This document shows, piece by piece, positions 1-64,000 of a stretch of 64,000 nt of DNA (its first letter is position 1; each line of letters starts with the position of its first letter). Origin of the DNA: Chaetoceros tenuissimus (taxonomy: Eukaryota; Bacillariophyta; Thalassiosirophyceae; Chaetocerotales; Chaetocerotaceae); assembly GCA_021927905.1 (NCBI GenBank), contig BLLK01000022.1:1612001-1676000 (forward strand). Reading direction: 5' to 3'. Under the pieces are notes generated by a model. It saw only the letters and a list, made by a program, of their open reading frames with translations, made no database searches and was not told where the DNA came from. The position numbers were made by a program, and so were the translations under genes.

Positions 1-164
1 TGATCCAACCGAAATATGATAACTTTAGCATGAGTATGATGAGATCGTGAGATTGTACGATATCTTTTGTAGCACCCGCATGCAATATACAAGATGTGCA
101 TTACTCTACATGACATTCTCCAACTTTTGACCTTGATGTTTGCGTGTATTCTTTCATCATGTTG

Positions 165-950
165 TCACTTTCGTCGTTTTGCCATAGAGTTTGTATCTTC
201 CATAACATTTTCACTTTCTATATTTATTTGAGCAGATGATTCCTTTATCCAATTTTCTAGATTTCTCTTTAGTGAAGAAGTTGCACACTTTGCAATGAGA
301 TCCTTTGCCAATAATATATCCTCCTCAATCTTCTCGTCACAATCGGAATCCATCTTATCATTCTTCCTCTTCTTTCCGTTGCTCTTTTCTTCTTTAGCTA
401 CGAGACAAGTGGGGCATCTTTCAATGAAAAACTTTGTTTGATCATGAGTGACATTACAGAATGTTTGACTTATCATATTGTGAGTAGATAAAACCTTTTT
501 ATGCCCGACACGAATATGATTTTCATGAATGATGTCAAATATCTCTGGAGCGGCAACAAGTCTTTTGTTATTATCTTTACGCACAATCACTTTTGTAGTT
601 TTATACTTGACTCCAGATTCATTATTATTCTCGCCGTCTTTATTCCCCTCCACATGCGTGGAAATATTTTCAACACGGTACATGTTACTAGCTTTGTACC
701 AAAACGTTCTATTAACTTCTGAATCAGGACTGATCTTCTTCTTGTTGTCTTTTACAGAATATTTCTCAATGTTTTCAGCTAGCCTTTGATAATCAAAAAA
801 ACTGTAGTTAGATTTCCTTCTATCTTCTTTCGTTGTTCGAAGCGAAAGATTTGCATCGTTGTCAGTGAAATCAGTTCCAAAGAATTTGTTATTAAACTCT
901 TGTCGCAATTTCTGAAGCGCTTCTAGATGCAGATGCTGACTGGTTGTCAT
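165..950 (-). CDS. Integrase-type HHCC zinc-binding protein (261 aa), possibly domesticated
   Basis: The start is the ATG at 950. Residues about 139-186 match the zinc-binding module (H2C2) at the front of retroviral and LTR-retrotransposon integrases: His142/His145 and His150, then Cys179-x2-Cys182 after an EIFDIIH.NH...GH pattern. This layout also resembles stand-alone eukaryotic proteins of the KRBA2 type. A basic KKRK stretch (about 193-196) may be a nuclear localisation signal. No catalytic DDE core follows; the C-terminus is a charged tail of about 75 residues. The family module normally binds zinc and helps integrase multimerise or bind DNA. A host role here is not shown. It could be a captured integrase N-domain or a remnant of an element whose catalytic part is missing. 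Positions 1-164 downstream show nothing recognisable. Confidence 0.7.
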   Translation of the reverse strand: MTTSQHLHLEALQKLRQEFNNKFFGTDFTDNDANLSLRTTKEDRRKSNYSFFDYQRLAENIEKYSVKDNKKKISPDSEVNRTFWYKASNMYRVENISTHVEGNKDGENNNESGVKYKTTKVIVRKDNNKRLVAAPEIFDIIHENHIRVGHKKVLSTHNMISQTFCNVTHDQTKFFIERCPTCLVAKEEKSNGKKRKNDKMDSDCDEKIEEDILLAKDLIAKCATSSLKRNLENWIKESSAQINIESENVMEDTNSMAKRRK

Positions 951-1286
951 GATAACTGCATGGAAATAATATAATTCTTTTCTATATCTTTTTATCTATG
1001 CGATGATTGTGTGCTAAAACATTATTAGCTACCGCTTTTCCATGTTTGTGAGATAACGGAATTCACCTGCCATGAATGATGACGTAATTTGATACCAGTA
1101 CTAGATATACGTACACGCTTGTCAAATGAGGCGAGGCCAGTCAGCAGTCAGCAGCACAAGAACAACGACAGCACGATACAGAGCATCAGCAACGAATTAG
1201 AATTAGATGCATTTGAACTGTTGCCCAATAGAGATTTGCAAATACTTTCACGCTCCACACTACTACTATATCAGAATAATATCAAA
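951..1286. other. Intergenic region between divergent genes
   Basis: It separates the integrase-like gene (minus) from the mitochondrial-type gene (plus), so it should hold both promoters. An open frame continues upstream of the chosen start at 1287, but it has no ATG context or conserved look, so it is treated as untranslated leader. No repeat or RNA gene was seen. Confidence 0.4.
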
Positions 1287-1775
1287 ATGTTTAGAGCTTC
1301 ATTAAGATGTTTGGCAAGGTCAAGTTCTCAAATGACTGCAGCAGAAAGAGAAGCAGCACTTCGCGATGCAAACGAGAAAATGAGACAATACGCAATGAAT
1401 AGACCAAGTCTGGATAAAGTAAAGCCAAAAAGAGGTTTATTTGAAGGTGAACAGGGTAATCAGCACTTTATCCAATTTGCAGCAGTCACTTCATTCCTAT
1501 GTGCGTTCCTCGTCACTCCTTTTCTCGGAAAGAAAATTGCATTGGATGAAGACTTTCGTAAGAAATTTGTTCCTTCTTGGTACGATTATAGTTTGGAGAA
1601 ACCTGATTATGCTTGGACCAGACAAGAGTTACATGAGCAAATGATTGAAGTTCAGAATCAATTGGCGGAAAGAGCCATTAGAGGGGAATTTACTCCGGAA
1701 AAATTGGAGCAAATGAGAGCTGAGAGAATGGCTTATCATCCTGGATTGGAAGATGATGATGACATTGAAGATTAG
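1287..1775 (+). CDS. Small mitochondrial-type membrane protein (162 aa), unknown function
   Basis: The start at 1287 is preferred over upstream in-frame codons because it gives a typical mitochondrial presequence, MFRASLRCLARSSS, rich in Arg and Ser and lacking acidic residues. A single hydrophobic segment spans about 61-80 and is followed by a charged region containing KKFVPSWYDYSLEKPDYAW. The C-terminus is predicted helical and ends in an acidic run (EDDDDIED). I do not recognise the family with certainty. Length, one membrane span and presequence resemble small accessory subunits or assembly factors of inner-membrane complexes, but that is inference. There is no intron. Confidence 0.6.
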   Translation: MFRASLRCLARSSSQMTAAEREAALRDANEKMRQYAMNRPSLDKVKPKRGLFEGEQGNQHFIQFAAVTSFLCAFLVTPFLGKKIALDEDFRKKFVPSWYDYSLEKPDYAWTRQELHEQMIEVQNQLAERAIRGEFTPEKLEQMRAERMAYHPGLEDDDDIED

Positions 1776-2053
1776 TTATCAAATACATAATACTTAATCT
1801 TCTCTGATATCTTTTTAGGAAGAGATCTTTTTCGTGTAGAATATGTATGCGTGGTAGCCAATCTTCCTTCCAGATTGTTTTTAATCGCATCTTCGGCTTA
1901 TTACTCCCTCTACTATGGCTATTGAAATTTGTCAGGACCTCAAATGCATTATTATTGCTTCACTAGCTAGACGGAGTAAGGTGTACAATAAAAACATGTA
2001 AAGTTTCATTAGAGTATGTAGTAGATTTTTTCGTTTTCAATTGCGCATTCTTT

Positions 2054-4389
2054 TCAATTTTTCTTTCTCTTCATCAGATATTCCTCTACTGCAGTAGGTA
2101 GCAACCACCAAATGTTGTCGCTCATCTTTTTGTCTTCAATGTAGGTCAAAGATTCCTTGGTAAAGTTACGCACTTTACGTGAAGTACGTCTCAGCGCCTC
2201 TTCTTTGTATATCTTCTTGGCATCTCTCAATAACTTTTTGTAAGAAGATCGTGGCCTCTCATCAGAAACTTCTTTTGGTTTAGGGAATGATGCTTTGCTC
2301 TTCGATTTAGAACCTTGCATGAAGCTCTCAAAGGTAAGATCATAAAGGCTCGAGGATTCAACCTTTTTGCTTTTCACAACTTGTCCTTCATCGTTGATGA
2401 GTGAATGATGTACAAATGTTCCTGACTCGAGGTCATGCACATAGAGAGGCAAGAGCAACCAGCCATAATGCGAGATTTGATTGATTGCTTCGCAGATGAA
2501 AGTAGCTTCATGATGACTAATGAAGTAGTTGAGATTCACCCTTGCCCAACCCTAATAAAAGTTGAAAGATGAGAACAGAAATGCAAATATAATGAATAAG
2601 ACTCGATGTAATATTACTTACTGGTTTAAATGACGATACATTGAAACAACTCATCAACGAATCATCAAGTTTCCCTTCAAAGTCGAACAAGTCCCATGCA
2701 AGAGGACCGGCACATGAACAGCCTCCGCGAGCTTGGATTCCGTATACATCATTTAGAAGAGCTATTACAAAGTTGTAATGCAAAGGAACATACAAGTTGT
2801 CCGAGTCAACTGTTCCCATGTTAGCTATTTTGTTCAATGGCTCTGCGAATAACCTTCCGAGATTAGTATCGTTATACACTTCTGTTGATGCATTGGAAGG
2901 TGATTTTGGTCTGATATCTAGCTCAATAGGAGATAGAATATTGAATGAAAAGATTGAAACTCTTCGGGTAGCAAAGTGATAGGAGACATGATTTGCACCC
3001 ATCAATGCAATTGCTTTATTAGATCTCCATGCATTCAATGCCAACGAGCAATGAATATTCTCAAGCTTTTCAATGGTATCGCATCCAACCATCTCCTTAA
3101 CTCTAAAGGCAAGTCCAGCTCTAATATCTCCAAGTATGTTAGGAGTCCCGGCATCCTCGCGATGTTCAATCTCTCTCGAATATTGCGCATGTTCCTTATT
3201 TACCAAGTCGACAGTACCACCTGCTGGACTGCTTGCTAGCTGTGTTTCAACATCAAATGCTTTCTTGAATAGATTACGACGAGCGACTAGAACTCCACTT
3301 GCACCTGGACCACCGATAAACTTGTGTGGTGAAAGAAAGGCTGCATCGATAGAGTCATCTTCTGATGTCCCCATTTTCCCTGCCATATCAATTGAGACAT
3401 AAGCTCCAACTCCAGCATAGTCAAAAAAAGCGTAAGCTCCATACTCATGTAATAGCTTAGCAACACTCTTTACTGGAGTTCTAATTCCAGTAACGTTGGA
3501 ACCAGCTGAAAAGGAACCAATCATTGGCGAATTTTGGCTTGCATATTTCTTCAGCTTGTTTCTTAGGTGGTTTAGATCAGGTGTGCCATCCACTCCTATG
3601 TTTCCAAAATATTTGTTAGAGGTTGTTTACTCTACTATATGATTGGCCTGAAACTAAATTACTAACCTTCTTGGATCACTACACATCGCACTGCCGGTGA
3701 CTCTCTCCACATCAATTCATTTGAATGATGCTCATAAGAAGAAATGAATACAACTGGTTTCTCTATGGAAAAAATGTAAGAAATGTAAAAATAACATGAC
3801 CGTGATTGGTGAGAAAAGGGACTTATAATAGCTTACCTTGTTCTGGTATATTCTCACTTAGATCCCATTTCTTCTCTGCGTATTCTGGAATAGAGAAACC
3901 TAATACTGCGAATATCTTCTCGATTGCAGCTGTGGATCCTGAGCCATTGAACAAGACGGCGTATTCCTCTTTTGGAGCATTCAGAGCTTCGTGAATAATG
4001 TTGCGGGCCTCTTCGCGAAGGTGAGTAGTTTGAGCTCCAGTAGCCGAAGCTTCGGTGTGCGTGTTAGCATAAGTTGGAGCCACAACTTTAGTCATGTAGT
4101 CTTCAACGAACTGAAGACAGCGACCTGAAGCAGTATAATCTGCATAAACAATTTCATGTTCTCTATGAAATGGTGAAGAGATACGACATCTCTGTCCAAT
4201 AACATTGGATCGAATAAGCTCAACAGAATCTTTTGATGTTGATGATGATGCAGTGGAAACATCTGATGATGCAGACCTTGCAAGTAGCTTAGCTCGCACA
4301 TCTCCTTTGGAGGAAGGTATCGCCTTTGGAAATTGATCTTTCGCTTTCTGACGGGGAGCTTGTTTTTTCACTAAGAATTGAGCCGTCAT
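2054..4389 (-). CDS. Class V aminotransferase / cysteine desulfurase-like PLP enzyme, four exons (706 aa)
   Basis: Exons (minus strand) are 4389-3837, 3762-3667, 3595-2622 and 2551-2054. All introns are GT-AG (donors GTAAGC, GTTAGT, GTAAGT) and the phases close to one 706-residue frame. The first ATG is at 4389; an upstream in-frame TTG was ignored. Family marks include YADYTASGRCLQ near 100, the EHHSNELMWRE segment made by the small second exon, Asp275 in FFDYAG (PLP ring contact) and Lys308 in SPHKFIGGPG (expected Schiff-base Lys). ARGGCSCAGP follows, with Cys509 and Cys511, typical of a selenocysteine-lyase/desulfurase-like branch. The N-terminal ~60 residues are basic, Ser-rich and low complexity. 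About 160 C-terminal residues extend beyond the core fold, with a Lys-rich region. Substrate is unknown; members act on cysteine, selenocysteine or other amino acids. I am sure of the fold, not of the reaction. Confidence 0.88.
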
Positions 4390-5014
4390 AATGAGCAAGG
4401 TATGATTCTGTGTAAATGTTGTAGATGCTACTGAAAGTGAAGTTTTTAGAACTTAGTTTACAGAGAAAGTTTCTCCTTTTTGCTTTTTTATTTATGAGCG
4501 TGTGTTGCTTTGGGATTCTTCATTTTTTAAGAATGAATACGAGTACCGTCACTCGTAAAACTCACACAGTAGTCTTAACAGTAGTCTTAACGAGTCATTT
4601 CTTCAATGTCCCATCACAGTGTTCTTTTTTGCTCATATCATTGCTTCATCTAATTTCCAGAATCGTCTCTTCTCATTGGCCAATTAGGTTCAAGAGATAC
4701 TATTTTGCAGAATATGAAAAGGTGTCAGAATAAACGTATATATCTTTCCACTGAAGGAACTTTACCAACTTTCAAATAATATATCAGATTCTATTTGCAT
4801 CTTTGTTGAAGAAACTAATTCAATATTCTAGCCCTTTAGATGTCTTCGTGCCAAATAAGTGAATACAATGACGATCACAACAGCGAAAAGATGACAGCAT
4901 GACAGCTCAAGCAAACCAAAACTCAAAAACCAAAAAAGATACTCCTATACATGTCATCAACAAACAGTACTACTGTACCTACCTTATTATTGATTCCTAT
5001 CTCTCTCTAAAATT
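4390..5014. other. Intergenic, divergent promoter region
   Basis: This 625-bp gap lies between the aminotransferase (minus) and the esterase (plus). It is AT-rich, with a pyrimidine-rich stretch (tatctctctct) just before the esterase ATG. A short plus-strand frame at 4425-4733 has no conserved features and was not annotated. Confidence 0.4.
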
Positions 5015-6049
5015 ATGATGAGAGTCTATGCCTTTATCCTATTATCTCTCTCTTACCTGTCTGGCTCGAGTTTTGCCTTCACGAAACCGCATCAGCAGCA
5101 GTCACGACGAAACGAAATGAACAGGAACGCGACGACCAAACTTCATTCTTCTTCATCTATCAACAGCAACTCGGATGCATTTACAATTCTATCCAAAGTC
5201 AAAACAGGTAGAGGCGAGAAAGCAGGAACTTATCATCGCATACAACATGAATCGAAATCAACAGGTACAAACATGACATTTGGCCTCTTTCTTCCAACAT
5301 CGTATACAAAAAACAAGACACCCGTCATGTTTTTTCTCAGTGGATTGACTTGTGACGAATCGAATTTTTCAACTAAAGCCGGTCCATTGGCATTTGCAAC
5401 CGCCGAAGAAGAAAATATATCAATTTGTCTACCGGATACTTCACCACGAGGGGAGAATGTACCCAATGATGAAAATTATGATTTAGGTCAAGGAGCGGGT
5501 TTTTACATTGATGCAACGCAAGATCCATGGAATCAACATTTTCATATGCGATCGTATGTGAGTCAGGAATTGCCAGAGTTTTTAAAAGACGAATTTGGGC
5601 TTGAAGTCAAGAGTGTTTGTGGGCATTCCATGGGTGGGTTTGGTGCTTTATCTCTTGCGTTTGAGAATCCAGAGGAATGGACTGCTGTATCGGCTTTTGC
5701 GCCGATTTCCAATCCTACAAATTGTCCGTGGGGTGAGAAAGCTTTTACAAATTACTTGGGAAGTGCAGAGAATGGAAAAAAGTTTGATCCTACGGCTATG
5801 CTACAAGCTCGAGAGACTGGGTTTGAAACGTTTGATGATATCTTGATTGATCAAGGTTCCGACGATAACTTTTTGGAGGAGCAATTGAAACCTCATTTGT
5901 TGAAGGGTGCAGCAGATAACTGTGGACAAAGAATTACTTTGAATATGAGAGATGGATATGATCATTCATACTTCTTTATTGCAGCATTTATTGAAGATCA
6001 TGTTCGTTTTCATGCCAAGAGATTGCAGGAGAAGATGAGCGAAATGTAA
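5015..6049 (+). CDS. S-formylglutathione hydrolase / esterase D, with secretory or plastid-type leader (344 aa)
   Basis: The enzyme hydrolyses S-formylglutathione to glutathione and formate in formaldehyde detoxification. Visible marks are the oxyanion-region motif FLSGLTCDESNF (about 107-118), nucleophile Ser205 in GHSMGGFGA, the acid in DQGSDDNFL (Asp283 or Asp284) and His317 in GYDHSYFFIAAF. The core of about 285 residues is full length for the family. Unusually, there are about 50 extra N-terminal residues: a hydrophobic signal-like segment (about 3-20) ending SGSSFAFTKP, then a Ser/Thr/Arg/Asn-rich stretch. A cleavage site just before Phe22 fits the diatom ASAFAP-type bipartite plastid presequence, so this copy may act in the plastid or secretory path rather than the cytosol. 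The last part of this gene and its 3' flank recur as debris beside three ANK-RING copies. Confidence 0.9.
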   Translation: MMRVYAFILLSLSYLSGSSFAFTKPHQQQSRRNEMNRNATTKLHSSSSINSNSDAFTILSKVKTGRGEKAGTYHRIQHESKSTGTNMTFGLFLPTSYTKNKTPVMFFLSGLTCDESNFSTKAGPLAFATAEEENISICLPDTSPRGENVPNDENYDLGQGAGFYIDATQDPWNQHFHMRSYVSQELPEFLKDEFGLEVKSVCGHSMGGFGALSLAFENPEEWTAVSAFAPISNPTNCPWGEKAFTNYLGSAENGKKFDPTAMLQARETGFETFDDILIDQGSDDNFLEEQLKPHLLKGAADNCGQRITLNMRDGYDHSYFFIAAFIEDHVRFHAKRLQEKMSEM

Positions 6050-6170
6050 TGGAAATAACGTTCTCTCTAATAGATGCTTTCCTACAAAATGTACTTGTTA
6101 TATATTATACTAGTGGTCTACTCTATCCCCTTAGACCTAGCATACTGCTAATTGTGATCGCTACTGGTTT

Positions 6171-7952
6171 TCAAATTGAATTAGTAACTCGGCTGCAAAG
6201 ATAGCTGATTTGCGCCTTCAGAACTTGCTCTCTTTGCATAGCTTCCGAGAGCTCTGATTGAAGAGAGTCAATTCTATCGTCCTTTTCTTTTGCAAGCATT
6301 GCAAATTTGCCCAACAATGGATCCTTTCTAATATCAGTTTGAAAGGAAAAGTCTGTTCTACAAACAGGGCATTTATTTCCTCTTTGTTCAAAGGATTGAG
6401 TAATACAACCCTTACAGAAGCGATGACAGCATTTTGTAATGACATGAACATTGCTCATGATGTCAAAACAAATTGGGCATTGCATGTTATCAGACAATGC
6501 TGGTTGCACTGGTAGAGTCTTCGTATTACGGTCGATATATTCCTTGAGCTCAGTTGGCCACATACTCTCTGCCTTTCTACCACGATGATCTTTGGCTTCC
6601 ATCAATTTGGGGCCACCAATGGAAACCAAATATTCGATGACTTCTACGTCAAGGATGTCTCTATCGGATGCATAGTGAAGTATAGTCCCTTCCTCCCCTT
6701 GATGATCAAGTAATTCTTTGCCACCTAGACTCATAACAAGTTTTACACATTTTAGATCCGTTCTCAGACACCTCATAAACTCACTAAGAGCACTGATATC
6801 GTTGTAATTTGTTTCAAGAAGAAGTTTCCAGCCTGTTTTAGAAAGTATGAATGCAATAAGATCGTGATGTCTTTCAAAATCTTCCCTTTTGAGATCTCTG
6901 ACATCAATATCCATGAGTTCAGCAAATATATCATGACAAGCGCTGTGTAAGCAGGTACTTCCTTCGCCATCCTTCAGTTCCAAGACCCGAGTACCCATAA
7001 CATCAACAAATTGTTTTGCAATATCAAGAGGACCATGACGCTCACACAATTTATGAAACGGTAATTCATAACGAACGCTATACGTAGTAAAGCATTTCAT
7101 TTTTTCGTCTTTGGACACTCCCTCATCAACTAAATACTCTCGAACTCTTTCAAATTGGCGATTGTCAATCCAGTCAAAGAATTCTTTTGGAGAAACGCCA
7201 GCATTTGTGAGGCTTTTGATGTGCTTTCGAACTCTATGACTTCTTGGATACTTTTGAAGATGATCAATAATGATATCTCTCTGCGTTTTATTTGTAACTT
7301 CCAAGATACCAACTCCGTCATTGTCTTGGAGTTCTAGTATATCTAAACCACATACCTTCAGTAGTAGATTGATGATTCTAGGGCATTCTCCGTTCCAACC
7401 TAAATATTTGTAAAATAAAGGCCTTTCTCCAGGCTTATAAACAAGATTTGGGCCACCTCTTGAAAGTAACAACTCTACTACATCATACGAGACAGTCGTA
7501 TATTTTAATGCAGGATATCTCTGAACAAGATAATCACTGCTATGTAGCAATGCTTCCTTAAACATTGTGCATCCACTTTCCTCAAAAAAGAAATTCTCAA
7601 GACAATCAATGATGTTTTGAATTAATGCAATAGGTGCACCCTTGTTTACAGGCATTCTACAGCATAGAGAGTAGGACTTTTGAAGAACGAGCTTCTTGTC
7701 AGCTTTTAAAATAGTTTCATCGGAAAGGAACTTTTGAAAAGTATCCCAGTCTTTCTCCTTGCATACTTTATAGAGGCGATCCTTTATCTCTTCTATTTCA
7801 CTCTCGTTCAGCTTTTGGATAGCATTTGAGTCAGATCCTAGTACTTCTTGTCCGTCATTTCTTTCTTGTGATGTCGGCGTTTCATTCCTGTCGCTGCTAC
7901 TACTAGTGTTCATATTCATTGCTCCTATGGTACTACTAAAGAAGCTTTGCAT
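6171..7952 (-). CDS. ANK-RING 1: ankyrin-like repeat protein with C-terminal C3HC4 RING (593 aa)
   Basis: This is a putative E3 ubiquitin ligase. The N-terminal ~45 residues are Ser/Asn/Gln-rich and low complexity. About 50-470 is made of degenerate ankyrin-like units (examples: VVELLLSRGGPNL, LPFHKLCERHGPLDIAKQFVD, TCLHSACHDIF, GTILHYASDRD, VIEYLVSIGGPKL). The RING is at about 492-531 with CPIC, CCHRFC..C and CPVC, all eight metal ligands present. A short coiled coil ends the protein. The start is the ATG at 7952, giving MQSFFSSTIG, the same MQ[SNG] start seen in other copies. It is closest in sequence to ANK-RING 3, 4 and 5 (subgroup A: FDIMSNVHVITKCCHRFC). Its promoter carries TGACGTCA at 8180 and is then interrupted by the transposon. 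The substrate is unknown. Confidence 0.85.
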   Translation of the reverse strand: MQSFFSSTIGAMNMNTSSSSDRNETPTSQERNDGQEVLGSDSNAIQKLNESEIEEIKDRLYKVCKEKDWDTFQKFLSDETILKADKKLVLQKSYSLCCRMPVNKGAPIALIQNIIDCLENFFFEESGCTMFKEALLHSSDYLVQRYPALKYTTVSYDVVELLLSRGGPNLVYKPGERPLFYKYLGWNGECPRIINLLLKVCGLDILELQDNDGVGILEVTNKTQRDIIIDHLQKYPRSHRVRKHIKSLTNAGVSPKEFFDWIDNRQFERVREYLVDEGVSKDEKMKCFTTYSVRYELPFHKLCERHGPLDIAKQFVDVMGTRVLELKDGEGSTCLHSACHDIFAELMDIDVRDLKREDFERHHDLIAFILSKTGWKLLLETNYNDISALSEFMRCLRTDLKCVKLVMSLGGKELLDHQGEEGTILHYASDRDILDVEVIEYLVSIGGPKLMEAKDHRGRKAESMWPTELKEYIDRNTKTLPVQPALSDNMQCPICFDIMSNVHVITKCCHRFCKGCITQSFEQRGNKCPVCRTDFSFQTDIRKDPLLGKFAMLAKEKDDRIDSLQSELSEAMQREQVLKAQISYLCSRVTNSI

Positions 7953-8204
7953 CCTGTTGGCTAATATCTTATTCTAGTTGATTCAATGTACTGGTGTTTT
8001 CAATAGACTTCGATTAGAATTCGCATGAATAGTATGAAGATATTCACATAAATCTTCTATCTTCCACATCCTCTTTTCCTCTCACTCTTCTCCGCGTCTC
8101 GGGTCTCGGGTCTCGGGTCTCGGATCCTTCTTGCACTCGAAAATGTTGAGGCTAAAATAATCGGAACAAAAACGTCTTTCTGACGTCAATGACAAATAAG
8201 GATA
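7953..8204 (-). promoter_or_regulatory. Promoter block of ANK-RING 1, cut by the transposon
   Basis: It contains the family's conserved upstream block, including ggatccttcttgcactcg (8122-8139), tctttctgacgtcaatgac and the TGACGTCA palindrome at 8180-8187. A triple ggtctcg-type short repeat lies at 8100-8122. In sister genes the block continues into atatagcattggaaat, but here that continuation is found only at 14031 and beyond, on the far side of the inserted element. Confidence 0.65.
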
Positions 8205-8206
8205 TT

Positions 8207-8620
8207 CATATCCATATCCAGTTGGGCTGCCGTCGGGGCGGTTTTCGCGCCAAAAACCCCGCCCCGACGGGAAAAGAAAAAACATCAAATTTCCAACGAA
8301 AAAACTTACATAAACTAGACATGAGTTTTTATCTGAACTATTCATTACTTTACACAACAACCAACCATGTTTCACCTTCCATATTTTATCAAGATATACA
8401 ATAGGTGACAATCTAATAGAATCGTGATCGGTAAGTTATAGTTTTGCGATTTGCAGCCAAACGATAAATTTGAAAGTGATGACTAATTTTTCCTTTACAA
8501 AACGATTTTTCTAGAAGCTAGGCGAGAATTGGGGTCATGGAGGTGGTGTAGAATAGTGTTGCAACGGTTCAAGAGTTGATTTGGGGTCTAATGCGGATAT
8601 GCGCAAGGTTGGATTGGCGA
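8207..8620 (+). repeat. Left terminal inverted repeat arm
   Basis: It matches the reverse complement of 13634-14030 almost base for base from ttttcgcgccaaaaacc (8242) inward to ggattggcga (8611-8620). The outer 35 bases are less alike: both share atccatatccag, then differ for about 20 bases. The left arm has an extra half of a GC-rich palindrome at 8230-8241. A frame on the minus strand at 8082-8411 is a by-product of the repeat and has no ATG. Confidence 0.85.
8230..8270. repeat. GC-rich perfect hairpin near the left end of the transposon
   Basis: ccgtcggggcgg (8230-8241) and ccgccccgacgg (8259-8270) form a perfect 12-bp stem around a 17-base spacer, ttttcgcgccaaaaacc, which can itself pair further (ggtttt with aaaacc). 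This GC content is strongly out of line with the AT-rich surroundings. The right end carries only one half (13983-13995). Confidence 0.8.
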
Positions 8621-8718
8621 TTCTAAATAGATTTAAGAGTAAACAAGAAATTAAATATTTTCATTTCTACGTAAATTAATTTCCACTCGATCATGCTTCC
8701 TTTCTACACCTGTACTTC

Positions 8719-9315
8719 TTACAAAAAATCGTGAGTAGGCCAGCTTTGACTGTTTGGGCCGTCACCGTCCACATCGTACTCAACTTCATCAGTTTCCTCC
8801 TCAATTTCCTCTTCAGCTTCCTCCTTCAATTCTTCCTCTAAATTTTCTTCAGCATTTTCTTTCTCATCAACTTTCTCAGTGATCTTTTTGGTCTTGGCCA
8901 AAACCTTCAATTGGTGCATGAAATTATAAACATCAAGAAAGTTTCTTGCGGTCATTTCTCCGTCTTTGCTATCCTTGAATGATACGCAAAAGTTACGAGG
9001 AAATCCTTCGCGAAAAATGGAAACATCAAACGCATTGAATACAACCGTATCCTTGCGCAACTGGTGGAACTTGGCTGGCAAATCCGAAATGCAGCTATTA
9101 AGAACAAGCTGATGACCAACATAAGCGACCACAAAAGCATGATTTGAATTACTTCCTTTCTTTTTAAGAATATAAATTTTGAGTCTATTCTCTTCACGAT
9201 CCTGCTTACCCCCCTTTCGGTAGGTGTCTCCATTCTTCCTTCCGATACGAAACATGTATGAAAATTCGCTTTGGTAAAGCACAGCGAAGTTTTCGTCTTT
9301 GATTGAGATTGCCAT
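8719..9315 (-). CDS. Transposon accessory protein with acidic tail (198 aa), unknown function
   Basis: It lies inside the element, divergent from the transposase gene with a 268-bp shared promoter region. The ATG is at 9315. Residues 1-140 alternate short hydrophobic beta-like strands with basic turns (RKGGKQDREENRLKIYILKK), giving a compact globular look. Residues about 150-185 are almost purely Glu/Lys/Asp/Ala (KENAEENLEEELKEEAEEE), probably a charged coil or disordered tail. I do not recognise the domain. Position and frame integrity suggest a second transposon protein, perhaps a DNA-end or chromatin-binding partner of the transposase. That is inference. It might also be a captured host gene. 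Confidence 0.6.
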   Translation of the reverse strand: MAISIKDENFAVLYQSEFSYMFRIGRKNGDTYRKGGKQDREENRLKIYILKKKGSNSNHAFVVAYVGHQLVLNSCISDLPAKFHQLRKDTVVFNAFDVSIFREGFPRNFCVSFKDSKDGEMTARNFLDVYNFMHQLKVLAKTKKITEKVDEKENAEENLEEELKEEAEEEIEEETDEVEYDVDGDGPNSQSWPTHDFL

Positions 9316-9583
9316 TGTTATATTTACGTATTTGTTTTTATGAGAAAGTGATTGCAGTTTTTAGTCTTGTTCCATCGGAATCACTTATGGCAGTAAGTCA
9401 TGGATATGATTTAAAAATCAGTCCCATTTTGAATAAGGATTCTTCTTTTCCATAGGCAAAGACTTCGTAAACTCGAAAGTTCTAAAGTGAACATACATTC
9501 TAAAGCAATCAGTAGAAAAATGTTTCAATCAATATGGACACAAGTACTTCAAGATTACTCTTACACTATATGATTTCTGCGAA

Positions 9584-12500
9584 ATGGCTGGACCAATTCA
9601 GCAATCGTTTGAAGAAATAGACTGGACTCTTATCAAAGAAATTGAAGAGTCAGAGTTGTACTTTGATACTCCAAATGAATTTGAGGATTGTATTTTGAAT
9701 GCAGAAGAATTGAAAGTTTTTTTAACTCCTCCTGCTGCGGATGAATGGAAAGACTTCTCCAGCAATGAAAATGCCACAATTTTTAATATCGACGATGCAA
9801 AAGAAAGACAATGGCAGATGGGAAAAGTCGAGATAGAACATCTACGGAATAAGTTGAAAACAACTTTTGGTATTGATTATCAATCTCTATCCTTGGAGGA
9901 TCTTGCATCATCTATTATCTTCACAACACTTGGTCCAGAAAGTAAATTTGGTTCGTTTTTCGCTGAGGAACTTTCGTTGAGTAAAATGGAATATGCGGCT
10001 TTTATGTGCACTCTTTTTACTCAAGCTGCCTATCGAGTTAGTGTAACCGAGCTTTATTTGCCTCAGTCTAGATTGAAAGTGCCTATGGAAGAAGAGGATT
10101 ATCTCAAGGTGTGGGAGAATATGGCAAAAAAAAAGAAGATTCCAGAGTTTGAAATGCGCACACCTATGTCACCTATTCCGCTTTGGAAAGGTGTTGAAGA
10201 AATAGTAAATACACTCTTGAGAACTGTATCTATTATCGACCGAAGGGAAATCATTTCTATATCGCTTGATGATGATAAAGTTTGGTTTGGTTCAACAAAA
10301 GCGCGAACAACAGATCAATTTGATATTAAGTTTACAACTCATGTCAAACCGAATAGAAAAGGCATCGTGGTACATACTGCTGTAACTACAGGGGTAATGG
10401 TTCCTGTTGCTGCAACTGTACAACAGACCAATGATGATAGTGTGAGCTGCTTTGAAAGAATTTTTACCTTTCTTTTTGGATCTGGAGGAAAACTTGATTT
10501 AAGAAATGTTGAAGTTCAATCAGATAGAGGATATATGCTACCAAATCTTGTGTTTGATTTGATTCTTCGTCACGGAGGTAATCTTGTTGGCACATGTAAA
10601 AGAATTGCAAACTGTTGGCCATTTACACACAACCAAAACCTCGCTGACAACGATACTCGCACACTCATAGAAACCAAAGGAGCACCATCTTTGTTCTTGA
10701 AATATTTCAGTGTCGATCGTGGAGAGAAGACAATTTTTGCTTCTTCATTTCGAAATGGATCTGGAGCTGTTGCAACTGCACTTTCAACTTTGCATGGAAA
10801 TCATCAATGGGAGGGCATTGCATTAAAACCATCTGAGAGAATTTTATATAACAAAGATTCAACTTTTTTTTCTTCCAAATTCCTTGTTGGGATTGATATT
10901 GATGACGGTGTAAATAAATTTACTGACGACAATATTGAAATTTCTTTGCGAAATGATATTATGAACCAAATAAAGCCATTTACATTGCGACAAGGTAAGA
11001 TTGTGAAATTGAATTCGCTTTTAAAAAAATGAAATGATTGGCTCATTTTTCATTCATAGGAACTGCAGATTGGTTTTGGTTGCGCAAATTTAGCCTGACA
11101 TCTTCCCAAGCACATGGAGCCTTCCTAAAGTTACTTCCTGACAAGACAGATAATGATGATTGGATTAAAGTTGCAACTTACCTCTATGGTGAAGATTGGG
11201 CTGAAGTCCTTGGTCTAGGAGCTCAGGAACAAGATAGTTCAGATACAACTACTACAAATGATGACCTAAAGTCGTTTCTTCAAGAGTACGACGTTGGATC
11301 GTCGGAGTGCAAAAAATGCGCTGTCAGTTTTTTGCGTGAATATGTTGAAAGCGAGATTGTGCTTAGCAAAGAAAATGCAAAGACGATTTGGACAGGCATC
11401 AATTTTGAAAATGTAAATCGAGCAGAAATCAAAAGAGACATCAAGGCGATACTAGCAGAATTCAATCCAGAAATGCTTGGAATGAAAAATGCAAATGATA
11501 CCTTGATGCAAGAATGGCTATCATCTTGCAATTCAAAACGAGAAATTTTATTTTACAAGATCCAAAGTCTAAAAGAAATCATGAAGAGAAGACACTTGAA
11601 GAAGAGACAGGGCGTTTCAAATCTTAATGCGTCCGACATGATTGATGGAATTTCAGGTTCTGACAGGACAAAGATTGTTGAAGATGTTTCTCTTGAACGC
11701 GATGTAGATAACTTATCAAGCAGGGAAAAAGCTGTTCTAGAAGTTTTGAAAAAAAGCTTTATGCCGCACCAGAAGGGTAAGGATCGGGAGTATTGTCAAA
11801 TTGGACATCGACTAGAATTACCAATACTAAAGAAGTTTGTGGAGCTCATTCCAAGAGTCCGAGAATACTCAAATGTCAAAGTGAAGAATGCGTACACTGT
11901 AGGACTCGCTGCCAAGAAAGATGCAGTGTACGCAAAGGACTCTATTGACTTTCTTTTGTCAGTAGAGGAGAATAACATGCGTTCAATCTGGGGTTTTGAA
12001 TGCAAAGGTCGAGTCACTCACTCAACAGAGGAAGAGGAGAGGCAAAACTTTACTCTGAATCAAAACCCACATCTTCGTATACAATCGAGAGATGTCTTTG
12101 AAATGATTCAGCGTGTCAGTGAAAGATTCCAAGTCTTACAGCATGTGTTTGTATACGATCTAGATACTGTTGTTCATGCCATAGGAAACTTGAATGCTTC
12201 GCTAATCCGAACATGTATCATTGATTTTGACAATGACATCAAGGATAGTTTTGGAGCTGTGCTTGACGACATCAAGCATGAAACCTTAGAGTGGGCTTAT
12301 CCTACTGTTCTGACTGGTAGGAACGAAGTTCTACCCATTCCAGATGAGATAGTTGATATTGCTGTCAAATTTATACCAGAGATAAACGATGAAGAGACTC
12401 TGCAAGGTGCTGTAAACTTGTGGCACGTTCTACGTCAACAAGTTTTGCCAATGCCATCTTTCCGAAGATTGATCCCAGCAGTATGTGCATATTGGAATGC

Positions 12501-13245
12501 AACAAAAGGAGGTTCAGACACGATCACCAAACTGATGGATAGCTGTATCCTCCGCATTCCTAAAGCATGGATGAATAATGAAACAGTTGCAATTACTCGC
12601 CTTGTACAACTTTTGACGACTTTAAATCATCGCCTTCTTCAGTGCGGAACTGGCTCCGAAAATCTCAACTATCCAAGCCTCTTACATTGGCGACATGCTG
12701 CAAGTGAAAGAACATCATATCATACAACACTCCTTTTCCATGTAACTGCGTTTCAAAAATATATAGATGAATGCAAGACTTCTGAAGTTATGCCAATGAC
12801 ACGAGTAGAACCTCCTCGTCGTACTGATCGAAGAGCACGTGTTGACGGAATATTGCCTGAGAAAATTGACTTTGCTCCAACTGCCCCAAATATTTGTACT
12901 CCGCCAAGACTTGCATCAATGCTTGAAAGCGGCAATGAGCCAACAGAGTACAAAACAATGGCTAGGCGCTGTATGGGTTCTATTATGCAAGCTTATCCAC
13001 CAAAAGCAAACAAGTCTTGCGCACTTTGTAAAAAGAGTACAGGTTACTATTGTACTGGTTGTAAACGTTGGTTTTGTTTCGCAAAACAGAAAAAGAATGC
13101 AGAGAATCTTTATTCTCACACTGTGCAAGGAACAGAAATGTCATTCATCAAAACTTGTTTCCATACAGCACACGAAGACTGTTGGAACGAATACTACACT
13201 GAGTCGATCAGAGAAGATGAAGTTCCTTGTGTTTCACCATCATAA
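9584..13245 (+). CDS. Transposase-nuclease fusion: PiggyBac-like DDE + YqaJ-type PD-(D/E)XK + zinc ribbon (1198 aa, two exons)
   Basis: Exons are 9584-10994 and 11060-13245. The 65-bp intron starts GTAAGA, ends TTCATTCATAG, splits a Gly codon and keeps the frame (3597 nt). Domain 1 (about 150-450) is DDE-like: SLDD (Asp229/230) with KPNRKGIV downstream, then QSDRGYMLPNLVFDLILRHG with Asp314, followed by GTCKR and a Pro, the pattern of PiggyBac second-Asp blocks (CDN.FTS..L, GT.R.N...P). Domain 2 begins right after the splice with DWFWLRKFSLTSS, a lambda-exonuclease/YqaJ N-motif. It continues with GHRLELPILKKF (Glu723), SIDFLLS (Asp767) and FECKG (Glu784, Lys786), the PD-(D/E)XK set. Domain 3 (about 1124-1181) is a Cys/His ribbon, CALCKKSTGYYCTGCKRWFC then CFHTAHEDC, like the PiggyBac C-terminal ribbon. 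The third DDE acid is not certain. It presumably mobilises the surrounding element. Confidence 0.8.
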
Positions 13246-13633
13246 AAATTGCAAACGAAGATTCAAAGAGGAGAAATTGATGTATTTTTAGAATTATTAT
13301 AACTATTTAATTTCTTGTTCACTCTGAATTTCTTTTTATGTACAGAAGATATTGTATTAAATATTTGGTATTGACCGTCAGAGAAAACATCATATTCGGA
13401 ATTCATCATCGTTTTACTTCGGTTCCATTTTTTGCCACCACAACATATACCATACTCTAATGGACTATATCGTTATTAGAAACAAATATTGAAATGTTCA
13501 AATGATTCATGCCAAGTAAGTACCATAGAGATCAACGGTAATCAATTCAGAAAATCCTAAAGCCAAATTCATTATTTTCTTCAAATTCGTTTGGTCGACA
13601 TCCATGTCATAAATGAGCCAATTGAGCTTGAAG
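13246..13633. other. 3' flank of the transposase gene inside the element
   Basis: This stretch of about 390 bases is AT-rich and non-coding, between the transposase stop and the inner edge of the right inverted repeat. Nothing further is recognised. Confidence 0.4.
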
Positions 13634-14030
13634 TCGCCAATCCAACCTTGCGCATATCCGCATTAGACCCCAAATCAACTCTTGAACCGTTGCAACACTA
13701 TTCTACACCACCTCCATGACCCCAATTCTTGCCTAGCTTCTAGAAAAATCGTTTTGTAAAGGAAAAATTAGTCATCACTTTCAAATTTATCGTTTGGCTG
13801 CAAATTGCAAAACTATAACTTACCGATCACGATTCTATTAGATTGTCACCTATTGTATATCTTGATGAAATATGGAAGGTGAAACATGGTTGGTTGTTGT
13901 GTAAAGTAATGAATAGTTCAGATAAAAACTCATGTCTAGTTTATGGAAGTTTTTTCTTTGGAAAGTTGATGTTTTTTCTTTTCCCGTCGGGGCGGGGTTT
14001 TTGGCGCGAAAACGCAAAAAACCTGGATAT
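13634..14030 (-). repeat. Right terminal inverted repeat arm
   Basis: This is the inverted partner of 8207-8620. From tcgccaatccaaccttgcgc (13634) outward to ttggcgcgaaaac it mirrors the left arm with few mismatches. The plus-strand frame at 13843-14073 is the same repeat-derived frame as on the left and starts at TTG, so it is not called a gene. Confidence 0.85.
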
Positions 14031-14294
14031 GGATATAGCATTGGAAATACTTTTCAATTCGCATTCTATGTAAGAAATGCCTGAAAATTTCATTTGATAT
14101 CGTATTACTGGCTTTCTATTGTGGATTATAATTTTACTATCGACGTCATTTTCAATGTGCTGAATTCATTTCTTAGCATGCACAATTCCTAAAAAATCGA
14201 ATAATCTTTGTTCTACATCTATATTACGGTATTTTCTACCCCAGAATGGATGGTGATTGTTTTTCTACTACTTATGCAATAGTTTTCGAAGTAT
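14031..14294. other. Severed distal part of the ANK-RING 1 upstream region and 3' flank of ANK-RING 2
   Basis: ggatatagcattggaaat with a downstream ttcgcattctatg continues the family promoter block interrupted at 8204. After about 14090 the sequence is AT-rich 3' flank of the minus-strand ANK-RING 2, ending tttttctactacttatgc. Confidence 0.55.
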
Positions 14295-16211
14295 TCACAA
14301 ATCATCTTGCTTCCGCTTGAGTGCATTCTGTAGTTGTTCTCTCAAAGATTGATTTTCTTTCTGCGATTCTAAGAGCTGTGCCTGAAGTTCTTCTCTTGTA
14401 CCCTTCTCTTCCTTGATAGCCATTGCAAGCTTACCCAACAATGGATCCTTTTTCACATCCCTCATGGAAAACTCTGTTCTACAAACAGGACAAGTATTTC
14501 CTCTTTTCTTGTAAGACTGCGTGATACAGCTCTTGCAAAAGCGATGGCAACATTTGGAAATTATTCGGCCATCAAACAAAGTGTCAAAACAGATTGGACA
14601 TTGTAGTTCATCAGACAATGTTGGTAATGTCTTGGTGGTGAATGCAATATATTCTTTGAGCTCATCTGACCATTTATCTTCAGCCTTCACACCATTGCTA
14701 TTCTTGACTTCTGTTAATCGCGGACAGCCTACGGAGACTAAGTACTTGATGATTTCTTTGTCTGGTAGAATTTTAAATGATGCATAGTGAAGGATAGTAT
14801 GCCCTCCGTACTTATAACCGTCGATTTCTTTATCCCGAAATGCAAGCAAATCATCGCCTACAATCTTTAGAACTGATCTTACACATTCCACTTTTGTCAG
14901 TCTGCACATCATCAAATTCCAAAGAGCACTGTCGTCTTTTTCATTTGTTTCCAGGAGAAGCTCCAATCCTCCTTGTGAAAGTAAAAAAGCAACGAGCTCG
15001 CAATGAGCTTCAATATCACTATCTGTAGGCTCTTCGTCTTCATGGTCAAAGAAATATGAGAAACCACAAGCTTTGTGTAAACAATTATTCCCATCCTCAT
15101 CTTTAAAAAATAAGACATCTTTGCCCACAATGTCAACAAATTTCTCCGCTATATCAAGAGGACCATGATTTTCACAAAACGAATGAAATGGACGACCATC
15201 CAATGCAGTTTGAACATTGATACACTTCATTTTTGCCTCAATAGACACTTCGTCACTATCCAAGTAACTTCGGACCAGATCGAATTCTTTATTACTGTTC
15301 CAGTCATAAAAATCTTTCGGAGTCACATCCCTCGCTTCGAATGCTTCAATATGTTTCTGGACTCTTGGACATTCCTTCAAAGTTTTGAGATAATCAACAA
15401 TGATTTTTCGTTGAGATTCGTTCGAAAAGTCTCTAGCACTGTATCCGTCTTCATCTTCAATTTCGAGCAGTTCTAATCCCCCTACCTCCAATAGTAAATT
15501 GATTATTTTGGGACAGTATCCTCGTTCTAAATATATTTGCAATGGAGTCCTTTTCCTTTCTGATTTACAATTTGATCTCATATTTACAAGCTTCTTCCCT
15601 CCACTAGACACCAGGAGCTCGATTACATCAAAAGATACTTCTTCTGCGTTATAACGCATTGATTCTTTGGTAAAACGAAGTGCTGAATGTAGCCACGAGG
15701 AATCTGAATCTCCAAAAGTCAGATATTGGGGAGACTCAGGATCCATCACGTCTATCATACCTTTGATCACAACAAAAGGAGCTGTACTAGGAGCTCTATG
15801 TACAAGAGCATTTCTGCAGCATTTTGAATTATGCTTTTGAAGAACAATTCTCTTGTCTTGGTTTGAAATAGACTTGTCAGAGAGAAAGTCTTCAACCTGT
15901 TGCCATCTTTTCTCACAACAAGCACTTTGTATTGTTGAATGTAAATTGTAAAGCTCCATCAATTCATCTTCACTTCTAGATCCAATCGAATCATCCTCGA
16001 AATATTTAAAAATATCCCACTCTTCCTCTTCATTTTCGTCATAAAGTTCATCCTTTTCCCTTGCTATCTCATTTTCGTTGGATCCTAGAATTTCTTGTTC
16101 GTCATTTTCTTGTGATGTTGATGACGTTTCTTCATTCCTATTGCTGCTACTGGTGTTCATGATGCTGCCTTCATTCATTGCTCCTCTGATACTACTAGTG
16201 GAGCTTTGCAT
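14295..16211 (-). CDS. ANK-RING 2: ankyrin-like protein with C-terminal RING (638 aa)
   Basis: The start is taken at the ATG at 16211 (MQSSTSS); the in-frame codon three positions upstream is TTG. The N-terminal ~110 residues are low complexity and acidic (DELYDENEEEEWDIF). Ankyrin-like units run from about 110 to 530, including FDVIELLVSSGGKKLVNM, RPFHSFCENHGPLDIAEKFV, NCLHKACGFS, HTILHYASF and EIIKYLVSVGCPRL. The RING lies at about 538-577 (CPICFDTLFD..., CCHRFCKSC, CPVC) with all ligands. A Gln/Glu-rich coiled coil ends in KRKQ. It belongs to subgroup B with ANK-RING 6 and 8 (FDTLFD, VNMQSNCKS). Putative E3 ubiquitin ligase of unknown target. Its promoter has only a mutated CRE, TGACTTCA at 16405. 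Confidence 0.85.
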   Translation of the reverse strand: MQSSTSSIRGAMNEGSIMNTSSSNRNEETSSTSQENDEQEILGSNENEIAREKDELYDENEEEEWDIFKYFEDDSIGSRSEDELMELYNLHSTIQSACCEKRWQQVEDFLSDKSISNQDKRIVLQKHNSKCCRNALVHRAPSTAPFVVIKGMIDVMDPESPQYLTFGDSDSSWLHSALRFTKESMRYNAEEVSFDVIELLVSSGGKKLVNMRSNCKSERKRTPLQIYLERGYCPKIINLLLEVGGLELLEIEDEDGYSARDFSNESQRKIIVDYLKTLKECPRVQKHIEAFEARDVTPKDFYDWNSNKEFDLVRSYLDSDEVSIEAKMKCINVQTALDGRPFHSFCENHGPLDIAEKFVDIVGKDVLFFKDEDGNNCLHKACGFSYFFDHEDEEPTDSDIEAHCELVAFLLSQGGLELLLETNEKDDSALWNLMMCRLTKVECVRSVLKIVGDDLLAFRDKEIDGYKYGGHTILHYASFKILPDKEIIKYLVSVGCPRLTEVKNSNGVKAEDKWSDELKEYIAFTTKTLPTLSDELQCPICFDTLFDGRIISKCCHRFCKSCITQSYKKRGNTCPVCRTEFSMRDVKKDPLLGKLAMAIKEEKGTREELQAQLLESQKENQSLREQLQNALKRKQDDL

Positions 16212-16404
16212 CCTACTCAATCGAGACTAAATACGTAAAAACTAGTAGAGTCAATTTACAATTGCTTTCAATAGACTTTGAGTTGATTCGAATTTGAATT
16301 ATTGTGAGATGAGGGAAGAATAGAGAGATACTCTCTTCTACTCTCTGCCGTTCAGCCATCTTTGCGTCAAAATGTGGCTAAAATATTCATATCTCACGTC
16401 TTTC

Positions 16405-16412
16405 TGACTTCA
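16405..16412. promoter_or_regulatory. Variant CRE (TGACTTCA) upstream of ANK-RING 2
   Basis: It sits in the same tctttctgac.tcaatgaca context as the TGACGTCA of sister genes, 194 bp from the start, but the central CG is replaced by CT, which breaks the palindrome. Confidence 0.5.
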
Positions 16413-16505
16413 ATGACATGCAATGAATTTAAAAATTTAAATCTGAACTATTTCAAAGCACAAAACAAAACAAAGTAATGTTATTGTTGAAAAGAAGCAA
16501 TAACA

Positions 16506-17828
16506 ATGATGGAAAAAAAGAATGCTGGCCATGATAGTAAAATACTCATCTTCTCCATTAGGCCTCCAAAACTCTGTAGGCCCACGGCAGTATCTGTTGT
16601 AGTGATGGTTTCTATGTTTGCTTTCATCTCAAACCAACATATTCTTACTACAAGTCCTCGTCCGATAATCTTTCAACTTGCTTCCATGAATAAAGATAAA
16701 GCATACGCAAATGTTACTACACGCACAAGTACGACTGGTTTAGCTGCTCCTCTTCTGGACAAGCGCGTAGAGGAAGAAGAAAAGTACGAAAAGAAATGGG
16801 AACATGCAGATGATGAGGAATATGCCACTATAACTAAAGGAAAGATAATACCTACTGCCATCGTAATTGGAACACAGAAAGGTGGCACCACAGCCGTGTC
16901 TCATTACCTCAATCAACATCCTTCGGTGATGAGAGGGTTACATCCAATGGAAGAACACTTCTTTGACTTCAAAGTTCCCAAAGGACCCAACAATCACGCC
17001 TCAATGCCAAATGGTACAGTGGAGGAATATTACAGAGAAGAATATTTGTATAGGTATCATAATAGATTCAATTTGACAAAAATTAAGGAAAATCCAAATC
17101 TAAAGACATATGAAAAGACACCGATTTATATCTTCAATCCTAAAGTACCATACAGGATGAAGAGCATCGTGCCAAAGAGCAAGATAATTACAGTCCTTCG
17201 TGATCCCGTTGAAAGATCACTTTCACATTATAAGATGATGAGAGATAGAAACGATGCAACTCTTAAGTTCGTGGAAGGAAGCTTTGAATCATGTTTGGAC
17301 GCTGACTTTCAAGGTCTGAAAAAATATGGTATTATTCCAAAAGATTTCGATTGTGGGTTTCAATATGAAGAACAAGCAGTGAATCAGACAGCATTAGATT
17401 CAGTCATTGATGATAAACAGAAGGTATGGGATATAGACTGGACGGACTCCTGCATGGATGAAAAATGGCTGAAATACTTTTCTCGTCGTAGAAGGAAAGA
17501 GAAGTACTGCGATAGTATTATTGGTAGGGGGCTATATGCCATGCAACTGCGAGTTTGGTGGAAGGTCTACAGCAAAGCAGAAAGAGACGAACTAATGATG
17601 TTCCTTAAGTCGGAAGATATGCGACCTGTAAATGGAACAATTGATATGTCGAATCTATTTGAGATGATGGAAGTTGAAAACATGGAAGTCAAAGAGAAGA
17701 AAGTTGTGCACAAAACAAATTTCAAAATGATTATGAAGGATCAGACTCGAGACCGATTGAGGTGCATTTATCGACCGTTCAATGCTGAGCTGGAGCGTAT
17801 GCTTGGTGATGAATGGAAGGACGCTTGA
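16506..17828 (+). CDS. Golgi-type sulfotransferase, type II membrane protein (440 aa)
   Basis: It transfers sulfate from PAPS to a carbohydrate or similar acceptor. The N-terminus is short and cytosolic, followed by a signal anchor at about 27-43 (TAVSVVVMVSMFAFI), a Ser/Thr stem and an acidic Glu/Lys-rich stretch (88-106). The catalytic domain starts at IVIGTQKGGTTAVSHYL: the 5'-phosphosulfate loop is TQKGGTTA with Lys125. The 3'-phosphate motif is VLRDPVERSLSHYK (about 230-243, Arg232 and Ser238 or Ser240). The arrangement is that of heparan-sulfate-type (NDST/HS3ST-like) sulfotransferases (Sulfotransfer_1), with cysteines near 285-330 and 440-510 that could be disulfides. It is the only plus-strand host gene inside the ANK-RING array. 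The acceptor is unknown; diatom cell-surface glycans are plausible. Confidence 0.88.
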   Translation: MMEKKNAGHDSKILIFSIRPPKLCRPTAVSVVVMVSMFAFISNQHILTTSPRPIIFQLASMNKDKAYANVTTRTSTTGLAAPLLDKRVEEEEKYEKKWEHADDEEYATITKGKIIPTAIVIGTQKGGTTAVSHYLNQHPSVMRGLHPMEEHFFDFKVPKGPNNHASMPNGTVEEYYREEYLYRYHNRFNLTKIKENPNLKTYEKTPIYIFNPKVPYRMKSIVPKSKIITVLRDPVERSLSHYKMMRDRNDATLKFVEGSFESCLDADFQGLKKYGIIPKDFDCGFQYEEQAVNQTALDSVIDDKQKVWDIDWTDSCMDEKWLKYFSRRRRKEKYCDSIIGRGLYAMQLRVWWKVYSKAERDELMMFLKSEDMRPVNGTIDMSNLFEMMEVENMEVKEKKVVHKTNFKMIMKDQTRDRLRCIYRPFNAELERMLGDEWKDA

Positions 17829-17842
17829 GGCTGGTAGTCTCT

Positions 17843-17978
17843 CTTGTAGCCAAGAGGGTTCATCTTCACCAGATATGATCACCTCTTCTCTTTCTATACC
17901 TACCAGAGCTTTGACAATACTCAATGGAGCACCATTACCGAAAGCTACACTCAAGCACTAGTTATTATCAAAACGAAG
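17843..17978 (-). pseudogene. Relic of an ANK-RING 7-like gene
   Basis: Immediately after the sulfotransferase stop, the minus strand encodes SVAFGNGAPLSIVKALVGIE followed by EDEPSWLQ. This closely matches the segment CLNVAFGNGVPLNIVKALVD...EDQPPWLH of ANK-RING 7 (about 27890-28015). Only about 40 residues survive, with no start and no continuation. It is a duplicated fragment abutting the esterase relic that follows. Confidence 0.75.
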
Positions 17979-18115
17979 ACTGAAGGATGCAGCTGATAAT
18001 TGTGGGCAAAGAATAACTTTGAATATGAGAGAGGGTAATAGAAATAACAATCTGTAGTAAATATTGCTTTCTCTAAGTAGATAATATCCTACAAAATATG
18101 ATTATTTTATATATT
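17979..18115 (+). pseudogene. Relic of the esterase D 3' end
   Basis: aaggatgcagctgataattg and gaatatgagagagggtaa match 5905-5960 of the esterase gene. After an internal deletion of about 105 bases it resumes with the esterase 3' flank (gaaataac, then ctacaaaatatg, tatattac and tggtcta; compare 6050-6120). It sits just downstream of ANK-RING 3, exactly where the intact esterase lies relative to ANK-RING 1. Confidence 0.8.
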
Positions 18116-18233
18116 ACATTGCTGGTCTAAACAAGAAAAAGTGCCAAGACATGATACGCGACGCTTCTGACTGCTAAAGGTTTTCGAATTGCGCAAAGAT
18201 TCGTTTGAACATCAAAGACTAGCAGTTCTATGT

Positions 18234-19958
18234 TCACACCTCACTGTGTTTTCGTTTCAACTTGGCTGCCAGAGCTCTATTCTGCTCCTTTAAAAGATGT
18301 TCTCTTTGCAAAGCTTCCGACAGCTCTGATTGAAGAGCAACATTTCTATCGTCCTTTTCTTTTGCAAACATTGTGATCTTGCCTAACAATGGATCTTTCC
18401 TAATATCATCAGGCGAGGAAAACTCTATTCTACAAACAGGACATGTGCTTCCTCTTTGCTCATAGGATTGAGTAATACAGTTCTTACAGAAGCGATGACA
18501 GCATTTAGTAATAACGTGAACATTGCTCATGATGTCAAAACAAATTGGGCATTGCAAGTCGTCAAATAATACAGGTAGAGTCTTCGTACAAAGGTCAATG
18601 TATTCCTTCAGCTCGGTCGGCCAATCACACTCTGCCTTTCGACCGATATGGTTTTTGGCATCCATCATTTTTTGGCCGCCCACGGAAGCCAAGTATTTGA
18701 TAACTTCTCTATCAATGTTTTCTCTATACGATGCATAGTGAAGAATAGTACCCGTTTCACCTTGATAGTCAAGTATTTCTTTGCCGCCTAGTCTCATAAG
18801 AAGTTTCACGCACTTTAGATCCGTCCTCAGACACATCATGAAGTTGAAAAGAGCGTCGTTATCATCGTTGTCTATTTCAAGAAGCAGTTTCCAGCCTGTC
18901 TTAGAAAGTATAAATTCAATAAGATCATGATGTCTTTGGAAATCTTCGTCTTTGAGATCTCTGGTATCATAATCAATGCCATCTTGAAACATATCATTAC
19001 ATAAACAGTGTAAGCAGGTCTTTCCTTGACCATCTTTCAGTTCGAAAAGCTGAGTGCCAATCAATTCTACAAATTGTTCCGCAATATCAATAGGACCATG
19101 ACGCTCGCAAAACTTATGAAACGGTAGCTCATAACGAACACTGTACGTAGTGATACACTTCATCTTTGATTCTCTTGACAAGTCCTCATCTAGTAAATAC
19201 TCTCGAACCCTTCCAAATTGACAGTTGTCAATCCAGTCAAAAACTTCTTTTCGAGTTACACTAGCATTTGCGAGGCTTTCAATGTGATTTTGAACTCTAG
19301 GATTCGAAACTAACCCTTGAAGATATTCAATCATGATTTCTCTCTGTGTTTTGTTTGAAAAGTCTAATGTACCAAGTCCGTCATTGTCTTGAAAATCTAG
19401 CAAATCTAATCCGCATACCTTCAATAGTAGATTTATGATTCTAGGGCATTCTCCGTTGCGTCCCAAATATGCTTGCAACAAAGACCTTTTCCTTTTTTTA
19501 GCAAGAATTTGCGATTTAACAAGATCTGCGCCACCTATAGAAACTATCAATTCTATTACTTCATATGACACAGGTGTGTTATAGTTCAATGCATATTTCC
19601 CAACAAGTTCATTGCTGCTATTTAGTACTGCCTCCACTAACATACTATATCCAATTTCTCCAAAAAAGAGGTCATCAAGACTATCAATAATCTTTTGAAT
19701 TAATGGGATAGGGGCACCCTTGAGAATAGGCGCCCTAGGACACGTGTAGCTGCGGCTAAGAATGAGCTTCTTGTCTGCTTTTGAAATAGTTTCATCAGAA
19801 AGGAACTTTTGAAAAGTATCCCAATCCTTCTCTTGACATACGTCAAAAAGATGATCCTTTTTCTGTTTTATTTCAGTCTCGGTCAGCTTCTGGACAGTGA
19901 TAGATGCGTCATTTTCTTGTGAGATCGATGTTTCCTCATAGTCGTTGCTGGTGTTCAT
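18234..19958 (-). CDS. ANK-RING 3: ankyrin-like protein with RING (574 aa), ancestral start lost
   Basis: This is a subgroup A copy. The RING is at about 470-509 (CPICFDIMSN, CCHRFCKNC, CPVC), followed by a coiled coil ending KRKHSEV. Ankyrin-like units include VSYEVIELIVSIGGADLV, LPFHKFCERHGPIDIAEQFV, TCLHCLCNDMF and GTILHYASYRE. The first ATG now available is at 19958 (MNTSNDYEE). The homologous upstream codons still read in frame (QSFSSSARGATSEP..), but the start used by sister genes is AAG here instead of ATG. The protein is therefore shortened by about 20-25 residues or the gene is at risk of silencing. TGACGTCA lies upstream at 20197. It is otherwise intact and a putative E3 ligase. Confidence 0.8.
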   Translation of the reverse strand: MNTSNDYEETSISQENDASITVQKLTETEIKQKKDHLFDVCQEKDWDTFQKFLSDETISKADKKLILSRSYTCPRAPILKGAPIPLIQKIIDSLDDLFFGEIGYSMLVEAVLNSSNELVGKYALNYNTPVSYEVIELIVSIGGADLVKSQILAKKRKRSLLQAYLGRNGECPRIINLLLKVCGLDLLDFQDNDGLGTLDFSNKTQREIMIEYLQGLVSNPRVQNHIESLANASVTRKEVFDWIDNCQFGRVREYLLDEDLSRESKMKCITTYSVRYELPFHKFCERHGPIDIAEQFVELIGTQLFELKDGQGKTCLHCLCNDMFQDGIDYDTRDLKDEDFQRHHDLIEFILSKTGWKLLLEIDNDDNDALFNFMMCLRTDLKCVKLLMRLGGKEILDYQGETGTILHYASYRENIDREVIKYLASVGGQKMMDAKNHIGRKAECDWPTELKEYIDLCTKTLPVLFDDLQCPICFDIMSNVHVITKCCHRFCKNCITQSYEQRGSTCPVCRIEFSSPDDIRKDPLLGKITMFAKEKDDRNVALQSELSEALQREHLLKEQNRALAAKLKRKHSEV

Positions 19959-20196
19959 GATGTTGTCCCACAATGGTTCACTCGTTGCTCCTCTTGCACT
20001 ACTAGAGAAGCTTTGCTTTCTGCTTAATATGTAAATTCTAGCAAAGTCGATACTATTAGTGCTTTCAATGGAAATAGCTATGCTGTGTTGGAGTTGGTTC
20101 TATGCTGTTCCATCATCTTTGCGTCTCGGTCTCGGATCCTTCTTGCACTCGTAAAAAAAGTAGGCTCAAATCTTCGAAACAATGGAAATGTCTTTC

Positions 20197-20204
20197 TGAC
20201 GTCA
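20197..20204. promoter_or_regulatory. CRE palindrome TGACGTCA upstream of ANK-RING 3
   Basis: It lies within the block tctttctgacgtcaatgac, followed by ccagggagatatagcattgg, as at the other subgroup A genes, about 240 bp from the present start. TGACGTCA is a bZIP (CREB/ATF) site; related elements drive CO2/cAMP responses in Phaeodactylum promoters. Function here is inferred. Confidence 0.65.
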
Positions 20205-20375
20205 ATGACTTCCCAGGGAGATATAGCATTGGAAAATAATTTTGAATTTGCATTATATGGGAAAGATTGAAAATTAAATAGATCGGAGGATAAAATGAGC
20301 AAACCATAATCGAAATAATGTTCAATCTAAATAGAAACTTGCGTACAAAATATGTTTACCAATGAAGATGAGCAA

Positions 20376-20515
20376 AATGAAATAGAAAAAACGTTCTCTC
20401 TAATAGATGTTTTTTCAAAATGTGCTTGCTATATTTTATACTAGTGATCTACATTATCCCCTTAGACCCAGCATACTGCTATTTCTGGTCGATGCTCGTT
20501 TTCAAAGTGCGTAAA
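20376..20515 (+). pseudogene. Second relic of the esterase D 3' flank
   Basis: gatgagcaaaatgaaatag followed by aacgttctctctaatagatg, then tatactagtgatctac, atccccttaga and cagcatactgctat, match 6032-6152 in order. No coding part of the esterase beyond its last codons remains. It lies just downstream of ANK-RING 4. Confidence 0.8.
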
Positions 20516-20547
20516 GATTTGAACTTTAAAGACTAGTAGTTACATGT

Positions 20548-22679
20548 TCATACTACCTCATTGTGCTTTCGTTTCAAGGTTTGCAATTCGGCTGCAAGAG
20601 CTCTATTTTGCTCCTTTACAACCAACAGCTCTACTTGAAGAGCAACGTTTTTATCGTCCTTTTGTTTTGCAACCGTTGCGAACTTGCCCAACAGTGGATC
20701 CTTCCTAATGTCAGTATGAAAAGAAAAATCTGTTCTACAAACAGGGCATTTGTTTCCTCTTTGTTCATAGGATTGAGAAATACAGCTCTTACAGAAGCGA
20801 TGGCAGCATTTAGTGATAACATGAACATTGCTCATCATATCAAAACAGATTGGGCATTGCAAGTCGTCAGACAATGCTGGTAGAATCTTTGTACTACGGT
20901 CGATGTATTTCTTGAGGTGAGTCGGCCACATACTCTCTGCCGTTTTACCACGATGATTTTTGGCTTCCATCAACTCTTGACCACCCACGGAAACCAAGTA
21001 TTTAATGACATCTACGTCAAGGATGTCTCTGTCTGATGCATAGTGAAGAATAGTCCCTTCCTTCCCTTGATGGTCAAGTAATTCTTCACCCCCTAAATTC
21101 AGAACAAGTTTCACACACTTTAGATCCGTTCTCAGACACCTCATAAAATCACTAAGAGCACTGGTATCAATGTTATTTGTTTCGAGAAGAATCTTCCAGC
21201 CTGTTTTAGAAAGTATATATTCAATAAGATCATGATGTCTTTCAAAATCTTCGTCATTGAGATCTCTGACATCGATATCCATGAGTTCAGCAAATATATC
21301 ATGACAAGCGCTATGCAAGCAGGTATCTTCTGCACCATCCTTCAATTCCAAGACCTTAGTGCCCATTACATCTACAAATAGCTTTGCAATGTCAACAGGA
21401 CCATGACGCTCACAAAACTTATGGAACGGTAAATCATAACGAACGCTATAGGTAGTAAAGCATTTCACCTTTGCTTCTTTCGACACTCCCTCATCAAGCA
21501 AATACTCTCGAACTATTTCAAATTGACGATTGTCAACCCAGTCAAAAAATTCTTTTGGGGAAACACCAGTATTTGTGAAGCTTTCAATATACTTTTGAAC
21601 TCTTGGACTTGGATCTAACTCCCGAAGATAATCAATGATGATATCTTTCTGAGTTCTATTTGTAAATTCCAAGATCCCAAACCATCATCATCTTGAAGTT
21701 CTAGTAGATCTAAACCACAAACCTTCAATAGTAGCTTTATAATTCTAGGACATTCTCCGTTCCAACCTAAATACTCTTGAAATACAGGCCTTTCTCGGCA
21801 TTGCAAATATACAAGATCTGCGCCACCTTTTAAAAGTAGCAACTCTATTACTTCATACGAAACAGTCGTATATTTCAATGCAGGAAATCTCCGAACATGA
21901 TACTCACTGCTCCATTCCAATGCATTCCTGAACATCGATAATCCAGTTTTGCCAAAAAAGAGGTCCTCAAGACAATCAATGATGTTTTGAATTAATGCAA
22001 CAGGCGCACCCATGACTATTGGATCTATACAGCGTAGTGAGTAGCAGCTAAGAATGAGCATCTTGTCAGCTTTTGAAATAGTTGCATCAGAAAGGAACTT
22101 TTGAAAAGTATCCCAGTCCTTCTCCTTGCATACTTTGTAGAGATGATCCTTTTTCTCTGTTATTTCACTCTCGGCCAGCTTCTGGATAGTGATAGTTTCA
22201 GATCCTAGTATTTCTTGTCCGTCATTTTTATTTTCTTGTGAGGTCAATGTTTGATTGTCGGTGCTGAGATATTCTTTTGTAGCAGCTGTAGGAGCTGGCA
22301 GCGGCGGCGGCGGCGGTTGATGATATCCATGTGACTGGCGATAATCATGACGATATTCGTTACGATCATCATAATGCGATGTTTGATTGTATACAGTAGG
22401 TGGATACTGATAGTAATGAGCATTGGAAGAGGAATAAAAGGAAGCATGCGGAGGATATGCATAGGAAGCAGAGCAATAAGGATCATAGGAGCCATGATAA
22501 TTATACGTCTGCATCAGTCCGCTTGAAGGATGGTAAGATCCAAAATCATGATGCCAGTAATTATTAGAAGAAGGCAATGACAGCTGCGGCATATTTTGTC
22601 CATCGTCATGTATGCTGCTTCGAGACGATTCATTGTTCATTGCTCCTCGTCCTCTGGTATTGCTAGTGGAGTTTTGCAT
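20548..22679 (-). CDS. ANK-RING 4: ankyrin-like protein with Tyr-rich N-terminus and RING, one frameshift
   Basis: Two overlapping frames make one gene. The N-terminal part is 22679-21615 (start at the ATG at 22679, MQNSTSN); the C-terminal part is 21672-20548. Comparison with ANK-RING 5 (GGAATCTTGGAATTT) shows GGATCTTGGAATTT here, so one A is missing near 21673-21680. Without it the frame would run through VLEFTN-type sequence to a complete RING (CPICFDMMSN, CCHRFCKSC, CPVC) and a coiled coil. Residues about 20-130 are unique in the family: Tyr/His/Ser/Pro-rich (YNYHGSYDPYCSASYAYPPH, then RQSHGYHQPPPPPLP), a prion-like or condensate-type sequence. The frameshift may be a real lesion or a consensus error, since it falls in a two-A run. 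TGACGTCA is at 22928. Confidence 0.7.
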
Positions 22680-23106
22680 CCTGCTCAATCGCGTCTAATA
22701 GGTAAAATCTAGTAGGGTCAATTTACTCTTGCTTTCAGCAGACCTTGATTGAATTAGCGTGAGTAATGGAATGGGCTGCCTTTTGCATATGTGGTGAATA
22801 CATCATTACTATCTTTTTTCGCTTTGTTTCCATCCTGTTCCATCATCATCTTACTTTGCGTCTTGGGTCTCGGATCCTTCTTGCGCTCTCATCAAATTAT
22901 GGCTAAAATATTCATATCATTTCTTTCTGACGTCAATGACACGCAAAGGATATAGCATTGGAAATAATTTTGAATTCGCATTGTATGGGAAAGATTTAAA
23001 TCTATATGAATATAGATCACAGGGAAAAAAGTGTGTAAAACGTGATAGAAATAACGTCCAATCAAAAAGAAACTAGCGTACAAAATGTGATTGTTATTAC
23101 ATTATA
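22680..23106. promoter_or_regulatory. Promoter of ANK-RING 4 fused to an esterase-tail relic
   Basis: It contains ggatccttcttgcgctc (22872), TGACGTCA (22928-22935), aaggatatagcattgg (22946, the intact form of the transposon target), then ttgaattcgcattgtatggg. Its distal end, gtacaaaatgtgattgttat followed by attatactagtagttgtctacc (23068-23105), matches the esterase 3' flank and runs straight into the truncated ANK-RING 5. Confidence 0.6.
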
Positions 23107-23946
23107 CTAGTAGTTGTCTACCATTGAAAAAAAAACTTTTGGAGTAACTCCAGCATTTGTGAGACTTTCAATGTACTTTTGAACTCTAGGACTTTGATCT
23201 AATCCTTGGAGATAATCAATAATGATATCTCTCTGAGTTCTATTCGTAAATTCCAAGATTCCAACCCCATCTTTGTCTTGAAGTTCAAGAAGATCTAATC
23301 TGCAAACTTGCAATAATAGATTAATGATTCTAGGGCATTGTCCATTCCAACCTAAATATGTTTGAAACAAGGACCTTCTTCCACGCTCATATAGGCATCG
23401 CATTTTCACAAGATCTGCGCCACCTATTGAAACTAACAACTCTACTACATCATACGAGACAGTTGTGTATTTATATGCAGGAAATCTTTTTGCAAGTTCA
23501 TCACTGCTATTTAGTAATGCTGCCTCTAACATCGAGTATCCACTTTCTCCAAAAAATACTTCCTCGAGACAATCAATAATGTTTTGAACTAATGTAATAG
23601 GAGCACCCTTGACAATAGGCATTCTACACCCTAGGGAGTAGCACTTTTGAAAAATGATCTTCTTGTCAGCTTTTGAAATAGTTTCATCGGAAAGAAACTG
23701 TTCAAAAGTGTCCCAGGTTTTGTCTTTACATACTTCATAAAGATGATCACTTTTCGATTGTATGTCACTCTCATTGAGCACCTGGAGAGTGGCAGATGGA
23801 GATCCTAGCATTGGCATTACATGTCCGTCATTTTCTTGTGAGGAGGTCGACGACGTTTCTTCTTCATCATAGTCATTGATGGTGTTCCTGCTGCCTCGAG
23901 GCAATTCATTCGGTGCTCCTCCGGTATTACTAGTGGAGCCTTGCAT
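23107..23946 (-). pseudogene. ANK-RING 5: copy truncated before the RING (279 aa remain)
   Basis: The start is the ATG at 23946 (MQGSTSN). It encodes the acidic leader and the first ankyrin-like units (ITLVQNIIDCLEEVFFGESG, VSYDVVELLVSIGGADLV, CPRIINLLLQVCRLDLL) and then stops at GVTPKVFFSMVDNY, where sisters continue into ..DWVDNRQFE.VREYL. The second half, including the whole RING, is gone. The break joins directly to esterase 3'-flank sequence, so one deletion removed the 3' half of the gene and part of the intergenic spacer. It may still make a short ankyrin-only protein. TGACGTCA is retained at 24156. Confidence 0.75.
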
Positions 23947-24563
23947 CCTGCTCAATATGTAAATTCTAGTTTGGTCAATGTATTAGTGCTTTCAACAGAC
24001 TTTGATTGAGAACTTGAGTTAGCGTGAGTGTGATATGAAAAAAGATATGCCGGCGGTGGTTCCATCACATCGCGGTCTTGCGTCTAGGATCCTTCTTGCA
24101 CTCTTGAAAAAGTAGGCTAAAATCTTCGAAACAATGGATTCTGATTCTGTCTTTCTGACGTCAATGACATCCCAGGGAGATATAGCATAGCATTGGAAAT
24201 ATTTTATTAAGTTCGCATTTTATGGGAAAGATTGAACACTATGTATGATTATAGATCGCAAGAGAAGATGAGCAAACCGTTTGGTTTTTTTGAGAAAACC
24301 AACTTACTTTCCTCGGAAATCATTTCAATAAGAAATGACATCGAGATTATTTCAATATGCCCATGTTTCATTTAGTAAGGCAAAAATAGTGGTTGAAGAT
24401 TTAGATTTTCTTTTGTAGATTACATGTGTACATTGGTCTTCATCTGAATTCAAGAGTTAGCATAGAGACATCCCAAAGCAATGTATCTCGGTTGAAATCC
24501 CAGATTGGATGGTGATTTTCGACCAATCTATCCTAGTACTACATATTATGTTTTTCGAAGCAT
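23947..24563. promoter_or_regulatory. ANK-RING 5 promoter and ANK-RING 6 3' flank
   Basis: ggatccttcttgcactc (24087), TGACGTCA (24156-24163) and catcccagggagatatagca (24169) are present with a small ata/gcat duplication before attggaaat. After about 24290 the sequence is unrelated AT-rich spacer downstream of ANK-RING 6. Confidence 0.6.
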
Positions 24564-26354
24564 TCACATTTCATCGTGCTTACGTTTGAGTGCATTCTGT
24601 AGCTGTTCTCTCAAACATTGATTTTCTTTCTGAAGATCTTCTTTTGCATCCTTCTCTTCCTTGATAGTCATTGCAAGTTTGCTCAACAATGGATCCTTTT
24701 TCACATCCCTAATCGAAAACTCTGTTCGGCAAACAGGACAAGCATTACCTCTTTTCTCGTAGGCATGGGTGATACATTTTTTGCAGAAGCGATGGCAACA
24801 TTGTGAAATGACATGGACATCGTACAAAGTATCGAAACAGATCGGACATTGTAGGTCGTCGGACAATGCTGGTAAAGTCTTAGTGGCGAATGCAATATAT
24901 TCTTTGAGCTCATCGGACCAACCATCTTCAGCTCTACTGCCATAACCGCCCTTGATTTCTGTTAATCGTGTTCCACCTACGGAGACTAAGTACTTGATAA
25001 TTTCTCTGTCTGGATCTTCTCTCCAGGAAGCATAGTGTAGGATAGTATGTCCTCCAAGATCATCAAAAAATGGCTTATCCTGGAATCCAAGCACTTTGCA
25101 ACCTCCAGTCTTCACAACTAGTTTTACACATTCCAAGTTTGTCAGCTTGCACATCATCAAACTGCAAAGAGCAGTTTGACCTTCTTCATTTGTCTGAGGA
25201 AGAAGCTCCCATCCTCCTCGTTTAAGTAAAAACGCAACGAACAAGCAATGTACTTCACAATCCACATCTTCGGGTATGTAATCGTCATCCTCGTGGGCAT
25301 ATATCATGTGATCGCAAGCAGCGTGTAACGAATTCATTCCATCCTCATCTTGTAGAAACAAGAGATCTTTGCCCACAATGTCAACCATTTTCTCCGCAAT
25401 ATCAATAGGACCGTGATAATTACAAAGCAAATGAAATGGACGACAATCCAATGCAGTTTGAACATTGATGCACTTCATCTTGGCTTCTGTAGACACTTTC
25501 TCATCATTCAAGTAGCTTCGCACTCGATCAAATTCTTCATTTTTGACCCAGTAGTAAAACTCTGTTGGAGTCACATCCATAGCTTCGAATGCTTCAATAT
25601 GTTTCTGAACTCTTGGACATGTATTCAAAGTTTTGAGATAATCAGCGATGATTTTTCGTTGTGATTCGTTCGAAAGGTCTCTGGTGCTGTATCCATCTTC
25701 ATCTTCCATTTCTAACAGGTCCAAACCCCCGACCTTTAGCAGTAAAGTGATTATCTTGGGGCAATTCCCCTCTTCTTGTTCTAAATAAAGTTGTAATGAG
25801 TTTCTTTTCCTGTGAATTTTACGCCTTGATTGCATGTTTACAAGTTTTCTACCTCCGCTTGACACCAGAAGCTCGATTACATCAAAAGGTACCTTTCCAT
25901 AATAGTCATCATCTGGATCTTTGGTCCATAGTAGTGCTAAATGCAGCCATGAGGGAGCCGAATCTCCAAAAGTTAGAAATTTGGGAGAGTCAGGATCCAT
26001 CAGGTCTATTATGCTTTTGCAAATATGAAAAGGAGCTCCATGTACAAGAGCGTGTCTACAGTTGTCCGAATCGTCATCTTGAAAAACAGTGATCTTTGTG
26101 TTGTTTGAAATAGACTTGTCAGAGAGGAAGTCTGCAACCTGTTTCCATTCTTTGTCGAAACAAGCTACACTTATAGTGTGAATCAATTTTTCCATCTCTT
26201 TCTTTTCTAATTCGCTAGATACATCTTCGTTTTCTCCTAATGTAATTGTAGTTCCGTCTTTCTCGTTTCCTTGTGTAGGTTTATTGCTAGATGCATTCGA
26301 ATCAGCCGTGACTGTTCTGCAATTCATAGAAGTCATGAGGATTTTGTCGTTCAT
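24564..26354 (-). CDS. ANK-RING 6: ankyrin-like protein with RING (596 aa)
   Basis: Subgroup B, closest to ANK-RING 2 and 8. The start is the ATG at 26354 (MNDKILMTS); the upstream in-frame codon is TTG. The N-terminal 85 residues are Thr/Asn/Glu-rich. Ankyrin-like units include FDVIELLVSSGGRKLVNMQS, CPKIITLLLKVGGLDLL, RPFHLLCNYHGPIDIAEKMV, NSLHAACDHM and HTILHYASWRED. The RING is at about 503-542 (CPICFDTLYD, CCHRFCKKC, CPVC), complete. It ends with a Gln/Lys/Glu coiled coil (LREQLQNALKRKHDEM). The frame is uninterrupted. TGACGTCA lies only about 120 bp upstream (26475) and its surrounding block is more diverged. Putative E3 ubiquitin ligase. Confidence 0.85.
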   Translation of the reverse strand: MNDKILMTSMNCRTVTADSNASSNKPTQGNEKDGTTITLGENEDVSSELEKKEMEKLIHTISVACFDKEWKQVADFLSDKSISNNTKITVFQDDDSDNCRHALVHGAPFHICKSIIDLMDPDSPKFLTFGDSAPSWLHLALLWTKDPDDDYYGKVPFDVIELLVSSGGRKLVNMQSRRKIHRKRNSLQLYLEQEEGNCPKIITLLLKVGGLDLLEMEDEDGYSTRDLSNESQRKIIADYLKTLNTCPRVQKHIEAFEAMDVTPTEFYYWVKNEEFDRVRSYLNDEKVSTEAKMKCINVQTALDCRPFHLLCNYHGPIDIAEKMVDIVGKDLLFLQDEDGMNSLHAACDHMIYAHEDDDYIPEDVDCEVHCLFVAFLLKRGGWELLPQTNEEGQTALCSLMMCKLTNLECVKLVVKTGGCKVLGFQDKPFFDDLGGHTILHYASWREDPDREIIKYLVSVGGTRLTEIKGGYGSRAEDGWSDELKEYIAFATKTLPALSDDLQCPICFDTLYDVHVISQCCHRFCKKCITHAYEKRGNACPVCRTEFSIRDVKKDPLLSKLAMTIKEEKDAKEDLQKENQCLREQLQNALKRKHDEM

Positions 26355-26474
26355 ATTGCTCAAAGTGAGAGTGCCTTGGTTAATCGAGGTATTCTAAATC
26401 AAATTTTGACTTAGTAAAGTTCTTCGATTGTTTTTGATTTCAAATGTATTCGATTCTCTTTCCCGTGATTTCTT

Positions 26475-26482
26475 TGACGTCA
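26475..26482. promoter_or_regulatory. CRE palindrome TGACGTCA upstream of ANK-RING 6
   Basis: It lies in the context tttctttgacgtcactgaat, closer to its gene than in subgroup A. The flanking atatagcattgg block is not present, so the site persists while its surroundings have diverged. Confidence 0.55.
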
Positions 26483-26623
26483 CTGAATGAAATTCAAAAG
26501 CACGTATAGAAAGAGAGAACTGAATTTAACACTATCTAAACCAATGTTAGGTAAGTGATTTAGAGGAACTACAATGGTAACTCAAAATTCAACTTTGCTT
26601 TGGCTCTAAATCCAGCATACACT

Positions 26624-28338
26624 TTAACGCAAAGCTTTGACTTCCTCCTCCAAAAGATTTTTTGCGTCCTTTTCTTCTTGTATAGCATTGGCAAAGCTGC
26701 TGAGCAATGGGTCTTTTTTCAAGTCTTGAACGGAAAATTCCATCCTACAAACAGGACAATTGTTACCGCTGCGATGGTATGATTCGCTAATACACTTCCC
26801 GCAAAAACGATGACAGCGTCGAGTAATAATTGTTACATCGAACATTGTATCAAAGCAAATGGGACATTGAATATCATCTGACAATGATGGTAGTGTGTTC
26901 GTAGATAAATTGATGTATTCCTTTACATCATCTGTCCAATAATCTTCTGCTTTCTTTCCGTTGTGATCCGTAAGCTCGCGTAACTTTCTTCCTCCTTTCG
27001 AAACTAAATAAACAAGAAGTTCTTCACCTAGCGCATACATCGAAATATAATGAAGAACACTACATTGCGTGGAATTCTGGACAAGGAGTAAATCATCATC
27101 TCCACTCTCAATCATCATCTTGATTAAGTCCAAATTCATTACTCCTAAGCAATAAGAAGAAATCAGTTTGTGTAAAGCAGTCTCGTTGTGACCATTTACT
27201 ACATGAATGAGATCAGTTCCTGCATTGTCAATCAAAAACTTGGCAATCTTAAGCTGCTTCCGTTGATCAATATTTGGGGTGCAAGCTAGATGGAGACATG
27301 TATTCCCTTCATCATCAGGGTAAAATAGATAGTCTTCGTCCATCAGGTTTACAACGCAACTACCAATATCCACGGGGTAACAATACGAAGAATAGGTATG
27401 GAGTAGGTTTCTACCATTCAGTACATCCCTATAGTTCAAACATCGTATCTTTTCTGCTTTGCTTACGTTCGTATTATTGAAGTGATCTCTAAAAAGATCC
27501 AATTGTCCCTGGTGTATCCAATTCTCCACTTCCCTCGGGGTGATAGCAGAAGAACTGAAACGCTTTCTTTGTTCAAGACTCGCAACTAAGTCTCGCTCAC
27601 ATAGCTTCGAATTTTTCTCAATGGATACCAAACTATTGACAATTACTTCCCTTTCAGGGGCGTCGCAATAGTCTAGAACTCGAAATCCACCTCCATCTGT
27701 AATATCAAACAATTCTAGACCACCTACTCTCAACAGAAGTTCTATAATTTCTTGCTTTGCAAAACTTCCTACAGCAACATGCAAAGCAGTCCCACCACCA
27801 TAAAAGTTTGATTTCATGTGTAACAGTTTCTTACCTCCAAGATCTACATAAATTTGATCACCTCAAAAGGTGTTTCCTCAACCACCAATGCTACATGTAA
27901 CCAAGGGGGTTGATCTTCAGTACCAAATACAACCATGTCTTCTCCTTCAATATCTACCAAAGCTTTGACAATATTCAATGGAACGCCATTACCGAAAGCG
28001 ACATTCAAGCAAGAATTATTTTCGAAATAAAGAATGTTCTTCTTCTCTTCAAAACTAATGTCATCATTGGATAGAAAATATTCAAGTACGTGCCATTGTT
28101 CTAAATAGCAAGCGCGGATAACTTTGTCAGCTTTTTTTAATTGGTTCTGATCCAAACTAATCTCTGACATTGCCCCATCTCCTATAATGTTTAAAATACC
28201 ACCGGTATCATTGTTTGATACTTCTATACTTATAGAAGTATCAACTAGAAGATTTTCTTCTATGTCAGATGTTTGCGAGGATAGTACATCCTCGTCTTCT
28301 TCTCCTGTGTGAACGTTGGAATTTTGTAAGTCACTCAT
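26624..28338 (-). CDS. ANK-RING 7: divergent ankyrin-like RING protein, one frameshift (about 570 aa)
   Basis: The N-terminal frame is 28338-27844 (ATG at 28338, MSDLQNSNVH). The C-terminal frame begins within 27817 and runs to 26624. At 27850-27855 the minus strand reads AAATTTATG; one more T would give a continuous reading ..VIKFYVDLGGKKLLHMKS.., the expected family segment. The break is thus a one-base loss in a T run. Downstream are classic-looking units (GTALHVAVGSFAKQEIIELL, NTCLHLACTPN, ETALHKLISSY, SVLHYISMYA), closer to consensus ankyrin repeats than in the sisters. The RING CPICFDTMFD, RRCHRFCGKC, CPVC is complete. It is the outlier of the array. Real lesion or assembly error cannot be told apart here. 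Confidence 0.7.
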
Positions 28339-28878
28339 TTACTAGAGTAAAATATAATGTGATAAAGTAAAACAAAGAAGCTTTTTAATATTCATCACAA
28401 AGAATATAAAGAACGCCAACAGAATTCTTTCATTTTCATTTGAATTCTTGACCGTTAGAGAGTTGTTAGATGTCATGCATGTTGTGTACTTCTAACCTAA
28501 TATTCAAATACTATATTATACCCAAGTCAATCTGCGCGCACCTTTTTCGTCTCTTCGTTCTGTCGAAAGATATTTTTATATGCAAACTTCAACTTGTTCA
28601 GGGAAACTTTGAAGTACCGTGCAAGTAGAAGTATTACTTCCTTTCGTACTTCTATTACAGTAGATGTTACCATTATCGATACAGAGCAAGTAACTATCAC
28701 CTGCATTACTAGGCCATTGTTGTTGTAAGAAGGGTTGAGAAAGGCTAGGGAAAGAAACGGGACTTTAGCAATACAAGTAATCTTGCTTGCTTTTTATCAT
28801 TTTCAGCACTCTTGTATACACCTATAGTTGTTCACTAGAAAGAATTTCATAAGTATAGCTAACTGAAAAGAGGAGCAA
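28339..28878. other. Intergenic, divergent promoter between ANK-RING 7 and globin-NOS
   Basis: This is 540 bp without a gene. No CRE palindrome of the ANK-RING type was seen. It contains several acttctat/gaagtac-type short repeats around 28600-28670. It should contain the promoter and 5' leader of the NOS gene on the plus strand. Confidence 0.4.
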
Positions 28879-31800
28879 ATGACTCGGAAAGGACGCACAA
28901 CAATCACTAAAAACGATATTAATATGAAAAGGAGTAGCAGTAGGAACAAAGATATAAATAAAAATGGTAACAAGACACCACGAGAGGCTGCTGGTGCAAA
29001 GGAAGATTTTTCAATAGGTCAGCACGGGACTTCTGCGGCCAAGGTAGAGCAAATTAGTAACATGGAAGAAAGGCCTAAAAGCAGCAGTTCCATTACACGT
29101 CCTTCTTTAGGGAAAATCTTTCGTAGAAACTCGGTTACCTTTGATGCTGCAACTAATGTGCACGAAAAGGAAGTGAATCAAGACGAAACCAAACTGGAAC
29201 TATTCAAATCTTCTTCGATGCGCAGTGGCAGTAAAAACAGTCTGGACCTGACAGATTCATCTCATGATAATAGAGATATCAATGAATATTCAAAAACTTT
29301 TAAAAGGTACATTAAAAAGAAGAAGAGTTCCTCCGGACGTAAAACAAGCATTGATACATCATCCCATTCCTTTTCAAACAACATGGAAGAAAAAGAGAAG
29401 AGCCGACGAGGTCTTTCAATTCTACAGACAACTGGAAATTCCTCTCGGACAAGTATTTCTTCTTTGGAGTCTACAGAGTCGCCGCATCTTGAATCATTCC
29501 AGGATGCAAAAACTATACTCAAGTCAGTCTGGAATATCGACTTTGAAGAATATAATTTTAAGATCGGAGCACCATTTACTCAAGTCAAAATTCAAGAGAA
29601 GAGGGACGCTGTACTGCTAATGGAATCATGGAACAAAGTCTTAGCATTCCGATCAATGTTTGCAGAAGCTCTCATAGGTCGATGGAGGATCTTAGTTGCT
29701 GCGGATGAGATATCTGATAAGAATGATGAAAGACGAACTGACTTTGAACAACAATTTTGGGTTCAAAATATCATTGAGACTAATGATAATGCATATGTTT
29801 CCAACAAGAAAAGGCTTGAGAATGAAGCTGTGCGATTGGTTGAAAATAACTTGGATACCTTAGCATTACACTTAGGCGAAAGGGTGGCTGATATGGGTCT
29901 CATTCTTGTTTCTATGATTGATATGGCAGTGAGGAGCCTTTGTCCTCATTCTCAGTATGTACAGCGTGAGGCTTATCGAGAGATGAAGGGCTCAGCTGAT
30001 GACGATATTGATGTCTCGGATTTGTTTTTCCACGAGAAAGAAAGTACAAATTTTGAAGATTTCTGCAAGTTGTTCTCTAGCTATGGAATAAAACCAGAGC
30101 ATTTGCTTTTACTTTGCGATGCGTTTCTATGGGCTATGAAGAATCAAACTCCTTATTCTCTTGATTATGAGAAGGACAGTATGACTACTCTAGGTGCACA
30201 TGGGAAGTTCATTTCAGGGATTGTTGTTTTGCCCCTTATTGAATCCTTGGGGAGGAGGTCTATATATATTCAAGGGCGAGCATTTACTGATCTAATAGAC
30301 ATTATTTCAATTGATCACGATGATATCGAGGATAATATTCAGCTTGTTGCTACTGCTGCTTTTAGCAAGCTATTTTCCAAGCTACCACATATAGAAGATC
30401 ACTTCTCAGACAATGACATTGAAGAAGTGTCATATTATATCTACGAGATGTAAGTTTGTTGAAATATATTATTTTTTGTTTTTTGTCAAGTCTTTGAAGA
30501 TACCTCATCCTCTTCTTCTGAACATCCCTTATACATAGTATTATCTTGATGACAAAGGAACCGGCAGGCATCAATGATCCATCATCTGAAATTCGACAGA
30601 CTTTCAATAGAATCAGCACAAAGTGGAATGATCTCGATCTTACTGTAGAAGCATTATTACTTCTTGGGAAGGAAATTATTGCTGGCTCGTCATCTACTCT
30701 ACTTCACTCAGATGTCTTTCTGATTCAATCATTCTCCTATTTATGGAAAGAATGTCTCAAGGTTGGTATTCTTTACCCAATTACTGTAAACCATAAATTG
30801 AGAAAGGATGCCGAGCGTTTCATCGATGAAGTCGCTGCTGAACTAAAATGGACCTACGAAACGAAACGCAAACGACTGTTCAGTATCAGAACTGAGATAT
30901 CTGCAACAGGAACATACTCTCATACACCTGAAGAGTTGGAGATTGGTGCAAGATTGGCTTGGCGAAATAGTGCCAAGTGTGTAGGTCGTATCTCATGGAA
31001 CACATTACAAGTAAGGGATCGTAGAAACATAAGTGATAATCCTCGCAAGGTCTTTGATGAATGCGTTGAACATCTCAAAATTGCTACAGGAGGCACAAAT
31101 ATACAAAGCGTAATGACTGCCTTTCGTCCTCAAAATAAGAATGAAATATTTGGGATGAGGTTCTGGTCTTCTCAGTTTGTAAGGTATGCCGGCTATCTAA
31201 ATGAGGCTGGTGACGTCTTAGGTGATCCAGCCAATGTGAATATTACAAAGTTTTTGATTGAGGAAGAGTTGTGGATACCTCCGCAGAAAAAGACAAAATT
31301 TGATGTTCTACCACTTGTACTGAAGCTTCCAAATAACGAGCATCCATTTGTGTATGAATTGCCAAGAGAAGTGGTGCACGAGGTTCATATTGAGCATCCA
31401 GCTTATCCATCTGTGAAAGATCTTGGATTAAAGTGGGCGGCAGTTCCTGCAATCACCAACTTCATGATGAATTTAGGAGGTATCAAATATCCATGTGCCC
31501 CTTTCAACGGATGGTTTTTGTCTACAGAGGTAGTGCGGAATCTTATTGAACGATATGATGTAATACCGTTACTTGCTCCTATCTTCGGCATCGATCTCGA
31601 TGATAAACTTGTCAAGATAAAGGTTTCAGCAGAGCTTGAAACAGCTGTGTTACATTCGTTTGAGAGAGGGAGATTCACTGTTGTAGATCCAATGGGCGTT
31701 GGAGAGTCTTTTCTGACGCATTGCAAAAGGGAAAGAGAGAGTGGTCGAGAGTGCCCAGCCCAGTGGTCATGGATAGGCGGATTGCTTGGTTCAACAAACC

Positions 31801-34094
31801 CTACTTGGCACCTTGAGATGCGAGATTTCAAAAAGTGGCCGCAATATGATTACTGTTGTGATCCGTCTCTAGTAACAAACTTGGAGGGCTTCAATAACAA
31901 ACGCAACAATCTCGAGGAGGAGCAGATACAAAGCGAGCTTATCGTGTCTAGAAGTAAGAAGGTTGAAGTGCCAAAGGTGATCATTGCTTTTGGTTCGGAG
32001 ACAGGTACAGCTGAGCAATGTGCCTCATCATTGGCAAAGAGATTGAAACTCTGCTCACCTGCTATATGTTCTCTAAATGAAGTTATCTCTATGGATCATG
32101 AAACTCGTGCCTCATTTGAATTCATGCTGATAGTCTGCTCCACATTCGGTAAAGGTGAACCTCCGTCCAATGCAAATCTTTTCTACGATAAAATTCATGA
32201 ACTAGATTTCAATGGAATAAAATTTGCTGTCTTAGCTCTAGGATCAAGTCTTTATCCTGATTTCTGCAAAGCTGGACAAGATATAGCGCATAAGATGATG
32301 GATGTCGGGGGTAAGCCCCTATGTGATATAGTCAAGGTTGATAGTTCTCGAGGTAATCAAGGAGCAATTCTCGAATGGTCTACCAATATGTCCAATCAGA
32401 TATTACCAGAGAAGCTTGTGAATGAGATCAAGATGCAGAACCAAGATGAAGGCATAGATGCAACTCCTTTGGAATACACCATTGCGTGGATACCAGATGA
32501 GAACACATTTGTAACTCGTAATCAAGGGAAAATGAAGTGCACTGATAATACTGAGCTCTGTCTGCACCAGAATCAAACCAAGTCAAATATGTCTGATGAG
32601 AATGTGAAACCCACGTCCAATAAGCTTTACCCATCTGTAAGGCATATTGAAATGGAATGCGAAGATAGTTTTACCTATACCAGCGGTGATCATCTAGCAG
32701 TGTCACCACTTAACTCACTTTCAAAAGTTATGTGCTTCTGTACATGCTTCGAAATTGAATTAAATGAAGCTATACAAAAATCAAAACACCTCAAAAAGAA
32801 GCTAGACTCGTCAAGTAAAGACTTGTATGCTCAAAAAGCGAAGAAGTATGGTTCTAATTCTGCGAACCTATTTTGGTTGATAGAACAAGGATTTTCTATT
32901 TATTGCAAAGAAAACGGGAAGACAAGTCTATTTCAATCCAAGGTCTTGAACAACAACACCCTCCGCCAAGTTCTACAAAATTCTTTGGACTTTTCTTTCC
33001 ACACTTCTTCGTATATAATTGACTTTTTGACAATGGTCGCAACGAAACTAGATAAAGTATTGCAAGAAGATGGCATCGATCCAAGTTTTGATATGTTCTT
33101 GCGTCGATTTGAAGACGATGCCGAAATTTTGATCAATGATTCTACCAAAGCAGAAGTAAAAGATACTGTAATTCAAAAGTTCAAGGATAGGTATCCAACG
33201 GTTGTGGATTTTCTAGAGGAGTACAAAGATTTCCTTTGCAAACCAATCCATCTATCTGCGGAGAAGCATCAAGATCACAAGCCAATCATTAGTGTTGCGG
33301 ACGTGTTGGTACTTATGCCCCACATGAAAGACAGGTTCTACTCGATTTCAAGTTCGGATTTGTTATCACCAAACAAGATATCAATCACAGTAGGTCTATA
33401 CCAACGTGAGACAAAAGCAGGAATGATTGAAAAAGGAACATGCTCGAGTTATCTGAAAAGTCTTTCACCTGGCACTTCCATTAGTGCAAGAATCGTAAAG
33501 AGCTCCTTCCGTTGCCCAAGCGATCCAACATTTCCAGTGGTTCTCATTGGAGGAGGAACAGGAATTGCTCCATTTATGGCTTTTATGGAAGAACGAAGTG
33601 CAGAGTTTGCTACTTATACAAAGTACGCAAGGTGGTATTTTTACTACGGATGCCGAACAAAGAGTGAGTTTTTATACAAAGACAAGATTGAGAAATGGAC
33701 AAAGGACGGAGTGATCACTTCGCGCATTGCCTACAGCCGTGAAGCAGACGAACCCAAAACATACGTACAAGACTTATTGGAGGAGGATGTAAACACTATC
33801 GTCAAGCTTCTAATGTGTAAAAATACTCATGTGATGATATGCGGTAACGCTTCGATGGCAAACTCATGTCGAAAGACAATAATCAAGTTGCTTCGGTCAC
33901 ATGGGCATATGTCTACAGTGACTGCAGAGCATTTGTTATCAAGTATGAATATGAAGAATAGATGGCAGTTGGATGTGTGGGGTAAGATAGAAGAAGAACA
34001 GGACAGTATTATACATACAAGAGCATCTTTACAGCGAAAGGATCTACTTCAACAAGCTAGCAAGAGTCAAAGGAATTTTCTTGTGAACTTTTAG
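28879..34094 (+). CDS. Globin-like/nitric oxide synthase fusion, two exons (1708 aa)
   Basis: Exons are 28879-30449 and 30539-34094; the 89-bp intron (GTAAGT...ATACATAG) is phase 2 and closes one frame. Residues 1-190 are basic, Ser-rich and disordered. About 195-520 is helical and globin-like, with the F-G segment FSSYGIKPEHLLLLCDAF. NOS oxygenase follows: ISATGTYSHTPEEL, RLAWRNSAKCVGRISW with heme ligand Cys671, NGWFLSTEV with Glu854 for arginine, and PAITNFMMNLGG for the pterin region. The flavodoxin starts near 1003 (IIAFGSETGTAEQ), FAD motif RFYSISSS near 1456, NADPH motif GGGTGIAPFMAF near 1527, and the end motif RWQLDVWG near 1665. It makes NO and citrulline from arginine, O2 and NADPH. 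Only about 28 residues link oxygenase to flavodoxin, with no evident calmodulin helix. A globin-bearing NOS is known from the cyanobacterium Synechococcus PCC 7335. Confidence 0.9.
30450..30538 (+). other. Intron of the globin-NOS gene
   Basis: The donor is GAGAT|GTAAGT and the acceptor ATACATAG|TATTATC. Removing it joins the globin-like frame to the oxygenase frame as ..YYIYEIIILMTKEP.., without stop codons. If it is retained, translation ends one codon after the donor, so splicing decides between a globin-only and a full-length product. Confidence 0.8.
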
Positions 34095-34252
34095 TTATAC
34101 AGCTTCCGCTTTGCGAAGACTTTTGATATGAATTATGCTTCTAGTGAAATGTAAATCAACAGCGATGGAATGTGTAATTATACTGATAGTTAAATCCTCT
34201 TTTCTACTATTGCATGTATTTCAAAATAATACCTTGCGAGACAAAACGTCTT

Positions 34253-35092
34253 CTACTCATTCATGTATGAATAATGTTTCATCATCTTCATTGTATAACC
34301 TCGAATTATCTCAATCTCCGTAACATCTGCGAAGGGGTTTTCATCCAAATACCGGGAAGGAGTAATACCAATCATATTCTTTTCATGAGAAGCACTGATG
34401 CCTTTATCCCGAATAATTTCATAAATATCTTGAATGCAAGGTTGATGACTGCAACAGATTTCTGTGCAAAGCATACCTATTGTCAGTATTTACATTCTTG
34501 ACCCAATTGTGTGCTTCTTCGGCATAATTTCCTAGAAAATCATGGCGAAAAGGAGAATTTGCTATGAGCTTCGTATACGAAAGACTAAGACTTTCAATAC
34601 GAGTATGATGGGGAACATGAAAGATTTGCAAATTCTCATTGTCGTAAAATGAATGCTGCCCAATCTCTGTGCAACTAGAAGGTATGAACACACTGAAAAA
34701 GTCACATTTATAGAATGCACATTCTCCAGTATATTTTAAATTCATTGAAAGCTTTATGAATTTCAGTCTTTCGCAACGAAAGAATGCAGATTGTTCGATC
34801 CTGATGACGGTATGGCCACCATGACTCTCTTGATGTTGTAGCATCTTGAAAAGGTACGACGAGGAATCTCCGTCACGCCCTCTTGAATGATTATCTGCTG
34901 CCATGAAGACCTTTCTTTGAAGTATTTTCTACACGCATCGGATAGATCATCATCTAGATCAGCCAAGTCAACATCATTAAATTCAACGCTTCCTCTAGCT
35001 TCGAAAAACTCATCTTCTAGTTCTTCACTGTAGAGCAGCTTTGATCCGTCACAGAAAAGAGTCACGAGACCATCAACTGTAGCAACCCGCAT
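34253..35092 (-). pseudogene. BspA-type LRR gene, frameshifted (LRR-1)
   Basis: It is homologous to the intact genes at 50524 and 51811 along its whole length. It starts at the ATG at 35092 (MRVATVDGLVTLFCDGSKLL) and runs to EGVTEIPRRTFSRC and NIKRVMVA, then shifts frame: GCCATACC here against the expected GCCAATACC at about 34811-34814. The second frame covers HTVIRIEQSAFFRC to ALHRNLLQ. A second shift near 34470 (one extra A in CACAGAAATC) moves it to ICCSHQP...GITPSRYLDENPFADV.. and the normal end. Two indels make a working product unlikely unless they are assembly errors. The family has BspA-like leucine-rich repeats (A-F-x-x-C..L..I.L..) and unknown function. Confidence 0.75.
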
Positions 35093-35439
35093 AGTTCTTA
35101 TGCATACTTTCAACGTCACTCTCTCTTTTCAATATACTCCTGCCATGAGCGTTTCTTTCTAGATTTGGAATAGTCTTAGATACGAGTATAGGTTCTTGCT
35201 GAAAGTGGTTTTGCAAAAGAGGACAAATTCGAATTTCGAAGCAATGATCCAACAAGAATTGTCGAGGTGTCAAGGTAAGATGGATCAAAAGTAATGTACT
35301 ACCTAGGTAAAATGTCACTTTCAAAAATTGGTCAAATTATTCTATATCTATACAGCTTTCAATCTTTGAAACATCATGTGGATAAGATATTTTCTTGATC
35401 TTGATACAATCAAGCCAATAATATCTTTAGGAACTCAGT
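35093..35439. other. Intergenic; distal part matches the 3' flank of the F-box/ankyrin pair
   Basis: About 35285-35430 (acctaggtaaaatgtcac, tacagctttcaatctttg, tcttgatcttgat) recurs at 40585-40735 beside the paralogue, so the duplicated or converted tract extends beyond the coding region. Confidence 0.6.
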
Positions 35440-38400
35440 TCATTTCGAAGAAGACGATTTGGAAACACCCATCTTTTGAAAAAGAGCAAGTCTTTTGCGT
35501 TCATCGGCGTTACTGAAACGATCCATGCATTTCTCCAAAGCTTCTTTGGTAATTCTTTCCTTTTCAGATTGCGAGCGGAAGGCATAACCACGATCGACAA
35601 GAGATTTCAATGTAGAATAGTTCATTCTGAAAAACATCTCGTCGCGAGAGGGATATTTTGCCTCGAGCTGAGAAATTTCTTTCTCTGGAATATTCATTTC
35701 AGTAAGAGGCAATCCATTCTCTAGAAAAAACCTACGATTCTCGTTCCAATTCTCTCTCTTACTAGAGTCAAAGTACTCTGATTTGATATGATCTGATTTG
35801 ATATGTTCTTCTTTCACGTGAAGCCCTCCATTGCAACCATTTTCGTATGCCCACTTCACATCATCCAGTTTATTGTAACATGCAATCCCCGATAGGAGAC
35901 GATTATTTCTGGAAGTATCGAGACACCAAGGTAAGCCTAGACTATGGAAGTATTTGAGTCCATCCATTGTGCGACATGTTTCAAATACCTCTTCGATGGA
36001 CTGGAAGTTTTGAATGTCTTTGCCTTTCTCCAATACAAAAGTAATACCTTCAAGCCAAGGAGGGGTACAGTAAACTCGTCCGTCACATTTCACCATACTT
36101 TTGAAGAGTGCATTGTCAAAAGTAGAGTTCTTCCCCACAAAGAGTTCAAGTGAATCTAGCTCATTCTTCCTACGTAGACTGTCTACAACAAAGCGATCAT
36201 ATTCGATTTTGCAACCAATTTCCATGAGGTAATTGAATTTCTCATGACTAAAATCATATTTGCAGAGAAGAGCAGAGATCACTTCAGAGCTTGACCAAGG
36301 GCAGCCATTTTTTTGAGCAAATTGAATCATTTCCAAAGTACCATATTTTGTTTTTCTCGCAAGAAAAGTTGTCAAATTCAAGTCAAGGTGAAGTTCACAA
36401 TAGTCCAAATCAGTCTCCTCCAAAACTTTACTATGGTTCTCTTCACGTAGAAACAGGTCATGGTACATAAAGTCATCACCAACGTCTTGAAAATCAAAGC
36501 CAAGAATACAATTTTCTTGAAGAAAGTCGTAATTTGAATACCATTCTGATGTTCTCATCATATATCCTTCGTCCCATTGCTCTTCATTGAAAGGAATAGG
36601 GGATCTACCCCTACAGCCATTTTCAAACGCCCATTTCACATCTTCAATGCCCAAACTGCATGCAATCCTGCACAAGAGCTCATTTCCTTTTTCCTTATCT
36701 CGAGTCCAGTGACAGCCTCGGCAAGTTCGTAGATACTTGATGAATTCCATGTTCGGGCGATGAGGAGGATAGACAACATCTTCAATAAAGATTTGAATGT
36801 CTTTTCCTTTCTCAAACATAAATTGGACACCTTCTAACCACACTGGTCTTTCAACAATTTTATATTGTTCAAACATCATTTCAGATAAATATAATAGTCT
36901 CCCTGCTTGTTCAGTTGTGCGAGGTTCTATAATTTCCTTCAAAATTATATTATCAAGCTGATCATTCTTTCCAACAAAACAATCAAGTAGACTTAGATCT
37001 TTCTTGTTCCAAATGCGAAAACGTTCCTGTCTACTTGGACGAAATTCATTCAATAAAAAAGACTCCCAAGAAGTATTGTTGGCAATAAGATATTTGAGCT
37101 TTTCTACATTTTGATTGCGTTCGGCTAGGAATCTGGGTATAATATCATTATAGTTCGGCATAGTCAAACCATTTTCATGAGCATATTGAACCAATTCAAA
37201 GCTTCCACGACAAAGCAATAATCTCATAGCACCCTCAGGCCATTGAACTCCTACGCTACGAAGAAATTTTATGATTTCGAGGAATTCCCAAGATATTTCA
37301 GACTCTTCTCGGTAGTGCAATTTTGTCAATGTTCTATGCATACTATTGTCACTATGAAATTCTAAACCTTTGTCATAACAGAAACGAAAGAGTTTGAGAT
37401 TCTCCGTTCTAGCTACAGCTGCCTCACTCCTATCGTCGAATTCATTGCCAATTTCAAGACAATATTCAATCATGTCAATGGATTTACTCGCAATCGCAGC
37501 ATTAATATCCAATGTTGGCTGGAGAAAAACGTAACCATTGATGAATTTCAAATCCTGAACCCATTTCAGGATGTCCAAACTTCCACTAGTAATACAAAAG
37601 ACTTTCAATGAGTAATCGTCCAAAGCGTTGATGCTCTTTAGCCACTCCAAAATCTCAAGTTTCCTATGCTGCATCGCAGGTTTACAAAATGCCCGAGATC
37701 CAAATCGATAACCAAGTTCTTCGTGAAGGTACTTCAAAATATGCAAATGCCCATTAGCAACTATTTTTGTACTGATATAACTATCAAACAAATTTTCTGG
37801 ACCAAAAGTGCATTCTTTATAATCTTGTCCTTTCTCTTTTGAACAAAGTATAGGTATTAAGTCGTATCCACTCGAAGTGGCATATCGAAGAACATAAATA
37901 TTACCATTGACTGCAGCTACTTTGAATAACTCATCTTTTTCTTCCAAAGGTCTGCAGAGGTTTTCTATGCAATACTTAGCTGTGTTCACAGAGGCTGCTG
38001 CTGATTTATAGCTGGTCAATGTTCCCTCTTCGCTTTCATATTCTTCCTTGTAAGCCTTACATAGCTTCTTCGACGCAAGAGCTACGAAGCCATAGTTCTT
38101 TCCTCCGACATAGGACATGCATCTTCTCAGAACTTCATCTGGTAAAGAATAGAGCGGTGATTTCTTCTCATTAAGTTGAACATTAGCTTCCGCTTCGACA
38201 TCATGTCTGTACTTGTCAACTGCACTTTTTACATTAGCTAGCAACTTCTTGCATTCCATAACGTACTTCATTTCTGGATTTTCTTTATAGAAAGTACTGA
38301 GTTTCTGAGATAGCTCATCTACTCTCTGTTGGACATTATTACTAGGAGCACAAGTACCTCTTATTGGCATCACCGTAGCATTCTTCTCAGCAAAAGTATT

Positions 38401-38460
38401 CATAAGATGTGTTCTTGCCTTTTTCCTGATCGGCTCAGCTGATGCATCTTCTCCACTCAT
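35440..38460 (-). CDS. F-box/ankyrin-like protein 1 (1006 aa)
   Basis: Residues 1-42 are basic with a KKAR stretch. A likely coiled coil runs 43-95. An F-box-like helix bundle lies at about 103-141 (LYSLPDEVLRRCMSYVGG, then FVALASKKLCKAYKEEY). The remaining ~850 residues are degenerate diatom-type ankyrin units of the pattern LEILEWLKS, LDILKWVQDL, MIEYCLEIGNEF, LEMIQFAQKNGCPW, DDVKWAYENGCNGG. It is a plausible SCF substrate receptor: the F-box would bind a Skp1 protein and the repeats the target. That is inference from the architecture. The last ~40% is nearly identical to the paralogue at 40738-43018 while the first half is strongly diverged. The frame is intact from the ATG at 38460. Confidence 0.8.
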   Translation of the reverse strand: MSGEDASAEPIRKKARTHLMNTFAEKNATVMPIRGTCAPSNNVQQRVDELSQKLSTFYKENPEMKYVMECKKLLANVKSAVDKYRHDVEAEANVQLNEKKSPLYSLPDEVLRRCMSYVGGKNYGFVALASKKLCKAYKEEYESEEGTLTSYKSAAASVNTAKYCIENLCRPLEEKDELFKVAAVNGNIYVLRYATSSGYDLIPILCSKEKGQDYKECTFGPENLFDSYISTKIVANGHLHILKYLHEELGYRFGSRAFCKPAMQHRKLEILEWLKSINALDDYSLKVFCITSGSLDILKWVQDLKFINGYVFLQPTLDINAAIASKSIDMIEYCLEIGNEFDDRSEAAVARTENLKLFRFCYDKGLEFHSDNSMHRTLTKLHYREESEISWEFLEIIKFLRSVGVQWPEGAMRLLLCRGSFELVQYAHENGLTMPNYNDIIPRFLAERNQNVEKLKYLIANNTSWESFLLNEFRPSRQERFRIWNKKDLSLLDCFVGKNDQLDNIILKEIIEPRTTEQAGRLLYLSEMMFEQYKIVERPVWLEGVQFMFEKGKDIQIFIEDVVYPPHRPNMEFIKYLRTCRGCHWTRDKEKGNELLCRIACSLGIEDVKWAFENGCRGRSPIPFNEEQWDEGYMMRTSEWYSNYDFLQENCILGFDFQDVGDDFMYHDLFLREENHSKVLEETDLDYCELHLDLNLTTFLARKTKYGTLEMIQFAQKNGCPWSSSEVISALLCKYDFSHEKFNYLMEIGCKIEYDRFVVDSLRRKNELDSLELFVGKNSTFDNALFKSMVKCDGRVYCTPPWLEGITFVLEKGKDIQNFQSIEEVFETCRTMDGLKYFHSLGLPWCLDTSRNNRLLSGIACYNKLDDVKWAYENGCNGGLHVKEEHIKSDHIKSEYFDSSKRENWNENRRFFLENGLPLTEMNIPEKEISQLEAKYPSRDEMFFRMNYSTLKSLVDRGYAFRSQSEKERITKEALEKCMDRFSNADERKRLALFQKMGVSKSSSSK

Positions 38461-38887
38461 TCTTTTCTGTCTGCCAGATAATTAGTTAAAGTAATAGGAC
38501 GATTGAAGAATACAATTTGAATAGAGAGACTCATCAAAAACTACGTGTGTGTATTGTGTAGAAGAAAGCAAGGAATGTGATCTACAATGACGAGTCTTCG
38601 GAAGGAAAGTTGACGAAAGTGGCCAAAATTTTTATTGACTCATCCTATTGGGTAGGGGTTTGACAACATGTGACGTTTTTGGTATGTCATTGGATATGTA
38701 TAAGAAACATGTCAGATGTCTTTCTGCTTCACCACATAGAAAACAATCACAAAAGAGAAAACGAAGTACCTGTAGAGTAAAAGTTTAATCTTACTTAAAG
38801 AATAAGGAGTCAGCCCAGTGCAAGAGGAAGTTATACTAGTAATCAAATAGGAGCGACAAAGAGTAGGTAGACTATTTGCTACGAGTT
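38461..38887. other. Intergenic, divergent promoter
   Basis: This 427-bp gap lies between the F-box/ankyrin gene (minus) and the MYND gene (plus). tgtgacgttttt at 38670 is a half CRE (TGACGT). Nothing else is recognised. Confidence 0.4.
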
Positions 38888-40513
38888 ATGGGTAAAAAGA
38901 GCAAGCGCCGCAATGGCAAAAAAAGTGCACAGAAGTCAAATGGTAAGTTAACGAACTGATGTATCTGGCATAGCATAGTTGCTGTTGAAACTCATTCACA
39001 TAACTTCCTTTACATAGTACTGAAAATAGATGAAAATGATTTCGTCATGTCAGTTGACAAGGAATCAGGCGATGTACGTATGATAAGCAAAGACTTTGCT
39101 GAACAACTAGAATCAAAAGAGTCTGATCGCTTGTGGTCTGATATTGAACAAGATAAAGCAATTGTGGACTTTATGATTTGGTCTCTAAGTGATAATAAGG
39201 CTGATCTAAACCCAAAGAAATTTGCAAAGATGAATCCTCACATGACAAAGAGCCTAGTAAAAGGTGAAATTTCTATAGAATACATTTTGGACAACAGAAG
39301 AAATTACCTTACTGACATAGAGACGCGAATAGAAAATCTTGAATTTGGTGTAGGTGTCGAAAATTTGATGACAGGAATGAAATTTGACGAAGAAGAAATG
39401 GAAGATGAATTTCGACAACAGTTGGAGGACAGCTTTACTCAAAGACGCCATGTCTATTTTTATGATTCCTTTCATGAAGTTGTTTCTAAATGGTCAGATT
39501 TAGGTGCAATACATCTGGAGGATTCTCTCTTCTTTGGAAAGTCAAAAGCAGCATTTGACGAACTTTTTCAGGACATGTTGAAAGATTTGGTGTCTACCAT
39601 ATCATCAGAAGAGAATGAGATTGAAATAGTTGAAAAATATTACTTTCATCCAACTGCGAGGAAAGAATTACACAAGACGGGTTATTTCTATGCGCAAGAT
39701 CAATTAAAATCAGTTTTTCTTCTCTTGAAAGAAATGCACAGTTGCTGGAGATGCAAAGACTTATATGTAGAAGGTGAAGGAACTGAAACAAAAACTCTAA
39801 TCTGTTCTGGATGTAAATGTGCAGTGTACTGCTCCCGAGAATGTCAAGTAAAGCATTGGAAAGAAGGGAAACACGATGAATGCTGTGAAAGTATTTCTTT
39901 AGGCTGGTCTTTCTATGAAAGAAGGAAGAAGCGTATCGAACGTGCTCTCAGGAAAGAAAGAATATTTACGAAGCAAATCACTGTCGACGGCATTAAGAGA
40001 GAATGCTTCTTGCCTCCCTGTGAGCCAATAGATTCTTACATTTGTACAAATGGTGTAGAAGAACTTACAAATGGACCTGATACATCAATGGATATATACT
40101 ATGAAAATATTTCAAGATTGGCTTGCGGAAGAAAGCATATTTTATTTGAGGAAGAAACTATAAGTTCCAACCTCGAGGAGAAGATTCGAAATGGCTGTGA
40201 AAATGTTATTTCTGATTTTTGCCCTAAATCCGTAATGAAAGACGAGATTATGAATATGCATGTTATAGCAGAAATACTACAATATAATGAAAACGACATG
40301 ACAAAAGAAGATGTAGAAAGGCGAAGCAGCGAATTATCTGGTGATAGATTATCCATTGATAGATTCATTACTTTATATATTTGCTATGTTCCTTTCAATT
40401 TAGGGAAGAAAGCCTTTGGGGTGCCTATGAATAAGTTCCTTCTCGAAATGAATGTACTCGATGATTTAAAGGCAGTGCATGAACAAGATTCAAATGAGCA
40501 AGTTCAAAAATGA
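38888..40513 (+). CDS. MYND zinc-finger protein, two exons (516 aa)
   Basis: Exon 1 (38888-38942) encodes the basic start MGKKSKRRNGKKSAQKSN. A 75-bp intron (GTAAGT...TTACATAG) leads to exon 2 (39018-40513); the phase closes as ..SN-V-LKIDENDFVM. The short first exon is too small for an ORF scan. The MYND finger is at about 261-306: CWRCKDLY...CSGCKCAVYCSRECQVKHWKEGKHDECC, the full C-x2-C, C-x2-C, C-x3-C, H-x-C ligand order. MYND fingers are protein-protein interaction modules. The rest is acidic, Glu/Lys-rich and helical with no second recognised domain. Basic N-terminus plus MYND is a frequent diatom gene type. Partner unknown. Confidence 0.85.
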
Positions 40514-40737
40514 AGCAAAGATCCTACAAGTATTAACGAGGAGTCAAGATATGATGGATTGACATGCTGTAAACTGCACCTAGGTCAAACGTTTTAAAAA
40601 ATGTCACTTTCAAAAATAGATTTCAAATTATTACATATATATCTGTACAACTTTCAATCTTTGGGACTTCATTTGGAAATACAAAATCGTTTCAAGATAT
40701 TCTTGATCTTGATCCAGCCAAGCTAATAAAAGTCTGT

Positions 40738-43018
40738 TCAATTCGAAGAGGACGATTTGAAAACACTCATCTTTTGAAAAAGAGCAAGTCTTTTGCGTTC
40801 ATCGGCGTTACTGAAATGGTTCATGCATTTCTCCAAAGCTTCTTTGGTAATTCTTTCCTTTTCTGATTGCGAGCGGAAGGCATAACCACGATCGACCAGA
40901 GATTTCAACATAGAATAGTTCATTCTGAAAAACATCTCGTCGCGAGAGGGATATTTTGCCTCGAGCTGAGAAATTTCTTTCTCTGGAATATCCATTTCAG
41001 TAACAAGCAATCCATTCTCTAGAAAAAAACTACGATTCTCGTTCCAATTCTCTTGATATGCTCTTCTTTGATTTGTTCTTCTTTCACGTAAAGCCCTCCA
41101 TTGCAACCATTTTCGTATGCCCACTTCACATCATCCAGATTATTGTAGCATGCAATTCCCGATAGGAGACGATTATTTCTTGAACTATCAAGACACCAAG
41201 GTAAGCCTAGACAATGGAAATATTTGAGTCCATCTATTGTGCGACATGTTTCAAACACCTCTTCGAGGGACTGGAAGTTTTGAATGTCTTTTCCATTCAC
41301 TAATACAAAAGTAATACCTTCAAGCCAAGGAGGGGTACAGTAAACTCGTCCGTCACATTCCACCATACTTTTGAAGAGTGCATTGTCAAAAGTAGAGTTC
41401 TTCCCTACAAAGAGTTCAAGTGAATCTAGATCATTCTTCCTACGTAGACTGTCTACAACAAAGCGATCATATTCGATTTTGCAACTAATTTCCATGAGGT
41501 AATTGAATTTCTCATGACTAAAATCATGTTTGCAGAGAAGAGCACGGATCATTTCAGAGCTTGACCAAGGGCAGCCATTTTTTTGAGCAAATTGAACCAT
41601 TTCCAAGGTACCATATTGTACAAAATCCCTCATGACTCTCTCGTTCCATGGGGTAGATACACTATTCAGATACTTGATAATTTCAAAGGAATCTTTGATT
41701 TCCCACGGGCGACGCTGATGATTGTACCAATTCTTCATCTCTTCGAAATTGTAGCCTAGCTCGTGTACCTTACGATAAACATCAAGACTTTTTGACTCTC
41801 GAATTGCTTCCCGAACACCATAACCTTGCAAGATATATCCTAGATCAAAACAATATTGAATCATCTGTATAGACTTGCTACCAATGGCTTCTTCCATAAC
41901 AGAAGTATCGTCCTCGACCTCAAATCCTTCATCTAGCAACCATTCGAGCGCTTCTACACTACCGCACTTGATTGCAAACAATGAAAAGTTAAAAGGTATA
42001 CACTCTTTATCATTTTCATCCATACAAAACTCATGTATTGTATCACATGGATTCATGCAACCAATATCACGTAACCACTCCAAGATATCAATCTTTCCAT
42101 ACTGGATAGCTGGTTTGCAGTACCTCTGCAATCCTACACGATAGTTCAGTTCTTCATAAAGATATTTTAGAACGTGCAAATGACCTCTTGCTACAAGCTG
42201 AGAGAGCTTCACTTTTCTTCCTCCCCATGTAGATTTCTTATCCTCGTCAGTGTAATAAACCACACGGTTAGGAATCTCTTCAAGCTGATATTCATCATAC
42301 ATTCCATGCTCGTCTTCATCATAATAACCATATGTCCCATCTTCATATTCGTATACAGTATCATTTTTCATCTCAACTAAAGGAAACAAATCGTAACCTT
42401 GCGAGACAGCATGACGGAGTACATCTAGATTTCCATTCACTGCAGCTGCTTTGAACAACTCATCTTTCTCTCCTGAAGTTTTGCAAAGGTTGCTGAGACA
42501 ATAGTTTACGAGTTTGATAGATATCGCCATTTCAAGATACTTTGTCTCTTTTCCGAACTTTGCAATGTAAGCTTTGCGTAGCTTCTTTGACGCTAGACCT
42601 ACAAGTCCAAAGTGGCCTTTACCAACATAGGACAAGCAATTCTGTAGCACTTCATCTGGAAGAGAATACAAAGGAACAGATTTTTCTTCACGATGTGCAA
42701 GGACTTTAGCTTCACGTTTCTTTGCCTCTGCCTCTATATGCTTCTTGATTGCGTCTTTGTACTTCTTGACAGCAGTTCCTACATGTTTCTGCATCTTTGA
42801 GAGTTCACAATGTAATTCATCTCCGGGAATTCTTGGTATAAGGACAGTAACTTCGTAGATAATGCTGATGTTCTTTGATTGACATCAAAACAGCCACATG
42901 GCGAAGCATTTCTCTGACCTCCCACCGTAGTAGAACTCTTCATACCGCTGCTACTAGTGGCGGAAACCATGTCTGTTCTTGCTCGTTTCTTTCCCGATGT
43001 ATCGCTTTTCGAGCTCAT
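40738..43018 (-). pseudogene. F-box/ankyrin-like protein 2, two frameshifts
   Basis: It is a paralogue of the gene at 35440-38460. The start is the ATG at 43018 (MSSKSDTSGKKRARTD). Frame 1 runs to about 42795 (FPEMNYIVNSQ). One base is missing from an A run (42796-42798 on the plus strand), after which the main frame (KMQKHVGTAVKKYK, F-box LYSLPDEVLQNCLSYVGKG, ankyrin-like units) continues to about 41055. There a two-base loss in a GA repeat (41047-41054) shifts it away from ..RENWNENRSFFLENGL.., which resumes in the third frame to the normal end at 40738. If both were repaired by transcript evidence the product would be a shorter version of the first paralogue. The 3' third is almost identical to paralogue 1. 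Pseudogene or consensus error. Confidence 0.7.
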
Positions 43019-43816
43019 TAGATTCTGCTTCAACTATGTAATAGATATACCTTTCTAAATGATTACGACTGCGATGAACTAGATAAAGTGTGGAAGGAAC
43101 AGTTGAGAAGTCTCTCAGTGAGCATTTTTGCTGAGTTTTTGTTGTTGCGAAAAAAAAGTGGCGGGCTAATCCAATGTCGTACTTTCAGATTTTTAATTGT
43201 CAAGATCGGCTAATTTATCATTGATGAATGTTCAATTTGATTTCGGATAAAAACCACTTTTACTTAGATAAAAAATGTTCATCATAACATATATTATTAG
43301 CTTAGTGTATATAGTAGAAGTGGCAAAATTTATACTGAGAGCAGAGAACTTTGAATGCAAGCGACTAAACTTTCATCTTTTCTCTAAACTTGAAGGAAAG
43401 ATCAAGCCTCTCTTTATGATCAGGGAACAAACTTCATTCGTATCATGAGATTTTTTATTGCTACTTTTGGTGGATGAATTACCTTTACCAAAACCATTGT
43501 CAAGAGCCCATTTCAGTCAATTCCGCGATTATGTGCTACCTTTGAAAGGAGAACATACTTATTTTGGTCTTTGCAAGTCCATGGTAAATCGAGGCATTGT
43601 CGTAAAGTTGAAGATGATATGTGCTATTGCTTTCGTTTTTAGATTACAGTTTTACCCCTGACTTTACGTGCTGGATGTTCCCATTCCACTTTTTCTAGTA
43701 AACATACAAAGATCACAATGTATCTTTCTTCTACAATCTCAGTTACTGTACATTCCATCCCAGAATGGATTTGATTTTGTATCAATCTACCATAATACTT
43801 TATTCCTGCAGTTCAA
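43019..43816. other. Intergenic region, no gene recognised
   Basis: This stretch of about 800 bases is AT-rich. Two short plus-strand frames (43458-43661, 43668-43874) have no start context, domain or paralogue. The end near 43740-43810 (catcccagaatggattt) resembles the 3' flank of ANK-RING 2 and 6 (cagaatggatggtgat, 14243; cagattggatggtgat, 24500), a trace of the shared duplication unit. Confidence 0.5.
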
Positions 43817-45661
43817 TCACAATTCATCGCGCTTTCGTTTGAGTGCATTCTGTAACTGTTCTCTCAAAAATTGATTTTCTTTCTGTGATTCTGATAGCTG
43901 CGTCTGAAATAGTTCATTTTTATCCTTCTCTTCCTTGACGGCAAGTGCAAGCTTGCCCAACAATGGATCCCTTTTCACGTCCCGAATGGAATACTCTGCT
44001 CTACAAACAGGACAATTATTCCCCCTTTTCTCGTAGGACTGAGTTATACATTTCTTGCAGAAGCGATGACAACATTTAGAAATGACATGGACATCAAACA
44101 AAGTATCGAAACAGATTGGGCATTGTAGGTCATCGGACAATGCTGGTAAAGTCTTGGTGGTGAATGCAATGTATTCTTTGAGCTCGTCTGACCATTCATC
44201 TTCAGCTTTAGCATAATTGTCGTTTTCGATTTCTGTTAATCGTGTTCCGCCTACGGAGACTAAGTACTTGATGACTTCTCTGTCTGGGTCAACTCCTTCC
44301 GATGCATAATGCAGGATAGTATTACCTCCAACTCTCCATAAAAATGATGTGTCTTGAAAAGCAAGCAATTTGTCGCCTCCAGCTTGTACAACTAATTTTA
44401 CACACTCTAAGTTTGTCAGCTTGCACATCATCACATTGTAAAGAGCGGGAATTTTTTCATTATTTGCCTCGAGAAGAAGCTTCGATCCTCCCCGTGAAAG
44501 TAAGAAAGCAACGAACTTGCAATAAGTATCGATATCACTTTCTATAGGTGCTTCGTTATCTCCGTCCTCGTCATCATACAGATAGTTTTCGCAAGCAAGG
44601 TGCAAACAATTATTCCCACCGGTATCTTTAAGAAATAACAGATCTTTGCCCACAATGTCAAAAAATTTCTTCGCTATATCGATAGGACCATGATTTTTAC
44701 AAAACGAATGAAATGGACGACCATAAATACCGCAATCAAAATTGATACACTTCATCTTAGCTTCTGTAGACACTTTCTCACTATCCAAGTAAGTTCGCAC
44801 CTGATCGAATTCTGCACACATGTTCCAATCGAAAAAATCTTTTGGAGTCACAACAGCTGTATCTTTGAATGCTTCAATATGTTTCTGAACTCTTGGACAT
44901 TCCTTCAAAGTTTTGAGATAATCAACGATGATTTTTCGCTGTGGTTTGTTTGAAAAGTCTCGAACGCTGTAGCCGTCTTCATCTTCAATTTCAAGTAGTT
45001 CCAAACCCCCTACCTCTAGCAGCAAATTGATTATTTTGGGACAGGATCCTCTATGTAAATACACTTGCAATGGAGTCCTCTTTCTGTCTGATTTGCAATT
45101 TGATTGCATATTCACAAGTCTTTTGCCTCCGCTAGACACCAGAAGCTCGATTGCATCAAAAGATATATAGAATCCGCCGCTTATATGGCTAAATCGTAAT
45201 GCGAAATGCAGCCACGAGCAATCCGAATCTCCAGAAGTCAGAAAATGGGCAGACTTTGGATCCATCAGTTCTATCATATTTTTGATTATATGTAGAGGAG
45301 CTCCAAATCCAATAGCAAATTTGCAGATTTCCACATTTTTATTTTGAAGAATAGTTCTCTTGACTTGGTTTGAAATTGACTTGTCAGAGAAAAAGTCTTT
45401 AATCTGTTTCCAATCATAGGCGTAACAAGCTTTATGCAAAGTGCGGGCCAATGTGTCAATATAGATTTTGTTAGAAGAATCTATACTTTTGATCGTACTG
45501 ATTGTTTTGCTTTCTTTTCTTTCATTTTCTTCCTCGTCATTGTTTCCTTTTGTAATAGAGTCAACAACCACTGGTGCTCTACTACTTGTAGATCCAATCG
45601 AGGAATCCTCATCCGCTGAGGATATGCTGGTACTAGACTGAACTGCTGGTGAATCGTTCAT
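43817..45661 (-). CDS. ANK-RING 8: ankyrin-like protein with RING (614 aa)
   Basis: Subgroup B copy outside the main array, intact. The ATG is at 45661 (MNDSPAVQSSTS). It has a Ser/Thr/Glu-rich leader of about 65 residues, then units such as IKDFFSDKSISNQVKRTIL, FDAIELLVSSGGKRLVNM, CPKIINLLLEVGGLELL, RPFHSFCKNHGPIDIAKKFF, NCLHLACENY and NTILHYASEGVD. The RING is at about 514-553 (CPICFDTLFD, CCHRFCKKC, CPVC). It ends in a coiled coil (LREQLQNALKRKRDEL). It is strikingly close to ANK-RING 2 over the central units despite 28 kb of separation. No TGACGTCA was found within 330 bp upstream, unlike most array members. Putative E3 ubiquitin ligase. Confidence 0.85.
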   Translation of the reverse strand: MNDSPAVQSSTSISSADEDSSIGSTSSRAPVVVDSITKGNNDEEENERKESKTISTIKSIDSSNKIYIDTLARTLHKACYAYDWKQIKDFFSDKSISNQVKRTILQNKNVEICKFAIGFGAPLHIIKNMIELMDPKSAHFLTSGDSDCSWLHFALRFSHISGGFYISFDAIELLVSSGGKRLVNMQSNCKSDRKRTPLQVYLHRGSCPKIINLLLEVGGLELLEIEDEDGYSVRDFSNKPQRKIIVDYLKTLKECPRVQKHIEAFKDTAVVTPKDFFDWNMCAEFDQVRTYLDSEKVSTEAKMKCINFDCGIYGRPFHSFCKNHGPIDIAKKFFDIVGKDLLFLKDTGGNNCLHLACENYLYDDEDGDNEAPIESDIDTYCKFVAFLLSRGGSKLLLEANNEKIPALYNVMMCKLTNLECVKLVVQAGGDKLLAFQDTSFLWRVGGNTILHYASEGVDPDREVIKYLVSVGGTRLTEIENDNYAKAEDEWSDELKEYIAFTTKTLPALSDDLQCPICFDTLFDVHVISKCCHRFCKKCITQSYEKRGNNCPVCRAEYSIRDVKRDPLLGKLALAVKEEKDKNELFQTQLSESQKENQFLREQLQNALKRKRDEL

Positions 45662-45992
45662 TGTCTCGAACCTTATTGAAACTATTCTACTGTATCTATT
45701 TAAATCAAACTAGTGACTGCGTGTTGTACTAGTTAAACTACTTTAATCTATGAACTATTATGAAGAATGAGAGAGACGAGGTGCAGCGATGTTGTTGTCT
45801 GGGTCGTCATTGTTTCTACGACACCATTAATGGCCTAGTTGCTGTCAATGAAACGTTTTTCCAACCGCTACTTTTCATCGCCAAAAAAATCTCGTTTGAC
45901 TTTTGCGACTTGAACCGCTATCGCTTGCTTTGTTATTCTCACATAAAAGAAATGAAGATAGACAATAAGCTCGATCATGATAAGAGAATAAA
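45662..45992. other. Intergenic, divergent promoter
   Basis: This is 331 bp between ANK-RING 8 and the glycosyltransferase. A 78-codon plus frame ending just before the glycosyltransferase start has no conserved feature. Confidence 0.4.
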
Positions 45993-48097
45993 ATGAAGAA
46001 AGATGGACAGAACCTAGTGACTCTACTCTTTGTTCTTGGTCTAGTTTCTTTGCGTTTCAGTCTAGATATTGGCACCGCATTTGAAGATGCGTTCAATCAA
46101 ACTTCTTCTACCGATGGAATAAATGATCAAAAGGTCCATCTTTCGGAACACATGACCGTGGGTTTGGAAGCTCTTGATACTCTTGAGGATGACACATTAG
46201 AAGAACTGGAACTAATTGATGCAGAAGGGAATGAGACGAAACCTTCCTGCTGCGCTTGTCCTGAAGGTCTATTCTTATTTGAAGATATAATTGTTGACGA
46301 CGCAACATTCAATGATGCACCAGAGGGTACAATACCAAAGACTATTCACTTTTTCTCAAAGTCAAAATGTATCCCTGAGCAAGTGTATACAGTATTGAAT
46401 ACATGGACGAATGCACTTCAAGATTACTCAATCTTGTTGCATGACTATGAAGAAATATCAACACATTTATCAAAACCGAGACAAGATCTTCCATTTTTAT
46501 CTAATGCATTCAAATGTGCATTTTCTCATGAAGCAATCTTGGATTTGGCGAGATTTGTATTCTTGTATGATTACGGAGGAATATCGACAGACTTGAATCA
46601 ATTGCCTGGTGAAGGCATGATGAAATTTGCAAATCGTACATTTGTACAACCCAAACATAATGATAATTATTGGATAGAGCTTGAAATGGATCAACCAAGA
46701 TTTATAGCTGCTGCTCCAAAGCATATCAATATGTATACACATATACAGCTATCCATTGCAAATCATTATGAACAATTTGCCTTTAATAAAACGATGGATG
46801 AAGTGTATTTCGAGAAACGAGCTGAAATATATGCAGTGCCTTTTATGAATGACTATGGACCAAATAAAGATTATGGCGGTGTATCTTATAGAAAAGGTAA
46901 TCCGCATGGGTTCAGTACGATTTCAGCAATCATGTCTTCACGTATGGAACAAGATGGTTTCCTAAAAGCTATTTCGTTTGAGGAAAATATATTGGATCAA
47001 ACAAGATTTCGAACGCGTGGTCAAAGTTCCAATGAGAGAGATGAAGAAGTGAAACAATGCGTGGATTTAAACAATCATTCTTTCAAAGTAGACTATAGAT
47101 TTTTAGAAAAGATTGCAGGGAGCACTAATGAGCAACACGATAAAACATGTCCAAGAAGCAACCTGACATACATTGAGAACTCTTTTCAATTTCCAGGTGA
47201 GGATACACATTTCAATAGTACAAGGAAGATTCCAAAGATTGTACACATGACTAGTAAGAACAGGTGCTTCACTAAAAGATATGCAGAAAATATTCAAGAG
47301 TGGATCAAATCAACTGGCTATGCTTTCATACTGCACGATGATACATCTGTAGATAGACTTTTTCGGGGTAAAGAGTGGAGTGAATTTCCATTGCTACAAC
47401 AGGTTCTTCCCTGTCTCACAAGTGGCGCAATGAAGGCCGACCTTTGGCGATATCTAGCACTTTTGGAGTGGGGTGGATTGTATACGGACATGGATAATAT
47501 ACCTGGATATCAATGGGCGAGAGAAAATGGAAACATCATATTAGATGATATGGATGCTGTATTTGAGATTGAAAAAGGTGGTTTTGCTTCGCAGTACTTC
47601 TTCGCAAGTAAGTTTTATATATGCTTGCAACGAGACTTTCGACATCAATATACTCTTTATTAGTACTAACATTCGTGGTGTGGTTATATTCAGTTTCTCC
47701 AAAGCATCCAGCTTCATACTTTATGGTCTCAGCCACAATACAAAGAATTATGTATATGCTCAACGACCTCAATGCATTGAAACACACTCCAATGATAACA
47801 GGGCCAGGTGCTTTGAAGAATGCACTTATTACTTCGTTTGGGGGAAGTGGATATTACAAAAGGAGAGATTATATTGGTAGAGCTGACCGTAATATGACAA
47901 TAATTGGGTCAGTTGGTGACGCTCAATTCGCGAAATATGTAGGTAGATCTAGACTTCGAGATGGAAAAGATGAAGAAGGATCAGTAATGGAAATGCCACA
48001 TTATTTAAAAGGATTGACACAAGATAAAGAGCAACGCAAACACTCTTGTCGAATTGAATTGATGAAGAGCATGAGTGAAGAAAAGAGAAGAAAATAA
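45993..48097 (+). CDS. Two-domain Gly_transf_sug glycosyltransferase, type II membrane protein (672 aa, two exons)
   Basis: Exons are 45993-47607 and 47694-48097. The 86-bp intron has donor GCAA|GTAAGT, a perfect TACTAAC branch-site sequence near 47674 and acceptor ATATTCAG. The signal anchor is about 8-25 (LVTLLFVLGLVSLRFSL). Two OCH1-like/DXD-sugar domains follow. The first (about 110-255) starts IPKTIHFFSKSKC with HEAILDLARFVFLYDYGGIS and TDLNQLPG. The second (about 408-520) starts IPKIVHMTSKNRC, with KADLWRYLALLEWGGLYTDMDNIPG carrying a true Asp-x-Asp at about 499-501. The first domain has Asp-Leu-Asn in that place and may be non-catalytic. Such enzymes add sugars (often mannose) in the Golgi. 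Exon 2 supplies the C-terminal part (PKHPASYFMVSATI, GPGALKNALITSFG). Acceptor unknown. Confidence 0.85.
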
Positions 48098-48287
48098 AAA
48101 CATGGAACTTGATATTTGTTCTGTTCCGATGTAAAATATCCTGTAAACTGTGGAAATTTATCGAATTATCCTTTCAAAATTAAGATAAATTTACTGAGTC
48201 AATCCATGTATTCAATTTCTTTCACATTCTAAAACGATCTTGAAAATGACGGAAGGTTGTTTGATTCAGTCTACATTATTTTTATAT

Positions 48288-50030
48288 TCATAACTCATTA
48301 TGCTTACGCTTCTTCAAGGTTGTAATTTCCTCTCTCAAAGCTTGAAGTTCTTTCCTTAGTCTCTGATTTTCATCCTCCTTCTCTTTTGCAACTATAGCAA
48401 AATTCCCTAGTAGAGGATCTTTTCGTACATCCCCAAGTACAAATTGTGTTCTACAAACTGGACAAGTATCTCCATTTCGTTTGAAAGACTTCTCTAAGCA
48501 CTTCTTACAGAAGCGATGACAGCATTGAGGAATAAAATGAACATCGCTCATTGTATGGTAACAAATTGGGCATTCTAGGTCCCTGGACAAAGCTGGTAAT
48601 GCTCTAATTGAGAGGTTAATATATTCTTCAACCTCTTCGGACCAGTACTCTTCAGCTTTACTACCTGTCTTGTCCTCAATATTCCGCAAGGTTGGGCCAC
48701 CATAGTGTACCAATAGCGATATAATTTCTTTATCTTGTTCATCCTGGGTAGATGCAAGATGTAAAGCAGTATCTCCGGCGTCATTCTGAATTAGAAGTAA
48801 ATCTTTGCCTCCGATTTGTGACAACAATTTAATGACATCGATGTTTGGCTTGTCTAAATCCATCAACTGCAATAACTTATGAAGAGCAGTGTGGCCATAA
48901 TTATTTGTTTGCAAGAGAAGCTTCTTTCCTCCGCATGAAACCAAATAATCAATTAAAGCGTACTGCTCTTCACGTAAGGATTCTAAGTCAAGTATTTCAA
49001 ATGGGTCACAAGCATCATGCAAGCATGTTGATCCAATTTCATTGGTATCAAATATGATCTCAGTGCCCATTAGATCTATAATTCTTTTTGCAATATCAAC
49101 GGGTCCAAGAGATCTACAAAAGACTTGAAACAGATTCTTTTGTCTGAGAGGTTCTCTGTACAAAAAGCACCTCTTCTTTGAATCTTTCGGTATGTCTTTA
49201 TTGTCTAGGAAATTTTTAAGATCGTCTAGCTTCCATTCTCGGATCCAGTCCTCTACTTCTTTCGGAGTTACTTCATCGGACTGTAGATTTTCGATATGCT
49301 TGTCAATATTTGGCTCATAGTACAGAAACTTTTGACAACTAAGCATCACTAACGCACGCTGCGATTGATTACAATGGTCTACAACACTGTATCCATCTTC
49401 ATCAATCATTTCCAAAAGTTCAGTACCTCCTTCTTGTACAAGTAAATCTATGATTTTAGGACATTTCCCACCCCTTCCTAGATAAATATGAAAAGGAGAT
49501 TTACCTCGTAGGTGAGGTATGGTCGTTTTCATAGTGAACAGATTCTTCCCTCCAATGTCAACTAACAATTTAAAAAAATCATACGAGACGTCTTGACTCA
49601 TCACAGCAGAATGTATCCCTTCCTTGTTCCAAAACGAAATGATGGCTTCTGCTCCTTCAATTTTTACAAGATTTCCAAGAATTTTGAGTCGATGAGTGCT
49701 CTTCAGAGCCATGTCTGTACAATTTGTATTATCAAGGACAAGCTTCTTCTTTCTTTTGGAAATGGTTTTATCAGATAAGAATTCTTCAAAGGTTTCCCAG
49801 CTAGAACTGCGACAAGCCGAAATCATTTTCTCACTAGTTTCTTCAAGCCATTCTTTCTCGTTAGGATCCAACTCATCTCCTGTTTCTTCCCCTTCTTCTA
49901 GGTCTTCATTCCTTCCTTGTTGACTAGAAGCAGACGACGACGATGAGGAGGATGAGGAGTTCGTGCTGTGATCCTCTTCATTGTCATCAGATGGGATCAG
50001 ATGGGAGTTCAAGCCGTGTCCTTCTTCCAT
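48288..50030 (-). CDS. ANK-RING 9: divergent ankyrin-like protein with RING (580 aa)
   Basis: Intact, ATG at 50030. The leader is Ser- and Glu-rich (long Ser run about 25-36, then EEGEETGDEL). Units include DFFKLLVDIGGKNLFTM, CPKIIDLLVQEGGTELL, LFQVFCRSLGPVDIAKRIID, TCLHDACDPFE, TALHKLLQLMD and TALHLASTQDEQD; the last two are near consensus for ankyrin. The RING at about 487-526 has CPICYHTMSD, QCCHRFCKKC and CPVC. A C-terminal coiled coil ends LKKRKHNEL. With ANK-RING 7 it is one of the two outliers, and it keeps more canonical repeats, so it may represent an older state of the family. No CRE palindrome seen upstream. Confidence 0.83.
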   Translation of the reverse strand: MEEGHGLNSHLIPSDDNEEDHSTNSSSSSSSSSASSQQGRNEDLEEGEETGDELDPNEKEWLEETSEKMISACRSSSWETFEEFLSDKTISKRKKKLVLDNTNCTDMALKSTHRLKILGNLVKIEGAEAIISFWNKEGIHSAVMSQDVSYDFFKLLVDIGGKNLFTMKTTIPHLRGKSPFHIYLGRGGKCPKIIDLLVQEGGTELLEMIDEDGYSVVDHCNQSQRALVMLSCQKFLYYEPNIDKHIENLQSDEVTPKEVEDWIREWKLDDLKNFLDNKDIPKDSKKRCFLYREPLRQKNLFQVFCRSLGPVDIAKRIIDLMGTEIIFDTNEIGSTCLHDACDPFEILDLESLREEQYALIDYLVSCGGKKLLLQTNNYGHTALHKLLQLMDLDKPNIDVIKLLSQIGGKDLLLIQNDAGDTALHLASTQDEQDKEIISLLVHYGGPTLRNIEDKTGSKAEEYWSEEVEEYINLSIRALPALSRDLECPICYHTMSDVHFIPQCCHRFCKKCLEKSFKRNGDTCPVCRTQFVLGDVRKDPLLGNFAIVAKEKEDENQRLRKELQALREEITTLKKRKHNEL

Positions 50031-50523
50031 TTTGCAGTTTAATAAATAGTTATATTAGTCTATATCAGGATCAGAGACGAGTATCAGAGAGCTAGTTGTA
50101 TTAAAAGGGAGAGGAGAACCCAAGTACAACACCTTTTCCAAACAGCAGCCAAACAGCAGATGAAGATGTCACAAGGATGGAAAATCACATCGTGACTGGG
50201 GTCATGTGTCAATGTCATAAATCGTCACGACCGCAACCTATTTTAGACGATGAACAATGCATGAAAGAAAGACAAAACAAAAGAAAAGATTTAGTTGGGA
50301 AATAATTACTTCAGTCCACCTGAGCAGGTTCTGGTTTGACAAATAAAATAACCAGGAAGAAAATTAGGTGCAGAAAGATAATCATATTGGCTAGAGTATC
50401 TACGTATCACCTCTTGGTCAATCATGGTTTGCCTTGATAAATAATGACAGCATTCTATCTACATTCTGCTGCTTACTTATCTACGCATATTTCTACATTT
50501 CCTATAGTGAACCATTCCTAATC
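50031..50523. other. Intergenic region
   Basis: This 493-bp stretch holds the promoter of ANK-RING 9 and the 3' flank of the next LRR gene. A tgtcaatgtcataaatcgtc stretch near 50205 carries half-CRE-like TGTCA repeats but no palindrome. Nothing else is recognised. Confidence 0.35.
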
Positions 50524-51354
50524 TTACTCAAATCCCCCCATTTTCTTTAAAATATACTCTCGGATGATCTCCGCCTCTTTCACGTCTGCAAATGGATTTG
50601 CTTGCAAGTATTGAGAAGCAGAAATACCAATCTCATTTTTCTCTTTAAAAGCTCCAATTCCCTTATCTTCTATGTTTGAGTCTATGACTTCTTTTCGAGG
50701 CTGGATAGAGCTACATACCCTGTGGAGTGAATGTCTAATAATATCAGAGTTGATATTTTTGATCCACTTTTCAACTTGTCTATTTCGATCACTATAATGA
50801 CCCACTCTATTTGTGTCAAATGGAGAATCATTGATCAAAGCTGTACCAGCGATAACTTGCCGTTTGAGTCGTGCATCACTTAAAATGTGAAAGATGGATA
50901 ATCTTTTGTTGAATGCAAACGCACATGTACCAATTTCCTTACACTGTGAAGGAACAAAAACACTCGATAAATCACACTCCTCAAAAGCTCCACCAGCTAT
51001 GCATTTCAAATTAATAGATAGTTTTAGAAAAACGAGACCATAACATTGAAAGAATGCGAGAGGCTCCACTCGAATTACAGTGTTTGCAAAGATGACTTTT
51101 TGAATATGAAAGCATCTGTAGAACGTCTTGTGTGGAATCACTTTGACTCCTTCTTCAACGATTATCTGCTGCCATGATTGCCGTTCTCGCCAATATTTTC
51201 TAAATGCTTCAGAGACCTGACTCATATCTTCTTCAGTCTCCCTTCTTTCTTTTCCCATGAGTATACGGAACAACTCGCTGTTCAGCTGATGATTATAGAG
51301 CTCTGATCCATCATAGAAAAGTGTCAACAGCCCATCCACATGAGCGACACGCAT
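50524..51354 (-). CDS. BspA-type leucine-rich repeat protein (LRR-2, 276 aa)
   Basis: It starts with the family signature MRVAHVDGLLTLFYDGSELY. It has a helical segment, then WQQIIVEEGVKVIPHKTFYR and BspA-like repeats of about 23 residues: IQKVIFANTVIRVEPLAFFQ, FLKLSINLKCIAGGAFEECD and FVPSQCKEIGTCAFAFNK. The C-terminal part contains a W-I-K-N-I-N segment and GISASQYLQANPFADVKEAE, shared by all three copies in the window. No signal peptide or membrane span is seen, so a cytoplasmic or nuclear protein is likely. Function unknown; the repeats are protein-interaction surfaces. Intact single-exon gene. Confidence 0.8.
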   Translation of the reverse strand: MRVAHVDGLLTLFYDGSELYNHQLNSELFRILMGKERRETEEDMSQVSEAFRKYWRERQSWQQIIVEEGVKVIPHKTFYRCFHIQKVIFANTVIRVEPLAFFQCYGLVFLKLSINLKCIAGGAFEECDLSSVFVPSQCKEIGTCAFAFNKRLSIFHILSDARLKRQVIAGTALINDSPFDTNRVGHYSDRNRQVEKWIKNINSDIIRHSLHRVCSSIQPRKEVIDSNIEDKGIGAFKEKNEIGISASQYLQANPFADVKEAEIIREYILKKMGGFE

Positions 51355-51810
51355 TCGAGAATATATGTCTTTACTCTAGTATACGGTAGCATCTATTCTT
51401 ACAATAGATATCAAATGGTTTCTGTGTTAATGAGAGGGCTTCTTTCTTCGATGATGGATGATGCTTTGTTGTTTTGTGTTCTGATGTTCCATTATTTAAT
51501 GGCCTTGATAGGCCATTTTGAAGCAATGGAAGTCATTGTTGAAAAAGCATTATTCTCGTAAAAGTTTTGAAAAAGGGAGATCCGGAATAATATCAAAGAA
51601 GAAAGAAATGAAATGTCAAACATAGTTCAAACAAAAAATGTCCTCTAATTTTAGAAATCATTTAAAAGAATCTTCTAGAAGTATTTAACAGTTAGCTGCT
51701 AGGAATTCAATGTTTCATCACTAGCGCAAAAGATGACAGAGAAAAGTTTCCATTGTAATAAGTTCTTTTATAATAATTTTATGAATTCAAGCATATATAA
51801 GTTTCGCCTT
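51355..51810. other. Intergenic between tandem LRR genes
   Basis: This 456-bp AT-rich spacer contains no supported gene. Short plus-strand frames here lack homology or an obvious domain. Confidence 0.35.
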
Positions 51811-52632
51811 TCATTCATGTTCACCCATCATCCTCATTATATACCTTCGAGTGATCTCCTTCTCAGTAATTTGTGCAAAAGGATTTTCTTTCAAGTATTG
51901 AGATGGGGTTATCCCCATCTCGTTCTTTGCACAGAAAGCTGGAATCCCTTGTTCCCGTATAATTGCATAGATATCGTCAAAAGAAGGCTCGATGGTGCAG
52001 CAAATTTTATGCAATCTGTATTCCTCCTCGTTATTTAAGTTTTTGATCCAAGTGTTGACTTGATCATTGAGGCGGATGTAGGTCCCAGGTCCCTCTGTTG
52101 CAAATGGCGAGTCACGAATTAATTTGCTACAGTCAAATAGAAACGAACTGAGCCGAGCTTCTTGACTACAAGAAAAGATACTCAAATTACTATTGTATGC
52201 AAATGCCCCCATTTCAATCACTGTACATCTCGGCGGAAGATAGATACTGGATAGATCACATGCACGAAATACATATGGACCAATATATTCAAGACTGATG
52301 GATAGCTTGATGTAAACTAAACCTCTGCAGAAGTCAAAAGCACATCTTTCTATCCGAACTACAGTGTTCGCAACGATGACTCTTTTGATGTTGTAACAAT
52401 ATTTGAACGTATGGCGAGGTATAACTGTGACCCCTTCTAAAACAATAATTTGCTGCCATGTTCTTCTTTCCTTCATGTATTTTCTACATGGTTCTGATAA
52501 TTGGTTCAAGTCAACATCATAGGAACCGTTTCGCATATGGCAATCTTCCAACTCATCATCTAGCTGTTTCTTTGAAAGTTCAGATCCGTCGTAAAAGAGA
52601 GTCAAAAGGCCGTCGACACTGGCAACTCTCAT
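51811..52632 (-). CDS. BspA-type leucine-rich repeat protein (LRR-3, 273 aa)
   Basis: The start MRVASVDGLLTLFYDGSELS is shared with LRR-2 and LRR-1. Repeats include YNIKRVIVANTVVRIERCAF, VYIKLSISLEYIGPYVFRAC and IYLPPRCTVIEMGAFAYNSN. The C-terminal signature GITPSQYLKENPFAQITEKE is present. It is closer to the broken LRR-1 copy at 34253 (CYNIKRV.., DIYAIIREQGI) than to its neighbour LRR-2, so the 18-kb-distant pair is the more recent duplication. Intact. Function unknown. Confidence 0.8.
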   Translation of the reverse strand: MRVASVDGLLTLFYDGSELSKKQLDDELEDCHMRNGSYDVDLNQLSEPCRKYMKERRTWQQIIVLEGVTVIPRHTFKYCYNIKRVIVANTVVRIERCAFDFCRGLVYIKLSISLEYIGPYVFRACDLSSIYLPPRCTVIEMGAFAYNSNLSIFSCSQEARLSSFLFDCSKLIRDSPFATEGPGTYIRLNDQVNTWIKNLNNEEEYRLHKICCTIEPSFDDIYAIIREQGIPAFCAKNEMGITPSQYLKENPFAQITEKEITRRYIMRMMGEHE

Positions 52633-53135
52633 TTGTTCATCAGGCGCTCAAATGCGTGTGTATTTGAGTAATGCAATACCTTTATGAAATGTGAAGTGCT
52701 CCTAGAATTTCGAAGGCGCTAATCAAACAGTTTTGCATGTTTTGGAAAAGATACTTTTCATTTTTCTCTGACAAAAGACCCGGAAAAGATGTTGTGACCA
52801 TTACCGTCTGGCCGTCCACCCCGGCATCTAGTTCGAAAGTTGAATTACTATAATTTTGGATTTTACTTTATTCTTCTTCTCATTTAGACTAGCTATCACT
52901 TTAGAACTGATTTGAGAGTATTTATGACGCTGCATAAATCTTGATAGGCTAACGAGTTTGTCATAAGAAAGAAATTTTTGAGAAGAAATTTAACACGTGG
53001 ACAGAAATGCACAATGACGAACTGATTTCATGTCGACGTGTGGTTGAAGTTGGCTTGTGGGAAAACCTTCATATCTCCTCATTATTTCTAAAAAGGGCTC
53101 CACATTAGTTTCTAGAATATCAAACCATCAATACA
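52633..53135. other. Intergenic, divergent promoter
   Basis: It lies between LRR-3 (minus) and AL1 (plus). One moderately GC-rich patch (ccgtctggccgtccaccccggc, about 52805-52826) stands out from the AT-rich background. Nothing else is recognised. Confidence 0.35.
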
Positions 53136-54347
53136 ATGCCAAATCTTGCTCAAGAAATACTTGACCTAGAGTTGCAGCTGAAGAGCATCAGAGAGGAGAT
53201 TCTAGGAGACTGGAAGGATGAGAAATGTTGGAAGGATCTAGAGAAGACTGTCCTGTCTACAAAGGAGAAGCTAGTGGAAACATTTGGAAAGAGTCTTCAT
53301 AGGCTTAGCCAATTCAAGCCAGAGGAGTGCACTGTAAAGAAAGTAGTGAAGAAATTTCCAGATTCGTTGAAGGTTGAGAATAAGAAGAAACGTCTTCCGA
53401 TCCAGTCATGTGTAGTGGACTTTCGTCGTGCAGAGAAGTATATTCCCATGTTGGCAAGAGAAGGCGTGAAACATGATGTCGGTTACGAAGAGGGTAGAGG
53501 TGGTCTCTTGGTTCGAGAGCCATCTTCACGTTCGCAAACATTACAGCTTCTTGTAAGAGGCTACAAAGCTGCAGAAACAAAAGATGACGATGAAAATATT
53601 GTCAAAGTTTTACAGGTGTTGCATAATGACGGACTTCTCAAGAAAGAGGATTTAGCAGGTTGGGGACTTATTAGATTCTGTACTTGGAAATGGAGTCAAA
53701 AACGTTTCAAGTATTTATTGTCATTGGACCCTCACATTCTAGAAGATTATGAAGCATTTGAAGATACCCTTATGCATTTGGTCTTGAGTCCTTACGTGAA
53801 AATTGAGCATATCAAAGCATTATGGACGACTACTATGGAATTATTTCCAGAACAAGTTGGATACCTTTTTCAAAAGGACGTTGAAATGGAGATGACAGTT
53901 GTAGAAAGGGCTATCGAAGTGTATGGCGAAAAAGAAACAATGGAAGTTCTTCACGATATCCTTTCACCATCTAGTCAATTTCCTATCCTTCACCATGCAC
54001 TCGTGCATGCACCGAAATTGGACAAGATATTCATGAAGTGGTTTCCGTGGGCGTATAACCTTCGTGATGATCATGGTCGATCCTTGGTACAATGCATTCT
54101 AGCAGCCGGAGCGGGAGCTGTAAGAGAAAATTCACATATTTTTGCTTCCATGAGTGATGATCAAATCCGTACGAAAGACCCGGTGACTACACTTTATCCT
54201 TTTGCAGCAGTAGCGAGTGGCGAAGAAGGAGACTTAGAGAAGGCCTTTTATCTGTTACGTCGTCAGCCATGTGTATTAGAAACATTGGCTTCTACATTTG
54301 GTGTCGGAGTAAGCAAGAAAAGAAAGAGAGTAGACGAAGATGCTTGA
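53136..54347 (+). CDS. AL1: ankyrin-like tandem family member (403 aa)
   Basis: It starts MPNLAQEILDLELQLKSIRE, a predicted coiled coil of about 60 residues common to the family. A middle region of degenerate ankyrin-like units follows (LPIQSCVV, YIPMLAREGVKHDVG, RGGLL, HIKALWTTTMELFPEQVGYL). The C-terminal module is highly conserved: PILHHALVHAP, MKWFPWAYNLRDDHGRSLVQ, DDQIRTKDPVTTLYPFAAVA and LLRRQP, ending in a basic KKRKR that may be a nuclear signal. No catalytic motif. I do not recognise a named family beyond ankyrin-like. Of the five tandem copies, AL1 is closest to AL2. Confidence 0.75.
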   Translation: MPNLAQEILDLELQLKSIREEILGDWKDEKCWKDLEKTVLSTKEKLVETFGKSLHRLSQFKPEECTVKKVVKKFPDSLKVENKKKRLPIQSCVVDFRRAEKYIPMLAREGVKHDVGYEEGRGGLLVREPSSRSQTLQLLVRGYKAAETKDDDENIVKVLQVLHNDGLLKKEDLAGWGLIRFCTWKWSQKRFKYLLSLDPHILEDYEAFEDTLMHLVLSPYVKIEHIKALWTTTMELFPEQVGYLFQKDVEMEMTVVERAIEVYGEKETMEVLHDILSPSSQFPILHHALVHAPKLDKIFMKWFPWAYNLRDDHGRSLVQCILAAGAGAVRENSHIFASMSDDQIRTKDPVTTLYPFAAVASGEEGDLEKAFYLLRRQPCVLETLASTFGVGVSKKRKRVDEDA

Positions 54348-54439
54348 AGAACCTTTTTGTTAACCCGTATTTATAAATTCTGTTTTAAAAAAGAAATGAA
54401 ATACAGCGAAATAACTTCAAACATACTACAACATAATTT

Positions 54440-54720
54440 TATTTCTACAAGCTGTTCAATGACTGCAAAAGTTTAAGCCCGGAATCTTTCAAGTGCTTCC
54501 ACCAACTAAATCGATTTTCATTTTTATTCTGGAAAGAGTTCTCCCGTATGATTGCATGAGGAAGAGTCAGGGTATACGGCATATTATGGACTCCGGAGAT
54601 TTTATCTTTTGCAATAGCTCTCGCGCACCCTACTACTTTCGTACTTTGAACTTTTTACCATATGATACTAGCCCCTTCCATCCGCCCTTTCTTAGATTTA
54701 ATCGAAATGAAAGCATCCAA
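54440..54720 (-). pseudogene. Relic of the protein encoded at 56346-56894
   Basis: The minus strand encodes AIAKDKISGVHNMPYTLTLP, matching VIAKDEISGVHNMPYSLTLP of 56346-56894. IKMKIDLVGGST then meets a stop and a frame change, and GLNF follows. No start or upstream half survives. It lies just downstream of AL1 as the fuller copy lies downstream of AL2, so gene plus neighbour were duplicated together. Confidence 0.75.
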
Positions 54721-55034
54721 TTAGAAGGTATCCAATTAGAAGGTTTTATATGTCAACCTGACGGTCAGTTCTTTTCTTTGATCAAATAGGATGGCTTTGG
54801 TAGGCAAGTTTTAGAAAGAAGAATATTAGTAAAATTATTATGACAGGTGTCAATGACAGGAATAAACAATGACGTACAGACTACTATACACGCTCAACTC
54901 ATCACACGACACAGTTTGCGATGTGAATTCGTGAATTCCAACTTTGCATCTCGCATGCTTGCTTCATAAGGTACACACGGTAGTATATGCCAAAGGCTGC
55001 GGATTAGTTGAGAGAATATCACCTTCACACAACA
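54721..55034. other. Intergenic region upstream of AL2
   Basis: The first part (54700-54790) includes a short tandem repeat, tccaattagaaggta twice (54717-54743). The rest is the AL2 promoter side; a tgacaggtgtcaatgacagg motif lies near 54841. Nothing else is recognised. Confidence 0.4.
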
Positions 55035-56261
55035 ATGACATCCCTTACACAAGAAATTCTTGACCTCGAGATGCAGCTAAAGTGCATCAGAGAAGGTATC
55101 ATTGGTGACTGGAAGGATGAGAAATGTCGGAAGGATCTAATGAAGGCGGTTCAGTCGACAAAGGAACAACTAGTTGATGCATTTGGACAGAGTCTACATA
55201 GACTTGGAATTGTGAAACCAAAGGAAAAAACTGTGGAGACTCTAGTTCAAAAAATTCCAGATACAATGAAGGTTGAGAATAAGAAGAATAGACTTCCAAT
55301 TCATTCGTGTATATGGGTGAAAAGTCAGCATGCATCGAAATATATTCCTTTGTTGGCAAGAGAAGGTATGAAACATAATATTGGCGGCGAAGAGGCACGA
55401 GGAGGTCTATTGACAGTAGATCCATCTTCAAAATATAGATCAAATACACTGCAGCTTGTTGCAAACATGAATGGTATGAATTCTACAAAAGAAGAATATG
55501 ATGAAGTTTTGGCCAACCTTTTAAAGGTATTAAGAAAAGAAGTTCTTCTCAAGAAAGAGGATGTACTGGATTTCGAACTCATTAGGCAAAGTGCGTGGAA
55601 AGGTTGTGCCAGGAGATTCAAGTATTTATTGACATTGGATCCTAAATCTCTACAAACTCTTTCAGTAGATGGAAAAAGCTTTATGCATTTTTTCATCAGT
55701 CGCAGGACTAATGAGAATCTAGATCATGTCAAAGCATTATGGACGACTACTCTGGAATTATTTCCGGAGCAAGCTGGATACCTTTTTCAAATTGATGCCA
55801 ACACACAGCAAACTGCAGTAGAAAGAGCTATTGAAAAATGTGGCGAAAAAGAAATTATGGAAGTCCTTCACGATATCCTTTCACAGTCAAATCAATTTCC
55901 CATCCTTCATCATGCACTCGTGCATGCACCGAAATTAGACAAAATATTCATGAAGTGGTTTCCGTGGGCGTACAATCTACGTGATCATCACGGTCGATCC
56001 TTAGTTCAATGTCTTCTAGCAGCCGGAGCGGGGGTTGTAAGAGAAAATGTATATATCTTTGCATCCATGAGTGATGATCAAATCCGTACGAAGGATCCTA
56101 AAACTACGCTTTATCCTTTTGCGGCAGTAGCAAGTGGCGAGGAAGGAGATCTAGAGAAGTCCTTTTATTTACTACGTCGTCAGCCAGGTGTGTTAGAAGC
56201 AGAGGGTTCTACATCTGGTGTCAGAGTAAGCAAGAAAAGAAAGAGAGATGAAGGTGCTTGA
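55035..56261 (+). CDS. AL2: ankyrin-like tandem family member (408 aa)
   Basis: The start is the ATG at 55035 (MTSLTQEILDLEMQLKCIRE); the upstream in-frame codon is TTG. It has the same architecture as AL1: coiled coil, degenerate repeats (LPIHSCIWVK, YIPLLAREGMKHNIG, HVKALWTTTLELFPEQAGYL), then the conserved C-terminal module (PILHHALVHAP, WFPWAYNLRDHHGRSL, DPKTTLYPFAAVASGEEGDL) and KKRKRDEGA. The C-terminal third is nearly identical to AL1 at DNA level while the middle is more diverged, which fits diversification of a recognition region on a fixed C-terminal module. Intact; role unknown. Confidence 0.75.
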   Translation: MTSLTQEILDLEMQLKCIREGIIGDWKDEKCRKDLMKAVQSTKEQLVDAFGQSLHRLGIVKPKEKTVETLVQKIPDTMKVENKKNRLPIHSCIWVKSQHASKYIPLLAREGMKHNIGGEEARGGLLTVDPSSKYRSNTLQLVANMNGMNSTKEEYDEVLANLLKVLRKEVLLKKEDVLDFELIRQSAWKGCARRFKYLLTLDPKSLQTLSVDGKSFMHFFISRRTNENLDHVKALWTTTLELFPEQAGYLFQIDANTQQTAVERAIEKCGEKEIMEVLHDILSQSNQFPILHHALVHAPKLDKIFMKWFPWAYNLRDHHGRSLVQCLLAAGAGVVRENVYIFASMSDDQIRTKDPKTTLYPFAAVASGEEGDLEKSFYLLRRQPGVLEAEGSTSGVRVSKKRKRDEGA

Positions 56262-56345
56262 AGAACCTTTTCCTTTACCCATACTGTCTAATCTCGGCAC
56301 AATAATAGTGTACCATAGAGAAAAAAACTTCAAATTACATCTATA

Positions 56346-56894
56346 TTATAAATTTATTTCTACAAACTCTTCAGTACTACAAAAGCTTAGACCCAAAATC
56401 TTGTACGTGCTTCCTCCAACTAAATTCATCTGAATTTTTATTCTGCTTCCTCTTGGTATAGCATTGTACAGTGTAATTGTATGAGGAAGAGTCAGGCTAT
56501 ACGGCATATTATGAACACCAGAGATTTCGTCTTTTGCAATAACCTTCATGCCATCATCCTTAGCTGTGCTTGTCTCTTTCGTTTCCGTAGTCGCACTTAA
56601 TATTACGCGCACCTTACTATTCTCCCACTTATCACCATACGATACCAGCCTTGTGACTGTAATGGTCTTGATATCCTTTTCAAATGGCTCAAAGGGAAGT
56701 GTGAAGGAAGCATTACTTGGGTCAGTTGGTATCCATCCATCTTTACTTTCAAAACCACCGTTTGTATGATCACTTTCCAGAGTCCAATCGGTATTGGAAA
56801 CATGATATGTTCGCATAAACTTTCGGATATCATCTGCTGTAAAGAAACCAGGTGAAGATACCCACGCTATAGGACATGGATTCTTATGATCCAT
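56346..56894 (-). CDS. Hypothetical protein, probably the C-terminal part of a decayed SGNH-type gene (182 aa)
   Basis: The ATG at 56894 opens MDHKNPCPIAWVSSPGFFTA. The sequence looks like a beta-rich domain (TITVTRLVSYGDKWENSKVR, SLTLPHTITLYNAIPRGSRI). It lies directly downstream of, and on the same strand as, SGNH-hydrolase fragments at 57083-57680, separated by frame breaks, so it may be the tail of that gene rather than an independent protein. A partial duplicate lies at 54440-54720. Function unknown. Confidence 0.5.
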   Translation of the reverse strand: MDHKNPCPIAWVSSPGFFTADDIRKFMRTYHVSNTDWTLESDHTNGGFESKDGWIPTDPSNASFTLPFEPFEKDIKTITVTRLVSYGDKWENSKVRVILSATTETKETSTAKDDGMKVIAKDEISGVHNMPYSLTLPHTITLYNAIPRGSRIKIQMNLVGGSTYKILGLSFCSTEEFVEINL

Positions 56895-57680
56895 CGAATT
56901 CGACTTTCATGCTTCACTTTGTTTCGCAACTACTGCCTCTTGCAATTGTATTACGCCAGTAATGTTCTTCAAGTAAAGATGATTCGTGAGTGGACATTAG
57001 TTCATCAGCATTTGGTATCTTCTTTGGTTTCTTTTTCTGCTCTTTGATACTGCGCTTCTTGTTTATTTCCTCATGATAATCATCAGCACAATAGATTTAA
57101 TGTCCCAAAGCCAATTGTCCATGCAATCATCTGACATGCCCATCGTCCAAAATGTACAAGACGCCAATGAGCAAATGTTCTATCTCCTCTATCTGCATCT
57201 GCATAATTCAAATCACGCACTAAATCTGCATAACTAACAAACATTGTATCATACGACTTTGCTAATCTCGTCACTGCAGTATATACGATAATTCTCCCAT
57301 GATTGCATCTTGTTGGGGACCTAGATAATCATCTACATTCAAAAGAAGAGGAGGTACTTCACATGGCTTCGAAGTAAGTGCGGTACGAAAAAAATCTTGA
57401 ATAGTATCCTGGAGGCAATGTTGTGCATCGATAATCACATCCGGACTATCCTTCTCCAATTTCTCTAGATATAGCCAATATTTGACAACTTTATTTCCTA
57501 TCCCTTCAGAACCTGTACCTTTTACCGCCAGATTATGCACTTTGACAATATCCACATGTGAGAATTGATTGATGAGCAATTCAAGTCTACGTGACCATAC
57601 ACATCGTTTCGTTTCTAGTCCAAGTCTGGATGACAACCAGCTCCAATTGTAGCAGATCCTCCTATAACTACAATTTGCAT
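56895..57680 (-). pseudogene. SGNH/GDSL-type hydrolase, broken by several frameshifts
   Basis: The ATG at 57680 opens MQIVVIGGSATIGAGC, with the block I Gly-Gly-Ser motif. A one-base loss (TGTCATCC, near 57632-57634) shifts it to SRLGLETKRCVWSRRLELLI, NLAVKGTGSEGI (block II Gly) and DSPDVIIDAQH. A second break near 57290 shifts to IIVYTAVTRLAKSYDTMFVS and GRWACQMIAW. Further down a Lys-rich segment (KKRSIKEQKKKPKKIPNADE) and YWRNTIARGSSCETK precede the 182-residue frame at 56894. This class hydrolyses esters, often on glycans. With several breaks it is called a pseudogene. Confidence 0.65.
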
Positions 57681-57951
57681 ATTGATTTTAACAAATTCAC
57701 ATGAATATTGTTTGTGGATGAAGAGGAATACTCGTACCTACAATTCCAAATTATTTTCATTTGTTTTTCTGTTGTCCATCGCCGAAACATAAAAATGGCC
57801 TCTCTACTGTCAAAAATTCAACTTTTGGTCTAAATTATTACTATGATCCAATGACTTTCCTGCTCCTTTTTCAAACAAGGCAAAAGGCGAAAGGTATGTT
57901 TGTGTTTTCCTAGCCAGCCATTCAATTCTCATCAGCCATTCAAACATTTCT

Positions 57952-59214
57952 ATGAAACTTGATATGCCATCTCTCACTCAAGAATTACTTGACCTCGAGT
58001 TACAGCTCAAGTGCATCCGAGAGGAGATTCTAGGAGAATGGAAGGATGAGACATGTCTCAAAGATGTGTCCAGCATCGTCCAAGAAACAAAGGACAAGCT
58101 ATTGGAAACATTTGGACAATCTTTGCACAAACTGAATGATTTCAAGCCTCCCGAACGTACCGTGCAGACTGTAATTCAAAAGTTTCCGTCGGCACTTTCT
58201 ATCGTAAACGAGAAAGGTCAGCTTCCGATTCAAAGTATTGTCTGGGCTTACAATAGTGTGAAGTATACACCAATATTGGCACGAGAAGGGGTAAAGCATG
58301 ATGTAGGTGGGAAAGACGGCAGAGGGGGACTACTGACCCAAGATCCTTCATGGCAAACAGGATCTATGAACACTTTGCAAATTCTCGCATCGAATATTTC
58401 CCCAAATGCTTCAACGAATGACTACTTCTTGAACACCATGAAACAATTGAAGAATGATGAACTATTTGAGAAGAAAGACGTCTTTGAACATGATTTAATA
58501 TTTTACACCAGTAGAAAAAAGTCTATATCACGATTTGAATACATTTTAAATTTGGATCCGCAATGTCTACTCAAGTTTACAATGAATGGAAAACCATACA
58601 TGCATGCTGCAATTAGTTATTGGTGTGATGTCGATGATTTCAAAGCTATTTTACAAGTGACTATGGCTCAGTTTCCTGACAAGGCTGGGTACTTATTTCA
58701 GCGAGATTCGGATGAGAGATCTGCATTTCAAGCTGCATGTGATGAATTTGGAGAAACTGAAACTATGACTGTAATTCATGATGTTATTTCACCCGATAAA
58801 TCATTTCCGATACTTCATCATGCGCTTACAGAAGAACCAACGAAGGGTACATTGTTCACACAGTGGTTCCCATGGGCATATAATTTGCGCAATCGGCTAG
58901 GTCAATCATTGATACAAGCCATCTTGGCAGCTGGACCTACCTCGGTGAATGATAATACTTTTGTATTTGCAGCCATGACGGATGATCAAATACAAGAGAA
59001 GGATCCAATTACAACGCTTTATCCATTTGCAGCGGTTGCAAGTGGAGAAGAAGGAGACTTGGAGAAGTCATTTTATCTATTACGTCGACAACCAGGTGTG
59101 CTTGATGAATACGTATTGCAACCAGCTTTAATGACAAGGAAGAAGAAAAAACGAAAAAGAAATGATGTAACGTGTCTTTCAGACTCTAATATATTTCATG
59201 TTTCAAACAAATAG
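57952..59214 (+). CDS. AL3: ankyrin-like tandem family member (420 aa)
   Basis: The ATG at 57952 gives MKLDMPSLTQELLDLELQLK; the ATG four codons on (57964) matches the MPSLTQ start of AL5 and is an alternative. It has a coiled-coil start, then LPIQSIVWAY, YTPILAREGVKHDVGG, YMHAAISYWCDVDDFKAIL and FPDKAGYLFQ. The conserved C-terminal module has WFPWAYNLRNRLGQSLIQAI and DPITTLYPFAAVASGEEGDL, then KKKKRKRND, then about 17 extra residues (VTCLSDSNIFHVSNK) beyond the usual end. It is more diverged than AL1/AL2. Intact. Confidence 0.75.
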   Translation: MKLDMPSLTQELLDLELQLKCIREEILGEWKDETCLKDVSSIVQETKDKLLETFGQSLHKLNDFKPPERTVQTVIQKFPSALSIVNEKGQLPIQSIVWAYNSVKYTPILAREGVKHDVGGKDGRGGLLTQDPSWQTGSMNTLQILASNISPNASTNDYFLNTMKQLKNDELFEKKDVFEHDLIFYTSRKKSISRFEYILNLDPQCLLKFTMNGKPYMHAAISYWCDVDDFKAILQVTMAQFPDKAGYLFQRDSDERSAFQAACDEFGETETMTVIHDVISPDKSFPILHHALTEEPTKGTLFTQWFPWAYNLRNRLGQSLIQAILAAGPTSVNDNTFVFAAMTDDQIQEKDPITTLYPFAAVASGEEGDLEKSFYLLRRQPGVLDEYVLQPALMTRKKKKRKRNDVTCLSDSNIFHVSNK

Positions 59215-59404
59215 AATCAGGCATCATGTAAATCAACAGATTCAAGTATTGAAGAAAACAAATTCGTACAGTAGAAATGCTCATTCTTCAGTTCGTTGAT
59301 CTATGCAAACGTAAGATGAAACCGTGATTTATTGCATTTATTATGTCAGATGTATTTATGTACTTAGCATATGATGTTCATTCTCAGGGAAAATCTTGAC
59401 TCGT

Positions 59405-59950
59405 CTATCCTAGTATCGCACGGTACGGGATAATGGATGCTTCATCCCACGATATGATCTCATCGATTGTCTCCATCAAGTCCTGTTCCTCCTCTCGATG
59501 ATTACCCAAAGACCTGACAAAGTCCATTGTTGACGATGAAACACTATCATCATCACTATCCTCAGAGATAAAATTCAATGGTGAGAGCTCACCATTGGAT
59601 TCAGTGAAAGTAACTGATGAATTTGGAGGAGATGTACTGGGCCCTGAACCCATCATAGACATCCTCAAAACAGAAGGAGTATTTTCATGAGGAGTTTTCA
59701 ACATGTCTGCACTTGTATGACTGTTGTGTATCTCTTCATTTTGAGACAATGATCGCATCATTTGCCTCATTTTACGTCTTGTTGCGATCAAAGCAGCAGT
59801 TCGATTTGCTTGAGGAGTACTGCTACCAATATGGTTTTGCTTTGATAAGGCCATACTTCGTCCAATCATCAGGCAATCATGATTACAAATCAGTCGTCTT
59901 GTAGTATTGACAACAAGGCTGTGGTTTGGGGTATTGATATTGGTATTCAT
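59405..59950 (-). CDS. Hypothetical protein with conserved TPNH..NTTRR module (181 aa)
   Basis: The start is put at the ATG at 59950 (MNTNINTPNHSLVVNTTRRL) because the paralogous copy at 60571-60810 is conserved from the equivalent MNSNIITPNH. The frame upstream is conserved at DNA level but opens on TTG. It contains ICNHDCLMI and AALIATRRKM (basic), a Ser-rich middle (SGPSTSPPNSS) and an acidic C-terminus (EEEQDLMETIDEIISWDEAS). No recognised domain; the charge layout resembles transcription-regulator type proteins, but that is weak. Confidence 0.5.
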   Translation of the reverse strand: MNTNINTPNHSLVVNTTRRLICNHDCLMIGRSMALSKQNHIGSSTPQANRTAALIATRRKMRQMMRSLSQNEEIHNSHTSADMLKTPHENTPSVLRMSMMGSGPSTSPPNSSVTFTESNGELSPLNFISEDSDDDSVSSSTMDFVRSLGNHREEEQDLMETIDEIISWDEASIIPYRAILG

Positions 59951-60085
59951 TGGAGTTATTTCAAGCGATTGGGGGGGAAATAAATGAAATTCAGAGTTTA
60001 AGAAGGTTCTCAGGCCGATCACAATCAATCTAAATGAAACTCTTTCTTGATGTACGATCGATTTTACCATTTCTCCCTTGGGCAA

Positions 60086-60570
60086 AAGATCGTGTCAGAA
60101 ATCAGGGGAGGGAGAACTTGGAATTTTCGGAGGAATGAAAGGAGATGCCACTTTTGGATTGATGAGGCAATAGGAACAAAACCGTAAGCTTTCAATCATG
60201 ACCCGTATGAGAAGGTCCAGTTGAAGTCAATGTCATGCACCAATGACGCACTTTTAAAATTGGGTTAGATTCAATTTTTAAACAACGTGGTATGAGAAAA
60301 TCATTTCTGCAAAATGTTTGTCTTGCACCAGTATTAATGATAAGATTGTTGTTTGGGGTATTGATATTTATTGGAAATTCATAGCTGATTTTTTAATATT
60401 AAGAAAAAATGGTTAATGTTAAATGAATTGTGAGTGTCAGAAAGTTCTCAGGCTGATCAAAAATGGATCAAATAGGAATAGAGTATGTCTGGAGGAACGA
60501 GGAAGGAGATGCTGAGAATGTCGTAGTAGGGAACATTACTTTTGGATAGAGGAGGCATTGGGAACAAAAG
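60086..60570. repeat. Decayed middle copy of the TPNH-module repeat
   Basis: The phrases gtttggggtattgatatt (60352), gaaagttctcaggctgatca (60440) and cttttggatagaggaggcat (60539) recur from the neighbouring copies (59925, 60008, 60151, 60782, 60875). No open frame remains. Confidence 0.6.
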
Positions 60571-61090
60571 TCAAATGGTTGCACTTGTATGGCTATTGTG
60601 CATCTCTTCATAGTCAGATAATGATTGCACCATTTCCTTCATTTTGCGTCTTGTTGCGATCAAAGCAACCACAGTTCGATTCTTTTCTCTAATATGATGG
60701 TATGATAAAGCCGTAGTACTTTCTATCATTAGGCAATCATGATTACAAATAATTCGTCTTGTTGTATTGATGAGGTTGTGGTTTGGGGTAATGATATTTG
60801 AATTCATCGGAGATGTTTTTATAGTATTCAAGCGAAGAGGGTAAAAATAATTGAAACTGCATTGAGGTTGTAAGAGGGTTCTCAGGCCGGTCACAACAAT
60901 TGAAACTCTTTGCTTCTTGATGTACGATCGAATTTTCCCAAGTACCTATCATTTGAATGAGAAGACATGAGGTGAAGGAATGGAAGGGGATGCCGAGGGA
61001 AGTTACTTTGTAGAGAGGCAATAGGAACGATGAAACTTAGACTATTCTCATGACGCGTGTGAGAAGGCCAAGTTGAAGTTAAAGTCAAAC
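60571..61090 (-). pseudogene. Degraded paralogue of the 181-aa TPNH-module protein
   Basis: The frame from about 60810 reads MNSNIITPNHNLINTTRRII, CNHDCLMIE, ALIATRRKMKEMVQSLSDYE and HNSHTSA, then stops at ATI*, losing the Ser-rich and acidic C-terminal half. The upstream DNA to about 61090 repeats the flank of the first copy (tgatgtacgatcgaattttc; gagaaggccaagttgaagtt) in broken frames. Confidence 0.6.
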
Positions 61091-61470
61091 AATTTTATTG
61101 GTTTGATTTTTCAACATTGACTTGTCATTTGTCCTCTTGTCAGGTAGTCTATGGTACGTAGTCTAGCTAGACGACTCGACACTCGTATGTTGGAAAATTG
61201 AAAGGCTTTATTCGAGCAATACAAACCCCTCGTAAGAACTGTGTGGATGCAAATATTACAATGACGTAATCTTAATCCATTGTATCTACGACAAATGGGA
61301 TTTTTGACAGGAATACTAAGACTAATTTGAATCAAAGCATTTTGAATAACGACGACGATCCATCTAGCTAAGTACGTGAGTACAAAACACGTTAAGTTCA
61401 TCGATCATCGAGCAGCTAGTTGACAGTAACCTCTTCTTATTAAGCATTAGTATCATTGACAAATAGAATC
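61091..61470. other. Intergenic region upstream of AL4
   Basis: About 380 bases of AT-rich sequence. gtaacctcttcttattaagc lies just before the AL4 leader. Nothing else is recognised. Confidence 0.35.
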
Positions 61471-62697
61471 ATGAAATCTCTAACTCAGGAAATAATGGAG
61501 CTGCAGGCTCAACTGCAACTTATTCAAAATGTAAAGGAAGAATGGAAGGATGACGAATGCATCAAGCAGATTGCGGAAGTTGTCAAGAACACAAAGGAAA
61601 ATCTTTCAAAAGCATTCAGAGACAGCCTTGATAGACTTTCCATTTTCCAGCCAAAAGAAACAATTGTAGAAAAGGTGTTGAAAGGATTTCCAGAGTGTAT
61701 GAAAGTAAAGAACGAACTAGATATTTTTCCTATTCAGTCATGTCTCTTTCAGGTCACCAACAAGGGTAAATCATTAAAGTATATACCAGTATTAGCGAAA
61801 GAGGGTCTGGAACGTGAGATTGGCGGAGCAGACAAAAGAGGGGGACTGCTAACAAGAGTCAAAACTCTGTATGGAAACTTAAATATTTTACAGTATCTAG
61901 CATTTCTACCCGGTGAAAACTATGATAGACTTGCAGTAAATACTATGGAAGAATTGAAAAAGTTGGGTCTTTTGAAAAAGGATGACATCAGAAAGAAAAA
62001 CCTTGCTTTCATTTCTGCACGTTTTGGAAAAGAGGCAGAGTTACGTTTTCGATTTCTTTTGGAATGGGATCCTGCATTTCCGAAGGCACGACGTACCATT
62101 AGAGAGACAGGAGTTATTCAACCACCATTCATGTGCCACTTGATATCGAAACACAAGAAATTGGAAAATGTCAAAGCAAACTTGATAGTAACAATGGATA
62201 TGTACCCAGAAGAAGCAGGCTTACTTTTCCAAAAGTATGATGGCACAACAGCTTTGGAGTACGCTTTCGAAAAGTTTGGTGAAAAGGAAACAATGGCTAT
62301 GCTTCATGAAATCCTTTCACCTACCAAATCAATACCTATACTTCACCATGCACTCGTTTATATTCCACAAAAAGACAAACTCTTTACAAAATGGTTCCCG
62401 TGGGCATTTCACTTACGTGATCATCATGGTAGATCATTGCATCAGGCAATCATGGCTGCGGGTGGCAAATGCATTGAAGAAAGCACTACTATCATAGCCT
62501 CCATGAGCGATGACCAAGTCCAAGAAAAAGATCCTATAACAACCCTATATCCGTTTGCAGCGGTTGCAAGTGGTGAAGACGGAGATTTGGAACGATCCTT
62601 TGAATTATTACGTCGACAACCCGGTGTTTTAGATCGTAATCCAGTGCAAAGAAATCTTGGAAGAACAAAGAAACGCAAGCGATCCAGTGCAATATAA
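61471..62697 (+). CDS. AL4: ankyrin-like tandem family member (408 aa)
   Basis: The start is the ATG at 61471 (MKSLTQEIMELQAQLQLIQN); the in-frame codon upstream is TTG. It has a coiled-coil N-terminus, then FPIQSCLFQVTNKG, YIPVLAKEGLEREIGGADKR, LENVKANLIVTMDMYPEEAG and TALEYAFEKFGEKETMAMLH. The C-terminal module has PILHHALVYIP, TKWFPWAFHLRDHHGRSLHQ, DPITTLYPFAAVASGEDGDL and LLRRQPGVLDRNPVQRNLGR, ending KKRKRSS. It pairs with AL5 as a second subgroup. Intact. Confidence 0.75.
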   Translation: MKSLTQEIMELQAQLQLIQNVKEEWKDDECIKQIAEVVKNTKENLSKAFRDSLDRLSIFQPKETIVEKVLKGFPECMKVKNELDIFPIQSCLFQVTNKGKSLKYIPVLAKEGLEREIGGADKRGGLLTRVKTLYGNLNILQYLAFLPGENYDRLAVNTMEELKKLGLLKKDDIRKKNLAFISARFGKEAELRFRFLLEWDPAFPKARRTIRETGVIQPPFMCHLISKHKKLENVKANLIVTMDMYPEEAGLLFQKYDGTTALEYAFEKFGEKETMAMLHEILSPTKSIPILHHALVYIPQKDKLFTKWFPWAFHLRDHHGRSLHQAIMAAGGKCIEESTTIIASMSDDQVQEKDPITTLYPFAAVASGEDGDLERSFELLRRQPGVLDRNPVQRNLGRTKKRKRSSAI

Positions 62698-62773
62698 TGT
62701 ATAATATATTTCTATATGAGGATATATGATTCATGAAAATGATTGTATGTTTTTGCATTGCTATAATATCCAA

Positions 62774-62880
62774 TCGCGCCCTCAACCAGGTGTCCTATCT
62801 CGTAATCCTGTGCAAAGAAATAGTACAAGAACAAAGAAACACAAGTATTCCAGTGTAATATAACATATAGTATATATTTC
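62774..62880 (+). pseudogene. Tandem duplicate of the AL4 3' end
   Basis: 62783-62863 still encodes QPGVLSRNPVQRNSTRTKKH followed by KYSSVI and a stop, matching the last 26 residues of AL4, and the 3' flank (taatataacatatagtatat, then ttctat) repeats too. Only the tail was copied; it has no start. Confidence 0.85.
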
Positions 62881-63159
62881 TATCTCAATATGTTAGATTC
62901 ATGAAAATACTAGTACATAATTACTTCAGTACTTATTCAACTACCATATTTTCCACCTATCAAAATTCTTCAGCAACAATGACGTTTTACTAGCTACAAC
63001 GTCTATGACTAATGTCAGTCATTTAAAATTGATTCCGACAAACGACAAACAAACAAAACGGTGAAAAAAGCACGAAGTTCATTATTTCCATACTCTCCTC
63101 ATTTTCACATAGTCTACTAGTTATCATACTAAGTACTTGCATCATTAACAAACAGAATC
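62881..63159. other. Promoter side of AL5
   Basis: AT-rich; aagtacttgcatcattaaca just before the start resembles the AL4 leader (gcattagtatcattgaca), so leader sequence was copied with the gene. Another tgacg element (acaatgacgttttactag) lies near 62978. Confidence 0.4.
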
Positions 63160-64000
63160 ATGCCATCTCTAACTCAGGAAATAATGGAGCTACAGGCTCA
63201 GCTGCAACTTATCCAAAATGTAAAGGAAGAATGGAAGGATGACGAATGTGTCAAACAGATTTCAGAAGCAGTCAAGAAGACAAAGAAAAATCTTTCAAAA
63301 GCATTCAGAGACAGCCTTGATAGACTTTCCAATTTTCAGCCAAAAGAAACAATTGTAGAAAAGGTGTTGAAAGGATTTCCGGATTGTATGAAAGTGAAGA
63401 ACGATGTAAATATCCTTCCAATTCAGTCATGCCTCTTTCAAGGCAGGGGCAAATCATTGAAGTACATACCAGTATTAGCGAAAGAAGGTCTGAACCGTGA
63501 TATCGGCGGAAAAGACACAAGGGGAGGACTTTTGACAACTATTGGTAATAATGTTGCAAATACTTTGCAGTATCTAGCACTTCTTAAAGGTGATGACTAT
63601 GATAGATTCGCAGTAAATACTTTCAAGGAACTGAAGAAGTTGGGTCTTCTGAAAAAGGATGACATCAAAGAGTACAAACTCCCCTTCTTTTCTGCAGATA
63701 CTGGAAAGGAAGCAAAATTACGCTTTCGTTTTTTATTGGAATGTGACCCTTCATTCCATGTGGAACCAATGGGTTCAACAGTGTTAATCGATTACGTAAT
63801 AGACATGCATACGGAATTGGAAAATGTCAAAGCAATCTTGACAGTAACTATCGATATGTACCCAGAAGAAGCAGGCTTACTGTTCCAAAAGAACAACAGC
63901 AACAAAACAGCTTTGGAATGTGCTATGGAAAAGTTTGGTGAAAAGGAAACAATGACTATGCTACATGAAATCCTAACACCTACCAAATCATTTCCTATAC
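63160..64000 (+). CDS. AL5: ankyrin-like tandem family member, cut by the window end (280+ aa)
   Basis: The ATG at 63160 gives MPSLTQEIMELQAQLQLIQN, nearly the same as AL4. The frame is open to the last base: LPIQSCLFQGRGKSLKYIPV, AKEGLNRDIGGKDTRGGLL, ELENVKAILTVTIDMYPEEA and FGEKETMTMLHEILTPTKSF. Reduced similarity to AL4 is concentrated in the middle (NNVANTLQYLALLKGDDYDR, FHVEPMGSTVLIDYVID). The conserved C-terminal module lies beyond the window. Confidence 0.75.
   Translation, partial: MPSLTQEIMELQAQLQLIQNVKEEWKDDECVKQISEAVKKTKKNLSKAFRDSLDRLSNFQPKETIVEKVLKGFPDCMKVKNDVNILPIQSCLFQGRGKSLKYIPVLAKEGLNRDIGGKDTRGGLLTTIGNNVANTLQYLALLKGDDYDRFAVNTFKELKKLGLLKKDDIKEYKLPFFSADTGKEAKLRFRFLLECDPSFHVEPMGSTVLIDYVIDMHTELENVKAILTVTIDMYPEEAGLLFQKNNSNKTALECAMEKFGEKETMTMLHEILTPTKSFPI

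Follow-up and report, generated by a model that had tools for sequence, protein, structure and literature searches.

A DDE-like transposase core and a lambda-exonuclease-type nuclease predicted in one protein of a transposon from the diatom Chaetoceros tenuissimus

Transposons that encode a nuclease

The closest coding capacity that we found is that of the ISL2EU elements, eukaryotic transposons with terminal inverted repeats (TIRs) which encode a DDE transposase plus a separate YqaJ-type exonuclease and make a 2-bp AT duplication at the target A|AT|T, with an outer A/T preference (excerpts of PMC4482050 and PMC9179366). The function of the ISL2EU YqaJ protein is stated to be unknown in the excerpts of PMC4482050. 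In Tn7 the endonuclease TnsA and the DDE transposase TnsB act on opposite strands and are sometimes a single chain; without functional TnsA mainly cointegrates are formed, and TnsAB fusions work (excerpts of PMC8188705). KolobokP, a eukaryotic DDD/E transposon, also encodes a nuclease, in this case a His-Me finger homing endonuclease in a separate gene on the complementary strand, and both its superfamily and PiggyBac duplicate TTAA (excerpts of PMC9587614). In Teratorn of teleosts a piggyBac-like transposase mobilises unrelated genes, but there a whole piggyBac-like element and a herpesvirus are joined rather than protein domains (excerpts of PMC5822658).

Here we describe an element of C. 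tenuissimus, found in a 64,000-nt stretch of contig BLLK01000022.1 (the window), in which the nuclease and the transposase, judged from the predicted gene, very probably sit in one protein. The YqaJ protein of ISL2EU is a separate ORF, whereas the window element has one spliced frame and its relative L016 one uninterrupted frame. The two also differ in their duplication (AT in ISL2EU, TA here) and tips (usually GG in ISL2EU, TATCC here), and ISL2EU carries THAP/HTH domains. Tn7 is compared as a mechanism only, being bacterial and with an end-to-end TnsAB fusion; it also requires TnsC and target selectors, and TnsA does not, to our knowledge, belong to the lambda-exonuclease family. Among the literature matches listed, no transposase with an inserted YqaJ domain was described, and the excerpts of PMC7826175 and PMC13289751 contain no such transposase-YqaJ fusion.

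Extent, ends and target site of the element

The whole element is 5827 bp long (8209..14035, forward strand) and reads TATCCATATCCAG ... CTGGATATGGATA, with the outermost TA on either side representing the target duplication. Its tips, which read TATCC, form a perfect 13-bp terminal inverted repeat, with TATCCATATCCAG on the left (8209..8221, forward strand) and its inverse on the right (14023..14035, reverse strand). Inside them lie the arms of a long inverted repeat, the left of 380 nt (8241..8620, forward strand) and 98% identical to the right (13634..14013, reverse strand). The 13-nt tip has 17 matches in the genome, 13 of them from copies of the element; the other four were dropped, as they show little similarity past the tip (L128 goes on TTGGG).

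The genome holds seven copies, each at a different site and with different flanks. They form three groups that are internally identical over the length present (the window copy, L009 and L014; L010 and L011; L012 and L013), L009 not differing from the window copy anywhere along 5827 bp, and this identity within groups shows that movement was recent. The frame of exon 1 of the large gene is open in all seven copies and that of exon 2 in the six full copies and in the one that ends at a contig end; no stops were present in the frames searched. The element is a complete DNA transposon of 5.8 kb with TIRs, and jointly with the mechanism set out below we tentatively read it as autonomous and cut-and-paste. 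The complete transposon, its TA duplication, a minus-strand ORF and a third Asp motif beyond the nuclease were all absent from the initial annotation.

At its target the element duplicates a TA that lies within ATAT, and not TTAA; this is backed by empty sites, the count of which leaves out L025 (no alignment was obtained). The base preceding the TA is A in all 13 left ends and the base following it is T in 8 of 10 right ends, giving A|TA|T and not the AT duplication at A|AT|T that is a feature of ISL2EU. Two paralogous empty sites of the window insertion lie nearby on the forward strand, at 20123..20275 (77% to the joined flanks) and 22860..22987 (76%). A 4-bp ATAT duplication was also considered and is disfavoured by L009 and L124, where the right side reads ATAG and ATAA, respectively.

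A spliced gene with a lambda-exonuclease-type nuclease

The large gene is predicted to consist of exon 1 (9584..10994), which encodes the N-terminal region and the first part of the DDE-like core, a 65-nt GT-AG intron (10995..11059) and exon 2 (11060..13245), which encodes the nuclease, the probable third part of the DDE core and a zinc ribbon, all on the forward strand. With donors sought at 10981-11040 and acceptors no further than 11075, a single open frame results from two GT-AG introns, 10995-11059 (65 nt, for a protein of 1198 aa) and 10995-11068 (74 nt, for one of 1195 aa). L016, which is 30-35% identical, is continuous at the intron point (FLTREQGTSDWF compared with FTLRQ/GTADWF in the window). 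L010 and L012 have an intron of 67 nt against 65 nt in the window copy, but all three copies give a spliced CDS of 3597 nt. All eight indels between the window copy and L012 fall outside both coding genes, with one 2-nt event within the intron. The intron is supported by the continuity of L016, the constant length of the spliced CDS and the placement of the indels, and the splice-site scan, L016 and the copies bear out the initial annotation, in which two frames were joined by a 65-bp GT-AG intron into a predicted 1198 residues. The fusion itself is independent of the intron, since L016 has the transposase and nuclease parts in a single uninterrupted 879-aa frame, which retains the motifs of D1, D2, the nuclease and D3. 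For the transposase gene, dN/dS between the window copy and L012 is 0.36, a value based on few changes.

The nuclease part occupies residues about 471-900 (11060..12348, forward strand) and carries a variable insert at about 506-686. It contains the R-x6-S, G-x3-E, D, E-x-K and Q motif set of the YqaJ/lambda exonucleases: R28, S35, E85, D119, E129, K131 and Q157 of lambda exonuclease correspond to R479, S486, E723, D767, E784, K786 and Q828. The stretches W-x2-L-R-x6-S and G-x3-E have equal spacing in both proteins, while the distance from D to E is 10 in lambda exonuclease and 17 in the window protein, which also has the variable insert of about 180 residues. The E, D, E-x-K and Q are also found in L016 and in a fragment, L015, with 32-38% identity there; the Gly is absent from L016. 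The four residues named in the initial annotation (Glu723, Asp767, Glu784 and Lys786) were all verified in the translation, and E723, D767, E784 and K786 are unchanged in L012.

LHK-Exo, lambda exonuclease and another phage exonuclease fill the best seven of the 50 structure-alignment rows listed, with Z from 7.6 down to 6.5. No row exceeds Z 8 and the AlphaFold model is of low confidence (mean pLDDT 45.6); rows within 1 Z count as tied, so that some of the lambda-group rows are not separated from other PD-(D/E)XK nucleases. Foldseek places lambda exonuclease and LHK-Exo at ranks 1-5 (E 0.005-0.024, probability 0.89-0.99); given the whole-ORF model, it returns acetyl-CoA carboxylase first and lambda exonuclease at ranks 2-4, and none of its matches with either model reaches E <= 0.001. 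The profile comparison of the nuclease with 12 phage exonucleases is marginal, its score being reached by 2 and by 5 shuffles in two sets of 100, and PF09588 gave no match in the genome at E<=1, nor in the protein pieces scanned. A fold of lambda-exonuclease type is therefore supported by the models but modestly, and with the clear motifs it is consistent with the YqaJ/lambda-exonuclease-type nuclease of the initial annotation; we consider it likely that the nuclease belongs to the lambda-exonuclease family. Lambda exonuclease, LHK-Exo and YqaJ, which have the motifs in register and give the top structure matches, differ in being stand-alone phage or bacterial proteins.

The DDE-like core and the role of the nuclease

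Three candidate catalytic residues were identified on the forward strand: D229 (SLDDDKVW; codon 10268..10270), which is the least sure, D314 (SDRGY; 10523..10525) and D957 (YWNATKGGSDT; 12517..12519), the probable third. The D229 motif is the same in L012 and L016, but its register with PiggyBac varies among alignments. In MAFFT alignments the D1 motif took three different positions (with IDES, a few residues off, and with VDKF against IDES) and D1 is thus less certain than D2. In a profile comparison the D1-D2 block scored 27.8 against four PiggyBac proteins of the same genome (P = 0.0045; none of 100 column shuffles scored as high), with a gap in the best-scoring alignment that displaces D2. 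D2 is in register against L018, a PiggyBac of this genome, alone (2 of 100 shuffles) and against a set with two PDB PiggyBac sequences (2 of 60). With the two PDB PiggyBac stretches, D1-D2 was reached by 0 of 60 shuffles, but the matched stretch includes neither D. The controls stayed at shuffle level for one in-genome DDE_Tnp_4 protein of Harbinger type (hhalign, 19 of 60) and gave 84 of 100 shuffles reaching the score for the phage exonucleases. The D3 region by itself did not stand out well from shuffles: 8 of 100 and 75 of 100 reached its score, and with wider sets 9 of 60 for an alignment out of register and 13 of 60 for one that keeps the register.

The candidate shared features come in the same order as in PiggyBac: a K-P-x3-G-I stretch, the D2 strand with LVGT, KGGxD-T and a C-terminal ribbon. 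The third-Asp motif YWNATKGGSDT resembles YYNQTKGGVDT of piggyBac 6x67, although MAFFT did not align the PiggyBac D3 fragments to KSGSD of L016, and with the nuclease taken out the core aligns in order to PiggyBac (global hhalign P 0.012, without a shuffle control). The C-terminal Cys/His zinc ribbon of the initial annotation (13015..13200, forward strand) is supported; its comparison with the in-genome PiggyBac ribbons gave an hhalign probability of 66% and P 5.4e-5, without a shuffle control, and no Pfam ribbon family matched the window protein. A DUF2180 assignment for the L016 ribbon was rejected as sub-threshold (E 0.0026, 18.3 of 22.2 bits).

No Pfam model reaches its cut-off in any part scanned; the scans gave no family at E<=1 with the window protein and none at E<=5 with the L016 ORF. 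DDE_Tnp_1_7 (PF13843) matches six other places in the genome, none of which is one of these copies. PHROGs and PDB sequence searches gave the window protein no acceptable assignment, and PDB searches with parts of it did not find PiggyBac; nor was PiggyBac among the best 50 rows listed in each of two structure searches with the low-confidence AlphaFold model of the whole L016 ORF (mean pLDDT 37.8), a result that does not speak for its absence. Armadillo matches to parts of the window protein (best E 0.00018) were dismissed as short repeats, each below 4 bits in the three shown. Relatives were absent from viral contigs, genome contigs and phages, which says little as the contig scans used exact short peptides and the collections are non-eukaryotic. 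By the tests run, the element is not a PiggyBac member: it has neither the TTAA duplication nor the DDE_Tnp_1_7 match, and PiggyBac L018 has CTTAACCC tips, unlike the window element. What stands of the PiggyBac-like transposase of the initial annotation is a weak collinear resemblance, which weakly suggests that the catalytic part is a DDE/D RNase H-like core and distant, collinear PiggyBac kin.

The nuclease had been placed after the DDE core, but because the third-Asp motif follows it, an interruption of the core by the nuclease is the likelier arrangement. The distance from D2 to D3 is 101 residues in piggyBac 6x67 (D346-D447), PiggyBac having no nuclease, and 643 here. The assignment of D957 as the third catalytic residue is probable, with support from the motif that is modest, and on balance we favour an insertion of the nuclease within the core, after the second catalytic residue and before the third, as with the insertion domains of RAG and Hermes.

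We propose that one large protein would have two nuclease active sites, the DDE core (D229, D314, D957) and the embedded PD-(D/E)XK nuclease, and would bind the TATCC tips and the long inverted repeats. The DDE core would nick, expose the 3' ends and join them to a target TA within ATAT, and the embedded nuclease would cut or trim the non-transferred 5' strand or adjoining flank in place of the PiggyBac hairpin step, a division of labour analogous to that of TnsB and TnsA in Tn7. This full explanation, in which a nuclease-bearing DDE transposon protein with two active sites processes the second strand or flank, is held tentatively, at close to an even balance. A second-strand or end-processing role for the nuclease is possible, short of even confidence, and the strand cut is one that we infer only; the lambda-family enzymes are 5'-3' exonucleases and not obvious strand-specific endonucleases, which counts against it. 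It is doubtful, though conceivable, that the element represents a separate eukaryotic transposon superfamily, with a lambda-type nuclease in the insertion slot of the RNase H core, both strand cuts made per protomer, the PiggyBac hairpin bypassed and TTAA shifted to TA. If true, a nuclease within a DDE core would add a new way of cutting the second strand to those already known (hairpins, repeated DDE cleavage and TnsA), and would be a one-chain eukaryotic counterpart of TnsA plus TnsB. The fused form suggests that the nuclease belongs to the transposition reaction and is not a passenger. It offers a single protein in which the role of the nuclease could be tested by point mutants, a working test being plausible because the copies are identical and open, and a phage-type nuclease inside a transposase could show how such nucleases aid transposition.

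The other of two open mechanisms, already an idea of the initial annotation, is that the nuclease gives no help in excision but, after the DDE cut, resects the break left at the donor in the 5'-3' direction, leading to copying from the sister or homologue and a gain of copies. Lambda/YqaJ enzymes, being processive 5'-3' exonucleases that feed recombination, would suit such a task, as would the identical copy groups of three, two and two at different sites; simple recent transposition also yields identical copies, however, and we regard donor resection as unlikely. That the nuclease is catalytically dead, and acts as an insertion domain for DNA binding or structure alone, is very improbable. 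Its region, including the variable insert, has the highest dN/dS of the three parts where this was computable (0.55, window copy against L012), but the four acidic and lysine residues are the same in L012 and matched in L016 and the L015 fragment.

The DDE core might instead be complete before the nuclease (D229, D314, E410), with the nuclease and ribbon as C-terminal additions, TnsAB-like in reverse order. This is possible because E410 (HQWEGI) is kept in L016 and lies 96 residues past D314, a spacing near the 101 residues seen in piggyBac, and the D3 match is weak by itself. Against this, KGGSDT in the window protein and KSGSDT in L016 follow the nuclease in both members and resemble piggyBac KGGVDT, the nuclease-removed core aligns in order, and E389 of L016, the counterpart of E410, is predicted to lie in coil in the low-confidence model; a core complete before the nuclease thus appears unlikely. 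The 2-bp duplication, A|TA|T here and A|AT|T in ISL2EU (excerpts of PMC4482050), might point to a PHIS/ISL2EU member in which the separate YqaJ gene became fused to the transposase, but the duplication is TA and not AT, the tips are TATCC/TCC and not GG, Pfam found no THAP or DDE_Tnp_4 match in the window protein or the L016 ORF, and the DDE_Tnp_4 comparison was at shuffle level, all of which makes such membership improbable.

The element carries two ORFs, neither with an accepted viral family (Pfam, PHROGs). The accessory ORF (198 aa; 8719..9315, reverse strand) has no accepted family in Pfam-type family scans; it is present and conserved in all seven copies, with a dN/dS of 0.11 between the window copy and L012, based on few changes.

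Gene structure and the nuclease domain

The two frames at 9584-13245, initially annotated as one spliced protein, do read as a single gene of 1198 residues, in which exon 1 (9584-10994) and exon 2 (11060-13245), both set by open frame and splice check, are joined by a 65-nt GT-AG intron (10995-11059) that keeps the frame. An alternative acceptor at 11068 likewise keeps the frame (product 1195 aa). Support for the junction comes from L016, a relative with transposase and nuclease parts in a single ORF, where the frame is continuous without an intron at the same point; from a CDS constant at 3597 nt in the three copies compared, although the intron is 65 or 67 nt; and from the indel events separating the window copy from the genomic copy L012, which all (8/8) lie outside both genes of the element, one within the intron.

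Each residue of the nuclease motif set recognised earlier (E723, D767, E784-x-K786) has a counterpart in lambda exonuclease, whose R28, S35, E85, D119, E129, K131 and Q157 correspond to R479, S486, E723, D767, E784, K786 and Q828. The spacing of W-x2-L-R-x6-S and G-x3-E is equal in the two proteins; the D-to-E spacing is 10 in lambda exonuclease and 17 in the window protein. L016 and L015, the latter a degenerate relative, likewise have the E, D, E-x-K and Q residues at these positions; the Gly of G-x3-E is missing from L016. The sequence-profile match is marginal (reached by 2/100 and 5/100 shuffles). Structure prediction gave modest support to the nuclease fold, with the lambda exonuclease family leading the alignments, from low-confidence models and at Z under 8. 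For the weak AlphaFold model of L016 residues 436-750 (mean pLDDT 45.6, pTM 0.48, 4 sequences), alignment rows 1-7 were LHK-Exo, lambda exonuclease and phage exonuclease (Z 7.6 to 6.5, where values under 8 may reflect merely a common arrangement), and the other 43 rows listed are mostly PD-(D/E)XK-type nucleases. Foldseek placed lambda exonuclease and LHK-Exo at ranks 1-5, none at E <= 0.001. With a weaker model of the whole L016 ORF, the first six aligned rows were LHK-Exo and lambda exonuclease, and Foldseek ranked acetyl-CoA carboxylase first and lambda exonuclease 2-4.

The transposase core and a proposed role of the nuclease

The expected DDE_Tnp_1_7-type assignment was not recovered, as no Pfam transposase model matched the window protein or the L016 ORF. 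The block containing the candidate catalytic D229 (D1) and D314 (D2) matched four in-genome PiggyBac proteins (of six places found by PF13843) with a score of 27.8, reached by 0/100 shuffles, with a gap displacing D2; against L018 alone, a conventional in-genome PiggyBac locus, D2 was in register (2/100). Adding two PDB PiggyBac stretches gave 0/60, the match being confined to the K-P-x3-G-I part, and a four-sequence set, with D1 and D2 both in register, gave 2/60. The corresponding values were 19/60 for one Harbinger-type protein and 84/100 for the phage exonuclease control. The stretch around D957 (D3), YWNATKGGSDTITKL, resembles YYNQTKGGVDTLDQM of piggyBac and is weak alone (8/100 and 75/100 shuffles; 9/60 out of register, 13/60 in register). 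Removing the nuclease leaves a core that can be aligned over its full length, with its parts in the correct order (global P 0.012, without shuffle control). Based on the D1-D2 matches, the D3 likeness and this ordered alignment, the nuclease, initially placed after the DDE core, more probably interrupts it between the second and third Asp. An alternative third catalytic residue, in place of D957, is the conserved E410.

DDE enzymes are described as resolving the second strand by a second hydrolysis or by a hairpin on the element (piggyBac) or flank (hAT, RAG); the RNase H fold of RAG is interrupted by an insertion domain, and insertion-domain residues of Hermes shape DNA for the hairpin (PMC6900584). 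In Tn7-like systems the 5' strand is cut by TnsA, loss of the TnsA active site leads to cointegrates, and natural TnsAB fusions are functional (PMC8188705). A nuclease in the insertion slot would have ready access to the DNA on which the transposase core acts, and for this reason second-strand cutting or end processing, itself a tentative proposal with somewhat less than an even chance, is preferred to donor resection, which seems rather unlikely. ISL2EU has both enzymes, but as separate proteins (PMC4482050, PMC9179366), and the KolobokP nuclease is of a different kind and separate from the transposase (PMC9587614). Among the matches listed, from a literature with few subscription papers or Repbase reports, no title or abstract described a transposase with an inserted YqaJ domain.

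Genomic copies and target site

The whole TIR transposon spans 8209-14035 (5827 bp), with tips TATCCATATCCAG...CTGGATATGGATA set by copy comparison and TIR arms at 8241-8620 and 13634-14013 (380 nt, 98% complementary). The genome searched (41.0 Mb, 68 contigs) contains seven copies with flanks that are all different: exon 1 and the accessory ORF each match seven places, exon 2 six in full and one truncated at a contig end, and the TIR 13 (7 left, 6 right). The window copy is identical to L009 over 5827 bp and to L014 over the available 3510 bp, as are L010 and L011 (5829) and L012 and L013 (5852) to each other; it differs from L010/L011 by 12 substitutions and from L012/L013 by 149. No internal stops were reported in the searched frames of the seven copies. 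The accessory ORF (8719-9315, minus strand, divergently transcribed, 198 aa), present in 7/7 copies, has an acidic C-terminus and received no accepted assignment in a family search. Comparison of the window copy with L012 gives a transposase dN/dS of 0.36; the value for the accessory ORF, 0.11, rests on 9 changes. The element thus moved recently, and both genes look to be under selection.

A GC-rich palindrome lies directly inside the window left tip (8222-8270, CCGTCGGGGCGG...CCGCCCCGACGG) and others inside the L016 tips (GCGCGACAGTCGCG, L016 2427-2515 and 6055-6144); these are perhaps a second recognition site. Ankyrin-RING paralogues flank the element at 6171-7973 and 14295-16226 (Pfam run for the latter gene only), and stretches resembling their upstream regions, farther right in the window, are the source of its empty sites.

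The base 5' of TA is A at 13/13 left ends (seven of the window family, L016 and the related loci L121-L125), and the base 3' is T at 8/10 right ends (exceptions L009, G, and L124, A), a count omitting the unusable right ends of L014, L122 and L125. Diverged empty sites matching the window insertion lie at 20123 and 22860, and another, at 24074, shows gaps at the join. For L016 an empty site (97%) aligns straight across the join. The L010 insertion sits within a repeat, and its flanks joined with a single TA match five other places at 100% (rounded) over the full stretch; the join was inspected in one 100% site and one 89% site. The flanking bases and empty sites exclude a TTAA duplication and favour TA within an ATAT target.

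Relatives in the same genome

The L016 element (C34:782726-786443, 3718 bp, tips TATCCCAYTCC) has an ORF uninterrupted across both halves and 30-35% identical to the window protein, its frame broken before the zinc ribbon by a ~50-bp tandem duplication (L016 5387-5490). A search for the accessory ORF at this element gave no match. Four elements of ~0.96 kb have ends like those of L016, namely L121 (439-1400), L123 (212-1172), L124 (180-1131) and L122 (418-about 1380, right tip lost), with about 82 and 90 bp of the ends in common (on the right, L122 shares 48 bp). L121 resembles L123 at 98% and L124 at 97%, and its longest frame, the one checked of the four, is 68 aa. They are likely non-autonomous derivatives of the L016 type; L125 retains 35 bp. 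At L017, a 364-aa ORF (3632-4726) has a C-terminal ribbon (30% over 69 residues to the transposase ribbon), and the same search gave no transposase or nuclease match; this stand-alone ribbon protein is possibly a captured domain.

The PiggyBac of L018 (1931-4588, G000:C27:2126230-2128887, minus strand) has CTTAACCC tips and matches PF13843 at E 1e-46. The frame upstream, separated by one stop, resembles a DEDD 3'-5' exonuclease by its motifs, with weak RNase_T (E 0.23) and Rv2179c-like (E 0.061) matches, making L018 a second exonuclease-PiggyBac pairing in the genome.
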